This document shows positions 1-64,000 of a stretch of 64,000 nucleotides of DNA, piece after piece. The notes below the pieces were generated by a model that worked only from the letters and a program-made list of their open reading frames with translations, made no database searches and was not told the DNA's origin. This DNA is from Spraguea lophii. Lineage: Eukaryota; Microsporidia; Spragueidae. The stretch lies in the NCBI GenBank assembly GCA_001887945.1, contig LDOQ01000088.1, forward strand, positions 1 through 64,000. Direction: 5' to 3'. A program made the translations under genes and the position numbers. Each line of letters opens with the position of its first letter. Within the stretch, counting starts at the first letter, position 1.

Positions 1-109
1 AGATGAAATTATATAAAATTATTTTCATGTGAATTTTATTTAAATGTATGATTAACTAAGGAAGAATATTCAATAAAAGTTGTTATACATGTATCTGTTT
101 TAAATAACC

Positions 110-455
110 TTTTAATTATTGTTAAAACGTTTCAACCGATTGACGTTTATCATGATCTAGGATAGTTGGCTCCCAAATTAGAAGAGATATATATTAACTT
201 GACTTTTCATCTACATGTATTCATCCCACCTTATGTTACAGAATGTTAAAAGTCTGTATACGGGATAATTATAATTTTAATCTCCTTCTTGATATAATAC
301 TGATTCAATGTTAAATAAATACCGGAATTCCAACAATATTAACTAACCACTACTTTAATCCAATAATAGAGTAACCACACAAAACACACCCAAATTACAT
401 TATTGAACCCCTACCCATTCAACTATATTTCCTCGTCTTCTATCCTAACTATATT
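110..455 (-). repeat. SINE-like repeat, copy A (5'-truncated)
   Basis: This is a degraded minus-strand member of the dispersed repeat seen best at 7082-7562. Shared landmarks are the 'aatctccttcttgatataata' block near 280-300, followed by a short stretch ending near 'aatacyrgaatt', then a run resembling 'aactaaccactactttaatc'. The tRNA-like head found at the high-coordinate end of the other minus copies is not recognisable beyond about 455, so this copy is truncated or decayed there. Boundaries are approximate because they rest on comparison by eye. Confidence 0.6.
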
Positions 456-564
456 TCTCTATTTTTTTATATAATAACATTATGTTTTTTCATTATATCA
501 AAATAATTGAGTTATATAAAAATTATCAAACAAGTATTATAAATACTTTGTCGTTGTTTATTAC

Positions 565-1900
565 ATGTTAACTTTGGTTTACACTATAGCAAAATTTGTG
601 AGGGATTATGATAATTACGATAGCTTAAAATATAATGCTAATCTGTCTAATACAAAACAAATATACCCTACCGATGGTATAAGATTAGAAGGAAAACATA
701 ATAGAAAAACCCCAAACAATTATATTGGAAAAGAAAGAAATAATAGTCTATACGAAGAAGAAATAAATACAAAAAATGTATTATGTAAAATTATTTAAAC
801 AATTAGCTATAATAGAATTGATTTACTTAAAAATTTTATCTATACGTATAAAAACAAGAAAATATATTAAAGATATCAAAAATAATTAAGAATGGTATTT
901 AAATATTACAAAGCGAATACCTTCTCTAATATCTCAAATAATTAGAGGTATAACAGAAATTGAAATGATAAAAATACCCAATTTTCTTATTTAATAATAT
1001 AAACAAAATTAAAAACAACAAACATATTAATATGCTAAAAGGATTAAAATAATCGAAAGAATGCAGAAATCAGAATAAAACAGATTATTTATCTTCATTA
1101 TATTATATGGTAAAACAAAGAATACGTGTGGTAATTGTATAGAAAAACGATATTTAAATAATATTCAGAAATACTATACAAGAAAACCAACAAATATAGT
1201 TAATATAAGAAAAACTACAGTAGATAAACCAATGTAATAATAGTTGTGGTGTAAAAACAATAAACAACTAGTTTTAATAAAAAAAACAATAATTATAAGC
1301 AGTATAAATAATAAAATATCATCTGAGGACAAAGAAATCATCGATAAAGAAAAGATTAAGACCCTCTAAAAACTCAATACAATGAAGAAATTCTAAAAAA
1401 TCAATTTCAAAAAATATAATTTTAAATTATTCTTTAAAACCACTGTGTTCAAATATTATATAGATAATGACATATTTGATAACACCTTTATTAAAACATA
1501 TTATTATAAATATGTGTACTTATCTCGGAAAATGTATAATATTATTTATACCGATAATCTAAATAATTAAAAAAATTAGATGAATATTCAAAGAAAATAC
1601 ATGTAATATACAATCAAATATATTCAATATATATTCTTCTGTATATGAAATAAAGAACAAAATCATCAAAAAAATATATTCTTCAAAAAAACTATTTTAT
1701 GAATAAATAATAGATGAGATAAAAACAGCAAAATATGTATTATTATATCACATGCTATTCTTATATAGTACATAAAGGATTCTTACGAATATAATATACT
1801 GTGGTATATCAAGTTATAAATTACAGGGTCGAATGCATTATGAATATAATTAAAAAAATATATCATAGCAGAAAAAACATATAATACACGTGTATTAAAG
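565..1900 (+). pseudogene. decayed reading frame of unknown origin
   Basis: An open stretch of 77 codons begins with ATG at 565 and ends at 798. It has a hydrophobic start (MLTLVYTIAKFV) and a polar, lysine- and asparagine-rich rest. Further coding-like blocks follow on the same strand, interrupted by many stops: one near 1110-1240 contains a CGNC motif, and one near 1330-1620 is rich in Lys, Tyr and Phe. I recognise no family. A dead gene or a dead mobile element, bounded by repeat copies A and B, would explain the pattern. Chance open frames in AT-rich DNA cannot be excluded. Confidence 0.25.
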
Positions 1901-2519
1901 ATTACTGAATATTATTATTTCATAATCAATTATTGTGTCTCGAGATATAAGAACCTATATATAACAATGAATACCTTCAAATTTATAACTTGAAGATACA
2001 AAGATAATAGTTGATATGGGTAAATTATACAAATATTTTAAACAAATAAACATAAAACAAACAAAGATTAACAATCATATTTATTGTTGAATATTGCTTA
2101 AAAACTAAAAATGAAATAATATTATTTTATACGATGAAGACATTACATGGTGTGTTTAATATAAAATTGTATTTATTTATAACTTTAATAACGGTAAAAA
2201 CAAGTATGTTCTGCTTATATATAAATTTATTAATATTGTAGATTGTAACTTTCTATTTTATAGGTTTCTTTAATTGAATAATATATTAAAAACGTGAAAA
2301 ATAAAAATAAAAATTGAAATTTCTTATTTTATGCATTTTATAGTAGTTTTTTGAAAATTTGTTTGTATTTTCTAATAATATAGGCATTATGTATAAATAT
2401 TTTTACACACAAAAAACGACAAAATTTTTTCGCAATGAACTATAATTTCTATTGGATCTAATATTTTTCTCATTTGTTTTTAAAATCAATATGACACTTG
2501 CACAAAACTAAAGTTTTTT

Positions 2520-3000
2520 TAAAAAAAGGTTTATTTTTCCCGAACACACTTTAATTATCAGCAAAACGTTTGGGTCGACTATGACCCACTTTTGGGGCTG
2601 TTGGTTCCTTGAACACGAGTTACGGTGTATGATTGATTTGACGTATCTATATTATTTTTTTGTTTTTCATTATAAGTAAAGAATATCATAACGATGAATT
2701 AAAACTTTGCGTATTCTTATATTCATTACTTCATAATCTCAATAAAATTTTAATCTCCTTCTTGATATAATATTTATCGAGCCTTTAATCAATACAGGAA
2801 TTATAACTACACAAACTTTAATATAATATTGTAACTACTTCATTAAGTATAGTTAAACTATATTATGGAATCTTTCCCCATCTTTTTCTTACCTTAAATC
2901 TCACTATTTTTTATATTTTTTTATTTCAAAAATTTTTTGGAGAAAAAATTCAAACACGTCAGCCTTGAGTGTTTTATCGTCACCAAATAATTTACACTTA
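2520..3000 (-). repeat. SINE-like repeat, copy B
   Basis: Minus-strand copy of the dispersed repeat. The body block 'ttaatctccttcttgatataata' lies at about 2749-2772, followed by 'aatcaatacaggaatt'. On the minus strand the tRNA-like head reads from about 3000 downwards, with an A-box-like stretch (ttatttggtgacgat) and a decayed B box (gtgtttgaattttt). The 3' end lies near 2520-2570. Limits are approximate. Confidence 0.7.
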
Positions 3001-3132
3001 CTCATATTTCATTAAATATAATTAAATTATTATAACAAATCATATTTTATTTAATTATATTTTTTTATAAATATTTTGTTTGTAACTTTTATTTGTTCAA
3101 GAAATTTTAATGTTATAAATTTTATAACCCTA

Positions 3133-4731
3133 ATGGATAGGTACCACCTAGAACAATATCTATTATTATTCAAAGAAAGAAAATATGCAGAAGCATATAA
3201 TATATTACTTCCGGCACCACAAACACAAATGAAAGATATGCTATTATCTTTTTGTTTAGAAAAAATGGATAGATACACTGATATAAATATCCATAATATT
3301 TTGGACATAATAAAAAATGAAAAATATTCAAAGGAGCATATATATTTTATTAGGTCATTATTGAAATCATTTGATAGAACAGAAGATTTAAAGATGTTGG
3401 ATTTTTCACCATATGATAGATACGAAACTGCTATACTCAACAAAGAATATGATAATGCAATAAAGGCTGGTTTGGAAATTTATGATCAAAATAAATTTCT
3501 TTTACTTTATGCATTAATATTATCAGACGAGAACCATGAAAGAGATGAATTATTGGAAAAAACATATAAAGAGATTTTAGAAGAAACAGATGATGCTAAT
3601 TTAGTATATCATATTGTAAAAAGAAAAGTTAAATTAGAGGTATTCGAAAAAACATTATTAGAGATATATTTTGGGGAATTCATATATTTTCTTATTTTAA
3701 GAGATTTTATTATCAATTATAAAGATGAATTATGTAATTATAAACTAAGAAATAATAATGGAATACTTGATATTGTTAAATCAAAAGAAAAAAATGAAAA
3801 TGCACTCGAAGAATTTCTAAAAATTTTACTTCCATTGTTAGATGATTGGAAACTTTATGAATTAGCAATAGAAAACAATATAAATGTACAAGAGACTAAA
3901 AGTTTAAATTATCTTTATTATAAAATCATTGTTTACAATGATCAGGAAAGTATTAAAGAAATTATTCTTAAAACAGAATCTATAGAAGAAATACATAAAA
4001 TTAAAGAGCTAGTTAAGATAACCGTAGAAAATAAACCTCTGAATTTATATCTTGATATTTTGGATAAAATAGAACAGAAAGAAGAATATGAAGAACCTCT
4101 TAAATTTTTATATCAATTTTATATATCTGAGCCTACGGTTTTTAATATCAGTCTTCTTTTATCTGCTCTGATTAGTACCAAAGATGAATCCTATCTTCTA
4201 CTTTCTCTATATTTATTATATAAATCTAATTTAAACCATCCATCATTAGATATCATTAATTTATATCTTCATAAGTATTTTAAACTTAATCCTATGAAGA
4301 TAGTAAATAAATTAGAACTAAAAAACAATCAATTACTTTGCTTTATAGATCATTCTAAATTAAAAAATAGAGAATATAAATTTAAAAAAAAATATCAACC
4401 TGTATTAAACATAGAGACAAAAGATTTTGATAAAAAACTAGATAACGTATTTTTTGATATTGTTAGAGAGGTTAATACAGGAATGTTATTTTATGCAAGA
4501 ACAGGAATGATAGAACATGCATTATCTCTTGTGCCCAAGAAGAAGGAATTATATGAAATATTTGACGGAAAGAAGAAATATGATGAACACAAAGATTTAT
4601 TAGGTCCTTTATGTAGTTATATATTTAAAGAAGAATATACGTTCAGTAATAAAATATATAAAAATAAAATAGCGGATATAGATGATAAGGGATTTTTAGT
4701 TTATTTAAAAAATAGAAGAACGAATAAATAA
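3133..4731 (+). CDS. alpha-helical repeat protein, function unknown
   Basis: A 532-residue protein that I do not recognise. The ATG at 3133 was chosen because it is preceded by 'aaccctaATG', the CCC-type start context of this genome; the open frame extends upstream only to a TTG. It is rich in Leu, Lys, Glu and Tyr, with amphipathic helices throughout and no signal peptide or membrane segment. The pattern suggests a TPR- or HEAT-like solenoid such as a trafficking, clathrin-like or nucleoporin component, but no signature settles this. The C-terminus is lysine-rich. It is intact and single-exon. Confidence 0.8.
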   Translation: MDRYHLEQYLLLFKERKYAEAYNILLPAPQTQMKDMLLSFCLEKMDRYTDINIHNILDIIKNEKYSKEHIYFIRSLLKSFDRTEDLKMLDFSPYDRYETAILNKEYDNAIKAGLEIYDQNKFLLLYALILSDENHERDELLEKTYKEILEETDDANLVYHIVKRKVKLEVFEKTLLEIYFGEFIYFLILRDFIINYKDELCNYKLRNNNGILDIVKSKEKNENALEEFLKILLPLLDDWKLYELAIENNINVQETKSLNYLYYKIIVYNDQESIKEIILKTESIEEIHKIKELVKITVENKPLNLYLDILDKIEQKEEYEEPLKFLYQFYISEPTVFNISLLLSALISTKDESYLLLSLYLLYKSNLNHPSLDIINLYLHKYFKLNPMKIVNKLELKNNQLLCFIDHSKLKNREYKFKKKYQPVLNIETKDFDKKLDNVFFDIVREVNTGMLFYARTGMIEHALSLVPKKKELYEIFDGKKKYDEHKDLLGPLCSYIFKEEYTFSNKIYKNKIADIDDKGFLVYLKNRRTNK

Positions 4732-5365
4732 AGCATATAAACAAGTTTTTTTTATTATTTTTATAGTAAATATACTTTGAATGATAAAAACTAATACAAA
4801 TAAATAAATATTTATCCTATTCTTAACTCACATGTGATATTATTATTAATTCTTAAAATCATAAACATACCAAATTATATTTTATTTAAATTACATTTAA
4901 ACGATAAAAGATACATAGTCAATGGAAATAAAGTCTAAAAATATTTTTATTTTAAAAAAAGAAATATAAACACCTTTAAATATTAGATATTTATAATAAA
5001 AATTTTGAATTACATAGAAAAAAAGGATATGCACCATGTATAAAATCTTAATACTCTGGAATATCTGCAATATAAAATTAATGTACCCTATTCTATTGTA
5101 ACACACATTAAGTACAAGTCAAAAATATTTTAAAAATTAAATTCACAGATCATTGAGATTATGAATTGGAAATTTATAAAATAGCTGTACGTCGTAATAA
5201 TAATATAATTTAAATAAATTTTCATATGTTAAAAAAATCACTGATATTATAGTCAATTAAAAAATTTTATAAATCTATAATTTTATTTCAAAAATTTATA
5301 TCTAAAAATCCATGATATTTTATCCATGCGTTACCATTGATTTTTCCAGTCACCATATATCTTTT
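4732..5365. other. intergenic spacer, 3' ends converging
   Basis: AT-rich spacer between the converging 3' ends of the helical protein and the SLC19-like carrier. A 69-codon minus-strand open frame at 4897-5106 is almost entirely Ile, Phe, Tyr and Lys and lacks a CCC start context, so I treat it as chance. No RNA gene or repeat seen. Confidence 0.5.
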
Positions 5366-6655
5366 TTATATTGTAAGTTCATAAGTAAATAAAGATATTC
5401 CTATAATAAACAGCACCATAGACACCCCAAGATAATAATGCAGCTTCTGTGCAGCGTTGGATTTCATACGTTTAGATAAATATGTTATAAATACATGTAT
5501 TACTGTACTTATAAATAAATTAGTACTACTAATATCATTTATCCGCTTTACCTTATTAAATCCATTATGCGATAAGCTTATAAGTGTACTGCTACATCCG
5601 AATCCTAATATAAAAATAATATACGTAGATAGAATAGAAGTATACCTATTTAACATAAAAGTTAATAAAAATATAAGAATTACAAAAACAATATTCCATA
5701 TTTTGAGGGAAATAGGTGAAAAAGTAGTTGATATGATAGGGTAGCTTATTAAGATAGATATTAATTTGCATAATCCATTTATATATCCAAAAAGTATAAT
5801 ATCTGGATCTGCTTCGTTTTTTATAGAAACCTTGCTGCTAAAAAGAGAAAATAATTTTATAATGGTAAATGAAAATAACTTGAGAGGATAGAATATTATC
5901 AATAAGAAATTAGAAAAGTATCTTAAATTTAAGTTTGTATTCTTTTTTCTTTCAATAAGAATACTAGAAGAATATACAGCAAACGAAACAAATATTATTG
6001 ATGCTATAATATTCATAAGAGAATAAAAAATAATTTCTACGCTATAAACTTCCTTAAAATATTTTTTTATACCAATTTTAAAAATATAATGAAGAACTGG
6101 TGTAGTAAAACTAGATTTCTGCGGCTCTAATAAATATACAAAAAATACCGCAACCCCACCAAATATAATAGTAATATACAACGATGTAATATTACTTCCC
6201 GAATCTATTCTCAAATTCTGTCCTAAAAACGTTCCAAATATCTGAACAAACCTTCTAAACGTTTGATACCTTCCCATCATCTTATTCCTAGTATTTTTAT
6301 CGGGTATTATATCATAAACTATTGTATGTGTAGAAGAAACTACAGAACTAGATATTCCACACAATCCCGCATAGATATTAGAATAAAATATATTTTCCTT
6401 GGGTAATTTTAAAAGAATTATATTTGCGAGTTCATCCACGATAACATAAACATATAACCATATTTTATTACCCAAAAAAGAAAATAAAAAATAAACAATA
6501 GGTATAATCATACTCAAAAGGAAAAAATAAGTCATGGAAATATTATAAATATCAGAATTCTTTAACTTCTTAGATTGGACCATATATTCTGTAACAAAAG
6601 AACGTATAGGATAAAATGACTTAAAAAAAGAAAAGATATAAAGATATGTATACAT
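5366..6655 (-). CDS. SLC19-type (reduced folate carrier family) folate/thiamine transporter
   Basis: A 429-residue polytopic membrane protein with about ten to twelve hydrophobic segments. The N-terminal motif FFKSFYPIRSFVTEYM (about residues 10-25) matches the family signature F-x-K-x-x-R-P-x-E-x-F-x-x-P-Y. The following 'NSDIYNISMTYFFLL' and the loop around 'DKNTRNKMMGRYQTFRRF' (about 118-135) correspond to the conserved helix 1-2 and helix 4-5 regions of reduced folate carriers and thiamine transporters. The likely role is uptake of folate or thiamine from the host cell, fitting a parasite lacking these syntheses. Which vitamin it carries cannot be told. The start has 'accccATG' directly upstream. 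Weaker alternative: a generic major-facilitator permease. Confidence 0.78.
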   Translation of the reverse strand: MYTYLYIFSFFKSFYPIRSFVTEYMVQSKKLKNSDIYNISMTYFFLLSMIIPIVYFLFSFLGNKIWLYVYVIVDELANIILLKLPKENIFYSNIYAGLCGISSSVVSSTHTIVYDIIPDKNTRNKMMGRYQTFRRFVQIFGTFLGQNLRIDSGSNITSLYITIIFGGVAVFFVYLLEPQKSSFTTPVLHYIFKIGIKKYFKEVYSVEIIFYSLMNIIASIIFVSFAVYSSSILIERKKNTNLNLRYFSNFLLIIFYPLKLFSFTIIKLFSLFSSKVSIKNEADPDIILFGYINGLCKLISILISYPIISTTFSPISLKIWNIVFVILIFLLTFMLNRYTSILSTYIIFILGFGCSSTLISLSHNGFNKVKRINDISSTNLFISTVIHVFITYLSKRMKSNAAQKLHYYLGVSMVLFIIGISLFTYELTI

Positions 6656-7065
6656 GGGGTATGGAATAAATAAAACTGATATATTGATAAGATATGATGG
6701 GGGTTGATCATTATCACTGGCAATGTCATTTTTTAGTCAAAGAATTTTTAAGAATTGTAAAATTTTTAAAATAATTTATTGGAAGATAACACATCTAGAA
6801 CACTTGTGATTAATAGTCTGCCCAATATTTATATTAAGATGGAGAGGAAAGGAGTGATTTTTTGATATTTACAAAAAGTATAATTTTTACTATTTGTTTT
6901 ATAAATCCAAAAAATATTTAATAAAATATATATTTAAATCACATAAGCTTTTTTCAAAAAATATATAATTTATCATGATTTATATTTTAAAAAACTTCTT
7001 TAATAAAAAGGAGTGTTTTTTTCTTATGATATTAATCAGTCTTTTTATTTTTTTTTATAACGATC
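6656..7065. other. intergenic spacer
   Basis: Promoter-side spacer of the carrier gene up to the repeat at 7066. It contains homopolymer A/T runs. I see no gene, RNA or further repeat. Confidence 0.5.
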
Positions 7066-7578
7066 AATAAATTATGATAAAATCAACTTGGCCCAGTGGT
7101 CGTAGAGTGATAACCAAGTAATAAGCCTAACGGGTTCGAATCCCTTCCTAATAATAATTTTCGAAAAAAGAATAAAAGGTAGAAGAGAAGAGAAAAGAAA
7201 GGTTGTTGAGTGGGCAATAAAAGGTAGATAGCGTATCATTAGCTATGCCTTGTACGATATGCTTATTATTAGAATAAAACCATGTTTGACTGATGTAATT
7301 GCAATCCCTGTATTGATTTGTGATTCAACTGATATTATGTCAAGAAAGAGGGGTTAGAAATTTCATTGAGAGCGATAAAATGATGAGTGCATCATATGCA
7401 AAGTATTGATGCCCTGGAGGATAAACCAAGATGAGATTAATACATATCTGTATCGGAATCAATTAATACAAGTTTAAACATATTTTAAGAATCAAAGATC
7501 ATTAACCACGATTGGCCATAACTGCCAGAGGGACTTCTATAAATAAAAGTTTCATTTAAAAAAATAAATTACGACAAA
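7066..7578 (+). repeat. SINE-like repeat, copy C (best copy, with target-site duplication)
   Basis: Element about 7082-7562 (~480 bp). The head (about 7088-7150) reads like a tRNA gene: an A-box-like 'ttggcccagtggtcg' and a perfect B box 'gggttcgaatccc' about 35 bp on, the internal RNA polymerase III promoter arrangement. A body of about 400 bp with no open frame follows, ending in 'ataaaagtttcatttaaaa'. It is flanked by 16-bp direct repeats (aataaattatgataaa at 7066-7081; aataaattacgacaaa at 7563-7578) that match at 14 of 16 positions, as expected for an aged target-site duplication. The same unit recurs at seven other places in the window, plus a 3' stub at 30385-30435. Confidence 0.85.
7088..7150 (+). 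promoter_or_regulatory. tRNA-like head with A box and B box (pol III promoter) of repeat copy C
   Basis: The B box GGTTCGAATCC at about 7131-7141 matches the tRNA T-arm consensus, and the A box lies about 35 bp upstream. I do not call it a functional tRNA: acceptor-stem halves do not pair visibly and the sequence continues into the repeat body. Confidence 0.7.
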
Positions 7579-8078
7579 TAAAGATCTCTTTATATATAAA
7601 TAATATACTGGTTAGTTTTTAATATAACATTATAAGTTACGAAAGCAACATAAAAATCCGATGTTTGGAATGGATATAAAAAAGAATTTTATCAAAGAAT
7701 AAATATAATAATTTTTAAAAATAAAAATAAAGGAAACGTATTTATTGTATCTAACTTGAAATATCTCAGTATTATCTATTATATCATACAATTAATTATT
7801 TTTAATTCTAATACTTGGACAAAAAAAGGTCATTGTTTTTTTATACGTGTAACAACCAAAAAACAATAATTACCATTATTATAATAAATATTCATTACTG
7901 TTCTATTGATATACGATTACAATCATTTGGAAGATAATTATATTTTTATTATTTTTTATATTAAAAGTTAAAAGATTAAATAAATATAATAAATTGTTTT
8001 TATTGTTATACATTATTATGCTTATTACATTCTCATATATATTATTCTTTTATTATACACTCATATGCATTATTATGC
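7579..8078. other. intergenic spacer
   Basis: AT-rich DNA between repeat copy C and the 3' end of the CPSF100 gene. Near 8015-8080 'attattatgctta' occurs twice in a short degenerate repeat. No gene seen. Confidence 0.5.
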
Positions 8079-10130
8079 TTAAAGATATATTAAATATTTG
8101 TTGATTATATTTTTAACTACATCATACATATCATTCATTTCTCCTTCTATCCTTAATATGTTATGTTCTTTTATTAATGTTATTTGGTTTTCTACAATAA
8201 TTTTATTATCTTCTATTTCTGCATCAAAGTTATTTTCAATGAATGTTCTTTTTAGTTCATGTAATTTTATCTTGGCTAATGTGCATTTTCCTTCTTTTTC
8301 TTTAAGTTCTAAGGTGTTGTTGGTAATTGTACCATTTACGTATGCTACATTATATTTAAGGATGGGAGTGGTTGGAGGTAATATTTTAATTTCTATATCT
8401 TTTGTGGATTGTTCAAAATTAAAGCTTATGGTGTCATCTAAGCAAAATATCTCTTTGGTGTATTTCTTTTTGTATTTGTGGTAAAAATATAGAAATTCTT
8501 TATTTTCTCCTGTGTAAATTACTCGGTTAATTTTTATATTTTCTAATATTGTTACTATGGATTCAATATCTGAGAATCCATCAAAATCTATTATGTAATA
8601 CTCTAGGTTTTTTAGATTTATGGTTTCTGGTGAATATTTTACAATTGTTTTCATAATATAATTTTTTTCTTTTTTTTCTTCAGTATTTTCTTTATTGATA
8701 TCTTCTGATGTTATATTTATAAATTCTCCGTATTCATCTTTCTTTTTTGGTTTTTGTTCAGAAAATACAAAGTTATTTACTTGGATAGTAAATTCGTTGT
8801 ATGGAGGTAGGAATTTTGTTATTTCCTCTTCCATTTCTATGGATACTGTGGATTCTTCTTCTGGTTTATAAAGTTCTTGTGCTTCCTTTTCTATTTTAAT
8901 TGTTTCAAAGTATGGTAAGTTGATTTTAAGTTTTTCATTTTTTAAATTGTCTATAAAATTTAAAAACATTTTGTTTTGTATATCAAATTCTTTAAAATCA
9001 TGTTTGTTATCATATTCTTTATTTTGTTCTAAAGATAATTTTATTCTTTTAACATTTTCTGATTCTATAGGAATTTCAGCTTGGGATTCTATTAGTTCTA
9101 TAAGATTTTCATATTTAGATTCTGTAAAAATTATTTTATTGTTATTTTCAGTGGATAATTCATATATTATTTTTAATGCAAAATCTGAAAGTATTTCATT
9201 TTCTACGATTATCAATATGTTTATATCTTCTTTCAATTCTTTATATTCACTTATAAAATTCATTTTACTAAAAAGAAATGGATTTTCTTTTGTTTTAGAA
9301 AACTTTTCCATAATTACTTCTCCTGTAAATTCTAAATGTGTTTTTATTGTTTCATGAAACTTTTTTATATTCTTTCCAATCACTCCAATTTTATTCTCTT
9401 TAAAATTCACATTTGGATTTCCTGCAAGCACCGATAATATTTCAATGATCCTAGAATATTTTGTAATAATTAAACATTTTTTATCATTTTGTACCTGTTT
9501 ATTTGCTATGTCAACCAATATTTTATCTCTATTTTTTCTTAAAACATGCGTCTTATTAGCATATACAGAATCTAACACTGTAAAATTAATATTTTTCAAT
9601 TCTTCATAATCAAATCCATCCAAATGGTTTTCTCTTCTATGATTTAAATTAAACCCTATTAATATCTGCTCTGTATTTTTTGTTATCTTCCAAACTGTAC
9701 CACCTAATGAACAACCTGAATTATATCCCACCACTTCTATATTATTATCTAAATTTATCCTCTGTGAATACTTCAATGTTATTATTTTATCAAAGCTACT
9801 TTCTATCTCCTGTTCTGTATAAGATGTACAATTTCTACTTCTAAGAATATCACAATGTTCTTTAAGCATTAACTCTCCTATTTCTTTAATGGGTATGGTT
9901 GAATATATTAATGTATCTGGTTTATTTACTCTGGGAAGATTTCCTATTGCTGAAAGCTCTGATGATGTTAATAATATTGCATTAATATCAATATTTTCTA
10001 TTTTATAATGAGGATTTAGAAGATGATCCGTTCCGCAATTAATCATTATGTTATAACCATCGATATTTAAAAGATACGATGAACAGAGTAAACTGTTAGA
10101 TAGCTGTGTTATTTTAAATTTGTTTGTCAT
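8079..10130 (-). CDS. CFT2: CPSF100 / Cft2-like cleavage and polyadenylation factor subunit
   Basis: A 683-residue protein with a metallo-beta-lactamase plus beta-CASP fold. In the first domain the metal-binding HxHxDH motif is replaced by LLTSSELSAIG (about 53-63), as expected for the catalytically inactive CPSF100 partner of CPSF73. Diagnostic motifs are GCSLGGTVWKI (139-149) and FNLNHRRENHLDG (160-172), which match the CPSF100 versions closely. A charged linker (about 390-500) precedes a C-terminal domain. Its role is pre-mRNA 3'-end cleavage and polyadenylation in the nucleus, paired with CPSF73. The start follows 'ttccccttaaataatc'. An Ipa1/UBE3D-like gene, whose yeast homologue also acts in 3'-end formation, lies at 52382. 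Confidence 0.92.
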   Translation of the reverse strand: MTNKFKITQLSNSLLCSSYLLNIDGYNIMINCGTDHLLNPHYKIENIDINAILLTSSELSAIGNLPRVNKPDTLIYSTIPIKEIGELMLKEHCDILRSRNCTSYTEQEIESSFDKIITLKYSQRINLDNNIEVVGYNSGCSLGGTVWKITKNTEQILIGFNLNHRRENHLDGFDYEELKNINFTVLDSVYANKTHVLRKNRDKILVDIANKQVQNDKKCLIITKYSRIIEILSVLAGNPNVNFKENKIGVIGKNIKKFHETIKTHLEFTGEVIMEKFSKTKENPFLFSKMNFISEYKELKEDINILIIVENEILSDFALKIIYELSTENNNKIIFTESKYENLIELIESQAEIPIESENVKRIKLSLEQNKEYDNKHDFKEFDIQNKMFLNFIDNLKNEKLKINLPYFETIKIEKEAQELYKPEEESTVSIEMEEEITKFLPPYNEFTIQVNNFVFSEQKPKKKDEYGEFINITSEDINKENTEEKKEKNYIMKTIVKYSPETINLKNLEYYIIDFDGFSDIESIVTILENIKINRVIYTGENKEFLYFYHKYKKKYTKEIFCLDDTISFNFEQSTKDIEIKILPPTTPILKYNVAYVNGTITNNTLELKEKEGKCTLAKIKLHELKRTFIENNFDAEIEDNKIIVENQITLIKEHNILRIEGEMNDMYDVVKNIINKYLIYL

Positions 10131-10840
10131 GATTATTTAAGGGGAATAAAAACAAAAATCTTTATTATTTGTTTGTTAACTTATAATAAAATTATCATGG
10201 TATTTTATTGTTATGACAAATTCTTCTTATTTTTTGACTATGTTAATTTTATATAAATAAATATTTCTTTATAACTTTTAATATTTATAGTTCTATGATA
10301 TATATATTTTTCATCGAGCTCATCTGACCTAACATAACCCTTTCCTTATTGTTTTTAATATTTTATTTTGTTATAGATTGAACTATATTTAAATGTTACA
10401 TATTCTCTAAGTAATAGATTTAAACACAAAAAATATTTGATATATTTTTATAATATTATAAATTAAATATAAATTCATATCTTAATTATTTCGTCTTTAA
10501 ATAAATATTTTATTCGTATATAATTTTATATTTATTTTGATTTATAATATTTTTAAAATATAATGTTCTGTTATATATAATTTTTATATGCTTTTTAAAG
10601 ATATTTTATTTTGTTATGATAATATTTATTCAATAGAGGATTTAAAATATAACATTATAAAGTAAACACCACAATAATATAACATATTTGTTAAAAAATA
10701 TTATAATGACGTAAATAATAAAATTAAATATCGTCTAACATAATCTTTTATATTAAGATGGTAAAATGTAAATTTTATGGTTTTAAATATGTTACGAATA
10801 AAAGAATCGAATAGAGTATTTTAATAATTTATTAATACCT
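10131..10840. other. intergenic spacer
   Basis: Very AT-rich spacer between two minus-strand genes. I see neither an RNA gene nor a repeat copy. Confidence 0.5.
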
Positions 10841-12124
10841 CTAATTTTCACGATTTTCACAATCTTCGTATTTCCGTAGTATCTTCCCTAAATTTTCTCT
10901 TTTGAAATATGGATGTCTCATTATATCTTCTATAGCGTTTATACCGCATCCTAATCTTTTATCCTCATTTGGTTCTAATAATCGAGTAATAAGATCTTTT
11001 AAAAGAGGATTTACTTTTTTATTTGTAAAATTTCTAAATCCACCTTCTTTGATGTTCTTTTTGAGACTTTTACATCGTTCCGTTGGTGAACCTCTAAGTT
11101 TATGCATATATGGAGTATAGTTTTCTATCAAAATGTATAAGGTCACACCAAATGACCACCAATCCGCCTGATATGTTTTGAGTTTATCGAAGCTAAGATA
11201 TTCCGGTGCTATGAAAGCAACCGTACCGCCATTAGACAACATGGATTTGTAACCGGCATCTGCCTTGTAAGATAACCCGAAATCTATAACTTTAAGGATA
11301 TAGTTTTTATCGATACATAAATTCTCAGGCTTGATATCCATATGTATTATTTTATTCTTGTGGAGAATTGCAATCGCCAGAAATAAAGATTTTACACAGT
11401 TATATACTATTTTCTCATCATAAAATTCTCCCATAAAAGATACATTCTTTAGTGATCCTCTTTCTAAGTATTCGGAGATTATGCATATTTCTCCATTGTA
11501 ATAATATGCATGATATGGTTTTACTATGTGTGGTAAATTGTATAATTGAAAATATTTAGCAAAATATAATTCGGGATCAACAAAACCACTCGTGTAAACT
11601 TTAGTTTCATTGACTAGCGGAGATTTTTTTATTACATATATAGAATCACAGCATAATGTTTTTATTTTCAACACTGCGACAAATCTAGCATCACCTAAGA
11701 TTTCGCATGGTTTGTAATTCTTTTTAAACAAATCTAATCTGTTTGGAAAACAACAGGTATTTTTGTGACCATATCCAAAGGATATGTCAATGCCAATACC
11801 CCTTTTGATTGTAATAATGTTATTGTTTTTTAATGGAATGTGATCTTTGACATCAACCTGGTATTCCGTTTTTACAAAATTTTTATATTCTGGAATTCTT
11901 AATTCTTCGATTTTTAAAGGAGAGTTATTATATAACACGGGTTGTAATACTTCAGAATATTGTTCTTTATAATATTTATTATTTAAATTTTTACGTTGAA
12001 ATAAATCTCCGAAAAATTTTGAAAATGTTATTTTTATGTCTTTAGAACATATTATTACAACAAGTGAAAATATTGCGATGCCTAGTACGATAATTGAAAT
12101 ATATATTTTTCCTCTTAACTCCAT
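10841..12124 (-). CDS. membrane-anchored Ser/Thr protein kinase (AGC-like)
   Basis: A 427-residue protein from the ATG at 12124 (the open frame continues upstream only to a TTG). Residues about 7-25 form a single hydrophobic segment, a signal anchor or uncleaved signal peptide. The kinase domain fills the C-terminal two thirds: a candidate VAIK lysine at K166 (YVIKK), HMD catalytic loop H261-D263 with KPEN, DFG D281-G283, APE ending at E298, DWW at D311, and a terminal RLG...HPYF block typical of AGC-type kinases. The HRD arginine is Met and the glycine loop is degenerate, but the catalytic Asp and Lys remain, so it is probably active. It may act at an internal membrane or be delivered into the host. 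There is no CCC start context. A related pseudokinase lies divergently at 13724. Confidence 0.88.
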   Translation of the reverse strand: MELRGKIYISIIVLGIAIFSLVVIICSKDIKITFSKFFGDLFQRKNLNNKYYKEQYSEVLQPVLYNNSPLKIEELRIPEYKNFVKTEYQVDVKDHIPLKNNNIITIKRGIGIDISFGYGHKNTCCFPNRLDLFKKNYKPCEILGDARFVAVLKIKTLCCDSIYVIKKSPLVNETKVYTSGFVDPELYFAKYFQLYNLPHIVKPYHAYYYNGEICIISEYLERGSLKNVSFMGEFYDEKIVYNCVKSLFLAIAILHKNKIIHMDIKPENLCIDKNYILKVIDFGLSYKADAGYKSMLSNGGTVAFIAPEYLSFDKLKTYQADWWSFGVTLYILIENYTPYMHKLRGSPTERCKSLKKNIKEGGFRNFTNKKVNPLLKDLITRLLEPNEDKRLGCGINAIEDIMRHPYFKRENLGKILRKYEDCENREN

Positions 12125-13723
12125 AATGCTTTGATTTATTTTCGTTAATAATATACGACGAATACGGTATATTTTAATTTCTAAAAATGTTATATTTTTC
12201 AAACATTGTCATATAAATCAATTGACGTTATAATACTTTATCATTTATAATTCTTAGTTTACAATTGACTTAAAAAAAAATAAATAAAATTTATTAAATC
12301 ATATACTAAAATAGTTAAAGGGAGTTTTAAATTTTCCACAAGAGTTAATTTTAAATTATTACTTGATATACTTTCTAATTATCATTGGGTGTGAATAAGT
12401 TATTTTAATAATAAATAATAATTTCATGGTTACGATTAACAGTTCTTTATTGTATATATTATTTATTTAAATTTTAAATAGTAGAGATTACATGTAGTCA
12501 ACATAACGCTTTTGTTTTAAATAAATTTTATGAAAATTGTAATTTTTAAAAATATTCTAAAATAATTTTTCATTTCATCAATTAAAATGGAAATTTTCTA
12601 GAATAAGAATTATAAAACCATTTGAAAAATACAATGGTTTAATCCAAAGTAAATTTTTATTGATTTTACCGTTTATATAGAATTTTTTAAAGCACACTCA
12701 AGATAAATAATAAAAATTGATTATATATAAAATATATTTACATTTTAATATTTTATATGTTAATTATTTTTTTAAATTGTGATGTGTTTATTTTTAAATT
12801 ATTATCAACTTTTTTATTGAATGTTTTGTCATAGTTCATTTTTCAAAATAATTATATTTTATTATTGGTTATTTGAAAATTTAATTATTCTCAATATTCT
12901 GTTTTAAATTTTGTCTACGATGTTTTAAAAAGAGTTATTTTGATAAAAACCAATATGTTTATATTAATTGATTTGTTATGATTTTATATTAACATTGTTT
13001 TTATTATTTGGAAAATGTTTAACAATTCACTTAAGATATACATCATAATTTATCTTAAATTTAATTCATTTTTAATTGTGAGTCACATATATCTATCGAT
13101 TAAATAACCGACAATAATAGAGGTGAAAAGTTTCTCCTCGTTGGCAGAAAACAAAAGAAAATAAGCAGTTGGATAGAAGCTGGATGCAAAAAAATTAAAA
13201 AAACATTAAAAATAATTACTAATTGTTATACAAAATATATACAAGTAGTTATATTGAAGTATCACACATTCAACGCCTTCGTTTAATTTTAAATTATCGA
13301 TAAACTTCTTGTTTAACCTCCTTCAAAGTGAAAGTTTTAAATCTGACAAAATATATAAATTGTAGGAAAAATACACAATAGTAATTTCTTAAATAATCAA
13401 GGAAATTAAAACCAATACTTGTAAAATAACAATAGATTCAAAAATATTATATAATTTTCGATATTTTTTTCCGCCATATCCTTTCAATTTATACAAGATA
13501 ACCATTAGACGTCTTAACATCAAATCTTTTATAAAATTTATTTACAAAACTTTTTTGAAGTTTTAAAATTTTTAATAACAATGTGTAAACGATTTAGATT
13601 TAGAAAATAAACATTAATTCAAAAATATTTTTTCAAATTATCAATCTTTTACAACATGTTAATGCCTGTCACCTCCTAAAGGTAAATACATGGATAATTA
13701 TATAATAATCTTTTTAATAAGCT
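12125..13723. other. long divergent intergenic region between kinase and pseudokinase
   Basis: 1.6 kb of AT-rich DNA between the divergent start codons. Around 13090-13200 a patch of more balanced composition contains short hairpin-like runs ('agaggtgaaaagtttctcctcg'). It could be a small RNA or an unrecognised repeat relic, but I cannot assign it. Otherwise I see nothing. Confidence 0.4.
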
Positions 13724-14836
13724 ATGCGTAGCTCAGTTGCTTATACATTTGAATTTATTCGATATGTTTGTATTGCCATATATACATACAAAATTCTAAA
13801 AATTTTAAAAATTGACCAATATATGCGAAAAATCTACAAATTTGATAATTTTCATATAAAAGAAATATGTGAGCCACAAACCTCAGAACGAAGAAATCCT
13901 TATAATAATAATATTAATTTACAATATAATTTAAATTTTAAAAGAATACAGATGTGTAACAAGAAATATCATTGTAAAAAATGCCATATTATTCCAGAGA
14001 CAAACGAGCATTTAAACGTAGAAACACAAATAAAGGATAAAAATTTTGTGAATTATAAATGTGATAGATGTAATAAAAATATATATTCTGTTTATTTACA
14101 GAATAAAATTAACTCTAAAAAATTTAATCGCATTATTATGGATGTAAAACGTTCATCCGCTTTAAAATATAAATATCCTTATGATTTTCTTGATGTCTGT
14201 GTCGAAGATTCAGATTCCTCTTTTACGTATATATATGAAAGCTTCGATACAACTTTTCAAAAAGATGAAAATTTCTCTTTTTCACCAAAACAATTGGTTT
14301 CTATCCTAAAGAAAATAAATCTCTGTCATTCAACCAAAATAGTACATGGAAATATTAGACCAGAGAATATTTTAAAAAGAAACGACAAATATTTCATAAT
14401 CAACTATGAAAATAGTTGTGATTTATCACAAATTTTCGATAAAAACGATAATCCACGTCCTAGGGTTAGTAATTGTAATTATACACCACCAGAATATTTA
14501 CTTAGTTCGGCAGAAATTTATTTTGATACGGATTATTGGGCATTTGCTACTCTTGTTTATTATACAGCAGAAAAAAAATATCCTTTTGATATTCAAAATG
14601 ATTATATTAAATTTTTAAAAGAAAAAAGCTACATGGACAGAAAGGAACTTATAGAAAAATTATATCCAAAAGATAGTATAACATTTAATAATATTAAAGA
14701 TAAAAAATTACAAGATTTAATAAAACAAATGTTAATGTATGATAGGAGTGAAAGATTGGGTATAGGACCGGGTGGCTTTAAAAACATAATTAAGCATGAT
14801 TTCTTTGAAAAGACAAAAACCAATAAAAAATCTTAA
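13724..14836 (+). CDS. membrane-anchored pseudokinase with paired CxxC motifs
   Basis: A 370-residue kinase-fold protein lacking catalytic residues. The catalytic loop is HGN (208-210) instead of HRD, although RPEN follows. The DFG position is NYE (227-229). The PPE (255-257), the D-x-W segment (D270) and the terminal RLG...KHDFF block are kept, so the C-lobe fold is recognisable. The N-terminus has a hydrophobic stretch (about 4-28), a signal peptide or anchor. Between it and the kinase fold lie cysteines C78, C84, C87, C113 and C116, in which CKKC and CDRC could form a zinc ribbon or disulphides. The active-type kinase at 10841-12124 has the same overall plan. Role unknown; a scaffold or secreted effector is plausible. 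No CCC start context. Confidence 0.85.
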   Translation: MRSSVAYTFEFIRYVCIAIYTYKILKILKIDQYMRKIYKFDNFHIKEICEPQTSERRNPYNNNINLQYNLNFKRIQMCNKKYHCKKCHIIPETNEHLNVETQIKDKNFVNYKCDRCNKNIYSVYLQNKINSKKFNRIIMDVKRSSALKYKYPYDFLDVCVEDSDSSFTYIYESFDTTFQKDENFSFSPKQLVSILKKINLCHSTKIVHGNIRPENILKRNDKYFIINYENSCDLSQIFDKNDNPRPRVSNCNYTPPEYLLSSAEIYFDTDYWAFATLVYYTAEKKYPFDIQNDYIKFLKEKSYMDRKELIEKLYPKDSITFNNIKDKKLQDLIKQMLMYDRSERLGIGPGGFKNIIKHDFFEKTKTNKKS

Positions 14837-15030
14837 GTGAAAATAAAATGTTTTTCAGTTTATATCCTTTAAAATATTTTTATATGTACAAACTAAAACT
14901 TTTTTTAATGTTAAAAGATATTATCATAAAAAGAAACAATTTAAATATAATAACAACAAGCATACAGGAAATATACTTCTTTTTTAAAAAAATAAAAAAA
15001 TGAATATTCAAATCATCAAAAATCAACCCC

Positions 15031-16257
15031 ATGAAAAAAACTAACAAAAGCACCAAAAGAAAAGATAATGATGGGAAAAACACTAATAACATTGAAAATG
15101 ACTATACGGCTGTAAACCAAAAAATCACAAAAATAGAAGAAATAGAAGTTGGTTTTAAACTGCTTGTATTATACCCACCAGAGAATAAATATTATAAAGC
15201 AGAAATATTGGGAGTTAAATATACAGAACATTATGAATTTTATATACATTATTTAGAATTGAACAAAAGATGTGATAGATGGGTGAAAGATTCCGATTTA
15301 AAATTGGATGGACCTATCGAACAACCTAAAAGAAGAAGAATAAAAAGAACAGATGATGAAGCAAAAAAGTACAAGGCTATTAGAAAAAATATTTTAGAAG
15401 ATAAAGAAGAAGAGAAGAAAGAGGTTGATATAAAAAATATAGAAGATAAAATGAAAAATATACAATATATTCAGATGGGAAACAAAAAAATAGAAGCATG
15501 GTATTTCTCTCCATATCCCGAATGTTTAACCAATTCTGTAGTGTATATTTGTGAATTCTGTCTCTTTTACTTTAACCAAGAACAATTTCAAAAGCATGAT
15601 TGTAAATTATTTCATCCACCAGGAAATGAAATATACAGAGATGAAAAACTTAGTTTTTTTGAAGTTGATGGTCACATACAAAAAAATTATTGTAGAAATA
15701 TATCACTTTTATCAAAATTATTTTTAGATCATAAAACAGTATATTACGATGTAGACCCTTTTATGTTCTACGTCCTATGCCGATATGAAAATGATGGATA
15801 TAAAATTGTTGGTTATTTTTCAAAAGAAAAGGTTTCTACCCAAGGTTATAATTTAGCGTGTATTTTAGTTCTCCCTCAATATCAGAGATTAGGATATGGT
15901 AAATTTCTAATGGATTTTTCCTATGTTTTATCACGAAGAGAGAACAAAATAGCATCCCCAGAAAAACCGTTATCCGATTTAGGTTTGATTGGATATCTAA
16001 GTTATTGGAAAGATGTTATCCTACAAGTTCTAATTGATAATGACAATATAACTATTAATAATCTTTCAAAGATTACATTCATCACCAAAGAAGATATTAT
16101 ATTAACACTTTTATTTTATAAATTAATAAAAATATACGACAATCAAATAATATTTTTAGTGCCAGAAAATATAAAGCCTAGAAAAAATATTGTTAATGAG
16201 AAATGTTTGATATGGACAGGAAATGAGTTTACTGATGGATCTATTAAACATTTGTAA
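15031..16257 (+). CDS. ESA1: MYST-family histone acetyltransferase, Esa1/Tip60 type
   Basis: A 408-residue protein with the full Esa1 plan: lysine-rich N-terminus, chromo-barrel/Tudor-knot domain (about 37-92, with YIHYLELNKRCDRWV), basic linker, C2HC zinc finger (C174, C177, H189, C191), then the MYST catalytic domain. The active-site cysteine is C277 (NLACILVLP), the acetyl-CoA loop is QRLGYG (285-290), and the general-base glutamate is E311 in SPEKPLSDLG. It is the catalytic subunit of NuA4-type complexes, acetylating histone H4 and H2A. Its length is close to yeast Esa1 (445 aa). The start is preceded immediately by 'aacccc'. Confidence 0.96.
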   Translation: MKKTNKSTKRKDNDGKNTNNIENDYTAVNQKITKIEEIEVGFKLLVLYPPENKYYKAEILGVKYTEHYEFYIHYLELNKRCDRWVKDSDLKLDGPIEQPKRRRIKRTDDEAKKYKAIRKNILEDKEEEKKEVDIKNIEDKMKNIQYIQMGNKKIEAWYFSPYPECLTNSVVYICEFCLFYFNQEQFQKHDCKLFHPPGNEIYRDEKLSFFEVDGHIQKNYCRNISLLSKLFLDHKTVYYDVDPFMFYVLCRYENDGYKIVGYFSKEKVSTQGYNLACILVLPQYQRLGYGKFLMDFSYVLSRRENKIASPEKPLSDLGLIGYLSYWKDVILQVLIDNDNITINNLSKITFITKEDIILTLLFYKLIKIYDNQIIFLVPENIKPRKNIVNEKCLIWTGNEFTDGSIKHL

Positions 16258-16265
16258 TAAAATTT

Positions 16266-16763
16266 ATATAAAGACAAAAATACTTTTTTAATGAAACTTT
16301 TATTTATTAAATTTTCCTGGACGGGTGTGGTCAACCGTGGTCTACGATTTTTGGTTCTTAAAGCATATTCAAACTCGTATTAATTAGTTTTACTATAAAT
16401 ATACATTAATATCATTTTACTTTCTGCTCCGAGTGTTAGGATTGTGCATATGGCGTACGTTGCCGCCCTCTCCCAGTTTTTTAAAAATTCCTAACTTCTT
16501 TCTTGACGTAGTATTGATGATTAAATCTCAAATCAGTACAAGGATTGCAAGCACACCAGCTAAACACAGTTTAACCTAATAACGGGTATAATACAACATA
16601 TATTTAATTATACGCTATTGAATTCATATCCACTCAACAGCTTTTTTCCTCCCCCTTTTTTTATTTGAAAATCCTTTTAAATAAAAAATTTGAACCCGTT
16701 AAGCTTGGGATTTGGTTACCACTTCATAACCATTGAATCTGATGGATATAAAATAAAAATAAC
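16266..16763 (-). repeat. SINE-like repeat, copy D
   Basis: Well-preserved minus-strand copy in the Esa1-MetAP2 intergenic region. On the minus strand the tRNA-like head at about 16740-16680 carries 'caatggttatgaagtgg' (A-box region) and 'aacgggttcaaat' (B box). The body block is at about 16490-16560, and the 3' end with 'aaaagtttcattaaaaa' is complementary to 16284-16312. A-rich direct repeats at about 16266-16283 and 16746-16763 (both starting atataaa) could be target-site duplications but need a gap to align. Confidence 0.8.
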
Positions 16764-16944
16764 ATGAAATATTTTCATAATAAAATAAAATAAAACGGCG
16801 CAGTAATGTTTATTTAAAATATTAAATACACTTAAGATAAGGATTACACTTTAATTAAAATATATCACATTCAATAAAAAATAACTACTTTTTAATTTTC
16901 TTGTTAAACTAACCTTAATAAAAAATTTACGCTCTACTTAATTT

Positions 16945-17967
16945 TTAATAATCGTCACCTCTCGTAAGGATAATTTTAGAGCTTTCAGATAAATAGCAGG
17001 TATGTTCAAACTGTGCAACTTTTGATCCTTTACTATCGTTCAGTGGTGGGTATGCTTCTAAAATTCTTAAAGATGCCAATGTTTTAATAAATGGATACGA
17101 ACCTCCCTTTACTGTTACGTATCTATCAATATCTCGTGGTGAAAATGGTAAAGTTCCGACATTCTTTAAAATAGCTTGTAACACTTTCTTACTGTTAGCA
17201 TTTTTAACCATGTATCTTTTAGAATCTTCAAGCATGTAATGGGAACAATTTTCAGCGTCTCTAACAACTCCATTTCCAGTGGTTACAAAGGTTTCACAAG
17301 CATAAAACATATCCGCCTTCAATTTTGTTTCATCTCCATTGTCTATGATAGGTATAGCAACACCTCCATGTATTTTAAATTGTTCAATACTATGGCCGGT
17401 TAAATTTTTAACAGATTTTACTGGGACCATTTTACCATCCACTTCAACTTCATAACTAGATACTACTTCTTCTATTTCCTTTCCTATATCACATACTCGT
17501 ACATCCACACCTATGCATTCTAAACCTTTTTCAGTTCCTTCTTTTGCTGCCATTAACAATGGTTCATATTTGGGATTGAAACATACAGTAAATGCAGAAT
17601 CCATTATTCTACCATCAACGTGTGTTCCAAAATCCACCTTTAAAATATCATCTTCTTTTAAAAATATATCTTCATCACCTGGATTTACAGAATAATGTGC
17701 TGCACAATCATTCAATGAAACACCCACAGGAAATCCTGCCCCATTATTTTTTTCATCTTTAAGCATATATCTTACAGCGTCTTCGACCGTAACACATATT
17801 TCTTTCAAAGACATTCCAATATGAATTTTGTCCATTAATTGATATCTTGCTCTTCTATGACATTCAGCTGCATACATGGCATCCCTTAGTTTTTTATTTT
17901 CTTCTTCGATTACAATAGGTGCATCTAAATCTATAGGTGTTACTTCTTTTAAAACGATAGGCTTCAT
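16945..17967 (-). CDS. MAP2: methionine aminopeptidase 2
   Basis: A 340-residue MetAP2 lacking the long charged N-terminal extension of animal homologues, as in other microsporidia. All metal ligands are present: D112 (VDFGTH), D123 (MDSAF), H192 (GHS), E225 (ACETF) and E321 (QFEHT). H91 in CAAHYSVNPGD corresponds to the histidine that fumagillin modifies covalently. The protein ends in the family-typical SRGDDY-like TRGDDY. It removes the initiator methionine co-translationally. Microsporidia are reported to lack MetAP1, which would make this enzyme essential and the target of fumagillin treatment in bees and patients. The start has 'acccATG' directly upstream. Confidence 0.98.
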   Translation of the reverse strand: MKPIVLKEVTPIDLDAPIVIEEENKKLRDAMYAAECHRRARYQLMDKIHIGMSLKEICVTVEDAVRYMLKDEKNNGAGFPVGVSLNDCAAHYSVNPGDEDIFLKEDDILKVDFGTHVDGRIMDSAFTVCFNPKYEPLLMAAKEGTEKGLECIGVDVRVCDIGKEIEEVVSSYEVEVDGKMVPVKSVKNLTGHSIEQFKIHGGVAIPIIDNGDETKLKADMFYACETFVTTGNGVVRDAENCSHYMLEDSKRYMVKNANSKKVLQAILKNVGTLPFSPRDIDRYVTVKGGSYPFIKTLASLRILEAYPPLNDSKGSKVAQFEHTCYLSESSKIILTRGDDY

Positions 17968-18620
17968 GGGTATATATAAAATAAAATTTTTAAAAACAAA
18001 AAGAATGATAAATAAAACTTTATAAAACTTAAATCTAGAAGATTTAAAAATAGGAAATGATACATAAAATATTATATTGTATTATATATGTTTATTTAAA
18101 TATTAATTCAGGTAATATCTTCTAATTGAAGTAATCTTGATGGTTAATAGAGTTAATAACTCATATTTATTAAATCTTACATTTTGTTTCATATATTCAC
18201 CATTATAATTATATCTAGATCATCTTTATATCGTTTATATCTACGAACCATACTATTCTAATTAATTGTATTATAATATTAATTTCATAGTCGTTTAATT
18301 CATATCTACCAAATAATTGATAGAGTATTATAAATATACTACTCATTCATAACAAATTATCTTATCATCTTTGATAAATTTAGAAATAATACAGAGAAAT
18401 GCTATTTACATTTTATTAAACAAAGAATATTTATTAAAAACATATTTTAAAATATAAATAATTATTTAAGTATATACTGATTTTTTATAATAGTATTTTA
18501 TTTCCTATATAAGATTTTTACGAACCCATGATAATTTTCGTATTATTTTATATACAAAATAAAAATTCTAAGGTTTTTTAAAATATTAATTTTTTTAAAA
18601 GAATTTCTCAACAATGTTTA
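17968..18620. other. intergenic spacer
   Basis: AT-rich spacer between two minus-strand genes, with no recognisable gene, RNA or repeat copy. Confidence 0.5.
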
Positions 18621-21353
18621 TTATATTTTTTGTATTGGATATCCTCCATTTAATAACTTAGCTATCTTTTCTTTATTATGATTATCCATACCATTCATTA
18701 TTTCTAATGTAATTGGTGTATTACTGTTTAATATTCCTAGAATATATGAAAATGGTTCAAAGAGATCTAAAGGCGTATCAAAGTAAATATCTTCTTCTAA
18801 AACATCATAATCATATTCTTCTTCCTGATCTTCTTTCTCCTCAATCTTCATTTTATTTCTCTTGTTTATAGCTTCAGGTAATGTTAATAAAATTTTACAG
18901 AAAAATTTACTAAGATGAGGTAATATAGAAATATCAGGTATTGTTTGAAGTTTGAATATTTCACCACAAAACAAAATACTTAATTTCTTATCAAATACTC
19001 TTGAAAATTTATTACGGTTGCTGTAAATATCATCAATAAAATTTTTTAAGAAATTATTGCTGTGGAATATGGATACGATGGACATTGGTTGGAGAATTAA
19101 TAAACACATAAGAACTTCTAATCCATAGATGAATGATATGGAATCCCTATCAATTCGACTATATCCACTTACTATAAATGTTAATACTTGCTCCATTCTT
19201 TTATTTAATTCCTCTTTGTTATTAAGGAATATTGATTGTAGAATCTTGCAGCCACTGGTATAGTCATCTTCAAATAAATAATCGTCTTCTTGGACACAGA
19301 GTTTTTCAATTAAATCAAAGATTTTATCGTAATGCTTATTTGTAAGTGTATCTTTTCCGAATGAGATATAGTTATCTAAAAGTCTAGAAACATCATCAGA
19401 TACTGAAGAGATTTCATCTACCTGCATATCCAAAATAATTTCCAAAAATGTTATAAATGAATTATCAACACTCTTAAATCCATATAAAAAGTTGGATACC
19501 AGTGAAATTGTCTCAGTGTAATAATCCATCTTTTTTAATGCAAAAACATTGTAAATAAATTCTGCTGATTTTGAATATACCTCCCAAAGAACATCTCTTC
19601 TTTCATCTAAATTTATAGCCATATCGTCTATTGTTCGTATAAATCCTGCAACAACACTCATTTTGTCATAATTTTCTTCTTCGTTCAAATTTTCAAGAAT
19701 CATCTTCGAAAGTGTTGCTGTGAGTTCTGGTGCGTATTGAGAAATTTTTTCAGGGAATGAATCCATAATTGTTTCTAATCCATCATTACATGATTCCAAA
19801 TCATACTTATTTCCACAATATATAAGAGTTTGTATGATAACAGGAATTTGACTATCCATTATGAGTCTGACTTGTTGGCAATCCAAGAAAAATAAAATTG
19901 TCAATGCAGCATCAACTTTAAATATTTCGTTTCCAGAATTTATTAAAGCCATGATTGTGTTAAATGCATTAACATTAAGTTCTGGAGAAACATGTTTAGA
20001 ATCGAAAAATTGAAGAGTATAACAACATTGAGATGTAATAAATTGATATGGTGAGTTTATATTGTTAATAACAAAAACCAAGAATCCAGAAAGCATATCC
20101 TTTCTTAAAGAAATTATTTGTCTAGCCATATTGGTTATAAGGAATAAAGAAGCATATGCTTTTTTAGCAGATTCTAATGTTTTTGTGTTATCGTATTCTT
20201 GAAGTATGCTTAATAAAAAGTCAAATATCCTATTGAAATCATCGTTTGATATTTTTTCTAAAATATCAGAGAATAAACCATTAGCTGTATTTTTGATGTT
20301 AATACAAAAATAACTGTATTTCATTTTAATATAATTTTCTGGATAATTTTCAAATTCTTCTTTATCGGCATCTGAAAAAACATGAAGAGGAAGAATAAAA
20401 TCATATACCAATGATATCATATCAGATTCTATGATTTGAACTCTCTCTTGGTCAGCAATTAATAATGAAAAATATTCTAACCCATATTCCATTGTATTTT
20501 CCAAATCTCTATTTTTCTTCAAAAGATTTTTATAAGTTTGATAGGCTTCAACTAAGAAATTACTGTTACTTTTATAGAGATCTGATAGTTCTTGTGACTT
20601 ATAGAATCCCTTTGTAGCCTTTTCGGTAGATTTGTATATAAATGCAGACGCGTGCTTTCTTGCATTAAGATTCTCTTTAATTGGCTCATCCATTAAAATT
20701 TTCATAGCATAATCCCTACAATAAACAAACACATCTACTTGTACAAAATAAGGAATAACATAAAAATTCTCATGTGTAGTAGATATAATTTCCATAATTA
20801 ATTCGAACATATTAAAATCTCTTGCTTCGTAGTACTTTCTCCATTTATCCAATAAAACATTGCCTGATCTACTAAAAATATCATTAAGTGTATCTATATA
20901 GTTATATTTAAGTCTGTCTCTCTGTATCATAGTAAGTATTAATAATATTGATACTTTAAATGACATATCATCTTCTGATATTAAATAATTCTCTATATAT
21001 TGAAATAAAGGTGTAATTTTCTCTTTGTCTTCGTTTTCCAGAATAAAAACAAATATTTCTTTGTAAATTTCCAAATATTTTGAATCCATTACCATCAATG
21101 GTACGACTTCTGTTATAATCTTAGTTCTATATTGTTCTGGATAAGTTTTCCATTTCTTTATAATCGTGTTTTTATAGTATAATGATGATATTTTAGATAT
21201 TATAGGGCTTGTATCTCTCATATATGTATTGGGGATGTTGATAACAAAGTCAACGTTATTCTCAAGGGTTTTTAATTCCCGTTCACTTTCTTCTCTCTTG
21301 CTCTTTAACGAATTTATACTGTCTAAAAATATTTGTTTTATCTTCTGTTCCAT
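18621..21353 (-). CDS. NMD5: importin-7/Nmd5-type karyopherin beta
   Basis: A 910-residue all-helical HEAT-repeat protein. The block VFSDADKEEFENYPENYIKMKYS matches the signature D-A-D-E-x-W-x-x-D-P-x-E-Y-I-R-x-K of importin 7/8 and yeast Nmd5/Sxm1. Later blocks 'SGFLVFVINNINSPYQFITSQCCYTLQFF', 'FKVDAALTI', 'DKMSVVAGFIRTIDDM' and 'MDYYTETISLVSNFL' follow the same family order. The acidic stretch EEKEDQEEEYDYDVLEEDIYF near the C-terminus also occurs in this family. Role: Ran-dependent nuclear import, classically of ribosomal proteins, TFIIS or Hog1-like cargo. ATG codons lie at 21359 and 21353; I prefer 21353 because 'gcccATG' precedes it. Confidence 0.87.
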   Translation of the reverse strand: MEQKIKQIFLDSINSLKSKREESERELKTLENNVDFVINIPNTYMRDTSPIISKISSLYYKNTIIKKWKTYPEQYRTKIITEVVPLMVMDSKYLEIYKEIFVFILENEDKEKITPLFQYIENYLISEDDMSFKVSILLILTMIQRDRLKYNYIDTLNDIFSRSGNVLLDKWRKYYEARDFNMFELIMEIISTTHENFYVIPYFVQVDVFVYCRDYAMKILMDEPIKENLNARKHASAFIYKSTEKATKGFYKSQELSDLYKSNSNFLVEAYQTYKNLLKKNRDLENTMEYGLEYFSLLIADQERVQIIESDMISLVYDFILPLHVFSDADKEEFENYPENYIKMKYSYFCINIKNTANGLFSDILEKISNDDFNRIFDFLLSILQEYDNTKTLESAKKAYASLFLITNMARQIISLRKDMLSGFLVFVINNINSPYQFITSQCCYTLQFFDSKHVSPELNVNAFNTIMALINSGNEIFKVDAALTILFFLDCQQVRLIMDSQIPVIIQTLIYCGNKYDLESCNDGLETIMDSFPEKISQYAPELTATLSKMILENLNEEENYDKMSVVAGFIRTIDDMAINLDERRDVLWEVYSKSAEFIYNVFALKKMDYYTETISLVSNFLYGFKSVDNSFITFLEIILDMQVDEISSVSDDVSRLLDNYISFGKDTLTNKHYDKIFDLIEKLCVQEDDYLFEDDYTSGCKILQSIFLNNKEELNKRMEQVLTFIVSGYSRIDRDSISFIYGLEVLMCLLILQPMSIVSIFHSNNFLKNFIDDIYSNRNKFSRVFDKKLSILFCGEIFKLQTIPDISILPHLSKFFCKILLTLPEAINKRNKMKIEEKEDQEEEYDYDVLEEDIYFDTPLDLFEPFSYILGILNSNTPITLEIMNGMDNHNKEKIAKLLNGGYPIQKI

Positions 21354-21359
21354 GGGCAT

Positions 21360-22501
21360 AAAAAATTAAAAAAATATTTATAACAGATAATATGAAACTA
21401 TTGTTTGTCAAAAAAAGTAATACAAACAAATTAAGTTGTTTGATTGTATTTTTTAAATAATTAAGTTAAATAAATGTTTATACACGAAATATCAAATATT
21501 TTAGGTTATGAATATTAACATATTTTTTTTGATTATTTTTACGTGATAAGATTAACAAATCATAAATAATTAAATTTATTCCTTAGAAAGGATAATATTT
21601 TTTATTATTACGGATTTACTTTACATATCGTTTCATGATTATTTTACATCATTTTAATAGCTATGTTTTACATATTGTTTTTTCATTTTATTGTAAGTTT
21701 ACTAAAATTATATTTTAATTACACTTATTTTTGTAAAAAACAATTTAGAAAAATATTTAAATTTTTTTAATTTCTATTTTTTTTACCTTCTTACGTTGAT
21801 TTTTATTCAATATTTTTTTAAACACCAATTTGTAATTATTTATTTTCTCATAATTTTAAAATATTCAATTATCTAAATAGTTTAACAATAATATCTATTA
21901 TATGATTGTTTCTACAATATAATTATTAGATTGTTTTAAGTCTTATATATTTATACAACTTTATTCTGTTATTATAGTACAAGTTATTTAATTTATAACT
22001 TTTAAGGAAAATAATTTTTTGAATTTTCATATTTCAATTTTTTGAGTATTTAAATATATTAGATTGCTAATAAAACAATTTTTGTTTTTCTCTTAAGAAA
22101 GGAAATATCTTCTATTTATCTATTAATATGGTCGATGAAACATTTAATGTCTATTTTATCTTTATTTTTATAGTTTCTTACGAAATTTTATCAAGATTTC
22201 TTTAATATGTATAATTTACGGAATAAACACAAAAAATAGAACAAGGAATGTAATAGTATGTCAATTAATAATATATTATTTTGTATAATAAAGTTATCAA
22301 CTCATTATAATTTATTTGTTTTATAATATAATTATATCATATGTAAATATGTAATTTAAAATAAGATATTGTAAATTATTCATATATATTGAATTAAATT
22401 TTTATAACGATTATTTTGATCGAGTGAATATTGTTAGTATGATAAAAAAATATATCATTTGATCAAAATAAACCATAAAAAAGAAATCATGTTTAACAAA
22501 T
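21360..22501. other. intergenic spacer, divergent
   Basis: More than 1.1 kb of very AT-rich DNA between the importin gene and the small hypothetical gene. No coding, RNA or repeat signal seen. Confidence 0.5.
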
Positions 22502-23146
22502 ATGTTATTTGTATGGTTATTTTATATTGAACTTACTAGAGATTCCTGTTATAACAGTGTATCTTTATTAAGAGACGTGACAAAGAGATTAAGGGGTTCA
22601 ATTATCGAAGAGAATAAGAAATGTGTGAGCATATATCTTCCAAACAAATATATATACATCACAAAAAATTACATTCGGCAGATAGAAAAAAGAAAAGAAG
22701 ATAAAAACTTAAATATCTTGAATATAAAATCAATGAAAAAACACAAAACTAAAAATATAAGATTAAAGATATGTTTCTATAAAGAACAGAAATACCAAAG
22801 ATATATTATGTTATTAAATCATATACATACCTGCATACAGAATATACAATTTGTTTTGCATCGATATTTCTCTATTTCACAGTTGAATTTCTACTATTAT
22901 TTTAGTAAACATTTTCTTCACCATCTAAGTAGAGCATTATTATGTATGTTAAGAAAATGTGATAAAGTGAATGAAGAAATGTATACAAATATTAAGAGTT
23001 ATTTTATAAAGAAACTAGTTGCTTTTACGAAATATTGTAATATAGATATTTTAGGAGGAAAATATGGAGAGATGATGCGATTAACAGCGTATGGCAATGA
23101 TGAATTTAATAGCAAAAAATTAAATGATTTTTTGGCTCGATGTTAA
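22502..23146 (+). CDS. hypothetical protein with signal-like N-terminus
   Basis: A 214-residue protein that I do not recognise. The N-terminus MLFVWLFYIEL is hydrophobic, followed by a basic, Lys/Tyr/His-rich region and a helical second half with several cysteines. It may be a secreted, lineage-specific protein, like its neighbours at 24246 and 25942. There is no CCC start context. The last codons and stop lie where repeat copy E begins, so the original 3' end may have been replaced by an insertion. Chance frame or partial pseudogene remain possible. Confidence 0.5.
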   Translation: MLFVWLFYIELTRDSCYNSVSLLRDVTKRLRGSIIEENKKCVSIYLPNKYIYITKNYIRQIEKRKEDKNLNILNIKSMKKHKTKNIRLKICFYKEQKYQRYIMLLNHIHTCIQNIQFVLHRYFSISQLNFYYYFSKHFLHHLSRALLCMLRKCDKVNEEMYTNIKSYFIKKLVAFTKYCNIDILGGKYGEMMRLTAYGNDEFNSKKLNDFLARC

Positions 23147-23568
23147 AACGTTATTCATAAGCTAACAGGTCTGAATCCTTAACGAGGCAATTTTTGAAGG
23201 TAAAAGAATAAAAAATAATATGAAAGAAAAACAATTGAATTGTTGCTAGGTTGCTAGTATGGATTGCTTTTACATTCTACGAAATCTTATATCATATAAG
23301 TCAGTTATTGATGATGTAAATACAATATCTTATTAATTCGTGGCTCTATTACAAACCACCGAGAAAAAGTGTAATAGACACCATATACAACCTTTAGCAA
23401 TGTGACCGATACGGTAAGGGGATGTTAATGCATGTATACAATGAAACCTGTTAATGTAAATATACAATCGCTTTGAAGAGCCAAAAATATTGAACTCTGG
23501 TAAGGTTATGTTGATCAACCATTTGAATATAATTAAAATGTTGTTATTAAAAAAATTAGGAAAATATT
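23125..23568 (+). repeat. SINE-like repeat, copy E (diverged)
   Basis: Plus-strand, older copy. The B-box region has become 'aacaggtctgaatcct' (about 23165-23180). The 3' half (about 23410-23530) follows the order of copy C: 'gttaatgcatgtatac', 'ctgttaatgtaaatatacaa', 'agagccaaaa', 'ggttatgttgatcaac'. It ends in 'ataattaaaatgttgttattaaaaaaatt', a tail shared with copy G but not with copy C, so E and G may form a subfamily. Confidence 0.6.
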
Positions 23569-23684
23569 TAAATTTTTTATTAAAACAATTTATTATTGGT
23601 ATTTTCAATACGTAATTTTAATTATAACATATTATATTTACGATAATACAAAGGTCAGAAATAACTGGATTGTAAAAAATCTAA

Positions 23685-24155
23685 ATAATTTTTTTAATGA
23701 AATTTTTATTTATAAAAGTTTTCTGGCCGGCTGCGGCCTATCATGCTCTATAACTTTGGCTCCTAAAACATATTTAAACTTGTACTAACTGGTTTCGCTA
23801 CAGATATACATTAATCTAATTTTACCTTGTGCTTCAGAATGTTCGGATTTTACGTATGATGCAATCATCATCCTATAATTTTTAATAAGATTCTAATATC
23901 TTTTTTGATATAATATTGGTTGACTCGGAAATCAATACAAGAATTGTAACTGCAGCAGTTAAACATTACTTTAATCTGGTGGTTGATTGTAATATAAGGT
24001 ACGGCTAATGTTACATTATCGAACCTTCACCTACTCAATAACTTTTCTCTTCTATTTCTTATTTTTTTAAAATTCTTCAGAGTGGAGGATTCGAACCCGA
24101 CAGACTCGGGATTTAATCGCTATTTCACATCCATTTGACCAAGATAACCTGTTTT
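23685..24155 (-). repeat. SINE-like repeat, copy F
   Basis: Well-preserved minus-strand copy. The head on the minus strand (about 24145-24075) has a clear A-box-like 'cttggtcaaatggatg' and a perfect B box 'gggttcgaatcct'. Body landmarks include 'gatgatgattgcatcatacg' and 'aaagtaatgtttaactgc'; the 3' end is complementary to 'tttttttaatgaaatttttatttataaaag' at about 23690-23720. It lies back to back with copy E. Confidence 0.82.
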
Positions 24156-24245
24156 TGATTTTTAAAAAATGACCATTAAAAAGAATAGGAGTAAATAATT
24201 GATAAATCAAGATTTTCTTTAGTAAAAGGATCTTAGTTACCCTAT

Positions 24246-24644
24246 ATGAAAATCCTGATTGTTTTTTATTTTTTTATATTTTCAATAATAAGTGCCATGG
24301 CTGAGATAAATTCCATGTTTTGTGACAACACGGGAAGCAATGATCAACATATTGTTACTGGCAAACCGCCATTAGCACCAAATGCATTGACGAAAAGAAG
24401 AAGTCAAAAGAAATATAATTCAACACAGAAAGCAAACTCAGCCCAAAATCAAAACCACAATTATAATAAAAATCCGGAACCAAAACCGATCGAAAATCAC
24501 AATACAAAGCCGAGAAAAACTTTAACAGATCACGACTTTAAAGTTATACCAAAAAAAGAAAACAAAAAAAATGGAATGGAAGATAAATTACGTATTTTTG
24601 TATGTTTTCAGTTCATATTATCCGTACTCTTAATCTTTCTATAA
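24246..24644 (+). CDS. small secreted basic protein with C-terminal hydrophobic tail
   Basis: A 132-residue protein. Residues 1-19 are a clear signal peptide (MKILIVFYFFIFSIISAMAE). The middle (about 33-105) is hydrophilic, disordered and rich in Asn, Lys, Gln and Pro. The last about 16 residues are hydrophobic and end at the stop, preceded by a charged stretch. This fits a GPI-attachment signal or a tail anchor, as in some microsporidian spore-wall and polar-tube proteins. The start has 'accctatATG'. No homologue recognised. Confidence 0.72.
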   Translation: MKILIVFYFFIFSIISAMAEINSMFCDNTGSNDQHIVTGKPPLAPNALTKRRSQKKYNSTQKANSAQNQNHNYNKNPEPKPIENHNTKPRKTLTDHDFKVIPKKENKKNGMEDKLRIFVCFQFILSVLLIFL

Positions 24645-25941
24645 GAAAAAAAATCAAGAATAGTTTCCTTAAGTTTTCTTATCTCCTTACAGAATAAATT
24701 AAACTTTAAACCACGCAAATCAAATTAAGCATAAGCCAGATAAAAATAAATTTATTCGTCTTTTCAAAATAAATATTTATTTCCCAATATAAAAATTTTC
24801 AAAATAGCTAATATAGTGCTTTCAATAACTTTTTTATAGGAATTTCCTAAATATTTTCAATTTTCTGTAGATTATAACCTTTAATTTTTTAATTTCTTCT
24901 ACTTTTGTATATTTAATATTAAAATAAATATATTAATTCTATTTATTATATATCTTAAAGTGTTAGAGATTTTTATATGTCCTATATTGTATCATATTTT
25001 TTCCATATATACAATATCCATTCTTTTTCAAACCATTATATTAACAAAGCAGCAATCAATAAAAATCCTTTCATAAAGTCAACCAAATATCACTTTAATT
25101 TAATAATGAGCTATATAAGCATGTAATTCTACTTTATTTTTGTATCTTATTGATTCTTGCTTAGAAAATTTTGAATTTATGAACTCCTAATATTTTTCAA
25201 ATCCAGTTGTCACTAAAAAAAGGGAGACAAATTAAAGTAATGATTAAATAATTTGATATATTAGTTTATCTAGTTTTTGGTATAATAATTTAATTAGAAA
25301 AGCTGATAAATAATATGTCTCGTTTTAAAGATTTTATTAAAAATTCCATTTTTATTTTTATCTATGAAAATATGAGTAATTAAGGAGATACCACAATTTG
25401 TAATCGAAAAAAAGTTAACGAAACATTCATAACAATTATTGACTAAAAATAAAAAGAAAATTGTGTATATAAAGATATATAATAAAATATATATAAAAGT
25501 AAAAAAATAATTTTATATGTTAATACATATTTTTATTAAATCAAGTTTTTATTTTTGTTTCTTGTAATAAAAAGCAAGGCTAACTTTTTTTTGCCTTTCA
25601 AATATGATTCACTTTATAATTAAATCTTTAATTTCATAAAAAGTTATGAAACTAACTTATCAGTTGTTATCTCAAATGACATTTATTAAAAAATGTTAAT
25701 TTATGGCAAAATAAATATATCTAACGCCTTGTTAGAATATAACCAATGGTTCTGTCATGATATTTTATTTAATTTTGACATTGTCAAAAATAAATAAAAA
25801 AATATCATAAAACAAATAATTAAATATAGCTAAAGCTTATGAATTGGGGTTTCTAAACATTTAAAGACTTTCAAAGATAAATTTCTTGAGAGATGTCATT
25901 TCTTGGATTGTATATATTTATAAAAGTTAAAAACTCATCAT
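24645..25941. other. intergenic spacer
   Basis: 1.3 kb of AT-rich DNA upstream of the LRR gene, with no coding, RNA or repeat signal I can support. Confidence 0.5.
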
Positions 25942-28557
25942 ATGATTTTTTTCTTTTTTATTATATCATTCAAATGTGCGAATATAGCAACTGATTTGGA
26001 AAAGAACATGTGGAGATTTTTAATGGATGATATAACTATATTATACGGAGAAAATAATAAATATATTGCTGAACTAAGAAGTATTGATGCTATATATACT
26101 GTTTATCAAGATGATATGAAACTTGTTATACGCTTTAAAAACAATAAGAATTATATTCCAAGCATAGTATGTGAATGTCACAAAATGAAAAGTTTTATTT
26201 CTCACAATGGAGAACTTACTCAACTTCCAGATAACTTTAATAAATTAAAAAAATTGGAATTTCTTGATTTAGGAAATAACGAATTCACAGAAATACCACA
26301 TCAAATATTTTTTTTGGAAAATTTGGATTATTTAAATCTTTCAGAAAATCTAATCACAACAATACCAAGCAATATAAAATTGTTATCTAAACTCACAACA
26401 TTATTATTATCCAAAAATAAATTAGTTGAAATATCTGACGATATTGGAATTCTTTCCAATCTAGAACTTCTTGATCTATCTAGCAATTATGAACTCTTTA
26501 CTGATTTAAATATAAAAAGACGAAGTTTAAAATTTACAAGATTTATTGACTTTTTGAAATATACCAATATAAAACAGTTGCATTTAATTAGTTGTAAATT
26601 AGAAAAATTACCTTCAGATTTTGTTTTCCCATATTTAACGAATCTTCATCTAAATCATAATTTTCTTTATAAATTGCCAATGGCTTTATCTAAATGCTAT
26701 TCATTGGAACAATTAGATCTTTCATTTAATTTTTTTTCAGACATCCAATTACCTATTATAAAAAATTTACCTATTATCGAGCTTTGTTTTAACAAAAACA
26801 AAATATCGGGTAGAGTAATGATAAATTGTGAAAAGCTTATAGACTTGAAAATTCTATACTTGAATAATAATTATATATCCGTTTTTGAATTTCAAAAATG
26901 CTGTAAACGTGAAATTGACGAATTACATCTAAAAGATAATTTAATAAAAAAATTAGGTATCAATATTTATGAAATGGAAACATTAAAAGTATTAGATCTC
27001 AGTAAAAATAATATAATAAAAATTAAGGATTTTACATGCTGTACACTAAATTTTCTAACAATAAAAATAAAGGTAAATAAGTTACGCACGTTAAAAAACA
27101 TATTTTTATTTACAAATATTGCATTTTTAGAAGTCGAATGTAGCGAAAAATGTGGTGATATGGCGTTTTTAGATTTATTTCAACACCAAGAAGAGGATGG
27201 ATTTTGTTTTGAAATAGTTTTTAATAATTGTTATCTCACAGAAATTCCATATAATCTAGATAATTGTAAAGGCTTGGAAAAATTAACAATAAAAAATAAT
27301 AATATTAATAAAATAAGCAATGTATTTTACAATACAAAAAATCTTAAACATTTGTGTATGATAAATAACAAGACTGAATATGTTGAAGGAAGTATATTTT
27401 TGCATCGGAATTTCGAAATTATAGATTTAAGAAACAATTTATTGAGATATTTACCTAGTCAAATAAATAATATCAATAAAGAATTGACTGTTATATTATA
27501 TAAAAATCCGATAATTCATTATGGAAAGGAAGAAAAGGTTGGTCTTATGAACTTAAATTATAAGATTGTAGCTAATATAGAAATATATGTCAAAGAAGAT
27601 ATACCCGAGGAATTTAATAATCTTCATGGGTTTTTCTCCCAAAAATTTTCGCGTGGAGAAACATTCTGGAATATAGATAAATTATCAAAAATTGTGTCTA
27701 AAACTCCGAAAAAACACACGTTACTAGGTGAAGAAATTTTAAATATTTGGAAGAATCAATTAAAAAAATATGTGGTAGATAGCGATATTAAAAAATTGGT
27801 AAAAATATATTTATATAATTTATATAATATTCCGTATAAAAGAGAGCATATGGTTAAATCTATTCCCGAAGAAGATAAAAACAAAATAAAAGATTACATA
27901 GAAGAAATTTTTCATATTCTATTAAATAAGAAACAGACAGATGATTTAATAATAGAGACAACCTTTGAATATATTGAACCAGGTTTAAAAGCCTGTTTGG
28001 ATGGCCAATTTGAACATATAAGTAGAGCATATTATACTTTAGCATATAATATTGAAGATCCAGATATTTTTTATTACGTAAAAGATATTATATCACGATT
28101 AAAATATGACATTCTTATGTATATTACCACTTCTAATGATTTTCACCAAAATGTTCATATTTTATCATATTGGAGGAAAAAATTTGCAGAGGAATTAGGA
28201 TTTACATCATATTCTTCTATTTATGGTATACAGATAGAAAATTCCTTGTTAAGATCTTCAGAATATATTCTTTACCAATTTTTTAAAAAATTTTCTATAA
28301 GAAATGTAGTTGAAAAAATAACCAAGGAAATCAATAGTAGTAATCATTTAATATGTTTGGCAACAATATTTATTTATAAAGAAAAAATAGACGAGGAACT
28401 AAAAAAACAAATGATAAAATACGACGATTTTGAAAATCAATTTTTTACAGGGATTACTGAAATGGGAACTAAATATATTTTAAATCTCTTATGCTTGTTT
28501 ACCCACAATAATCAAGAATTAAACCATAAAAATAAAATGAATACTTACATGGAGTAA
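25942..28557 (+). CDS. secreted leucine-rich-repeat protein
   Basis: An 871-residue protein. The N-terminus MIFFFFIISFKCANIA is a signal peptide. From about residue 85 to 520 it has roughly fifteen leucine-rich repeats of the xLxxLxLxxNxLxxIP type, clearest at about 98-190 (repeats with FLDLGNN, YLNLSEN, TLLLSKN, LLDLSSN). The C-terminal 300 residues are helical and Lys/Tyr-rich with no known domain. Expanded secreted LRR families occur in several microsporidia and are suspected host-interaction proteins; that role is inference here. The frame is intact, without a CCC start context, and it sits in a block of other lineage-specific genes. Confidence 0.85.
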   Translation: MIFFFFIISFKCANIATDLEKNMWRFLMDDITILYGENNKYIAELRSIDAIYTVYQDDMKLVIRFKNNKNYIPSIVCECHKMKSFISHNGELTQLPDNFNKLKKLEFLDLGNNEFTEIPHQIFFLENLDYLNLSENLITTIPSNIKLLSKLTTLLLSKNKLVEISDDIGILSNLELLDLSSNYELFTDLNIKRRSLKFTRFIDFLKYTNIKQLHLISCKLEKLPSDFVFPYLTNLHLNHNFLYKLPMALSKCYSLEQLDLSFNFFSDIQLPIIKNLPIIELCFNKNKISGRVMINCEKLIDLKILYLNNNYISVFEFQKCCKREIDELHLKDNLIKKLGINIYEMETLKVLDLSKNNIIKIKDFTCCTLNFLTIKIKVNKLRTLKNIFLFTNIAFLEVECSEKCGDMAFLDLFQHQEEDGFCFEIVFNNCYLTEIPYNLDNCKGLEKLTIKNNNINKISNVFYNTKNLKHLCMINNKTEYVEGSIFLHRNFEIIDLRNNLLRYLPSQINNINKELTVILYKNPIIHYGKEEKVGLMNLNYKIVANIEIYVKEDIPEEFNNLHGFFSQKFSRGETFWNIDKLSKIVSKTPKKHTLLGEEILNIWKNQLKKYVVDSDIKKLVKIYLYNLYNIPYKREHMVKSIPEEDKNKIKDYIEEIFHILLNKKQTDDLIIETTFEYIEPGLKACLDGQFEHISRAYYTLAYNIEDPDIFYYVKDIISRLKYDILMYITTSNDFHQNVHILSYWRKKFAEELGFTSYSSIYGIQIENSLLRSSEYILYQFFKKFSIRNVVEKITKEINSSNHLICLATIFIYKEKIDEELKKQMIKYDDFENQFFTGITEMGTKYILNLLCLFTHNNQELNHKNKMNTYME

Positions 28558-29315
28558 ACACATTTAATTATAAAAGTTTGATAGAGCACATAAAAAATAA
28601 AATATTTCTTCTAAAAACATTCAAGCTGCTTTACCAATATTCATTATTTTCAATTAACGATTATTTATTATAAATAATACGGATTTTAACAGAATAAAAA
28701 AAAATATTGTTAAATATTTACCTTCGACTCTTCAATAAAACATAATTATGTAATCAAAGTAATAAAGCAAGTCAATTTCAATAAAATAATTAATATTTAT
28801 ACATTTTTACATTATATTTATAATATTTTTGTTAATATATGTTAGATTTGTTTTTTTTATTGTTGAGAAACCTTTTATTTATTTTCTTAAACCAAGCTAC
28901 ATCATTATAATTTATTGGATTTTATTGGATACATTATAATATTCCGTTTAATTGAACAAATATATAATAATAAGAGATATTTACATCTGTTTTTTAACTG
29001 ATTTCAAAAACTTTTATTATTTCTGCAAGACAATCATTTTGTTTTATAAAATTTTAATTTTCGAACAAACAAAAACATGATATTGTACTTTAATATGTTA
29101 TTAAATAAATTTAAAGAGTAAAATTATTATATCAACACGTCATAATTTTTATTATATATTTGACTAAATTATTATAACAATATTTTACAATATAAATCTA
29201 AATAAAATATAAACTTATTTTATATATACAGCGTTTAATATAATTTCAACAGGTCGGCTTTTAAAAATAATAAGTAAAAATACAAAAGAAGGTATAATAT
29301 ATTTTAAAATTTTTA
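28558..29315. other. intergenic spacer, 3' ends converging
   Basis: AT-rich spacer with no gene or repeat copy seen. Confidence 0.5.
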
Positions 29316-30356
29316 TTAATTATATATTTTTATAGAAGAAATATATTTTGTATGAGAAAATACCACTTCTCCGTTTATATTTTCAATTCCATGAATAATT
29401 GGAAATTTTGTTTTTGAATTCGGTATATAGTCTATAAGCTTATCATCTTCTATTACTCTAAGACTATTTAATTCCTCTGTATGCAAAAATATCAATCCAT
29501 TTATATCTACCATATTTTTAACTGTTCCTTTTATTCTTCTAAATCCCTTTAATTTCTTCAAACTATCTTTAAAAACCATTAATTCATTTTTTTGTGCTAC
29601 ATATATTTTATTTTGTAAATAAAATATTTTTTCAATACCAAATCCATTGATCTCAACGATATTATTTATTTTATAGTCTAAATATTCTACTATTTTATCT
29701 TTATACAAGATAAATATCCTATTATCTTTTATTGTAAAATCTAAAGCATTACCAATCTCCAAAATATTTGTAATTTCATAATTTTCTATATCTAATACGT
29801 ATAATTTATCGGATAATAAATATATATTATCATATGCTACTATTTTCTTATATCCATTTTCTGATGTATTTTTTCTAATAGATACGACTTCTTTTGTATA
29901 AATATCCATTTCTTGCATAATACCACTCTTATTTGATATCATTACAATTTTATCTTTTATTAAACACATATCAGTAATTCTAAAATTTCTTATTTTATAT
30001 CCTTTTTCATCGATATAAATATTATTTTGACTATCTAATAAAATACATGTATTTTTCTTACTTTTATTTTTGGATGTAATAGTGTTATCGTCATGAGTAG
30101 ATTCTTTATTTGTATCTTCTTCAAAATTTATAATTGGTATTATTTTTTTAATATTATTATTTACAGAATATACTTTACGATCTACTTTATATTTATATAT
30201 TTTATTTTTTCGTTTATATTCTCTTCTAATGGGTACTTTTTTATCAAACCAATCTGGTGCTGTTGATGGTTTTATTTCAATTTCTTTGTCAAAAAATCCA
30301 TTTTCAACATCAGAAAACTCATCGGATGAAATTACTACTTCAATATTTTTATTCAT
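29316..30356 (-). CDS. beta-propeller-like protein, function unknown
   Basis: A 346-residue protein. Residues 1-90 are acidic then basic (SSDEFSDVENGFFDKE, then RREYKRKNKIYKYKVDRK), resembling the N-termini of nucleolar WD40 proteins. Residues about 100-346 show repeating short beta-strands of the propeller type (for example KIVMISNKSG, NIYLLSDKLYVLD, RIFILYKDKIVEYL, KIYVAQKNELMVF). A Utp18-like or other small-subunit processome role is possible, but no diagnostic motif supports it. The start has 'tcccaATG'. The upstream flank holds a stub of the SINE-like repeat. Confidence 0.75.
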   Translation of the reverse strand: MNKNIEVVISSDEFSDVENGFFDKEIEIKPSTAPDWFDKKVPIRREYKRKNKIYKYKVDRKVYSVNNNIKKIIPIINFEEDTNKESTHDDNTITSKNKSKKNTCILLDSQNNIYIDEKGYKIRNFRITDMCLIKDKIVMISNKSGIMQEMDIYTKEVVSIRKNTSENGYKKIVAYDNIYLLSDKLYVLDIENYEITNILEIGNALDFTIKDNRIFILYKDKIVEYLDYKINNIVEINGFGIEKIFYLQNKIYVAQKNELMVFKDSLKKLKGFRRIKGTVKNMVDINGLIFLHTEELNSLRVIEDDKLIDYIPNSKTKFPIIHGIENINGEVVFSHTKYISSIKIYN

Positions 30357-30384
30357 TGGGATAAAAAAATTAAAGAATTATAAA

Positions 30385-30435
30385 ATTTTTTTAAAACGAA
30401 ATTTTTATTTATAGAAGTTTCTTAGTCGGGAAAAA
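30385..30435 (-). repeat. 3' stub of the SINE-like repeat
   Basis: The stretch 'aaacgaaatttttatttatagaagtttcttagtcggg' closely matches the 3' terminus of copy F (23690-23735) and copy D. No further body is recognisable. It looks like a 5'-truncated insertion, the form that target-primed reverse transcription often leaves. Confidence 0.55.
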
Positions 30436-30513
30436 ATTATAAAATATTATGTATTTGATCCTATCGAATAAAAGTTATTAAATAAAATATATAATTATTA
30501 TAAAGATGTTTTA

Positions 30514-31236
30514 TTACCATTTAATTGGTGTTTTACCATATTTCTTTAAATATTCGTTAGCAATTAAAAAATGATTATTTCCAAAAAACTTTTTCGCACT
30601 AAAAGGACTGGGATGAGCTGATGTTAAAATTAAATGTTTTTCTTTATCTAAGAACTTAATTTTTTGCTTTGCAAAATTACCCCATAACATAAATACAACA
30701 TTTGAGCATTCTTCATTTACTAATTGAATAATTTTTTGTGTAAATATTTCCCATCCTATTTTTGAGTGCGAACTTGGTTGGTTTTTTAAGACAATTAATG
30801 AATCATTTAATAATAAAACACCTTGTTTTGCCCAAATGTCAAGAGATCCATGATTCGGTATTTTAAAATTGGGATAACAGTTTTTTATTTCTTTGTAAAT
30901 ATCTACTAGGCAGGGTGGTGTTCTCACTCCTTTGTTGACTGAAAATGATAAACCCATTGCTTGGTGTTCATTATGATATGGATCTTCACCCAATATCACA
31001 ATCTTGGTATCGTGATGATTAAAATAATTGGAAAATCTAAAAATACGGTCTACCGGTGGATAAAATATAGATTTGGTATGTAATGTTTTCTTTATAACAT
31101 TGAAATATGGTTTTTTACATTCTTCTTTGAGAGCATCTTTCCATGTATTACATAAGAAATTGTCCAGATTACAAATTTTACATGTTTCATCACATTTTTC
31201 TAATAAATCATTTTGTTTAATTGTATGTCCAGGCAT
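30514..31236 (-). CDS. UNG1: uracil-DNA glycosylase (family 1, UNG)
   Basis: A 240-residue UNG that removes uracil from DNA in base-excision repair. Present are the catalytic aspartate D85 in GEDPYH (83-88), the stacking phenylalanine in GLSFSV (95-100), the uracil-specificity asparagine N144 in LLLND, and the minor-groove loop with H208 (SAHPSPFSAKKFFG). The C-terminus KYGKTPIKW is family-typical. Two oddities surround the active Asp: the usual GQDPYHG reads GEDPYHN. The N-terminal 40 residues are Cys-rich with no clear targeting signal. The gene is divergent from the DUF167 gene, with about 155 bp between starts. There is no CCC start context. Confidence 0.95.
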   Translation of the reverse strand: MPGHTIKQNDLLEKCDETCKICNLDNFLCNTWKDALKEECKKPYFNVIKKTLHTKSIFYPPVDRIFRFSNYFNHHDTKIVILGEDPYHNEHQAMGLSFSVNKGVRTPPCLVDIYKEIKNCYPNFKIPNHGSLDIWAKQGVLLLNDSLIVLKNQPSSHSKIGWEIFTQKIIQLVNEECSNVVFMLWGNFAKQKIKFLDKEKHLILTSAHPSPFSAKKFFGNNHFLIANEYLKKYGKTPIKW

Positions 31237-31391
31237 TATATTCTCATCGTTTATTTTACCAATATATTTCTTATTATCAGTTTTTGTTTTTTTTTATTTC
31301 AACGGATCCATTTATTAGTTTCTTCTCTGTAGATATTTTTTTATTCTCTTTGCCTATAAAATTCATAAGATTACCATACATGGGTACACCC

Positions 31392-31700
31392 ATGTCTGCC
31401 ATTACTATTGATAAAAATAAAATATTGCTAAAACTAAAGGTAACACCAAATGCTAAAAAATCAATGTTTGTAGAAATAGATAAAGAAGTTCATGTAAAGG
31501 TAAGTTTATTTAATTAGATAAATTCTCAACCCGAGAAAAATGAAGCAAATAAAGAAATAATAGAAATACTGAGTAAAATTTTTAGAATAAAAAAAAATAT
31601 GATAAAAATTGTTCATGGAGTGAAATCAAGAAATAAGATCATAGAATTAGAAATTATTATGGAAGAGGATAAAGTTATTGAGATTTTAAATAATTTCTAA
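31392..31700 (+). CDS. DUF167/UPF0235 protein, two exons with an 18-nt intron
   Basis: Exon 1 is 31392-31499 and exon 2 is 31518-31700, giving 96 residues. The start was chosen for 'acacccATG' at 31392; another ATG lies 12 nt upstream in frame. The product matches the YggU/C15orf40 family: LLKLKVTPNAKKS near the N-terminus, EKNEANKEI (family x-G-x-A-N-x-x-L) in the middle and HGVKSRNKIIEL (G-x-K-S-R-x-K) towards the end. Without intron removal the frame stops at TAG 31515-31517; with removal, the spacing between VHVK and EAN equals that of the human homologue. The molecular function of the family is unknown. Confidence 0.72.
31500..31517 (+). other. candidate 18-nt spliceosomal intron
   Basis: The sequence gtaagtttatttaattag has the consensus 5' splice site GTAAGT, a TTTAAT branch-like motif and a 3' AG almost adjacent to it, as in other microsporidian introns. 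It is a multiple of three but contains an in-frame TAG, so retention truncates the protein. Confidence 0.6.
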
Positions 31701-31729
31701 AATAAATATTTAGGTAATAGATATTTTAT

Positions 31730-34642
31730 TTATTCTTCTATTTCTTCTATCAGTTGTTCTTCTGTATTTTTTCCATTCTTTTTGTTATAATATTTCAAAC
31801 GACTCATTTTCTTAAAAGATTCAATTACTCTCAATTCGCTGTTTAATTCACTGTATAGTTTCCTCCAACCATTAGCTGTTTTTTCAACTCTTCGCCTTTC
31901 TAAATTTCTTACAATTTCGAAAAATGGTATTATTGACAAAGCAACAAAAACAGAAAGAATCCATAAACTAAAGGATAATGGTTTAGTTCCAAAGATAACA
32001 CCTAATTCTTGAACAATAACTATTTGCAATACTACAGAAATAACGTTAACAGTCAAGTATATCTTATTTGCTGTTATGGCAGAAAAAGGACTTCTGTGAA
32101 TATCGATTGATCTTGCATTTATTTGGTTAAAAATCTGCAAGAAGAAGAATGTATTAAATATAAATGTTTTGGATGCACCAAAGAGTATTAGAACAATCAT
32201 AACTAAATATTGATACAGTACTGTAGATGCCATAAACAATTTCATGTAATTTGTAATTATTGGAGTGTTTACAGATTCAGGACTTCTTAAAAACAATTGA
32301 TTTGTTGGTTGATCTGTCGATAGCGATAAGGCTGAAAAACTATCCATATAAAGATTAATCCAAAGTATTTGTAATGGATTTAAAATCTGTTCAGAATAAA
32401 AAATGGTGCTTAATGCCACAACACCAAGCGCTGCGCCAGTCACACTTAATTGAAATTGGATAAATTTTCTAATAGAATCGTTAATGCATCTTCCCCAAGA
32501 AACCACTTTTAACAATGAAAAGAAATCATCATTAAGGATTACTACTGAAGCTGCTTCTTGAGCAACATCACTACCAGACATTCCCATAGCAAATCCCACA
32601 TTAGCTAATTTTAATGCAGGACCGTCATTTGTTCCATCACCAGTAACTGCGACAATATTTCCCTGGTTTTGCAACAGTTGAACAAATCTCCTTTTATCAT
32701 CGGGTTGTGCTCTTGCGATCACTCTTATAGAATGAATATCTTTCAATAATTCTTCGTCTGTTTTATTTCTCATATCTTCTCCTTTTATACACTTATACGA
32801 TGAACTTAAAATCCCAGTCTTTCTTCCAAGATATTTTGCCATTTCCATATTATCTCCTGTTAACATTACCAAATTTATTCCAGCTGTTTTGAATAAATCA
32901 ATTTGCTCATAAATATTTTTTCTCAATGGATCTTCAAACGAGATAGAACATAAGAATATAGGATCAGCGGCTTCTAAATGTATACTATTTTCATCTATAA
33001 TATCTAAATATTGATAACACATAGAGATTGTTCTCAAACAATTCTTATTAGATGTTTCTAAAAAATGTAATATTTCATCCCGTTCAATATCAACAACTTT
33101 TCCCGTTACATCCATTTTGCTACATTGATCAATTATTATTTCACTCGCACCTTTAAATAATACCAAATACTTTCCGTTATGTTTTACTATTGTAGACATG
33201 TATTTAGATTTAGAATCAAATTCCTTACGTTTCACAGCTTTCATTTTTCTCCTCAGAATTTTATAATCTATATTATCATCAATCAAGTATTCCAAGAGTG
33301 CACATTCTATCCGATTTCCAATGAATATACCATCTTTGTTTATAAACGCTGTAGAATTTAAAATTGAATTAAAAACCATGAGATCAGAAAAATGATTAGC
33401 ATGTATTGTTATTTCATTATGTATTGTAGAAAGATTATGTATATTTTTATCTGTATATATTCTTGTAATTCGTAAAACGTTATGCGTTAACGTACCAGTT
33501 TTATCTGTACATAAATAATTTGTATTATTCATGATTTCACATGCTGCCATATCTCTCACCAAACTTTTTTGTTTAAGCATTCTTTTTGTTCCAAATGATA
33601 AAGCCAATGTTATTGCAATAGGAAGCCCTTCAGGAATGGCCATTGCAGCTAATGCTATTGATTCAATAAATATTTCTAATACGTAATCTATTTTGAATAT
33701 TCTTCTAACAAAAAATAATTTCAATAATTGAGCAATAAATAATATGATAGAAATATAAATAGCCTTCATAGCAATATTACTTGTTAAAACTTCTATTTTT
33801 TCTTGTAATGGAGTATTCTTTCTTTCAACCTCAAGACTCTTTAGTATTTTACCCTTAAAAGAGTTTTCACCAACACAAATAACCATAGCCCTTCCTAATC
33901 CATCCATAACATAGCTTCCGGACATGAGAAATAGATGATTAATATTTTTTTCTATACCTTCTACTTCTCCTGTTACTAATGATTCATCACAAAAGAGTGG
34001 ATTTTTAGAAACGAGAATACAATCAGCAGGAATTAAATCACCAGCTTCTAAATAAACAATATCACCTACAGTAATATCACTTATGTGTATAGTTTCAAGA
34101 TTCTTATTTTTATATATTTTAATGAGCTTCTCCGTTTTTTTCTTTTCTAAATTTCTAAATAATATTTCTTGAGAATATTCATTTATCGTACCAACCAAAA
34201 CAATAATCACGACAGCGACCAAGATACTCACACCTTCAACAACTCCAAATTTCTCACCCGATAAAAACATCTTTCCAATACCAATAGCTATTGAAAACAT
34301 TGCAGCAATCGTTAAAATTATTAAAGTTTTATCATTCATATTACTTTTTAAAATATTTATAAATGTTTTCTGTGATTTTAATTGCACATCATTCTCTCCA
34401 AAAACCTTTCTATTTAATATTTTATACGCCTCCTCAACATTATGTACTTTCTGCTTCATATCTGACATTTTAGCAAACAATATTTTTGTATCATCTATCT
34501 TACATACACCATTTTCCAAATCTATATACAACAAATTAGCAAGATCCTCTAAAGAAATTATCCTGTTCTGGTATATAAGCTCCTTATTGTTAAACATATT
34601 TACTAAATCTTCATTAGTAATACTAAAAAAATCATCTTCCAT
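31730..34642 (-). CDS. PMC1: P-type Ca2+-ATPase, plasma-membrane (P2B/PMC1) type
   Basis: A 970-residue pump. Features in order: cytosolic N-terminus, membrane helices 1-2 (about 103-160), actuator domain with SLVTGEVEG (221-229), helices 3-4 with the calcium-site motif PEGLP (337-341), phosphorylated aspartate D380 in CDKTGTLT, nucleotide domain with KGASE, MLTGDN, the hinge TGDGTNDGPAL, then about six C-terminal helices and a basic tail. P2B pumps export Ca2+ from the cytosol or load an internal store. The actuator motif is TGEV rather than TGES, although the catalytic Glu is kept. The start lacks CCC but has a GGG tract 11 nt upstream. Confidence 0.94.
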   Translation of the reverse strand: MEDDFFSITNEDLVNMFNNKELIYQNRIISLEDLANLLYIDLENGVCKIDDTKILFAKMSDMKQKVHNVEEAYKILNRKVFGENDVQLKSQKTFINILKSNMNDKTLIILTIAAMFSIAIGIGKMFLSGEKFGVVEGVSILVAVVIIVLVGTINEYSQEILFRNLEKKKTEKLIKIYKNKNLETIHISDITVGDIVYLEAGDLIPADCILVSKNPLFCDESLVTGEVEGIEKNINHLFLMSGSYVMDGLGRAMVICVGENSFKGKILKSLEVERKNTPLQEKIEVLTSNIAMKAIYISIILFIAQLLKLFFVRRIFKIDYVLEIFIESIALAAMAIPEGLPIAITLALSFGTKRMLKQKSLVRDMAACEIMNNTNYLCTDKTGTLTHNVLRITRIYTDKNIHNLSTIHNEITIHANHFSDLMVFNSILNSTAFINKDGIFIGNRIECALLEYLIDDNIDYKILRRKMKAVKRKEFDSKSKYMSTIVKHNGKYLVLFKGASEIIIDQCSKMDVTGKVVDIERDEILHFLETSNKNCLRTISMCYQYLDIIDENSIHLEAADPIFLCSISFEDPLRKNIYEQIDLFKTAGINLVMLTGDNMEMAKYLGRKTGILSSSYKCIKGEDMRNKTDEELLKDIHSIRVIARAQPDDKRRFVQLLQNQGNIVAVTGDGTNDGPALKLANVGFAMGMSGSDVAQEAASVVILNDDFFSLLKVVSWGRCINDSIRKFIQFQLSVTGAALGVVALSTIFYSEQILNPLQILWINLYMDSFSALSLSTDQPTNQLFLRSPESVNTPIITNYMKLFMASTVLYQYLVMIVLILFGASKTFIFNTFFFLQIFNQINARSIDIHRSPFSAITANKIYLTVNVISVVLQIVIVQELGVIFGTKPLSFSLWILSVFVALSIIPFFEIVRNLERRRVEKTANGWRKLYSELNSELRVIESFKKMSRLKYYNKKNGKNTEEQLIEEIEE

Positions 34643-35480
34643 TATGATAGCCCTAAACGATAAATTTAAAAATAATCTGACACATAATATAAAACAAATC
34701 AGTAAGAAAATTTATCAAATTTGATTTATTAAATATATTAATTCATAGAATTTATAAACCTATTTAATATGTTTACAAAATTTTTAATCTATTCCCATCT
34801 ACAAACATTAAAAAAGGAGATGAAAACACAAATTTTGATTTAAAAATTTTTTCATTTAAAAAGGAAATTCTATTTTTTGATTTATAAACAAAAACAAAAT
34901 TTTCCTAACAAATATTTCTATAATTAGAAACTGTTTTTTTAAAAATTTTAAAACTTTTGGAAAATCTTTATAATTCGATCCTAACTCCGAAAAGAATAAA
35001 TACAAAAATCTTATAATCTTTCATAATTCAATCATTATTGAGAACAATGAAAAGTAAATATTTTAAATATAAGACAGGTAGATAAATATTTGATAATCTA
35101 GCTTATATACATATTTTACGAAAAACTAATCTATTATACCTAAAGAATGTTTGAATAATATTTTCGCATAATTTATATCAATTAAAAAATTTATATATGA
35201 AATAATATTAAATATTATTGAGGTTAGAAATAACATTTACATCATCTACATATTTTTGACATTCTAAATCATAAAGAAAAATAAAGTTAATCTATATATG
35301 TAGTGAATCCTAAAATATAAAATAAATAAATTAATGAAGCAATAACAGGTGGAAGTAGATTGGAATTAACTAAAAATATTTAATTATAAATAAAGTTTTA
35401 TGAAAAGATTAAAATTATAGAAGAAATATTTAAATATGATAAAATAATTTATTTTTATATTTTTTGGTAATAATAAATAT
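34643..35480. other. intergenic spacer
   Basis: AT-rich spacer between two minus-strand genes. No gene, RNA or repeat copy seen. Confidence 0.5.
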
Positions 35481-36056
35481 TTAATTAAATGTATGATTTT
35501 CTTTATTATCTGCTTCTATTTCATCCATTATTTTTATTGGATTAAAATTAGGAAATTCTACATAAAATCTCCAATTAAAATCAACGATCAATTCTTCATC
35601 TATCTTTGTAATATTCAGATATCCCTTTCTTTTCATTGTATTTATAAATCCAATTAAATCATAATTTTTCAATTTTTCGGATTTACTTAATATTTTTATC
35701 AATCTTGGATGGCCTACATGATCTCCTTCTGTAAATATTATAGTAAATATTAAAATCATAAGTTTTAAATCAAAATCGTTTATCTCCACTTTTATTTTTT
35801 TTACATGTTCATTATTATTTTTAACTAAAAAATATTTTTCTGCATTTACATAACTTTGTGGAACCATACAATCTATCCCAACCAAAGTAATTCCTAGTTC
35901 TTCGAATTTTTCTGCTACTTTCTGTATTGTAGACGGGTAATCAGTTTTACTTATTTTAAATTCACTAGATATATTTCTTCTAATAGACCTAATTCCTTTT
36001 TTATGACTTTCAATAATATATCTAACAATCTGTCCTATTTCTACTTCTTTATCCAT
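35481..36056 (-). CDS. NSE3: MAGE-domain protein, Nse3-like
   Basis: A 191-residue protein compatible with a short MAGE homology domain of two winged helices. The N-terminal VRYIIESHKKGIRSIRRNISSEF corresponds to the first MAGE helices, the central FDLKLMILIFTIIFTEGDHVGHPRLIKIL to the conserved region that in animals reads L-x-x-I-x-x-x-I-x-x-x-G, and the C-terminal WRFYVEFPNF to the closing strand. In single-celled eukaryotes the MAGE protein is Nse3, part of the SMC5/6 complex with Nse1 and Nse4. At 191 aa it is shorter than yeast Nse3 (303 aa). The match is by pattern only. Confidence 0.58.
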   Translation of the reverse strand: MDKEVEIGQIVRYIIESHKKGIRSIRRNISSEFKISKTDYPSTIQKVAEKFEELGITLVGIDCMVPQSYVNAEKYFLVKNNNEHVKKIKVEINDFDLKLMILIFTIIFTEGDHVGHPRLIKILSKSEKLKNYDLIGFINTMKRKGYLNITKIDEELIVDFNWRFYVEFPNFNPIKIMDEIEADNKENHTFN

Positions 36057-36630
36057 GGCTTGTTTTTTTTAAAAAAAATATAATCTGGATTGTCGGTGTT
36101 TTAAAACAATATTTTATTTTTGTTTTCTACAAGAATAGGAGAACCCCTTTCACCCACCTATTACTAAGGCTTGCAATTATTATATTTCACTAATAATAAG
36201 ATTCAAATATATTGTGTAAAGATACCGAGATCCTTTTACCTTCTAAAACCACATCTGAAGAATAATATTTTATATTTTCATTTAAATGGTTGTAATTGGA
36301 TATTCTCCAATAGAATTTTAAATATCCTTTTTTTAAAATATTATTTTTTTAACAAAATTGTATGTTATTAAAGATAATTATTTTACAATTTATTTTTTTA
36401 ATAATACACAACAAGTATTTACTATTATTTCTAAAAAAAGCAATTGGTATTATAATCAACCGAATGAAATTTCCTTTCTTTTAATAAAATATCCAATTTT
36501 CTATATCGTAAATCTTTGTTTTAAAATGAACAAATAATTATAATTTTATTAATATGTCATAATTTGTCGTCAATGTCACTTTTAGTTGATATTCCTTTTT
36601 GATTTTATCAAGAAAATTTCGTACCCATCT
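36057..36630. other. divergent intergenic spacer
   Basis: AT-rich DNA between the Nse3-like and hydrolase starts. A 66-codon open frame at 36171-36371 has no CCC context and a chance-like composition; I do not call it. Confidence 0.5.
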
Positions 36631-37728
36631 ATGATCAAGTATTTTGCGTTGCTACTTCCGCTAATATTATTCTATCCATTCTTTGGACTACCATTTGTAA
36701 TATTCTATTATATTGTATATTTTTATAATTGTCGGAAACCCAAAATAATTTCATCTAACGACTCTTTAGACAGACAATTTTTAGAAAAGAGATTTTTCCC
36801 ATTTATTTTAGGTTTTAATTTTGTATTGCAAACTCTTATTGATAAATTCAGATTCATTAAAGAAAAAAGAAATATGTTTTATTTAACGAATAACGATGGT
36901 GGTAGGTTTTCTGTGACTGTATCAGAGAATGAAACACTTGAAAATATTATAATAATCCATGGCTTTGCTAGCTCCTGTGATTCTACATATGTTGTAAATT
37001 TTGAAAAGAAATTAAAAGAAAATAATTATAGAGTATTTTGTATGAATATGAGAGGTGTTCAATGTGAGTTAGAAACACCCGAATTCTTTCATATTGGTTA
37101 TACAAAGGATTTGAAGTTTTTGATAGAATATATTATAGAAAATTATCAAGGAAATATTTCTTTGTTAGGATTCAGTCTAGGCGGTTCTTGGATAACAAAA
37201 TTTCTAGGAGAATATTCCGATAAAAATTTTATGAAAAGAATAAAATGTGGTATGGCTATCTCATCGCCGTTGGATTTTCATCACATATCAAAATTGGAAA
37301 CCAATCTTCTCCACAAATTAACTATTAACAGAATAGTAGCCAACAAACTAAAACAATTCATTCTAAAATATCCTATAATCTACAAACATTGCAATCTATC
37401 GGAAAACGATGTACAAAATTTATCAATTACACAGGATATAGATGAAAATATAACAATGAAAATATTTAATTATTCCACGATGGAAGAATATTACATAAAA
37501 AATAGTGCAGTAACAAATATGCATCTAATAAATAAACCAGTGCTTATTATAATCTCTGAAGATGATATGGTATCACCACTTAACAAAAAAATATTAAAAG
37601 CTTGTGAAAATAATAAAAATATAATATTAGTGATAACAAAAAGAGGTGGGCATATAGGATTTTATGGCAATGATTTGTCGCAATCTTATATAGAAGGTGC
37701 AGTCTTGGATTTTTTAAAATATCATTGA
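36631..37728 (+). CDS. membrane-anchored alpha/beta hydrolase (ABHD1/3, EMB8/YheT type)
   Basis: A 365-residue protein from the ATG at 36631, which has 'acccatctATG'; the open frame runs further upstream only to a TTG. The N-terminus carries two hydrophobic segments (about 4-32). The hydrolase core has the oxyanion strand IIIIHGFAS (107-114), the nucleophile elbow GFSLGG with S182, acid EDD in ISEDDMVSP, and the catalytic His in GGHIGF near the C-terminus. The MRGV segment and overall order match the ABHD1/2/3 and yeast Eht1/Eeb1 family of lipases, esterases and acyltransferases. Likely lipid or acyl-ester turnover at a membrane; substrate unknown. Confidence 0.88.
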   Translation: MIKYFALLLPLILFYPFFGLPFVIFYYIVYFYNCRKPKIISSNDSLDRQFLEKRFFPFILGFNFVLQTLIDKFRFIKEKRNMFYLTNNDGGRFSVTVSENETLENIIIIHGFASSCDSTYVVNFEKKLKENNYRVFCMNMRGVQCELETPEFFHIGYTKDLKFLIEYIIENYQGNISLLGFSLGGSWITKFLGEYSDKNFMKRIKCGMAISSPLDFHHISKLETNLLHKLTINRIVANKLKQFILKYPIIYKHCNLSENDVQNLSITQDIDENITMKIFNYSTMEEYYIKNSAVTNMHLINKPVLIIISEDDMVSPLNKKILKACENNKNIILVITKRGGHIGFYGNDLSQSYIEGAVLDFLKYH

Positions 37729-37864
37729 ATATTAAAATTAATTAAATTTTATGATATAAGAAAGATTTTTAAATTTCCTTCTTTTACTATTAAAACATTT
37801 CATATTAAATTTAAAAAAAATATATTAAAAAAATATGTTGAATGAATGATAGTTAGAAAATATA

Positions 37865-38200
37865 ACTTGATTATACCATGTACAATGATTCTGTTACCAG
37901 ATTAAAGTAATACTTAGATATTGTAATTACAACCTTCTTATTAATTTATTACTTAATTAACATTATACCAAGAAAAAAGCAAGAATCTTATTAGGGTATA
38001 AGAGCAGTGTTTAATCTACGCTTGAATTCCTAACATCTTTGAATATAAGATAAAAAGAGATTAATACATGCATGTGGCGGAATCTGTTAATACTTGTATA
38101 TTGCATGCTTTAAAAAATTAAATAGCTTAAACTATAATATACAGTCAACGAACAGAACACACATTATAATTAAAATGTTATTATCTAAAAAATTAAAATT
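37865..38200 (+). repeat. SINE-like repeat, copy G (diverged, head missing)
   Basis: Plus-strand relic. 'accagattaaagtaat' at 37898 matches the same block of copy F, 'acattataccaagaaaaaagcaagaatcttatta' matches the 'atattatatcaaaaaagatattagaatcttatta' block, and 'ttaatacatgcatgtggcggaatctgttaatacttgta' matches copy C. The tail 'ataattaaaatgttattat' is shared with copy E. The tRNA-like head is not recognisable. Confidence 0.6.
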
Positions 38201-38421
38201 TATTTCTACAATGACAGCAGAATAAAACAGCTATTTAGAAAAAATAAATATAAAAACATATTCTACGAACACATACTTAATATAAAAACATATTTAATAT
38301 TATAATGTAATATATTATATTATGAAAATCATAACATATTATTATCTATATTATTATTTAATAAATATTTTTGTCTTTTCTTTAAACTAAGTATTTATAT
38401 ACCCTAACAGTATAAAAGTAA

Positions 38422-40800
38422 ATGAAACAAAAAATGACCTTCTTAGATATTAGAGCTATAATAAATGAACTTCAAAAGAAATCATATTACATAAATAATA
38501 TATATTCTGAAGATAATAAAATATTTTATTTTAAATTAACAGCATATAAAGATAACAGCATAAAAAATGAGAAGAATAATAGCATAGATGAAAAAACAAT
38601 AAATAAAAATCTCGAAAAAATATGCATAAAAGATTCAAATACGAGTTTAAACAAAGATAGTGTAAATAGACAATCACTACTTTTAATAGAGCCTGGTGTA
38701 CGTATGCATTTGACTAAGGAACATAAATGTACAAGAATTACATCCTTTACACAACAGCTTAGAAAATATTTTAAAAGAAGTAAAATAGAAATAAGACAAT
38801 TAGGATTGGATAGAGTAATAGAGATAAAGACACTTAATTATAATAATACGGGTGATGAAAATGAAGATAAAAATAATGTTAATAATATTATAATAGAAAT
38901 GTATCATAAAGGAAATGTATTGATATTAGAAAATAATAAAATTGTTTCAATGTTAAGACAGGAGAAAGATGATAAAGAAGATAATAATGTTATAAATGTA
39001 TTGGATAATATTTATATAAGAAATGAAGTATCGTTAAATTATTCATATTTAAATTTCTTAAAAAAATATTCTTTAGAAAATATTACAGTGAAAGAATTCA
39101 TAAAATTATTAAAAGAGAAAGGTAAAGAATATTTTTCATTGGATAATTATGTTTATAATGTATTGAGTAAAGAACTTATGAAATATTTAAATAATATGAA
39201 TAATGATATTATCATAGAGAATAATATTATAATCAAAATAGATAATTATTTTAAAGAAATAATAAATAGAATAAATAATGTTAATGAAGGAGGAATTATT
39301 AAAGAGAAATATTATTATCCTGTAATAGAAGATAATAAAGATAAAGCTGATAAGAATATATTACATATTACAGAAAAAGAATATTTTTATAACAATTTAT
39401 CTTCGGATAGCATCATAAAAGGATATAATCCAAATAAAAACAATATAAATATTATAAGCAATAGTTTTAATGTTCTTTTAGATATATTTTATTCTTATAG
39501 AACTGTAAAAGCTGTAAAAAAGGATAAGACACAGAATATTGTAGACAAACAGAAATTAAGAGTAAATACTCTTATAAAAAATATTGAAGAAATGAGAAAA
39601 GTTACAGATATTATGGAATACAATAAATATGAAATAGAAAGTTTTCTTAATCATGTAATAGATCTTATGAAAGTGGATTGGCAGTATTCTATAGATTTTA
39701 TAAAATCTTACAATGGGAATATGGTTATTAAGAAATATAAATTAGAAAAGAAAATAATTAATGTTAATATAGAAGGTATGGATATAGAATTGAAATTAGA
39801 AGGAAAAAATATATTTTATAGTAATTTAACAAAATATTATGATAGTATAAAGAAAAAGACAGACAAATTAAATAAAACTAAAAAATACATAGAAGGTATT
39901 TGCAACAATGAAAATAATATAAAGAAAGGTAAAAAGAAAGATATAAGAATTCCTTTGAAGGGAACAAAAGCTAAACATAATATAAATTGGTATGAAAAAT
40001 TTTATTGGTATAAAATCTATCATAAAAATAAAGAGATAATATTTATAGCTGGAAGAAACAGAGAACAGAATGATAGAATAGTGAATTATTATTTAAAAGA
40101 AAAATATTTATATTTTCATAGTGAAGTACAAGGAAGTAGTGTTGTATGTATTTATGGAGATAATAACAATACCAATGAAATAATAGAAAATATAAACACC
40201 AATACTATCAGATCTAATGAATTAAAAAATCATAACAATGATAAAATAATTAATGATAATACCAAACACACCGATGAAATAAATCTTTATGAAAGATTAA
40301 TTCTGATAGGAGGACAAATGGCTTTAGTATTTTCCGGTGCATGGAAATCTAAGCGTTTAGTTTCCTCTAATGTTGTTCTTGGAGAACAAGTCAGTCGATC
40401 AAAAGAGAGTGGTGAGAGTGGTAGAGGATATATACTTAGAGGTAAAAGAAGAAATGTAGGAATATTAAGTTTGGAATATGGTATAACCTTGGTAAAAGTT
40501 TATAAAGAAAATAAAAACGATTCAAATGAAAAAGATTATTATTTCTTACCTATGAGTCTTCCGTGGTTTGAAATAAAAAATAACAATAGTAATTCCAATG
40601 AAGAACCAAATATACCTATAAACCATTTTAGAATAAGATTAGTATGTGGTACAACAAAACGAAGCATTCTTATATCACAAATACTGGATCTATTCTATAA
40701 ACAATGTAAAACAGATACAGAAAAAATAAAAGTAAGAGAAATAGATGAACAAATGGTCAATAATGTATTAATGAGTGATACCAGAATAGGTAAAGAATAA
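38422..40800 (+). CDS. RQC2: Rqc2/NEMF/Tae2 ribosome quality-control factor
   Basis: A 792-residue protein with NFACT architecture. The NFACT-N part begins MKQKMTFLDIRAIINEL, followed by LLLIEPGVRMHLT and IIIEMYHKGNVLILE. A long helical middle region follows. The NFACT-R domain holds WYEKFYWYKIYHKNKEIIFIAGRN and LILIGGQMALVFSGAW, and a C-terminal lobe follows. Rqc2 binds stalled 60S subunits carrying peptidyl-tRNA, recruits Listerin/Ltn1 and adds CAT tails. It is shorter than yeast Tae2 (1038 aa) and contains several Asn/Lys/Asp-rich inserts (about 45-85, 200-260 and 590-630). A CCC tract lies about 20 nt before the ATG. Confidence 0.94.
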   Translation: MKQKMTFLDIRAIINELQKKSYYINNIYSEDNKIFYFKLTAYKDNSIKNEKNNSIDEKTINKNLEKICIKDSNTSLNKDSVNRQSLLLIEPGVRMHLTKEHKCTRITSFTQQLRKYFKRSKIEIRQLGLDRVIEIKTLNYNNTGDENEDKNNVNNIIIEMYHKGNVLILENNKIVSMLRQEKDDKEDNNVINVLDNIYIRNEVSLNYSYLNFLKKYSLENITVKEFIKLLKEKGKEYFSLDNYVYNVLSKELMKYLNNMNNDIIIENNIIIKIDNYFKEIINRINNVNEGGIIKEKYYYPVIEDNKDKADKNILHITEKEYFYNNLSSDSIIKGYNPNKNNINIISNSFNVLLDIFYSYRTVKAVKKDKTQNIVDKQKLRVNTLIKNIEEMRKVTDIMEYNKYEIESFLNHVIDLMKVDWQYSIDFIKSYNGNMVIKKYKLEKKIINVNIEGMDIELKLEGKNIFYSNLTKYYDSIKKKTDKLNKTKKYIEGICNNENNIKKGKKKDIRIPLKGTKAKHNINWYEKFYWYKIYHKNKEIIFIAGRNREQNDRIVNYYLKEKYLYFHSEVQGSSVVCIYGDNNNTNEIIENINTNTIRSNELKNHNNDKIINDNTKHTDEINLYERLILIGGQMALVFSGAWKSKRLVSSNVVLGEQVSRSKESGESGRGYILRGKRRNVGILSLEYGITLVKVYKENKNDSNEKDYYFLPMSLPWFEIKNNNSNSNEEPNIPINHFRIRLVCGTTKRSILISQILDLFYKQCKTDTEKIKVREIDEQMVNNVLMSDTRIGKE

Positions 40801-40984
40801 AATAAAATATTTATTAAACTATAATATTTTATAATCTATTTAAGATTCTTATAAACTATAGGTATATAATGAATATAAATTTAATTGTCTTAAATTATCT
40901 TTATTAAATTGGTTTCAATTAAGTGTTTTGGTGATTCTCTTGTTTTTACTTGTATATTGATTACATGAAAATTTAATTTTATTT
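40801..40984. other. intergenic spacer
   Basis: Short AT-rich spacer before repeat copy H; nothing seen. Confidence 0.4.
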
Positions 40985-41440
40985 AATAACACTATAATTA
41001 TTATGAAAACATTCCTATTGATTATGGTCAACCATTGTCTGAGACCACTGGTTTCTTAACGAACAAATAACTCGTATTAACTACCTTTATTACGTATATA
41101 CATTAATTCCATTCTATTTTGTATTTTAGAGTGCTGTAATTTTATGTATTGTGCAATCATCATTCTATTCTCCTTAATAAAATTCCAACCTTCTTTTTGG
41201 TATAATAGTGACTCAGTAATAAATTAATAGAGAGGTGTAACTATATCAATTAAACATTAATTTAATATGTAATGGAATTATTATATAAGGTATGATCAAA
41301 ATAAGTCATTGGACCATCTGAACATTTTTTTACCTTTTTAATTTTTTTGAAATTTTTCTGAATAAAGTATTCGAGCGTTGGGCGTGTAATTTGGTCACCA
41401 TCCTACAACCACTAGCTTAAACAGGCTAAATATTATTTTG
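40985..41440 (-). repeat. SINE-like repeat, copy H
   Basis: Minus-strand copy. The head on the minus strand (about 41430-41360) reads 'ttaagctagtggttgtaggatggtgaccaaatta' then a decayed B box 'gctcgaatac'. Body landmarks 'ccaaccttctttttggtataata' and 'gattgcacaatacat' (complement) are shared with copies D and F. The 3' end near 40990-41050 holds 'tggtcaaccattgtctgag', matching copy D. Confidence 0.75.
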
Positions 41441-41826
41441 TATAGGAAATAAAAAATCATAACTTATACGTTAATTTTTTTATCTATAAAATATTTTAAA
41501 ACAAATTATTTCTAGATTTTAATTTTCTTAATATCATATAACTTATTACCTTAAACATATTATGATTCGTTATATTTATATCTAATCAAAAATTATATTA
41601 TATATTTGTAACCAACTGTCTTTTAGAAATAATATTCTATCATTTTTATTTATCGTATATAATCATTTGAATATATTTCATATAAAATCTAAATAAAAAA
41701 TCCAAATATTCTACTCATTTAGAATTTACTAATTTCCAATCTTTTTAAGGTGTTCAATAAAGAAAAAATGTTTTTTATTTATTACACATACAACATCCTC
41801 TCTTTTATAATATCACACAATCTCAT

Positions 41827-41907
41827 ACAATATGAATATCTTACAATACTTATACAATATGAATATCTTACAATACTTATATAATATGAATAACATGCAA
41901 TGCTTAT
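41827..41907. repeat. 27-bp tandem repeat, three copies
   Basis: The first two copies (41827-41853, 41854-41880) are identical; the third (41881-41907) has a few changes. The unit starts acaatatgaatatc. It lies about 100 bp upstream of the cofilin gene. Confidence 0.85.
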
Positions 41908-42006
41908 ACAAATAAAACAATAAACATATTTTTGATATGATTAATAAATTTATGATTTTTTTCCTGATATTTTTATATTTTATGAACAAAATAATTATTT
42001 ACCCAT

Positions 42007-42474
42007 ATGAATCCATCCTACACCGACTTTGATGTCATAGAAAAAGAATCCACGAAGGTAACAAGAAGAGAGAACCAATTTATAATCTTCAGTCTTAGAG
42101 ATCCCACAAAATTAGTATTTGGTATAGATTACATCCAACCAAGTGCCAATCCAGGAACATTAAAAAAAACACCAAACGATAAACTTATTGAACTATTTAC
42201 ATTGTGCAAATCAAAGATAGATCCTTTAAAATGCGCGTATATTTTTTATGATTTTTCTTTCTATACTGACGATGGCTTATATAGAAATGCTACATGTTTG
42301 GTTACCTTTATACCAGATAGTGTTAGTACATTAATAGAAAAGTTTTCTTATTCAAGTAATTCCATAACATTAGGAGCAGAGATAAAAGCACAGAAATTAA
42401 TCACACTTAATAATTTGGAAGATTTTGAATTTGAGAATATAAAACATCTGTGCATGTCTTTTAGAAAGAATTAA
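42007..42474 (+). CDS. COF1: ADF/cofilin-like actin-depolymerising protein
   Basis: A 155-residue single ADF-homology domain protein. KCAYIFYDFSFYTDDGLYRNATCLVTFIPDSV corresponds to the conserved cofilin segment C-R-Y-A-x-Y-D-x-x-Y...L-V-F-x-x-W-x-P-D, and 'IEKFSYSSNSITL' to K-M-x-Y-A-S-S-K-x-x-L of the actin-binding helix. The usual helix lysine and methionine are changed, so actin affinity may differ. Role: severing and recycling actin filaments in the cytoplasm. The start has 'acccatATG'. Confidence 0.78.
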   Translation: MNPSYTDFDVIEKESTKVTRRENQFIIFSLRDPTKLVFGIDYIQPSANPGTLKKTPNDKLIELFTLCKSKIDPLKCAYIFYDFSFYTDDGLYRNATCLVTFIPDSVSTLIEKFSYSSNSITLGAEIKAQKLITLNNLEDFEFENIKHLCMSFRKN

Positions 42475-43391
42475 AGTGGTTATTTTATTCTGAAAAAAAT
42501 TTTATAAAAAAATAATATAGAAATATTTTATCTTTATATTTATTTTGATATAATTGTTGTATATTTATTTTATATTTGTTATTCTTATATTTATTTAATA
42601 TATGGTTGCTGTATATTTATCTTTGTTATATATTCCTTATTCTTATATTTGTTATACTTCTATTTACCTTTTCTTTGTTATACTTCTTATATTTATCTTT
42701 TATTTATTTAATATATATTTCTATTTAATATATAATTATGTATACAACAAAGATGATTGATGAAAAGTAAATGATTGATTTATTAAATAGTATCTGTCAA
42801 AGAATGACTTCTACCTTGAGAGAATTAAGAAATTAAATAGTAAATAAAATTATTTTTTTCATAAATTTTCTAAGTACAATTTATTAACTAAATTTAATTT
42901 TGAACGAAATTTTTAAAACCTAATAATTTTATAGTTAACGTATCATTGTTATTTAAGATATAATCCTTCATATCTCGAGTATGACACGTATCATTTTATA
43001 TTAAAAAGTATTGATGCTATTAAAAAAATTATACAATAAAAAGTAATAATACTATTAAAATAATTATACAATAAAAAATACTATTAAAATAATTATAACA
43101 TTACAAACAATATTATATATTATCATTATTATATAATATATAATAACCTAACCTAACCTCATATTATTAATATATTTATAATTCATTAGTTAAAATAAAA
43201 TTATAATAATTTTACAAATTATTTTAAATAGAATCCTTATAATTTTATACAACAACAAATAACATTTATTTATTTTTTATAAAATATTACACATCCATAT
43301 TATATTAACATCCATACACACACTACATCAGACTCCTTTTTCACACCTATTTTTATTTACCTCTTAAAAATATATTCTCATCAATCTCCTT
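42475..43391. other. intergenic spacer with low-complexity repeats
   Basis: Contains degenerate 'tatatttatttt/gttattcttat' repeats (about 42530-42730), an 'actattaaaataattatacaataaaa' repeat (about 43010-43090) and a short 'cctaacctaacc' run (43148-43158). No gene seen. Confidence 0.55.
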
Positions 43392-43763
43392 ATGTCTACC
43401 ACAATATCTAAAACTGATTACAAAACTGATTACAAAACTAATAATACTTATAATAAATCGAATGATAATTATAATAACAATTACAAATCATCAAATAAAG
43501 CTAAAGGTAAATCAGAGGTAATAGATTTAGAAGAAATATTATATTATGAACAGAATAAAAATTCTGATGCTAAAATAGGTGGTGCAATAAAACCTTATAC
43601 TATTTATTTAAATGAGAATATTGTAAAAGTAGCTAAGAAGAAGAATAGAAATTATGATATTATCATAATTATAAGTGTATTAGTAATAGTAACAATAGTT
43701 TCTATAGCATTGTATATATTATATATGGAGAAGGAAGAACATGTAAATATATTTTTATATTAA
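43392..43763 (+). CDS. small tail-anchored membrane protein, function unknown
   Basis: A 123-residue protein. The N-terminus (1-45) is low-complexity, with repeated KTDYKT and Asn/Ser/Tyr/Lys-rich sequence. A short ordered stretch follows (about 45-80), then a single strong transmembrane segment (about 90-112, IIIIISVLVIVTIVSIALYILYM) and a short tail. This is the topology of tail-anchored proteins, but no SNARE heptads are visible. Not recognised. 'ctccttATG' is a weak start context. Confidence 0.65.
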   Translation: MSTTISKTDYKTDYKTNNTYNKSNDNYNNNYKSSNKAKGKSEVIDLEEILYYEQNKNSDAKIGGAIKPYTIYLNENIVKVAKKKNRNYDIIIIISVLVIVTIVSIALYILYMEKEEHVNIFLY

Positions 43764-44122
43764 GAAATAAGATAATATAAGATGATTGTTATATGTTTTA
43801 GTAATTTCTTTATACATTTTATATGATTAAAGAAATATGGAATAAACTTTTGTTTGTTTTAAATATAATTATTATTTATTTTAATATAACTGTAGTTATT
43901 AGTAATTTTATTTCTTCTCCTTTTTAAATACCTTTTTGTATTTGTTGTAATTCAAAATTATATTACTGTATTAATATTACATTAAAATAAATAAAATCTT
44001 TTATTTCCCTCTGATGTAAAGAAAAGATATAAAAAGTATTATACTATATAAATATACTCTTATATTTTATAAATATAATCTCATACTTTAAATAATTATT
44101 AAAAATAAAATTTCTAATCCTT
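43764..44122. other. intergenic spacer
   Basis: AT-rich, no features seen. Confidence 0.4.
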
Positions 44123-45247
44123 ATGTTTAATACTCCATTTTTTAATATTCCATTTAATAAATCTTCACCACAAAATAATTCACTCTCTAACCAATTCGAA
44201 AATATCAAATTACATATAAAATATGCTAAAATCAATCTACCTACATTCTTAAAATCATCATTACCATTTAAACAACAATTATCAAAATTATCAAAATTAT
44301 CATCTATGTCAATAGTATCATTATCAAAATTATCAATATTAAAACCACTACCATTCTTAAAATCAAAATTGTCATCATTATTTAAACAATCTATTTCTAT
44401 TTTACCACCATCTACAAAACCATTTACTATTATTTTCGATATAAATACATTAGCAATAAAAAGATTCAACTGGTATACTCTACAACACGAATACACTCTA
44501 AAACCATACACAGAAGAAATGTTATTTACATTAGGATATAATAATGAAATAATTTTAATATCTAATATTAATGAGGATATAATCAACAGATTAGATCCAT
44601 ATGGATTTATTAAATACAGATACAATATAAAGAATACACAATTATTAAATATATTACATATCAATAGAGATATGAATAAAACTATTATCATAGCACAAGA
44701 AGAAATAAATAAAGAATTTTACAACAACACTCTCATAATTAATAATATTGAAGATTATAACAGATGTTATAGTGGTGAGGATAATAATTATAGTAGTGGA
44801 GATAGAAAAGATTATAATAACGATAGAAAAGATTATAATAACGATAGAAGAGATAGTATTGCTAATAATCGTAATAACCACAATAACAATCATACACTTA
44901 CTAACAACCATATTAATAATAATATAAATCTTAATCTAATACACTTTATATCAACATTAAATATTTTAAACAAAGATTATCCTACTATTATACTTTCGTA
45001 TAAAAATAAAGATTTTCTATCAAATTTCAGAATAACACAATTAAAATATTTTAAAAATAAAAGTTTATTAGATAAACAGAAATACATAGAAATGTTAAAT
45101 GAAATAAATAAACAAAGAATAGAAGAATATGATAATGCTAAACCATACATGGAAGAACAACTAATAAAAGATAAAATGTTAAATAATAAATATATCATAG
45201 ATAAAATAGGATATATAGTCAAAGGATTATTATTTAGTTTTATTTAA
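44123..45247 (+). CDS. Tim50-like protein with degenerate FCP1/NIF phosphatase fold
   Basis: A 374-residue protein. The N-terminal 95 residues are Ser/Leu/Lys/Pro-rich with 'KLSKLS' repeats. Residues about 98-205 and 270-330 form a split FCP1-homology domain: PFTIIFDINTLAI (100-112), YTLKPYTEEMLFTL, IILISNINEDIINRLDP, INRDMNKTIII. These follow Tim50 in order, including the NRDLSK-like motif. The phosphatase DxDxT motif is DINT (106-109), so it is probably inactive, as in Tim50. An Asn/Asp/Arg insert (about 217-270, with repeated DRKDYNN) interrupts the domain. Tim50 is the receptor of the inner-membrane TIM23 translocase, which would place this in the mitosome. No transmembrane helix is evident. 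A different FCP1-like protein is the alternative. Confidence 0.62.
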   Translation: MFNTPFFNIPFNKSSPQNNSLSNQFENIKLHIKYAKINLPTFLKSSLPFKQQLSKLSKLSSMSIVSLSKLSILKPLPFLKSKLSSLFKQSISILPPSTKPFTIIFDINTLAIKRFNWYTLQHEYTLKPYTEEMLFTLGYNNEIILISNINEDIINRLDPYGFIKYRYNIKNTQLLNILHINRDMNKTIIIAQEEINKEFYNNTLIINNIEDYNRCYSGEDNNYSSGDRKDYNNDRKDYNNDRRDSIANNRNNHNNNHTLTNNHINNNINLNLIHFISTLNILNKDYPTIILSYKNKDFLSNFRITQLKYFKNKSLLDKQKYIEMLNEINKQRIEEYDNAKPYMEEQLIKDKMLNNKYIIDKIGYIVKGLLFSFI

Positions 45248-45495
45248 ACGTTATAATTATTATAATTATAGTGATAGTTGAGATAAGAGAGATAGGAATA
45301 GTTGTTATAGTTGAGATAGATTCATTATAATTACTATAGTAATATAGAAGTATTAAATTATTTTATTATTATATTTATCTTTTATTTTTATCATTATCAT
45401 TACCACCACCTATCATCACTACTACTTCTATCACCACCTACCACGTATCACTCTTATTATCATCACTCAATTATTATAATATTTTATAACCCTTA
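45248..45495. other. intergenic spacer with pyrimidine-rich tract
   Basis: Purine-rich imperfect repeats (about 45260-45320, 'gatagttgagataga') are followed by a 'atcaccacctaccac' pyrimidine tract (about 45390-45470) just upstream of LSM2. The tract may influence transcription; this is inference. Confidence 0.4.
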
Positions 45496-45780
45496 ATGTT
45501 ATTTTATACATTTTTTAAAACTCTTATAGGTAAAAGATTATGTTTTGAACTTAAGAATACTATGATAATTGTTGGTAGATTAGAGAGTGTAGATAATTTC
45601 TTAAATATAAAAATTAGTATGATAAAAATGATAGAGCCTATAGATAATCCTATATTAAATAATCTAGAAGTTGTTACTATTAGAGGTTCTGGTATAAAGA
45701 TTATTAGGATGTGTGATGATATAAATTTACAAAGTGTATTAGATGGTTCAAGATATAAAATATCTATGAGTAATAATTAA
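45496..45780 (+). CDS. LSM2: Lsm2 (Sm-like protein)
   Basis: A 94-residue protein that is almost entirely an Sm fold. It starts MLFYTFFKTLIGKRLCFELKN as Lsm2 orthologues do (MLFYSFFKSLVGKxVxVELKN). Sm1 includes GRLESVDNFLNIKI; Sm2 includes VTIRGSGIKIIRM. Lsm2 belongs to both the Lsm1-7 ring (mRNA decapping) and the Lsm2-8 ring (U6 snRNA binding). Given the candidate intron at 31500, retention of a U6-type ring would make sense. The start has 'acccttaATG'. Confidence 0.96.
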   Translation: MLFYTFFKTLIGKRLCFELKNTMIIVGRLESVDNFLNIKISMIKMIEPIDNPILNNLEVVTIRGSGIKIIRMCDDINLQSVLDGSRYKISMSNN

Positions 45781-46839
45781 TTGTATGATATTTATATGAT
45801 AATATTAAATATTATTTTTATATTATAATTATATTTGTATTATATGATTGTATTAAATATTATTTCTTTAGTTTCTATGTTTGTATTAAATATCATTTCT
45901 TTAATTTCTATGCTATGATAATTTTTTTAGTGTTTTTTATCAGAGGAAGAGAAAACCTTTGAGTAATACCTATTGTGTGAGATTAAGTATATTAATTTCA
46001 TATTATAATATTGAATAGGTTATTTATCTAATACAATCTTGATATACAATTAGATACATATTGTTTTAATTTAATAAAGAATTTATATATAAATATGTAA
46101 TATTATGTTATTGTTATTCTATTCCTTAATCGTGTATTAGAAATGATTTAAATTTATTGAATTTTCAAATTTATGATATTTAACTATTTTTTAACTTTGA
46201 TGATCACGGTGTTACAGGTATTTATGGTTGTATAAAAAAATATGAATTTCTTAGTTTTATATGAAAGTGGTTAGAGTAATTGGTGGTATGATGCTTAAAA
46301 TAACAATATATTTTTAATTATAATAATATAATTTATTAAAACAACAAAAAGTTTAGAAAACACAGATATATTATTTTTATATCATATTGTTATTTAAACC
46401 ATTGTAAATACATTGTATTATGATAAATAATTATAATAAAAACTCATCTGTATTATAATTACATTAAACTTATTTATATTTATCATATAGAATTAAATAT
46501 ATATTTTTTACATATTTTAAAATATTGAATACTTCTTATCCTAAAATATTGTTAGAAGAAAATAATAAATAAATATTCATATAGAAATAATAGTTTATAT
46601 TTTAATAATTCTATAATTTCTTTCTTTATATGTATATATAATTATTTTATAATAATATTATTTTCATTACATTGCTTCTTTTTGTGAATATGATACTACA
46701 ATAATGGAATGCAACGAAATAAAATAATATAACATATTAACACAATATAATAAAATTATAACACAGTAACACAATAATAAAATAAAATACATTGAAATAA
46801 GATTATTTTATTAATAATACATTGAATTATAAAATTATT
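45781..46839. other. intergenic spacer
   Basis: About 45835-45920 holds two and a half copies of a roughly 35-bp imperfect repeat containing 'tattaaatattatttctttagtttctat'. The rest is plain AT-rich DNA; no gene seen. Confidence 0.5.
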
Positions 46840-47904
46840 TTATATCCTCGTACAGATAATTTCTTCATACGGCTTGTTCTGTTCCACATTAAACACTCCA
46901 TCTGTTATTTCTTTCAACAATCTGATAAACATAGTAGTTTTTTTAAGATTATTTTCATTTTCTACAATTTTATTAAAAGAAAATATATTTTCATTGAAAT
47001 AACTATCATCTTGATATGAATAACTATTTAAAGAAAGTGGTTCTAAAATATTATCATTTGTTTCATTTATAGAATTAAAACTATTATTAAATGAATGATC
47101 AGGTATTTCTACTAATGTATCGTTTCTTGCAATTTCTATTTCATTATAATTTTTTATAATATTATTTATCGTTGTTTTTATAAATTCAGGTATTATATCT
47201 ATTTTCATTGTCATATCATCTTTTTTATTCTCATTCATTATATCTTTTTTATTTCTTAACATTTTTTTATATTCTTCTTTACCATACTCTGTTTTATTGT
47301 CATCTAATTTTATTCTTTTAATATTATTTTCTATATTGATTTGTGTTATATCGGATATTCTACTTTCTAATATTGTATCGTTATCTAAGGATATATTCAT
47401 TGTATTATAATGTGATGTTTCTGCTCTTACGTTCTCTATTCCCATATCTATGTTAAATGAATCATTATACGTGTTATCTACTATATCTATAATAGTATCA
47501 TCATGATCGTTTAAATTAAGATATTCATCGATATTTTCAGATAATGGTTTTTGTAGCATATTATCCGTTAGCATTAATTTTTGTAGTGAGAGTGTAAGAT
47601 TTTTATGTATTGGCTTAGATTTCTTTTTTCTTTGGATATTGATAATTGAATTAAGATCGTCTAAGAGATAATTAATCTGTTTGTAATATATTTTTGATAT
47701 TGCTGATAGAAGTTGAGAGTGTTTTGTTAATGGTATGTTCATAGATGTTAGTTGGATGATAATAGCGTTCAGTTTGATATTCATGATATATTGTTTACTC
47801 ACTTTCTTGTTTGTTATGTGTTGTAACCATAATGTGTATATTTCTTTATTTTCTTCGGTTTTTAATATTTTTTCATCGTGTTTTATTATTGAAAAGTTTT
47901 CCAT
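46840..47904 (-). CDS. SCC1: cohesin kleisin subunit, Rad21/Scc1 family
   Basis: A 354-residue protein from the ATG at 47904; the frame upstream opens only at a TTG. The N-terminal block LWLQHITNKKVSKQYIMNIKLNAI...LLSAISKIYYKQINYLLDDLN matches the Smc3-binding part of Rad21 (W-L-A-A-x-W-x-x-K-L-T-K...L-L-L-G-V-V-R-I-Y-x-x-K-x-x-Y-L-x-x-D). The acidic middle is disordered. The C-terminus FIRLLKEITDGVFNVEQNKPYEEI matches the Smc1-binding winged helix (F-x-x-L-L-x-L-x-x-x-x-x-x-x-x-x-Q-x-x-P-Y-x-x-I). Kleisins close the cohesin ring around sister DNAs. It is short for Scc1 (yeast 566 aa), as expected for microsporidia. A Rec8 identity is not excluded. Confidence 0.77.
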   Translation of the reverse strand: MENFSIIKHDEKILKTEENKEIYTLWLQHITNKKVSKQYIMNIKLNAIIIQLTSMNIPLTKHSQLLSAISKIYYKQINYLLDDLNSIINIQRKKKSKPIHKNLTLSLQKLMLTDNMLQKPLSENIDEYLNLNDHDDTIIDIVDNTYNDSFNIDMGIENVRAETSHYNTMNISLDNDTILESRISDITQINIENNIKRIKLDDNKTEYGKEEYKKMLRNKKDIMNENKKDDMTMKIDIIPEFIKTTINNIIKNYNEIEIARNDTLVEIPDHSFNNSFNSINETNDNILEPLSLNSYSYQDDSYFNENIFSFNKIVENENNLKKTTMFIRLLKEITDGVFNVEQNKPYEEIICTRI

Positions 47905-48135
47905 GGAAAGGACAGCGAGAGGATTTTTATAGATGAAAAAATGGAGGTATTTTTTGGAGGTAAAAATATGAAAATAATACAAATTTTATTTATGATGTAG
48001 ATTATGTTAAAGATTATTCAATGGTATAAATTATGTTTCAAATGTTTTATTGGTTATTGAAATCAATATCTTTTTAAGAATATTTTATAATATTTGTTTA
48101 AAATAAAAATTATTATATATTCCCAATTTTTATCC

Positions 48136-49518
48136 ATGTCAAAAGACAAGAGAAAACTAGATGCATCAACATCCAAAAGAATTCATACTACAGAAATAGC
48201 AGAACATTACAACAGTATAAAATCCATAAATAAAAAAGAGCGCACACAATCAAAAATCATTAACATACGAAATATGAACAATTTCATAAAATCCATTTTA
48301 ATAAAAAAATATACTAAAGCCGATAATTCTGTTTTAGATATTGGATGCGGTAAAGGTGGAGATATTTTTAAATTTGCACATCAAAATATAAAATATTATA
48401 CTGGAATAGATATAGCAGAAAATAGTATAGAAGAAGCTAAACAAAGATGTGCAAATAGAAATATTAAATTTAACACACAATTCTTAGTTCAGGATTATAC
48501 ACAGAAATTTAATTATAAGGAAAAATATGATGTGATTTCTGCACAGTTCACATATCATTATTCATTCTTTAGTGAACAAAGCTTTCAAAATAGTTTGTGT
48601 AATATTTTACAACATACAAAGATAGGTAGTTATGTTATTATGAGTATACCAGATAAAGAGACTATAGTAAGAAGATATAAGAAATATGGAAATGGATATG
48701 GTAATGAATATTATAAAATAACATTTAAAAAAGATAACAATAAAGAGAGTAAAGATGATGAAGATAAGAATGATAGAAAAGGTAAAGAGGAAGAAGATAA
48801 GAATGATAAAGATAGAAAAGATGAAGACAATAATAAAAAAAGTAAAGATAACGAGGATGATCATGCAACAACGGAAGATAAGAATGATAAAGATAACGAA
48901 GATAATAATATAACAACTGAAGATAAGAAGGATAAAGATAACGAAGATAAACATATAACAATTGAAGATAATAAGGACAAGCACATAACAACAGGAAGCA
49001 ATGGAGATAATCATATAACAATTAAAGATAATAATATAACAACTAAAAATAATAATATAACAACAGAAGATAACCACATAACAATTAAAGATAATACAAC
49101 AAAAGATAATCATATAATAAATAACACAGAAAATAAAGATGAAAAACAATCTATAACAAATAAAAATAATACAAATTTAAAAAGTAAAGAACCAATAGAA
49201 AATAACGATAAAGATAAAATATCCACAGAAAATAATAATATTAATTTAAAAGAAATATTTGGTGTAGAATATTATTTTAAATTAGAAGAAGCTGTAGAAG
49301 AATGTCCTGAATATTTAGTAGATCTTAAATATCTCATAGAATCATTTGGTTCTAAAAAACTAAAGAATATTATGAATTTATCTTTCATGGAATTTTATAA
49401 TAAATATTCTAATGAGTTTATAGAATTAAAAAGAAAAATGATAGTAAATAGATTAAATATGGAGGAAGTAAGGGTTATGGAATTATATAGAGTGTTAGTA
49501 TTTCAAAGAGAAGAATAA
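48136..49518 (+). CDS. ABD1: mRNA cap guanine-N7 methyltransferase with large low-complexity insert
   Basis: A 460-residue protein from the ATG at 48136 ('tatccATG'). The SAM-binding motif VLDIGCGKGG is at 66-75, then YYTGIDIAENSI, SAQFTYHYSFF (135-145, cap-binding region) and GYGNEYYKITFK. The C-terminal FGVEYYFKLEEAVEECPEYLVD (about 385-406) is also diagnostic. Between the last two, where homologues have about ten residues, lies an insert of about 175 residues (200-375) made of Asp, Lys, Asn, Glu, Thr and Ile in degenerate repeats (TTEDKNDKDNED, ITIEDN). It methylates the mRNA cap at N7 in the nucleus. The catalytic core is otherwise complete. Confidence 0.95.
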   Translation: MSKDKRKLDASTSKRIHTTEIAEHYNSIKSINKKERTQSKIINIRNMNNFIKSILIKKYTKADNSVLDIGCGKGGDIFKFAHQNIKYYTGIDIAENSIEEAKQRCANRNIKFNTQFLVQDYTQKFNYKEKYDVISAQFTYHYSFFSEQSFQNSLCNILQHTKIGSYVIMSIPDKETIVRRYKKYGNGYGNEYYKITFKKDNNKESKDDEDKNDRKGKEEEDKNDKDRKDEDNNKKSKDNEDDHATTEDKNDKDNEDNNITTEDKKDKDNEDKHITIEDNKDKHITTGSNGDNHITIKDNNITTKNNNITTEDNHITIKDNTTKDNHIINNTENKDEKQSITNKNNTNLKSKEPIENNDKDKISTENNNINLKEIFGVEYYFKLEEAVEECPEYLVDLKYLIESFGSKKLKNIMNLSFMEFYNKYSNEFIELKRKMIVNRLNMEEVRVMELYRVLVFQREE

Positions 49519-49899
49519 ATTAATATATATTTTGATATCATAATTCATTTTAAAGAGTTTATTAAGAAATATGAATAAAAATTAGTTTATTCGATAAAAA
49601 TAAAATTTATTTTACGGCCTTAATCAAAACATTACTTAAAGAAAAAGATTATGACTTTTTATAATTAAAATTTATATATAATTATTTTTTCTTGGGATTA
49701 CACTGTATATTTTATTTTACAATTTTATTTATTATTTAAAATTATGACAATATTTTAGAGTAGAAAATATTTTATATTATGTTATACATATGAATTAATT
49801 AGATTTGGATAAAATTATTTTATACGTATGAATTTATTGAATTATTAACGAATACAAATTTAAAAGAATCATCAACTATTTAAATAAACAATTTTATGC
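49519..49899. other. intergenic spacer
   Basis: AT-rich, 3' ends converging; nothing seen. Confidence 0.4.
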
Positions 49900-50163
49900 T
49901 TATTTACGTCTTTTTCTTCCTACTTTTCTTTTTATGCCATCATTTACCATATCTAATCTTCTAAGTTTCTTTTCTTCATCTTTCTTTGCTTTTCTTTCTA
50001 ATCCTTTTTTAAATGGAAGAAATTTCTTTTTTGTATGTGCTCCTAATTCAATAATCTTATTTCTCATAAAATGTATTTTATTTATATTTTTTTGTTTTTC
50101 TGCGTGATTTCTTTCTACGTCGTATAAAAGTTTGTTAAATTCTTCTTCTAATTTCTTTTTCAT
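49900..50163 (-). CDS. small basic protein, possibly ribosome-biogenesis related
   Basis: An 87-residue, strongly basic and helical protein (about one third Lys or Arg) ending in KRKVGRKRRK. The segment IIELGAHTKKKFLPFKKGLERKAKKDEEKK loosely resembles the LGAKPPKxxYxNYK motif of the DUF4602 (C1orf131/Faf1) family of nucleolar processing proteins, but the match is weak. It is on the minus strand next to RPA1, with a plausible start 'attccttATG'. Confidence 0.55.
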   Translation of the reverse strand: MKKKLEEEFNKLLYDVERNHAEKQKNINKIHFMRNKIIELGAHTKKKFLPFKKGLERKAKKDEEKKLRRLDMVNDGIKRKVGRKRRK

Positions 50164-50409
50164 AAGGAATGGGATAGAAAAAAAATATTATTTTACAATT
50201 GTAAAAAGGAATATTAAAAGAAAATGTATATTAAGATAATACAATATATTTTAAATATATTAAAATATGATTTTTTAAGACTTCATATATAATTTTAAAT
50301 ATAATTAAGATATAAATTTTTAAGACTTCAATATATAAACAAGTAAATAAATAAGTTAAAGGTTGCTTATTAAATAACAGAATATGGTTTATTGACATAA
50401 ATAATTTAT

Positions 50410-52125
50410 TTAGTTATCAATCTTCTTCAATATTTTATAACTTTCTTTTATGTAATCCAATTCTTCTATATTCAATCCGTTATATCTAACTTTTAGTTCA
50501 TTATTATAATTTTCTTCTCTTCTTCTAATTTTAAAGACCAATTCTTTATTATTTAAATTCTTTACTATGGATTGTAATTTTGTTGAGTCTTCCTCTCCTA
50601 TTTCTTTTAACTCATTTGCTGTATGTTTAAATAATTTAGTGGCTTGTTCATCAAAGAGTGTTAGCCATATCTGTCCTGTATGGTCTGCAACATTCATTGT
50701 TACCATAAAACGGAAATTACATTTATCAAATAGATTATTACATCTTTCACATCTATATTGACCTTCTCCTTCTAATTCTACTTTTTTATTACATTCAACA
50801 CATGCACTGTACCATAATAGATCTTCTTTGATAAAAATTATTGTTGAAATTATAGTTGAATATTCCAATTCCATGGTAGTAACTTCTTCAATAGTTTTTG
50901 ATTCTTCTTCTCTCTTAGGTAATACTATTTTTATATCTTTTCCTTCTTCTTCGTACCAACCTCGTAATTCATATGCTTCTTCTAATTCTGGATTAATAAC
51001 AATTGAAGATGAAGAGATTGTAGATAAAGAAACACCGTTATATTCTGTTGCACGCATGTTCTTTAAGGCAACAACAGGATTATTATCCAATTCGGTTTCA
51101 ACCAAATTATTCCAGAGTGTAACACGAACACTTCCTGTCTTATCTACCAAAATAAAATCTTTCTTTTCTGCTTCTTTCTGCACGCTCTTAATCATAACTG
51201 TAGAAGGTGCAAATACTTCTTTTACCACACCTATTATATCTACGATAGGATTGGTTGTATTTAATGCACCGACTTTAGTGAAATTATAATGAACTTTAGG
51301 ATTTTCTACTTCGGCAGTTAATTCCACCTCTGAATTTTTATCCAAGTGTATTTCGTAATTACTTGTAGTATTAGAAAATTGTTTATGTGCCATTTTTACG
51401 AATCCTTTGCTTATAATATACGTTTTTCCTACATCCATCAACGGATAAAAAATATCAACACTTTCTGAAAATGCTACTACCTTTATACTTCCTGAATTAT
51501 CAGCCATCTCCATACTGAATAGCTTTCCTTCTCCTTTTTGATTAGTAAAATACCTTATATCTGATTTTGTGGTGACTGTAGCCTTTATTTTCCATTTTGT
51601 TTGAAACGGATTAATGGATGATACAGAAGTAATATCCATATGTGACACTTTTCTATTTTTAACCACTTCTTCTCTTTCAATCTTCTTTTTCTCTACGGTA
51701 TTTTCCTTTTCGATTTCTACATATTTATTCTTATCATTATTCTCACTTGGTGCAACATCTCTTATATCAGAATTAAATTTAGAAACTGGTGTTGGATCAC
51801 CCATCTTTCTATTACAATCTTCATAACATTCTAATTCCCGTACATAAACAAAATTATTATCATTTTTTGAGAGCAATTGAAATTTCTTTATTTTTATCAT
51901 AGAATTAATTTTTATATTCTTTTCCATCATTGGAGATATTGTGCTGGACATAACAGCTTTGATGTAATATTTACCATCGCTTAGATTTAAATGGTATCTG
52001 GAGGATTTATCTGTCTTTGTTTCTACTCGTTTATATGCTATAATTTGAAGTACAGGTGTATTAAATAATGGAGATTCTACATTGTTGTTATATATCACTT
52101 CAACTGTTCCTTGTTCTAATTTCAT
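50410..52125 (-). CDS. RFA1: replication protein A large subunit
   Basis: A 571-residue protein with the RPA70 plan: N-terminal OB fold (1-110), charged linker (110-160), then DBD-A (about 165-280, starting INPFQTKWKIKATVTTKSDIR), DBD-B (about 290-395) and DBD-C (about 420-571). DBD-C contains the zinc ribbon CVEC...CERC with 13 residues between the pairs. RPA binds single-stranded DNA in replication, repair and recombination. Its length is close to yeast Rfa1 (621 aa). The start has 'accctcaATG'. Confidence 0.97.
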   Translation of the reverse strand: MKLEQGTVEVIYNNNVESPLFNTPVLQIIAYKRVETKTDKSSRYHLNLSDGKYYIKAVMSSTISPMMEKNIKINSMIKIKKFQLLSKNDNNFVYVRELECYEDCNRKMGDPTPVSKFNSDIRDVAPSENNDKNKYVEIEKENTVEKKKIEREEVVKNRKVSHMDITSVSSINPFQTKWKIKATVTTKSDIRYFTNQKGEGKLFSMEMADNSGSIKVVAFSESVDIFYPLMDVGKTYIISKGFVKMAHKQFSNTTSNYEIHLDKNSEVELTAEVENPKVHYNFTKVGALNTTNPIVDIIGVVKEVFAPSTVMIKSVQKEAEKKDFILVDKTGSVRVTLWNNLVETELDNNPVVALKNMRATEYNGVSLSTISSSSIVINPELEEAYELRGWYEEEGKDIKIVLPKREEESKTIEEVTTMELEYSTIISTIIFIKEDLLWYSACVECNKKVELEGEGQYRCERCNNLFDKCNFRFMVTMNVADHTGQIWLTLFDEQATKLFKHTANELKEIGEEDSTKLQSIVKNLNNKELVFKIRRREENYNNELKVRYNGLNIEELDYIKESYKILKKIDN

Positions 52126-52381
52126 TGAGGGTAAATTATCTTGAATACAAAATTTTACTCATTCTTAATTTTTGCATAAATTGGAGGGAAATTTTTAAAA
52201 TAAAAAAAATATATTGTTATGATAGATAGCTTATTGGAATGTGTTTAAAGAAATTTAAATACCTTTTAACCAAAATTTTCACGTGTCTCTTTTTTAAAAT
52301 ATAATATTTTTAAAAAATTGTTGTAACAATATAGAATAAAGAAGAAAAGCATAAATATTTTCTTTTAAAAACAACCCTTTT

Positions 52382-53167
52382 ATGAAGATATTCTATGAAA
52401 ATTTCGATGGTATTGAATATCTACTATATGAATATTTTCCTAATTTTAAATATTTCAAAATAAGAACAGAAGAAATCAACAATAAAGATAAAATATTTAA
52501 AATAAAATCTAATCTACAATTTAACGAACCAAGTAAAATGAATTTGAAATCTATATTTTCTTCAATAATATGTAAATATTGTAATAATTGTATTGAAATA
52601 GAAAATAGTGATAGATTACCATCTATTGGCTGGGAAGAGCTTGTAGATCATTGGAGCTGTCATAACAATGAATTTAAATCCTTATTAAACTTAAAACCTA
52701 AACCACGAACCAATTCTATACTTTATTCTAATTTCTATTTTCTTATAAATTCTATAAATTATTGCTGTTGGAAAGAGAATAAAGAAAATCAAATTTTAAA
52801 AATATTTTACAATGAAATAAATACGATATACGATGATAAAGATATAATTTATATTTTTTTAGAAGAATATTTTAAAAATAATGATATTTTACAAATAAAT
52901 AACGTTATTATAAAATTTTATAATGAATCTATCATAGCGATGGAAGAGAATGATGAAAATAATGGTTTACATGAATATTTTTATAAAAGTTTAAAAGTTG
53001 GATATAAAATTGTAAATAAAAAACATGAAAAAAAAGAAATAAATGAATATTACAGAGAAAGAATAATTGCCTTATTAAATGAAAATAAAATAGACAGAAA
53101 AATAGATGGTTATATTTTAAGTTTTATTTTTTCAGATAAAACAAAAATTAAAGAGATTAGAAAATAA
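52382..53167 (+). CDS. Ipa1/UBE3D-like (HECT_2 family) protein
   Basis: A 261-residue protein. The diagnostic block is ICKYCNNCI followed by LPSIGWEELVDHWSCHNNEF, matching the family pattern C-x-x-C...LPS-x-x-W-x-E-L-V-x-x-W-x-C-H, and then ILYSNFYFLI corresponds to x-x-G-x-x-F-F-L. UBE3D is described as an E3-like ubiquitin ligase that recognises cyclin B. The yeast homologue Ipa1 is needed for mRNA 3'-end formation and interacts with the CPSF endonuclease Ysh1, which would link it to the CPSF100 gene in this window. The C-terminal half is divergent. The start has 'acccttttATG'. Confidence 0.68.
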   Translation: MKIFYENFDGIEYLLYEYFPNFKYFKIRTEEINNKDKIFKIKSNLQFNEPSKMNLKSIFSSIICKYCNNCIEIENSDRLPSIGWEELVDHWSCHNNEFKSLLNLKPKPRTNSILYSNFYFLINSINYCCWKENKENQILKIFYNEINTIYDDKDIIYIFLEEYFKNNDILQINNVIIKFYNESIIAMEENDENNGLHEYFYKSLKVGYKIVNKKHEKKEINEYYRERIIALLNENKIDRKIDGYILSFIFSDKTKIKEIRK

Positions 53168-53226
53168 AATCTGAAGAAAAAAATATTTTAATAAAATTTA
53201 TTGTCTTAAAAAGAATTTCAATTTTT

Positions 53227-55314
53227 TTATAAATTAACAAATGAAAACCTATGATCAAATGATATGTCGTTATTAGCTAATGTTTCTTCCAATACTTTAA
53301 TGCAATCTTGTCTTCTCTTATAGAATAGAGGTTCATCTTGGAAATTTGTATTATGTTCTATAGATACTATTATCTTCATATAATCACCTTCTGCCATATA
53401 ATTTCTTATATAAACCGTTCCTGTAAATTCTTCGCCTAGATTATTATAATTTTCTTCAAGTGCGCCTCGCAACTTTTCTAAAGTCTCGTATGTCGTATTT
53501 TTACCAATTATTACTGTTATATTTTCATATTGTTTGGAACTTCTTCTGATATTATCTATTTTTTTGGTGAATAATGTGGTATTTGCCATATAAATAAGTC
53601 TTCCGCTAATATTTTCGAAGATGGTTGATAGAAGATCTATGCGCACTACTGTCATTTCGCAGTTATCTATTAATATTCGATCACCAACATCATAAGGATG
53701 GTTTATTAGGTGAAATACAAAACAATTATATAATTCCTTTATCGTGTCTTTAAATACCCAACTGAATCCAAATACAAAAGGACCTATCGATGCCAGATAA
53801 TATTTGTAATCTATTCCTAATAGGAATAGGAAAATTATTGCACCAAACCCTGTTACAATCATTATTAATATCTGATCCAGTTTGTTAACTATATTTTCTC
53901 TATCGGTTAAAGATCTTTTTATATCTTGTCTCTCTTTGTAAAGATCTACCACTCGTTTACTAAAAGTTTCAAAACTTACAACAGTATTTTCGTATGTATC
54001 TTTTTGTTTCCCTAATAAATAAGCCATAATTTCTTCTGGATGGTTATCAGGAAATATTCTTTTTATATCTTCATATTCCATTTCATCAATTTCCAAATAA
54101 CCAAATATCGATTCAGCTAACGTTTTTGCACTTTCTTTTGAAGAAAGATCAAGACCAGTATGTCTTAAATATAATCCTGCATCAAATTCATTTACCATTG
54201 TCTTGATTATAGCATCAACCTCTGATTTTCCATTTGGTGTGGCTTCTGCAACCGTTGCTAATTTTTTAAAAATAAAGGTTTTATAGTTTGCATCCCATAT
54301 TCTACTCTGAAATGATGATTTTCTAAGTTCAGACGTAAAAATATTAATAATAAATTTTTCCAAAAATAGCATACACGATAATAAACAATACCAGAACACC
54401 ACGGTCATAATTAAATGCATTAATGTTAGTTTGGAAGTAAAAAACTTGTATTTCTCAGAAAATAAATGTGATAAAAAGAATATTGTGAAAGAAACCAACG
54501 CATTTCTTAAAAACCTCCTTGAGTTTTTTAAAACGTGTAGAAATTCCGCTGGATATCCTTTAACTGCAATGTCGAATGTTCTAAATAAATAAACTACAAT
54601 ATATATAGAATTATCAACAATAACAGAAATTATAACAAATGCTACATACATAATTGCTATAAGTAAATTTTGTTTGAAAAATGTAGATACTCTATTTATA
54701 GACTGGGACGGTTTCAAACTATTTTTTAGCACCGTCATAAACGAGTTTTTAGAAATAAATAATACTGCCAAGAATGGAAACAGCATAAAAATAATAAAAA
54801 CAACTGTTGATTCTATAATTGCTCTAATAAATGCGTTTACATTTCCACATTTGTAATGAAAATATTCATCTAAATGTCCTATCGAGAAGGTTGTTCTATT
54901 TATCATGGCTTTTCTAGAAAATGTTCTATGTTTCTTTTCAGCTTCTCTTACATCTTCTTTATCCTGTGTCTCGTTTCCATCTCCTATAATATCTTTTATA
55001 GCATTTTCGTTAATTTCTTTCATTTTTTCTTCTTCAAGCTTTTTAGCCTCTTCAAGTTTTTCTTTTTCTTCTAATTGAATTACAGGATCTTGTGTTTTAT
55101 CTCCGACAGGGGCTTCGCCTGTTTTTTCTTTTTCATCCTTTGTATTAATCTTAGAACCCGATTTTTTTACATCTTTGTTAGTATCTTCATTGTTTTCATC
55201 ATTTTTCGACTCATTGTTTTTATTAATGTTCTCTTTATCTTTTGAATCAGTTGTCTTTTTATTTACTGGTTTTCCTGTTTCAACGTCTTTTTTCTTCTTA
55301 TCTTCATTTCCCAT
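53227..55314 (-). CDS. MscS-type mechanosensitive ion channel, eukaryotic subtype
   Basis: A 695-residue membrane protein from the ATG at 55314 (the frame continues upstream to a TTG without a better start). The first 130 residues are charged and low-complexity (Lys, Asp, Glu, Asn). About six transmembrane helices follow (four between about 150 and 340, two between about 480 and 530). The pore helix and beta domain hold FVFGFSWVFKDTIKELYNCFVFHLINHPYDVGDRI, the MscS signature, and a C-terminal alpha/beta domain ends FDHRFSF. The cytosolic loop before the pore has EF-hand-like position as in fungal Msy1/2, but the calcium ligands look degenerate. Probably ER or plasma-membrane osmotic release. 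Confidence 0.94.
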   Translation of the reverse strand: MGNEDKKKKDVETGKPVNKKTTDSKDKENINKNNESKNDENNEDTNKDVKKSGSKINTKDEKEKTGEAPVGDKTQDPVIQLEEKEKLEEAKKLEEEKMKEINENAIKDIIGDGNETQDKEDVREAEKKHRTFSRKAMINRTTFSIGHLDEYFHYKCGNVNAFIRAIIESTVVFIIFMLFPFLAVLFISKNSFMTVLKNSLKPSQSINRVSTFFKQNLLIAIMYVAFVIISVIVDNSIYIVVYLFRTFDIAVKGYPAEFLHVLKNSRRFLRNALVSFTIFFLSHLFSEKYKFFTSKLTLMHLIMTVVFWYCLLSCMLFLEKFIINIFTSELRKSSFQSRIWDANYKTFIFKKLATVAEATPNGKSEVDAIIKTMVNEFDAGLYLRHTGLDLSSKESAKTLAESIFGYLEIDEMEYEDIKRIFPDNHPEEIMAYLLGKQKDTYENTVVSFETFSKRVVDLYKERQDIKRSLTDRENIVNKLDQILIMIVTGFGAIIFLFLLGIDYKYYLASIGPFVFGFSWVFKDTIKELYNCFVFHLINHPYDVGDRILIDNCEMTVVRIDLLSTIFENISGRLIYMANTTLFTKKIDNIRRSSKQYENITVIIGKNTTYETLEKLRGALEENYNNLGEEFTGTVYIRNYMAEGDYMKIIVSIEHNTNFQDEPLFYKRRQDCIKVLEETLANNDISFDHRFSFVNL

Positions 55315-55611
55315 ACTAATGGAACAGCTTTTCCTTTTAATATTTTTACAGGGACACAACCAATTAATATCTACGTATTTCTCCTAGTAACACTTTTCAC
55401 CAACGAATTATTTTTCTCTAAATATTTTTTTGTTCGTTACCGAAAAATGACTTTGATTTAATTACGAAAGCGAAGAATAAAAAGTATTTAAAACTCAATA
55501 ACTTTATTTTTAAAACATAAAATTTTCGGGCAATTACCAATATCGTATTTTACTTTTATCGATACATCATATTAAAGGAGGTAAATAGTATAAATCTTCA
55601 ATTATCAATAT

Positions 55612-56844
55612 TTATTTGTTCTTTTTTTTCTTTAACATTTTTTCTTTGGCTTCCTTATATCCAATATTATAAGCTTCTTCTACAATAATAAAATTATCCT
55701 TAATCACTTTTTCATCCAAACAATATTCATCCATTTTTATATTTAATTTATGTTCTACTCTTTGAAATTCCTCGACATCATACTGTGTTACAAAAGTCAA
55801 TGCTAATCCTTTCTTACCTGCTCTAGCCGTTCTTCCCACTCTATGAATATAATCATCAAAATTTTTAGATATATCATAATTTATTACAATATCAACGCTA
55901 GGAATATCTATACCTCTACTTAATACGTCAGTAGCTATTAAAATATTGGCATCACCTTCTCTAAATTTTTTCAAATTATTATTTCTTCTTTCTTGTCTCA
56001 TATCACCGTAAATGTATGCAAGATTGCTTAATCCTAAATTATTAAGCATTCTAAATAATAATACTGTAGAAAATGATGTAGAAACAAAAATTATAATCTT
56101 TTTTTCTTTATTCTTCTTTATAATCTCATATAAATAACCATGTTTATACTTTAAACCAACAAATACATATTTTTGTATCAATTCTTTATTTTTGTCATTA
56201 CTATCCAAAATAATTGGATTTTTCAATCCTAATGAAATTATATTCTGTACATTTTCATTTATAGTAGCACTAAATAATAAAGTTTGTCTATCATTATTTA
56301 TTCTTTCCAAAATATGTTTTATATCACTTTCAAAATCCATACTCAACAATTTATCAGCTTCATCAAATACCAAAAATTTTAATTTTTCTATTTTAAGATT
56401 AGAATTTAACATATGGTCCAATAATCTACCTGGTGTACCTACTATTACATGTATATCTTTTCTTAATTTATTAAAAGCCATTTTCTGTGCTTTCATATCC
56501 TCTCCACCCACTAATAATATTACTTTCAATCCAAATTCCTCTCCTATAAGATTTAGCACATTTTTTATCTGTATAGCCAACTCCCTCGTCGGTGTTAATA
56601 TTAAACTATGATATTTTCTATTCTTTTTTAGAAGTGAATTAAGTAATGGAAGACAAAAGGCCAACGTTTTACCACTACCAGTACCACTAATCCCAATAAT
56701 ATCTTTTTTCTGTAATATTTTTGGAATGGATAAAGATTGAATACCAGTTGGTTTGGAAATATTGTTATTTTCTAATATTTGGATAATTTTTGAATCTATT
56801 CCAAAATTTTTAAAAGACGTGTAATTTAAATTTTCTTTCTCCAT
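55612..56844 (-). CDS. RRP3: DEAD-box RNA helicase Rrp3/DDX47
   Basis: A 410-residue helicase with all motifs: Q motif (FKNFGI...PTGIQ), Walker A GTGSGKT, PTRELA, GG, TPGRLLDH, DEAD (FVFDEADKLL region), SAT, then ATDVLSRGIDIPSV and HRVGRTARAG. The C-terminal VTQYDVEEFQRVEHKL segment is typical of Rrp3/DDX47 and separates it from eIF4A, Dhh1 and Dbp types. Role: 18S rRNA maturation in the nucleolus. The start has 'cccatATG'. Confidence 0.92.
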   Translation of the reverse strand: MEKENLNYTSFKNFGIDSKIIQILENNNISKPTGIQSLSIPKILQKKDIIGISGTGSGKTLAFCLPLLNSLLKKNRKYHSLILTPTRELAIQIKNVLNLIGEEFGLKVILLVGGEDMKAQKMAFNKLRKDIHVIVGTPGRLLDHMLNSNLKIEKLKFLVFDEADKLLSMDFESDIKHILERINNDRQTLLFSATINENVQNIISLGLKNPIILDSNDKNKELIQKYVFVGLKYKHGYLYEIIKKNKEKKIIIFVSTSFSTVLLFRMLNNLGLSNLAYIYGDMRQERRNNNLKKFREGDANILIATDVLSRGIDIPSVDIVINYDISKNFDDYIHRVGRTARAGKKGLALTFVTQYDVEEFQRVEHKLNIKMDEYCLDEKVIKDNFIIVEEAYNIGYKEAKEKMLKKKKNK

Positions 56845-57181
56845 ATGGGAGAAAAGAAGTTTAGAAAAAATATGAATATTTAGTTCAGATTAGTAAAAAA
56901 TTTATAATAAAAATCAATGAATCCAAATTATACATAACTACAATCATCTAATAGTTTTACTTATAATTAAAGATTTATCGGATTCATATGAGAAATAAAT
57001 ATATTTCCTTTAAAAAAATATTTTTAGAATATATAAAACTATCCCAATTATCCTCTACGAATACATACTTACAATATATATTTTATATCATATAGAATAT
57101 TATATAAAATATACAAAGACAATAATATAAAATAAAAAACATTAAAATTGTTATAAAAGAATACTTTAATAATATAATATC
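56845..57181. other. intergenic spacer
   Basis: AT-rich; nothing seen. Confidence 0.4.
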
Positions 57182-57889
57182 TTAATTGTATCTATAATTT
57201 AGTAAAAATATGAAAAAATATTCCATATGCACATATATATCATTATACATACATCTACCATAATATAGATTTAGTAAATTTAAATATATTTTATCTATTT
57301 TATAATTGAACTGTATCAATCTCCATACAGTAAAAACATAATTTAAAATATACAAGATATTGAATCTAAAGAAAAATTGATAAAAAGATACAATGATAGC
57401 TATAGTATAAAAATAACCTATGGCAGATTCTGGAATTATATGTCTTTGCAATATTATATTTTTTTGTATCTGATAAATTTCAGTATGTGCATCTTCTAAT
57501 ATAAAAGATATAGCATCTATAAAAGAGTTTATAAAAAAATGCGCAAGTATAACCATAATAAAAATAACGAAACCTGTTACTGCCTTAATAAACAAAAAAT
57601 GTGGTAATCTATCTTCATCTACATTATACTCACAATAACATTGTTCACACGTTTTTATTTCTTTTATATTTTTTCCTTTAAATCTCCACATCCTAAGACA
57701 ACTTTTATGAACATATTTTATAGAACCTCTACATCCACACGGTGCTATAAGATCTCTTGATGAATCTATAGGATTAATATCAAAATAACATATTTTACAA
57801 ATAGCCTCTTTAAGCTCATCATCTATTAAATCTTCTTTTGTAAGTATTATTTCTTCCATCTCTACATTATTTTTTATTTCCATATCCAT
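57182..57889 (-). CDS. RING-variant (MARCH-type) membrane E3 ubiquitin ligase
   Basis: A 235-residue protein. The RINGv zinc ligands are complete and in C4HC3 order: C31, C34, C51, C53, H61, C64, C81, C84, with the family-typical CGCRGS and HKSCLRMW. Two or three transmembrane segments follow (about 97-120, 158-185, and a weaker C-terminal one). Membrane RINGv proteins of the MARCH/Ssm4(Doa10) type ubiquitylate membrane or ER-associated substrates. This one is far smaller than Doa10. No CCC start context. Confidence 0.92.
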   Translation of the reverse strand: MDMEIKNNVEMEEIILTKEDLIDDELKEAICKICYFDINPIDSSRDLIAPCGCRGSIKYVHKSCLRMWRFKGKNIKEIKTCEQCYCEYNVDEDRLPHFLFIKAVTGFVIFIMVILAHFFINSFIDAISFILEDAHTEIYQIQKNIILQRHIIPESAIGYFYTIAIIVSFYQFFFRFNILYILNYVFTVWRLIQFNYKIDKIYLNLLNLYYGRCMYNDIYVHMEYFFIFLLNYRYN

Positions 57890-58465
57890 TGTTGATGAAT
57901 TTAACTTATATTTTATAATTTATATTTTATTGGATTTTTTAAATATCCAATAGAAACTAAAGTTCTCCTTTTTTAAAATCAATAAAAATAAAATATAAAC
58001 ATATCAAAAATGTAAAGATATTCTTTCCATCATTTTAAAGGATATCAAAAAAATAAATATTATTATTAATCTTCTTTTGATTTATTACTATTCTTAGTAA
58101 TTTAATTCTTATAAAATTCTAAAAATATAATTATATTGTATATATAATATAGATACTAAAGATATAATATATATAATTATACTGTATATTACAGACAATA
58201 AAGATATAATGGATATAAATATAATGTTTAGTATACACAATAAAGAAAGATGTAATAAATATATATTTTATTCTGTTTATATATTATGGATAATAAATTA
58301 TTGCATGTGAGTGTTATTTAACATAATAATATTTTAATTTAATATATTTACCATTATAAATGATATTATAATTTTATAATAAAAAACATATACTGATAAT
58401 TAACATTTATTTACTTCTATTACAATTACATTACTTACAAATAATCTAATATTCTATTATTATAA
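57890..58465. other. intergenic spacer
   Basis: AT-rich with short 'agatataatatatataattatactgtata' repeats near 58120-58220; no gene seen. Confidence 0.45.
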
Positions 58466-59785
58466 TTAATTAAGTTTTTTATATTCTAATTTCTTTGGGC
58501 AATATTTATTGCATTTATTATTTAAAAGATCATCATATTTCAAGGTATTGGGTTTTCTACACATACATCTTTCTCCTTTTAATATCATACTCTCTACGTA
58601 CATAGGATCAGTTAAATATCCACATTTTATATCATAGTAGGTTTTTAAACTAAGATGTAAATAATTATATGAATCAAATTTGTCAAAGTATACTTTACCC
58701 CGGTTTTTTCTAAACAATTTTGGATCTTCTGGAAATGGTGCATCCTTAGCCAATAAGTACATTTTACGTAATTCTGTTGTTACTATAATATATCTCATGT
58801 ATGTATATCTAAATGCTTGTTTTAATATTTCTCTTTCGTCTAATAATGTTCTTCCTTTCAAATAACCGTTCCATAATACATTTTCAAGAGATATTATACT
58901 TGAAATATCTTTTTTTACTCTAAATGCAAACTCTATAGCTGTTTCATCCTCGTGTATTTCTTCTGGTTCCATCCAATGTACATCAACGTCTAATCTCCAT
59001 CTACTCATAAGATAAAAGAAGTGTCCCATAAAACCATTTTCTCTTCTATTCCAGTAAGGATCAAGTATTTTTTTATGATAATTGAGTGCAACAGGTACAA
59101 CTTTTACTCCTAGATCAAATGCTCCTCTTTGAAACAATACTGAATATTTGTTGTTTACACACACCCCCTCAGGAAATATCAATAATGGTGATTTTGATAT
59201 GGATACCAATTGTTTTATTCTATCCTTTATTGTTGCTTTATCTTCTTTTTTACTTCGATCAAAAGAAATAGAACCATTCCTCTTTAAAAAGAAATTAAAG
59301 AAGAATCCAAAGGCTCCAGTATGTGTTTGTGCTAATGATGAATGTGGAAATTTATATCCACTTAATATTATAAAATCTAAAAAAGAAGTATGATTAGATA
59401 CATACACATGCTTTTCTTCCATCTTTCTCTTATACCCATGATGATTTGCATTAATACCCAATGACATATAAAATAACCTAAATCCCATCATAAGAAAATC
59501 ATCAACAAGATCATAATTATCTCTTAAACTAATCCATAAGAAAATATGAATAAGCATAATTAATCCAGCAGTAAAAAATATCAAGCGTATAGGAAATAGA
59601 ATCAAATACCTAATTATAATACTAAAAATATAAAATATTCCAGAATTATCCATAGCGTGTCTTGGTATAGAAGCAAAGCAATTAGAGAAATGATCATCTT
59701 CTAAAGAGTGTATGTTCATAGATATGAAATGGCATGCGTCCTTAAGAAATGTTCTCTTACGTAATCCTTTTCTATAAAGCCTCAT
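58466..59785 (-). CDS. glycerol-3-phosphate/lysophospholipid acyltransferase (GPAT3/4 type)
   Basis: A 439-residue enzyme. Two hydrophobic segments lie at about 52-88. Acyltransferase motif I is NHTSFLD with H132 and D137; motif II is around GSISFDRS (171-178); motif III is FPEGVCVN (204-211); motif IV is VVPVALNYH. The order and the 'IFPEGVCVNNKYSVLFQRGAFDLG' block match the mammalian GPAT3/GPAT4 branch of PlsC enzymes. It catalyses the first or second acylation in glycerolipid synthesis at the ER. A Cys-rich C-terminal tail (CMCRKP...CNKYC) is unusual. The start has 'acccctATG'. Confidence 0.93.
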   Translation of the reverse strand: MRLYRKGLRKRTFLKDACHFISMNIHSLEDDHFSNCFASIPRHAMDNSGIFYIFSIIIRYLILFPIRLIFFTAGLIMLIHIFLWISLRDNYDLVDDFLMMGFRLFYMSLGINANHHGYKRKMEEKHVYVSNHTSFLDFIILSGYKFPHSSLAQTHTGAFGFFFNFFLKRNGSISFDRSKKEDKATIKDRIKQLVSISKSPLLIFPEGVCVNNKYSVLFQRGAFDLGVKVVPVALNYHKKILDPYWNRRENGFMGHFFYLMSRWRLDVDVHWMEPEEIHEDETAIEFAFRVKKDISSIISLENVLWNGYLKGRTLLDEREILKQAFRYTYMRYIIVTTELRKMYLLAKDAPFPEDPKLFRKNRGKVYFDKFDSYNYLHLSLKTYYDIKCGYLTDPMYVESMILKGERCMCRKPNTLKYDDLLNNKCNKYCPKKLEYKKLN

Positions 59786-60525
59786 AGGGGTAAATTTTCT
59801 TGTGATTTAAATAGGAAAGCTGAAACAAATCAGAGATCAGAAAATGAATCAAATTAAAATGAAAAAAAGTAAAAGAAAAAAACACATTCAATGAAAGAAT
59901 CTAACGAATATTTTTTTTGATAAAAAAATGTATAAAACAAATTGTAAGAAAGGAGAATAAAACAACAAACAAACACTTTTATTAATGTTTTAAAATATCT
60001 ATAAAATTATTGAATATTAAAAATTTTATGTATAATCATTTATATTTGATTGTGAACCAAATATGTATCATTATTATTTCCTTATTCATCAAGATAAAAT
60101 ATTTAATAATTAATTATTCAAAAAAGAAGAATATTTAGTTTTATTTGATAAATATATATTTATAATTCATATTTGATTAAAGAAGATATTCCCGTTATAG
60201 AAAGATATTAAAAAACTTTTATTTATTTGATACATATTCCAGAATAATGTATATTAAGCCATATTTTATTTTATTATTTTTATATTTCATATGGAACAGT
60301 GACCAAGAAATTATTCTTTAAAAATTAATTTAAAAGATAATAAGAGATCTTTTAAAGAATGAATAAATTGTTTTAAAAAGAATAGATTATTTAAATAATA
60401 AAAAATTTACAAGAATAAAATTAATAATATTATTATTAAACTATTAAGATTATACTTTTTGTTATAAATTCAAATAAAGAAAATTAGATGTTTATATACT
60501 TTGTTTTTATAAACATTATATTTTC
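59786..60525. other. intergenic spacer
   Basis: AT-rich DNA between the GPAT start and the Merlin relic. No gene seen. Confidence 0.5.
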
Positions 60526-60529
60526 CCTT

Positions 60530-61260
60530 AATAATTTTTTGCCTGTGAAAAGAAATGCTCTATCGTATTTGTGTGAACTAAAAAGGGTTCAAAATCAATA
60601 AAAGATATAGAATGGTTCATAGTTAGATGTGATATTTTATTTGTCCAAGAAAATACTACTTTATCTGTTAATCATTTATCAATTACATATATTGTATTTA
60701 CAAAAATATGATCAACAATAATCAGATACATTGTATTTTCTGATATTTTTTCAACTGGTAGAGCAAACATGTTTTTAGAAAGTTTTTTAATATTAACTAT
60801 GTATCATGGTCTTATTATGGGTTCTTTCCCTTTCATACATTTTTTTAAAAAATAAGCTTTTGTCTATTTCAATAATAATTGGTTCTTTATTTTAATCTGA
60901 CTCGTCTTCTTAAATCATTTAAACAGATTGATCCAAGTTTTCCATCCTATTTATTATTACTTTCCCTGTTAAGTTATTATCAAAAACGATATTACATTGT
61001 TCGGCTTTATTTATTATCTTATAGAAAATTCTAAGAATTCTTAGAATTATTTAATTTGTTATTAGAAAACCGAATCTTTTCTTAAACATTGGAATTTTTT
61101 ATAGGATATAAAATATTTCCATTCATACCCGCTTATCCATTTATTTATTTTAATCAAAGATATATAACCATTGCATAATTCACAATTTATATTATTATAC
61201 CATAGGTTACTGTAAATTGGATTAAGGGGTAAAACTGACATCATTTCTAAATACAAAAAT
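60530..61260 (-). mobile_element. decayed Merlin (IS1016-type) transposase relic
   Basis: Minus-strand translation shows, from high to low coordinate, an N-terminal zinc-ribbon-like part with CELC and the 'RKDSVF' strand (61062-61256). A segment IIIEIDKSLFFKK (about 60900) corresponds to the first catalytic Asp motif (E-x-D-E-S-x-F). MNHSISFIDFEPF then HTNTIEHFF (about 60560-60630) corresponds to the V-N-H-S-x-x-F-x-D-P...H-T-Q-x-I-E-x-x-W end. Stops interrupt the frame. No terminal inverted repeats are visible. It is older than the copy at 62521. Confidence 0.65.
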
Positions 61261-62512
61261 CTTCAAAATCTTTAACTTTTTAAGTCAGAATTTATATCAC
61301 GTAACCCTTTCCCAGAATATCAAATCTCGTTTTTTATTAACATTAAGGCCTTTTAACTATTAACAGGAACCGAGAATTTATAAAGATCTTTAACAATTAT
61401 GTTTGTTTTTATTAATTTTAAGGCTTATATTAATTTTTTATTTTTAAAAATTGCTTATTTTTTCATTAGAAACTAAAATTTATATAATTTCAATATGAGA
61501 AATAAAAATAACTAAATAATTTATTCAATAAAAATTATTTTGCCAGAATGAGAATGTATGTGTAAAAAACAATTAATTTTTATACTGAAACATTTGTGTG
61601 AACAACGACCAAACTCAAAACCATAGAGTGTAATTCTTATTAAGAGGAATTTTCGCCTTTAAAACTAAAATTATTTTGGTGCAATTTAAGTTAGTATATC
61701 AGAACAGTTCAATAATTATGATCGATAAACAAATACTCATAATTAGTGATTTTAAATACACCACTCGGGATGGTTTCTAAAACAAAAAAAAATTCACACT
61801 AGCTTAAAAAGGAAAATAAAGTTAAATAATCATTGTTTTATAACCTAGATATATCTTATACGATAATCATACTATCATATCGAAATAGTATAATCAGTTA
61901 ATATTCCTCTAATTTTTGTAGTAATTTATAACTCAAATAATATCGTATAAATAGGAAAGTTAAAATCATATTAAATAAGGACAAATAACAATTAACTACA
62001 CAAAATTTTTTAACTTTTTATACGATGAAATACAGTCTGGATAAGATTTATATCTATAACAAACCCAAATAATGAAAGCTATATTTATCTTTAAAAAATT
62101 AACAACTTTAAACACGGATATCAATCCTATCAACATTTTGATTATAATTAAATTATTATAACAAAAAAATGACTATCTATTATGTATGTATATTAATAGA
62201 TCATGATATCACGATAAAATAAAAGATTTTAAAACATTAAAAGAAGATTAATAACTATCATTGTTTATAACCTTCTTACAACACATTGTATAAAATAATA
62301 TAATATTAATTTATATTTATAAAAAAACAACTATTAAATATATATTTATGATTTAAACAACCAATATTTCAGAATATCCCAAAATACGATATATTTAAAA
62401 TTTCATTAAGAACCCTGATATTTATATTATAATTGATTTTAATAAACTTTCTTTCCTTTTTCATTTACATTGAATAATAATTTTATTTCCAATCCATTAT
62501 TTCTTTGAATAA
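61261..62512. other. intergenic spacer between the two transposon relics
   Basis: AT-rich DNA without open frames or repeat copies I can recognise. Confidence 0.5.
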
Positions 62513-62520
62513 GATTTTTC

Positions 62521-62564
62521 GGTAAAAGTTGCTTTGAGGACCCCCCCTTTTTTGCGTTTATATA
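62521..62564. repeat. left terminal inverted repeat of the Merlin element
   Basis: 44 bp, complementary to 63471-63514 with a single difference at the C/T-run junction. Confidence 0.92.
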
Positions 62565-62595
62565 GATAAAAAAAGGTTTAATTAGTGTTTGTTTG

Positions 62596-63501
62596 TTATA
62601 TCTTTCCCTTTTTATCGTGTGAAATTTTCTCAAATGGGCCCATATGAAATTTAAGAAATTTAAATTCCGAAATATGCCATGAAAAATTTTTTTTAACATT
62701 AGTTCCTCGTGTTTTAACATATATCTTTAGTTTACACTACAGATTTTCAATGTTTTGAGTGTATATCTCTTTGTTTTCCGGGGACGCAAAATTGATTTTA
62801 TGATTTACCCAAAAATGTTTAAATCCTATATTTTTAAGGCTAAGATGTCCTTTCCAACCATCTTTTATTATTGTAGAATCCTCTTTTATATTTTTTAAAA
62901 CTATATTTTCAATGGGTTCACGGTTTCTTGTATGTACCATTTCAAAAAACCATCGTTTGGAGGTTCGTGATATTACACCAATGTATTATAATTGTTTAAA
63001 CCATCGGCTAATGTTATACTTCCTTTTATTGAAACAACTTTCATCAACTTCCACTATGTCTTTATACCCACCTATTTTTTCATATTCAGTTTTATTAATA
63101 ACGAGTTTTATAAGATCAATAACTTTGTTAATTAGTTTGTATTAGACTCCCAGTTCGTGTTTAATGTCTTTTATTCGTGTTTCACGAGACCATTCATATA
63201 TTATTAAAATTATATTTTTTAATGATATCCGAATACCTGAAAATACAGAACTGTCTCGTATTGAAATAGATGCTTTATTACATCTTTTAGTTTGACAAAC
63301 CCATATTAATATATCCGATACCTTTTTACTCTTTAAATACATCTCTTTTTTGCATTTTTTACATCTTCTTATTTTATAAATTACTCCTACATTGGAGGAG
63401 AAAGTAAAAATTTTATACGATAAATTAAGTTGTTCGTACAATGCTAATCTTGTAAACATGTGTTCTGTTTTATATAAACGCAAAAAAAGGGGGGTCCTCA
63501 A
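62596..63501 (-). pseudogene. Merlin/IS1016-type DDE transposase with three in-frame stops
   Basis: A single reading frame of 301 codons runs from ATG 63501 to TAA 62596 without frameshift. It is interrupted by TAA at 63144-63142, TAA at 62988-62986 and TAG at 62739-62737. The N-terminal zinc motif has CKKC...CQTKRC. DDE motifs are VEVDESCFNKRKYN (first D, about 63060), IIKDGWKG (second D, about 62870) and YTQNIENL (E, about 62745), with VNHKINFASPENK between the last two. The TAG sits where homologues have Trp, a one-base change. The transposase is inactive unless supplied in trans. Confidence 0.9.
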
Positions 63502-63514
63502 AGCAACTTTTACC
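63471..63514. repeat. right terminal inverted repeat of the Merlin element
   Basis: Partner of 62521-62564; ends cttttacc followed by the duplicated target gatttttc. Confidence 0.92.
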
Positions 63515-63559
63515 GATTTTTCTTACAATTTATATTTTAATAATATCTTTAACCCCACA

Positions 63560-64000
63560 ATGTTACCTATCACAAAAACACTACTCAATGACATATTTAC
63601 ATCAAACATAAAAATTACCACATTTACTATAATAAATAAAAATGTTTATTATCTTATGCAAAATAAAATATACAAATATAACATAGAGAAAAAAGAAACA
63701 ATATTACTTAAAGGTAATTACATAGATTATATGAGTAAATACAATAAAAATAATACATATGATAGTAGTAATAAAAATAATAAAGATAACAATAATGCAT
63801 ATGATAGTAGTAATAAAAATAATAAAGATAACAATAATACATATGACAATAATAATGCTTATGATAGTAATAATAATACATATGACAATAATACTGGTGT
63901 GATAAGATTTTATAATATAAATAATAAATTAATGGTGCTAACAGAAGACAAAATATATTTTTATAATACAGATTACGATTATTTGCATTGTTATAAATTT
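63560..64000 (+). CDS. partial gene, start of a propeller-like protein with 42-bp tandem repeat
   Basis: The ATG at 63560 has 'aaccccacaATG'. The frame is open for 147 codons to the window edge. The N-terminal part shows short alternating strands (ITTFTIINKNVYYLMQNKIYKYNIEKK), resembling a beta-propeller blade. An Asn/Asp/Ser/Tyr-rich insert then comes from an imperfect 42-bp tandem repeat (63754-63795, 63796-63837, plus partial units to about 63890), before strands resume (KLMVLTEDKIYFYNTDY). Function unknown. The 3' part lies outside the window. Confidence 0.72.
   Translation, partial: MLPITKTLLNDIFTSNIKITTFTIINKNVYYLMQNKIYKYNIEKKETILLKGNYIDYMSKYNKNNTYDSSNKNNKDNNNAYDSSNKNNKDNNNTYDNNNAYDSNNNTYDNNTGVIRFYNINNKLMVLTEDKIYFYNTDYDYLHCYKF
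63754..63895 (+). repeat. 42-bp coding tandem repeat
   Basis: Two nearly identical 42-bp units starting (a/g)catatgatagtagt, followed by shorter derivatives with 'catatgacaataataa'. The unit is a multiple of three, so the frame is kept. Confidence 0.85.

Follow-up and report, generated by a model that had tools for sequence, protein, structure and literature searches.

The window, by which we mean the whole analysed stretch of 64,000 nt, lies at the start of contig C34 of Spraguea lophii and has a GC content of 20-27% per 4 kb. The RPA1 encoded in it has Astathelohania contejeani as its closest named relative (49%), with Encephalitozoon and Ordospora next (44-45%), and the host was thus recognised as a microsporidian. 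A near full-length copy of a dispersed repeat, copy C, occupies positions 7081-7562 on the forward strand (profile match 7085-7562, E 6e-107, to be read as by construction since copy C is in the profile). It is bounded on the same strand by two copies of a 16-bp direct repeat, its target-site duplication, at 7066-7081 (5') and 7563-7578 (3'), whose match at 14 of 16 positions, as stated in the sequence-only reading, could be read directly from the sequence. The head of copy C carries an A box (TGGCCCAGTGG, 7089-7099, forward strand) and a B box (GGTTCGAATCC, 7133-7143, forward strand), each with 0 mismatches to the respective box motif, TRGYNNARNNG and GGTTCRANYCY.

Eight copies, A to H, had been proposed by eye. 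Thirty genome copies, copy C (as L001) among them, were combined into a profile, which recovered all eight at E-values between 5.6e-8 and 6e-107. The reverse-strand copies are A, a remnant at 107-466 (profile positions 91-475, E 7e-18); B, a remnant at 2548-2972 (37-474, E 1e-15); D at 16284-16736 (13-486, E 7e-84); F at 23690-24144 (6-486, E 7e-89); and H at 41003-41417 (11-464, E 2e-31). On the forward strand, besides copy C, lie the remnants E at 23162-23500 (47-435, E 5.6e-8) and G at 37836-38100 (129-400, E 2e-18), so the copies do occur in both orientations as had been claimed. The description of the repeat as purely intergenic was borne out, because none of the eight copies overlaps any of the 28 ORFs compared, and by coordinates the remaining five of the window's 33 ORFs are also clear of them. 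Together the copies make up 3,190 of the 64,000 bases. No profile match at E<=10 was found in the reversed window or the reversed searched loci. Plain blastn with copy C as query recovered the greater part of D and F, and B and G as short pieces, and gave no match at E<=1e-3 to A, E or H in the window. The additional stub proposed at 30385 is a possible 5'-truncated 3' end on the reverse strand (30387-30418, 32 nt at 91% to copy C); its 3' tail was supported by blastn (E 1.2e-6), but not by the profile (E 0.75). An Rfam scan of the window gave nothing at gathering level. The window also contains a 46-bp inverted repeat that is unrelated to the SINE (62519-62564 and 63471-63516, 98% identity, about 900 bp apart).

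The family consensus, drawn from 30 copies, is 483 nt plus poly-A, with a GC content of 46.6%. Under ordinary gap costs copy C is 72.5% identical to it (70.5% over 482 nt by blastn, E 1.6e-55), and the window copies range from 64 to 75% identity over their aligned parts. Transitions from G/C to A/T account for 459 of the 859 mismatches of the window copies in an alignment with lenient gap costs, as expected of dead copies drifting in AT-rich DNA. No young copy lies within the window. By sequence identity the window copies are old, and young members of the family are found elsewhere in the genome.

In the consensus the A box at position 9 and the B box at position 53 have 0 mismatches each and are 44 nt apart. 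Boxes had been claimed clearly for copies C, D and F and weakly for B and H. They are perfect in C and in F (reverse strand, 24141 and 24097), while the boxes of D carry 2 mismatches, with its B box in register, and none was found in B or H at up to 3 mismatches. The heads of C and F hold the only perfect A/B pairs in the window, and ten dinucleotide shuffles of the window together gave one pair at no more than 1 mismatch; pairs with 2-3 mismatches occur at chance level, as there are 20-47 of them per shuffle (10 shuffles). The body was said to have no open frame, and indeed the stop-free frames of at least 40 aa overlapping a young copy reach only 40-72 aa. AATAAA occurs in the consensus at 102 and 466. 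The longest internal T-run is 4 nt (position 78) and could end some pol III transcripts; the 3' flanks of the genome's tRNA genes have T5 or longer in 25 of 27 cases and only T4 in two.

The earlier proposal that the head is tRNA-derived stands for the promoter, which is tRNA-like, but not for a cloverleaf or a single clear parent tRNA. Compared with the genome's 57 tRNAs, the head scored nearly equally with Arg-TCG (16.75), Ser-GCT (16.0) and Leu-TAG (15.75), and these scores exceed those of 200 shuffles (maximum 11.5). However, the Rfam tRNA covariance models gave no match to the SINE head, and its fold is not better than shuffles (z -0.8), with no cloverleaf. For the young copy L019, Rfam gave only weak listings (RUF1 E 0.14; tmRNA T-loop E 0.11), which were taken as chance or as the T-loop alone. 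At the level of sequence similarity the promoter is thus tRNA-related, and this does not extend to descent from one particular tRNA.

The assembly (5.27 Mb, 73 contigs) was searched for further members of the family. Copy C as query gave at least 42 matches (best 40 of 393 candidates scored) and the consensus at least 45 (best 40 of 462 candidates scored). The 40 places scored with the consensus are near full-length and 98-100% identical to it; among the matches listed, one place is 100% identical and 5 partial neighbouring matches have 67-83% identity. When up to 3 mismatches were allowed, a 32-nt pattern for the head had 112 places (control 0); a 19-nt pattern for the 3' end, with 2 mismatches allowed at most, had 344 (control 7). 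Only three of the eight window copies (C, D and F) match the latter pattern, so the full number of remnants must be at least 344; the window density of 8 per 64 kb would extrapolate to about 660 genome-wide. By these sequence counts and identities the SINE family has several hundred copies and was active recently. In at least 10 of the copies listed a contig start truncates the SINE (C3, C19, C35, C36, C46, C47, C48, C15, C22 and C25), which indicates that the assembly breaks in SINE copies. Young SINEs were also seen inside or shortly behind older ones in the same orientation (C10:73468-74429, C12:195756-196590 and C13:89895-90905). In the loci searched, the profile at E<0.01 matched only SINE copies and LINE tails, and blastn of the consensus added short A-rich matches. 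As expected, no relatives of the SINE were found in viral contigs or in contigs of prokaryote genomes.

Consistent ends in genome-wide copies and target-site duplications (TSDs) had been named among the tests of the proposal. The ends agree in the aligned copies and are asymmetric, with poly-A at one side only. For the TSD test 37 copies were taken, of which L015 and L018 were dropped because their heads could not be placed; the 35 tested copies represent 34 distinct ones, as L013 was counted twice. An anchored repeat score of at least 12 was reached by 22 of the 34 distinct copies, or 23 of 35 with both L013 entries counted, compared with 0.34% of mispaired flanks. In copy C the anchored test recovered 12 bp of the repeat, 11 of them matching. 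Exact TSDs were found in 19 cases among L001-L030, with a length of 12-17 bp (mean 13.6); T stands at -1 in 14 of the 19 and A at +2 in 13, the latter being an uncertain count because the repeat abuts the poly-A tail. Among the 12 copies without a strong anchored TSD, five are young (L006, L007, L009, L028 and L030, 96-98.6% to the consensus). In the young copy L019 the flanking 13-bp duplication is the sole terminal direct repeat.

A SINE of this kind should have a LINE partner, as the sequence-only reading had predicted. Such a LINE exists in pieces, and its 3'UTR resembles the SINE 3' end and can form two hairpins in common with it. The only open LINE frame seen in the assembly (479 aa, C72:3-1439) is cut off by the contig start. 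This frame has similarity to the endonuclease-RT family PF14529 and to RVT_1, both under the Pfam cut-offs, and its best PDB match is LINE-1 ORF2p (E about 1e-9). The relatives of the LINE protein are mostly without names. On C21 the 3' part of a LINE runs past the stop codon into the 3'UTR, and SINE positions 360-462 align to this 3'UTR just behind the ORF stop, with a core at 407-455 of 86% identity. Five LINE copies were compared, namely the C21 copy and L080-L083. A block around AAGAACCAAAGGTC...GGCCGCAACCGGCC is present, with substitutions, in all five, and between the two common blocks the LINE 3'UTR has a stretch of about 100 nt that is absent from the SINE. The terminus before the poly-A reads TAAATAAA plus TTTTC in four of the LINE copies, TAATTAAAATTTTC in the C21 copy and TAAATAAAAGTTTCATT in the SINE. 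The SINE profile matches the LINE copies L079-L083 at E 2e-6 to 3e-12, and the LINE query gave at least 12 tails around 1819-1873, each with a place of the SINE 3'-end pattern immediately behind it (best 40 of 127 candidates). These alignments show that the SINE 3' part is homologous to the LINE 3'UTR. The SINE AATAAA may be inherited from the LINE 3'UTR, the motif being present in four of five LINE copies (L080-L083, absent from L079). The SINE body upstream of the common part, about 360 nt, has no LINE similarity in the loci compared.

The C72 RT half and the C21 3' half are linked solely by a decayed copy on C1, which has RT similarity of the C72 type together with fragments of the C21-type 3' part and itself aligns only weakly to the SINE tail (score 24 versus 84). 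Compared with shuffles, the SINE tail has a better fold (z -3.2, 1 of 200). Its two hairpins can also form in the LINE tail, but the LINE tail as a whole does not fold better than shuffles (z -1.2). Flanking repeats were recognised by eye around the LINE copies L080 and L081. The arrangement is what would be expected if the LINE enzyme copied the SINE RNA, the proposed route of mobilisation.

Other retroelements were surveyed with RVT_1, which gave 9 matches in the whole genome, 6 of them over the cut-off. Protease, RT and RNase H domains were found in the C73 element, an RT domain on C44 and a second RT-bearing element on C48; all three we read as Ty3-type. By locus name, the LTR-type elements with this reading are L070 (protease, RT and RNase H), L071 and L073 (RT matches, that of L071 containing stops). 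The RT match on C2 is telomerase (Telomerase_RBD E 1.5e-15). A second LINE type (L079:1-1155) is represented in the window by a 3' end at 36113-36248 on the reverse strand, 75% identical to L079 1018-1154; this 3' end, about 120-200 bp, recurs on C20, C47, C42, C16 and C34:114057, and its tail differs from that of the SINE-partner LINE. The zf-RVT domain was matched only at E 0.13, in a fragment of this second type. Several LINE copies lie at contig ends or no more than about 1.5 kb from them (C63:68-923, C63:11661-12516, C11:68-935, C21:1-2010, C72:3-1439, C27:59220-59973 and C34:232093-232672), on C63 at both ends in inverted orientation, and they are possibly subtelomeric.

The interpretation of the repeat as a SINE is supported by its consistent ends, TSDs, A and B boxes, A-rich tail and a LINE with a common 3' end. 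Given the anatomy, ends, TSDs, youth and 3' homology seen in the sequences, we hold with high confidence that the repeat is a SINE family, its unit about 483 nt long before the poly-A, and propose a LINE-mobilised cycle for it. In this cycle, RNA polymerase III would start from the internal tRNA-like promoter (A box 9, B box 53) and transcribe the SINE as far as its A tail. An APE-type LINE of this genome would supply the reverse transcriptase, which would recognise the 3' end of the SINE RNA, presumably via the common hairpins. The LINE enzyme would nick a T|A-type site, and the SINE RNA would be copied in by target-primed reverse transcription, giving target duplications of 12-17 bp.

Three other origins were weighed against this cycle and rejected on the ends, the TSD lengths, the termini of L019 and the scattered starts of the LINE copies. 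A non-autonomous, MITE-like DNA transposon with a chance tRNA-like stretch would also be short, dispersed, non-coding and, in the window, intergenic. However, L019 has no terminal inverted repeats, the ends are asymmetric with poly-A on one side, the duplication length varies from 12 to 17 bp, and the 3' end is homologous to a LINE 3'UTR, so that this origin is hardly credible. LTR elements usually make TSDs of 4-6 bp. The repeat could be taken for a small non-autonomous LTR element, TRIM-like or with a small-RNA head, in so far as LTR-type retroelements exist in the genome, but the 12-17-bp TSDs, the poly-A end and the absence in L019 of any terminal direct repeat other than the flanking 13-bp duplication leave it almost no probability. 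Internally deleted LINE copies, whose head would merely resemble a tRNA promoter without forming a pol III unit, come closer to the data, because the 3' quarter of the SINE is LINE-derived and truncated LINE copies with flanking repeats exist. This origin is nonetheless very improbable: the best 40 of 462 copies start at consensus 1-3 (full copies rank first, and truncated ones are under-seen), the roughly 360 nt upstream of the common part have no LINE similarity in the loci compared, neither the A nor the B box has a mismatch and their spacing is canonical, and the LINE copies begin at many different points.

A further observation on the SINE family concerns tRNA genes. At 7 of the 57 tRNA genes (loci L041, L046, L054, L069, L123, L129 and L137) a SINE junction lies 0-17 bp downstream, always in sense and never in antisense within that zone. 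From the SINE density, with a correction for intergenic space, 0.16-0.21 sense junctions were expected (P 5e-10 to 3e-9, for a zone not set in advance). The first 30 tRNA loci were chosen regardless of SINEs and gave 12 SINE matches at E<=6e-15; four of these loci (L041, L046, L054 and L069) have a sense SINE 0-11 bp behind the tRNA by projected start, and in the upstream flanks of this set two antisense SINEs start 70-80 bp away. The 130 bp downstream of the remaining 27 tRNAs served as a held-out set. Here a sense SINE lies at 13-17 bp in L123, L129 and L137, beyond the 0-11 bp of the initial observation, and two of these three are 5'-truncated (profile 319 and 268). The strict 0-11 bp zone therefore holds 0 junctions in this set, and zones of 18, 30, 50 and 130 bp hold 3 each, with P of about 1e-4, 3e-4 to 7e-4, 1e-3 to 3e-3 and 2e-2 to 4e-2, respectively; in summary P runs from 7e-5 to 3e-2 with zone width. 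L136 has a weak antisense SINE 3' end about 80 bp downstream (E 0.002).

Young copies are only mildly associated with tRNA genes. In the 100 listed of the 112 young heads, one adjoins a tRNA 3' end and four lie within 300 bp of tRNA genes, compared with 1.25 expected under uniform placement; most of the seven tRNA-adjacent SINEs should therefore be older copies. No place in the genome matched a pattern in which a T-loop motif is followed immediately by a young head, and the tRNA-adjacent copies that were read are decayed or differ from this pattern. A plain preference for T-runs was rejected as the cause of the adjacency, since T>=5 precedes, within 17 bp, 2 of 28 SINEs against a background of 11.5%. 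In the case of L054 the T-run itself seems to have been the target that was duplicated.

The observed excess may be due to targeting or to better survival behind tRNA genes. Under targeting, the SINE/LINE pair would use pol III genes as a landing pad, with the cDNA entering the termination zone in sense and finding there a safe haven within a gene-dense genome. That all seven SINEs lie in sense (7 of 7, P 0.016) speaks for some degree of targeting, and we consider the landing pad a tentative reading with somewhat less than an even chance of being right. If true, the family would be the SINE equivalent of the retrotransposons that target tRNA genes in amoebae and yeast. Survival alone, in which insertions behind tRNA genes are harmless and persist, appears similarly plausible without being probable. 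The single listed young head at a tRNA 3' end and the limited intergenic space speak for it, but harmlessness alone leaves the all-sense, close placement of the seven SINEs unexplained, and a general taste of the SINEs for T-runs is not seen in the figures given above.

Pairs of tRNA-related SINEs with LINE-derived tails are known from other genomes, such as UnaSINE1/UnaL2 of the eel. Like UnaSINE1/UnaL2, the S. lophii SINE has an internal A/B promoter, an unrelated body, the 3' end of a LINE of the same genome with stem-loops, and TSDs; unlike them, it ends in poly-A and not in short tandem repeats, has a body of about 290 nt between the head and the LINE-derived part, and occurs in a microsporidian host with no clear parent tRNA. 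As described in the available text, AfuSINE2 of Aspergillus fumigatus is a fungal tRNA SINE with TSDs of 4-14 bp (PMC5063351). By description only, the two agree in a tRNA-related head in a fungus and in TSDs, and the S. lophii SINE differs in its recognisable partner LINE and in its setting, a 5.27-Mb assembly with 20-27% GC in the window. With the mammalian T+ SINEs B2, Dip and Ves, as far as the available text describes them (PMC8466645), it has in common an AATAAA near the A-rich end (consensus 466), but it has no T-run terminator before the tail. In dictyostelids, according to the abstract of PMC5006619, TRE3 lies about 100 bp downstream and TRE5 about 50 bp upstream of tRNA genes, and one further tRNA-targeting type about 4 bp upstream. 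These too are retroelements near tRNA genes in a compact genome, whereas the junctions reported here are 0-17 bp downstream, a position without a match in that abstract, and concern only a small part of the SINE family.

For Microsporidia, the available text of PMC4202319 gives four families of non-LTR elements each in Anncaliia algerae and Edhazardia aedis, and that of PMC3614468 a repeat table for Nosema bombycis with LINE and with 'SINE 28,669 bp, 0.18%'. LINEs are therefore known in the group, and no SINE sequence, promoter, TSD or partner is described in the available parts of these two papers. The term SINE has 0 occurrences in PMC7313128 and in the available text of PMC4202319, PMC3749934, PMC10542269 and PMC12558613, the last of which breaks repeat content down into broad classes. 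Searches confined to open-access papers turned up no SINE family described from Microsporidia.

The kind of SINE is thus a known one; the microsporidian host lineage makes the family notable, and the tRNA excess is its most surprising part. Microsporidia are a textbook case of genome reduction. Here a reduced genome holds several hundred recently amplified retroposons that would need reverse transcription in trans, and the family gives Microsporidia a SINE with a candidate partner LINE. Its insertions offer a marker set for population work, and the genome lets one study in nature how retroelements persist when DNA is mostly coding. With the excess behind tRNA genes, the safe-haven idea can be put to the test in a further lineage of eukaryotes.
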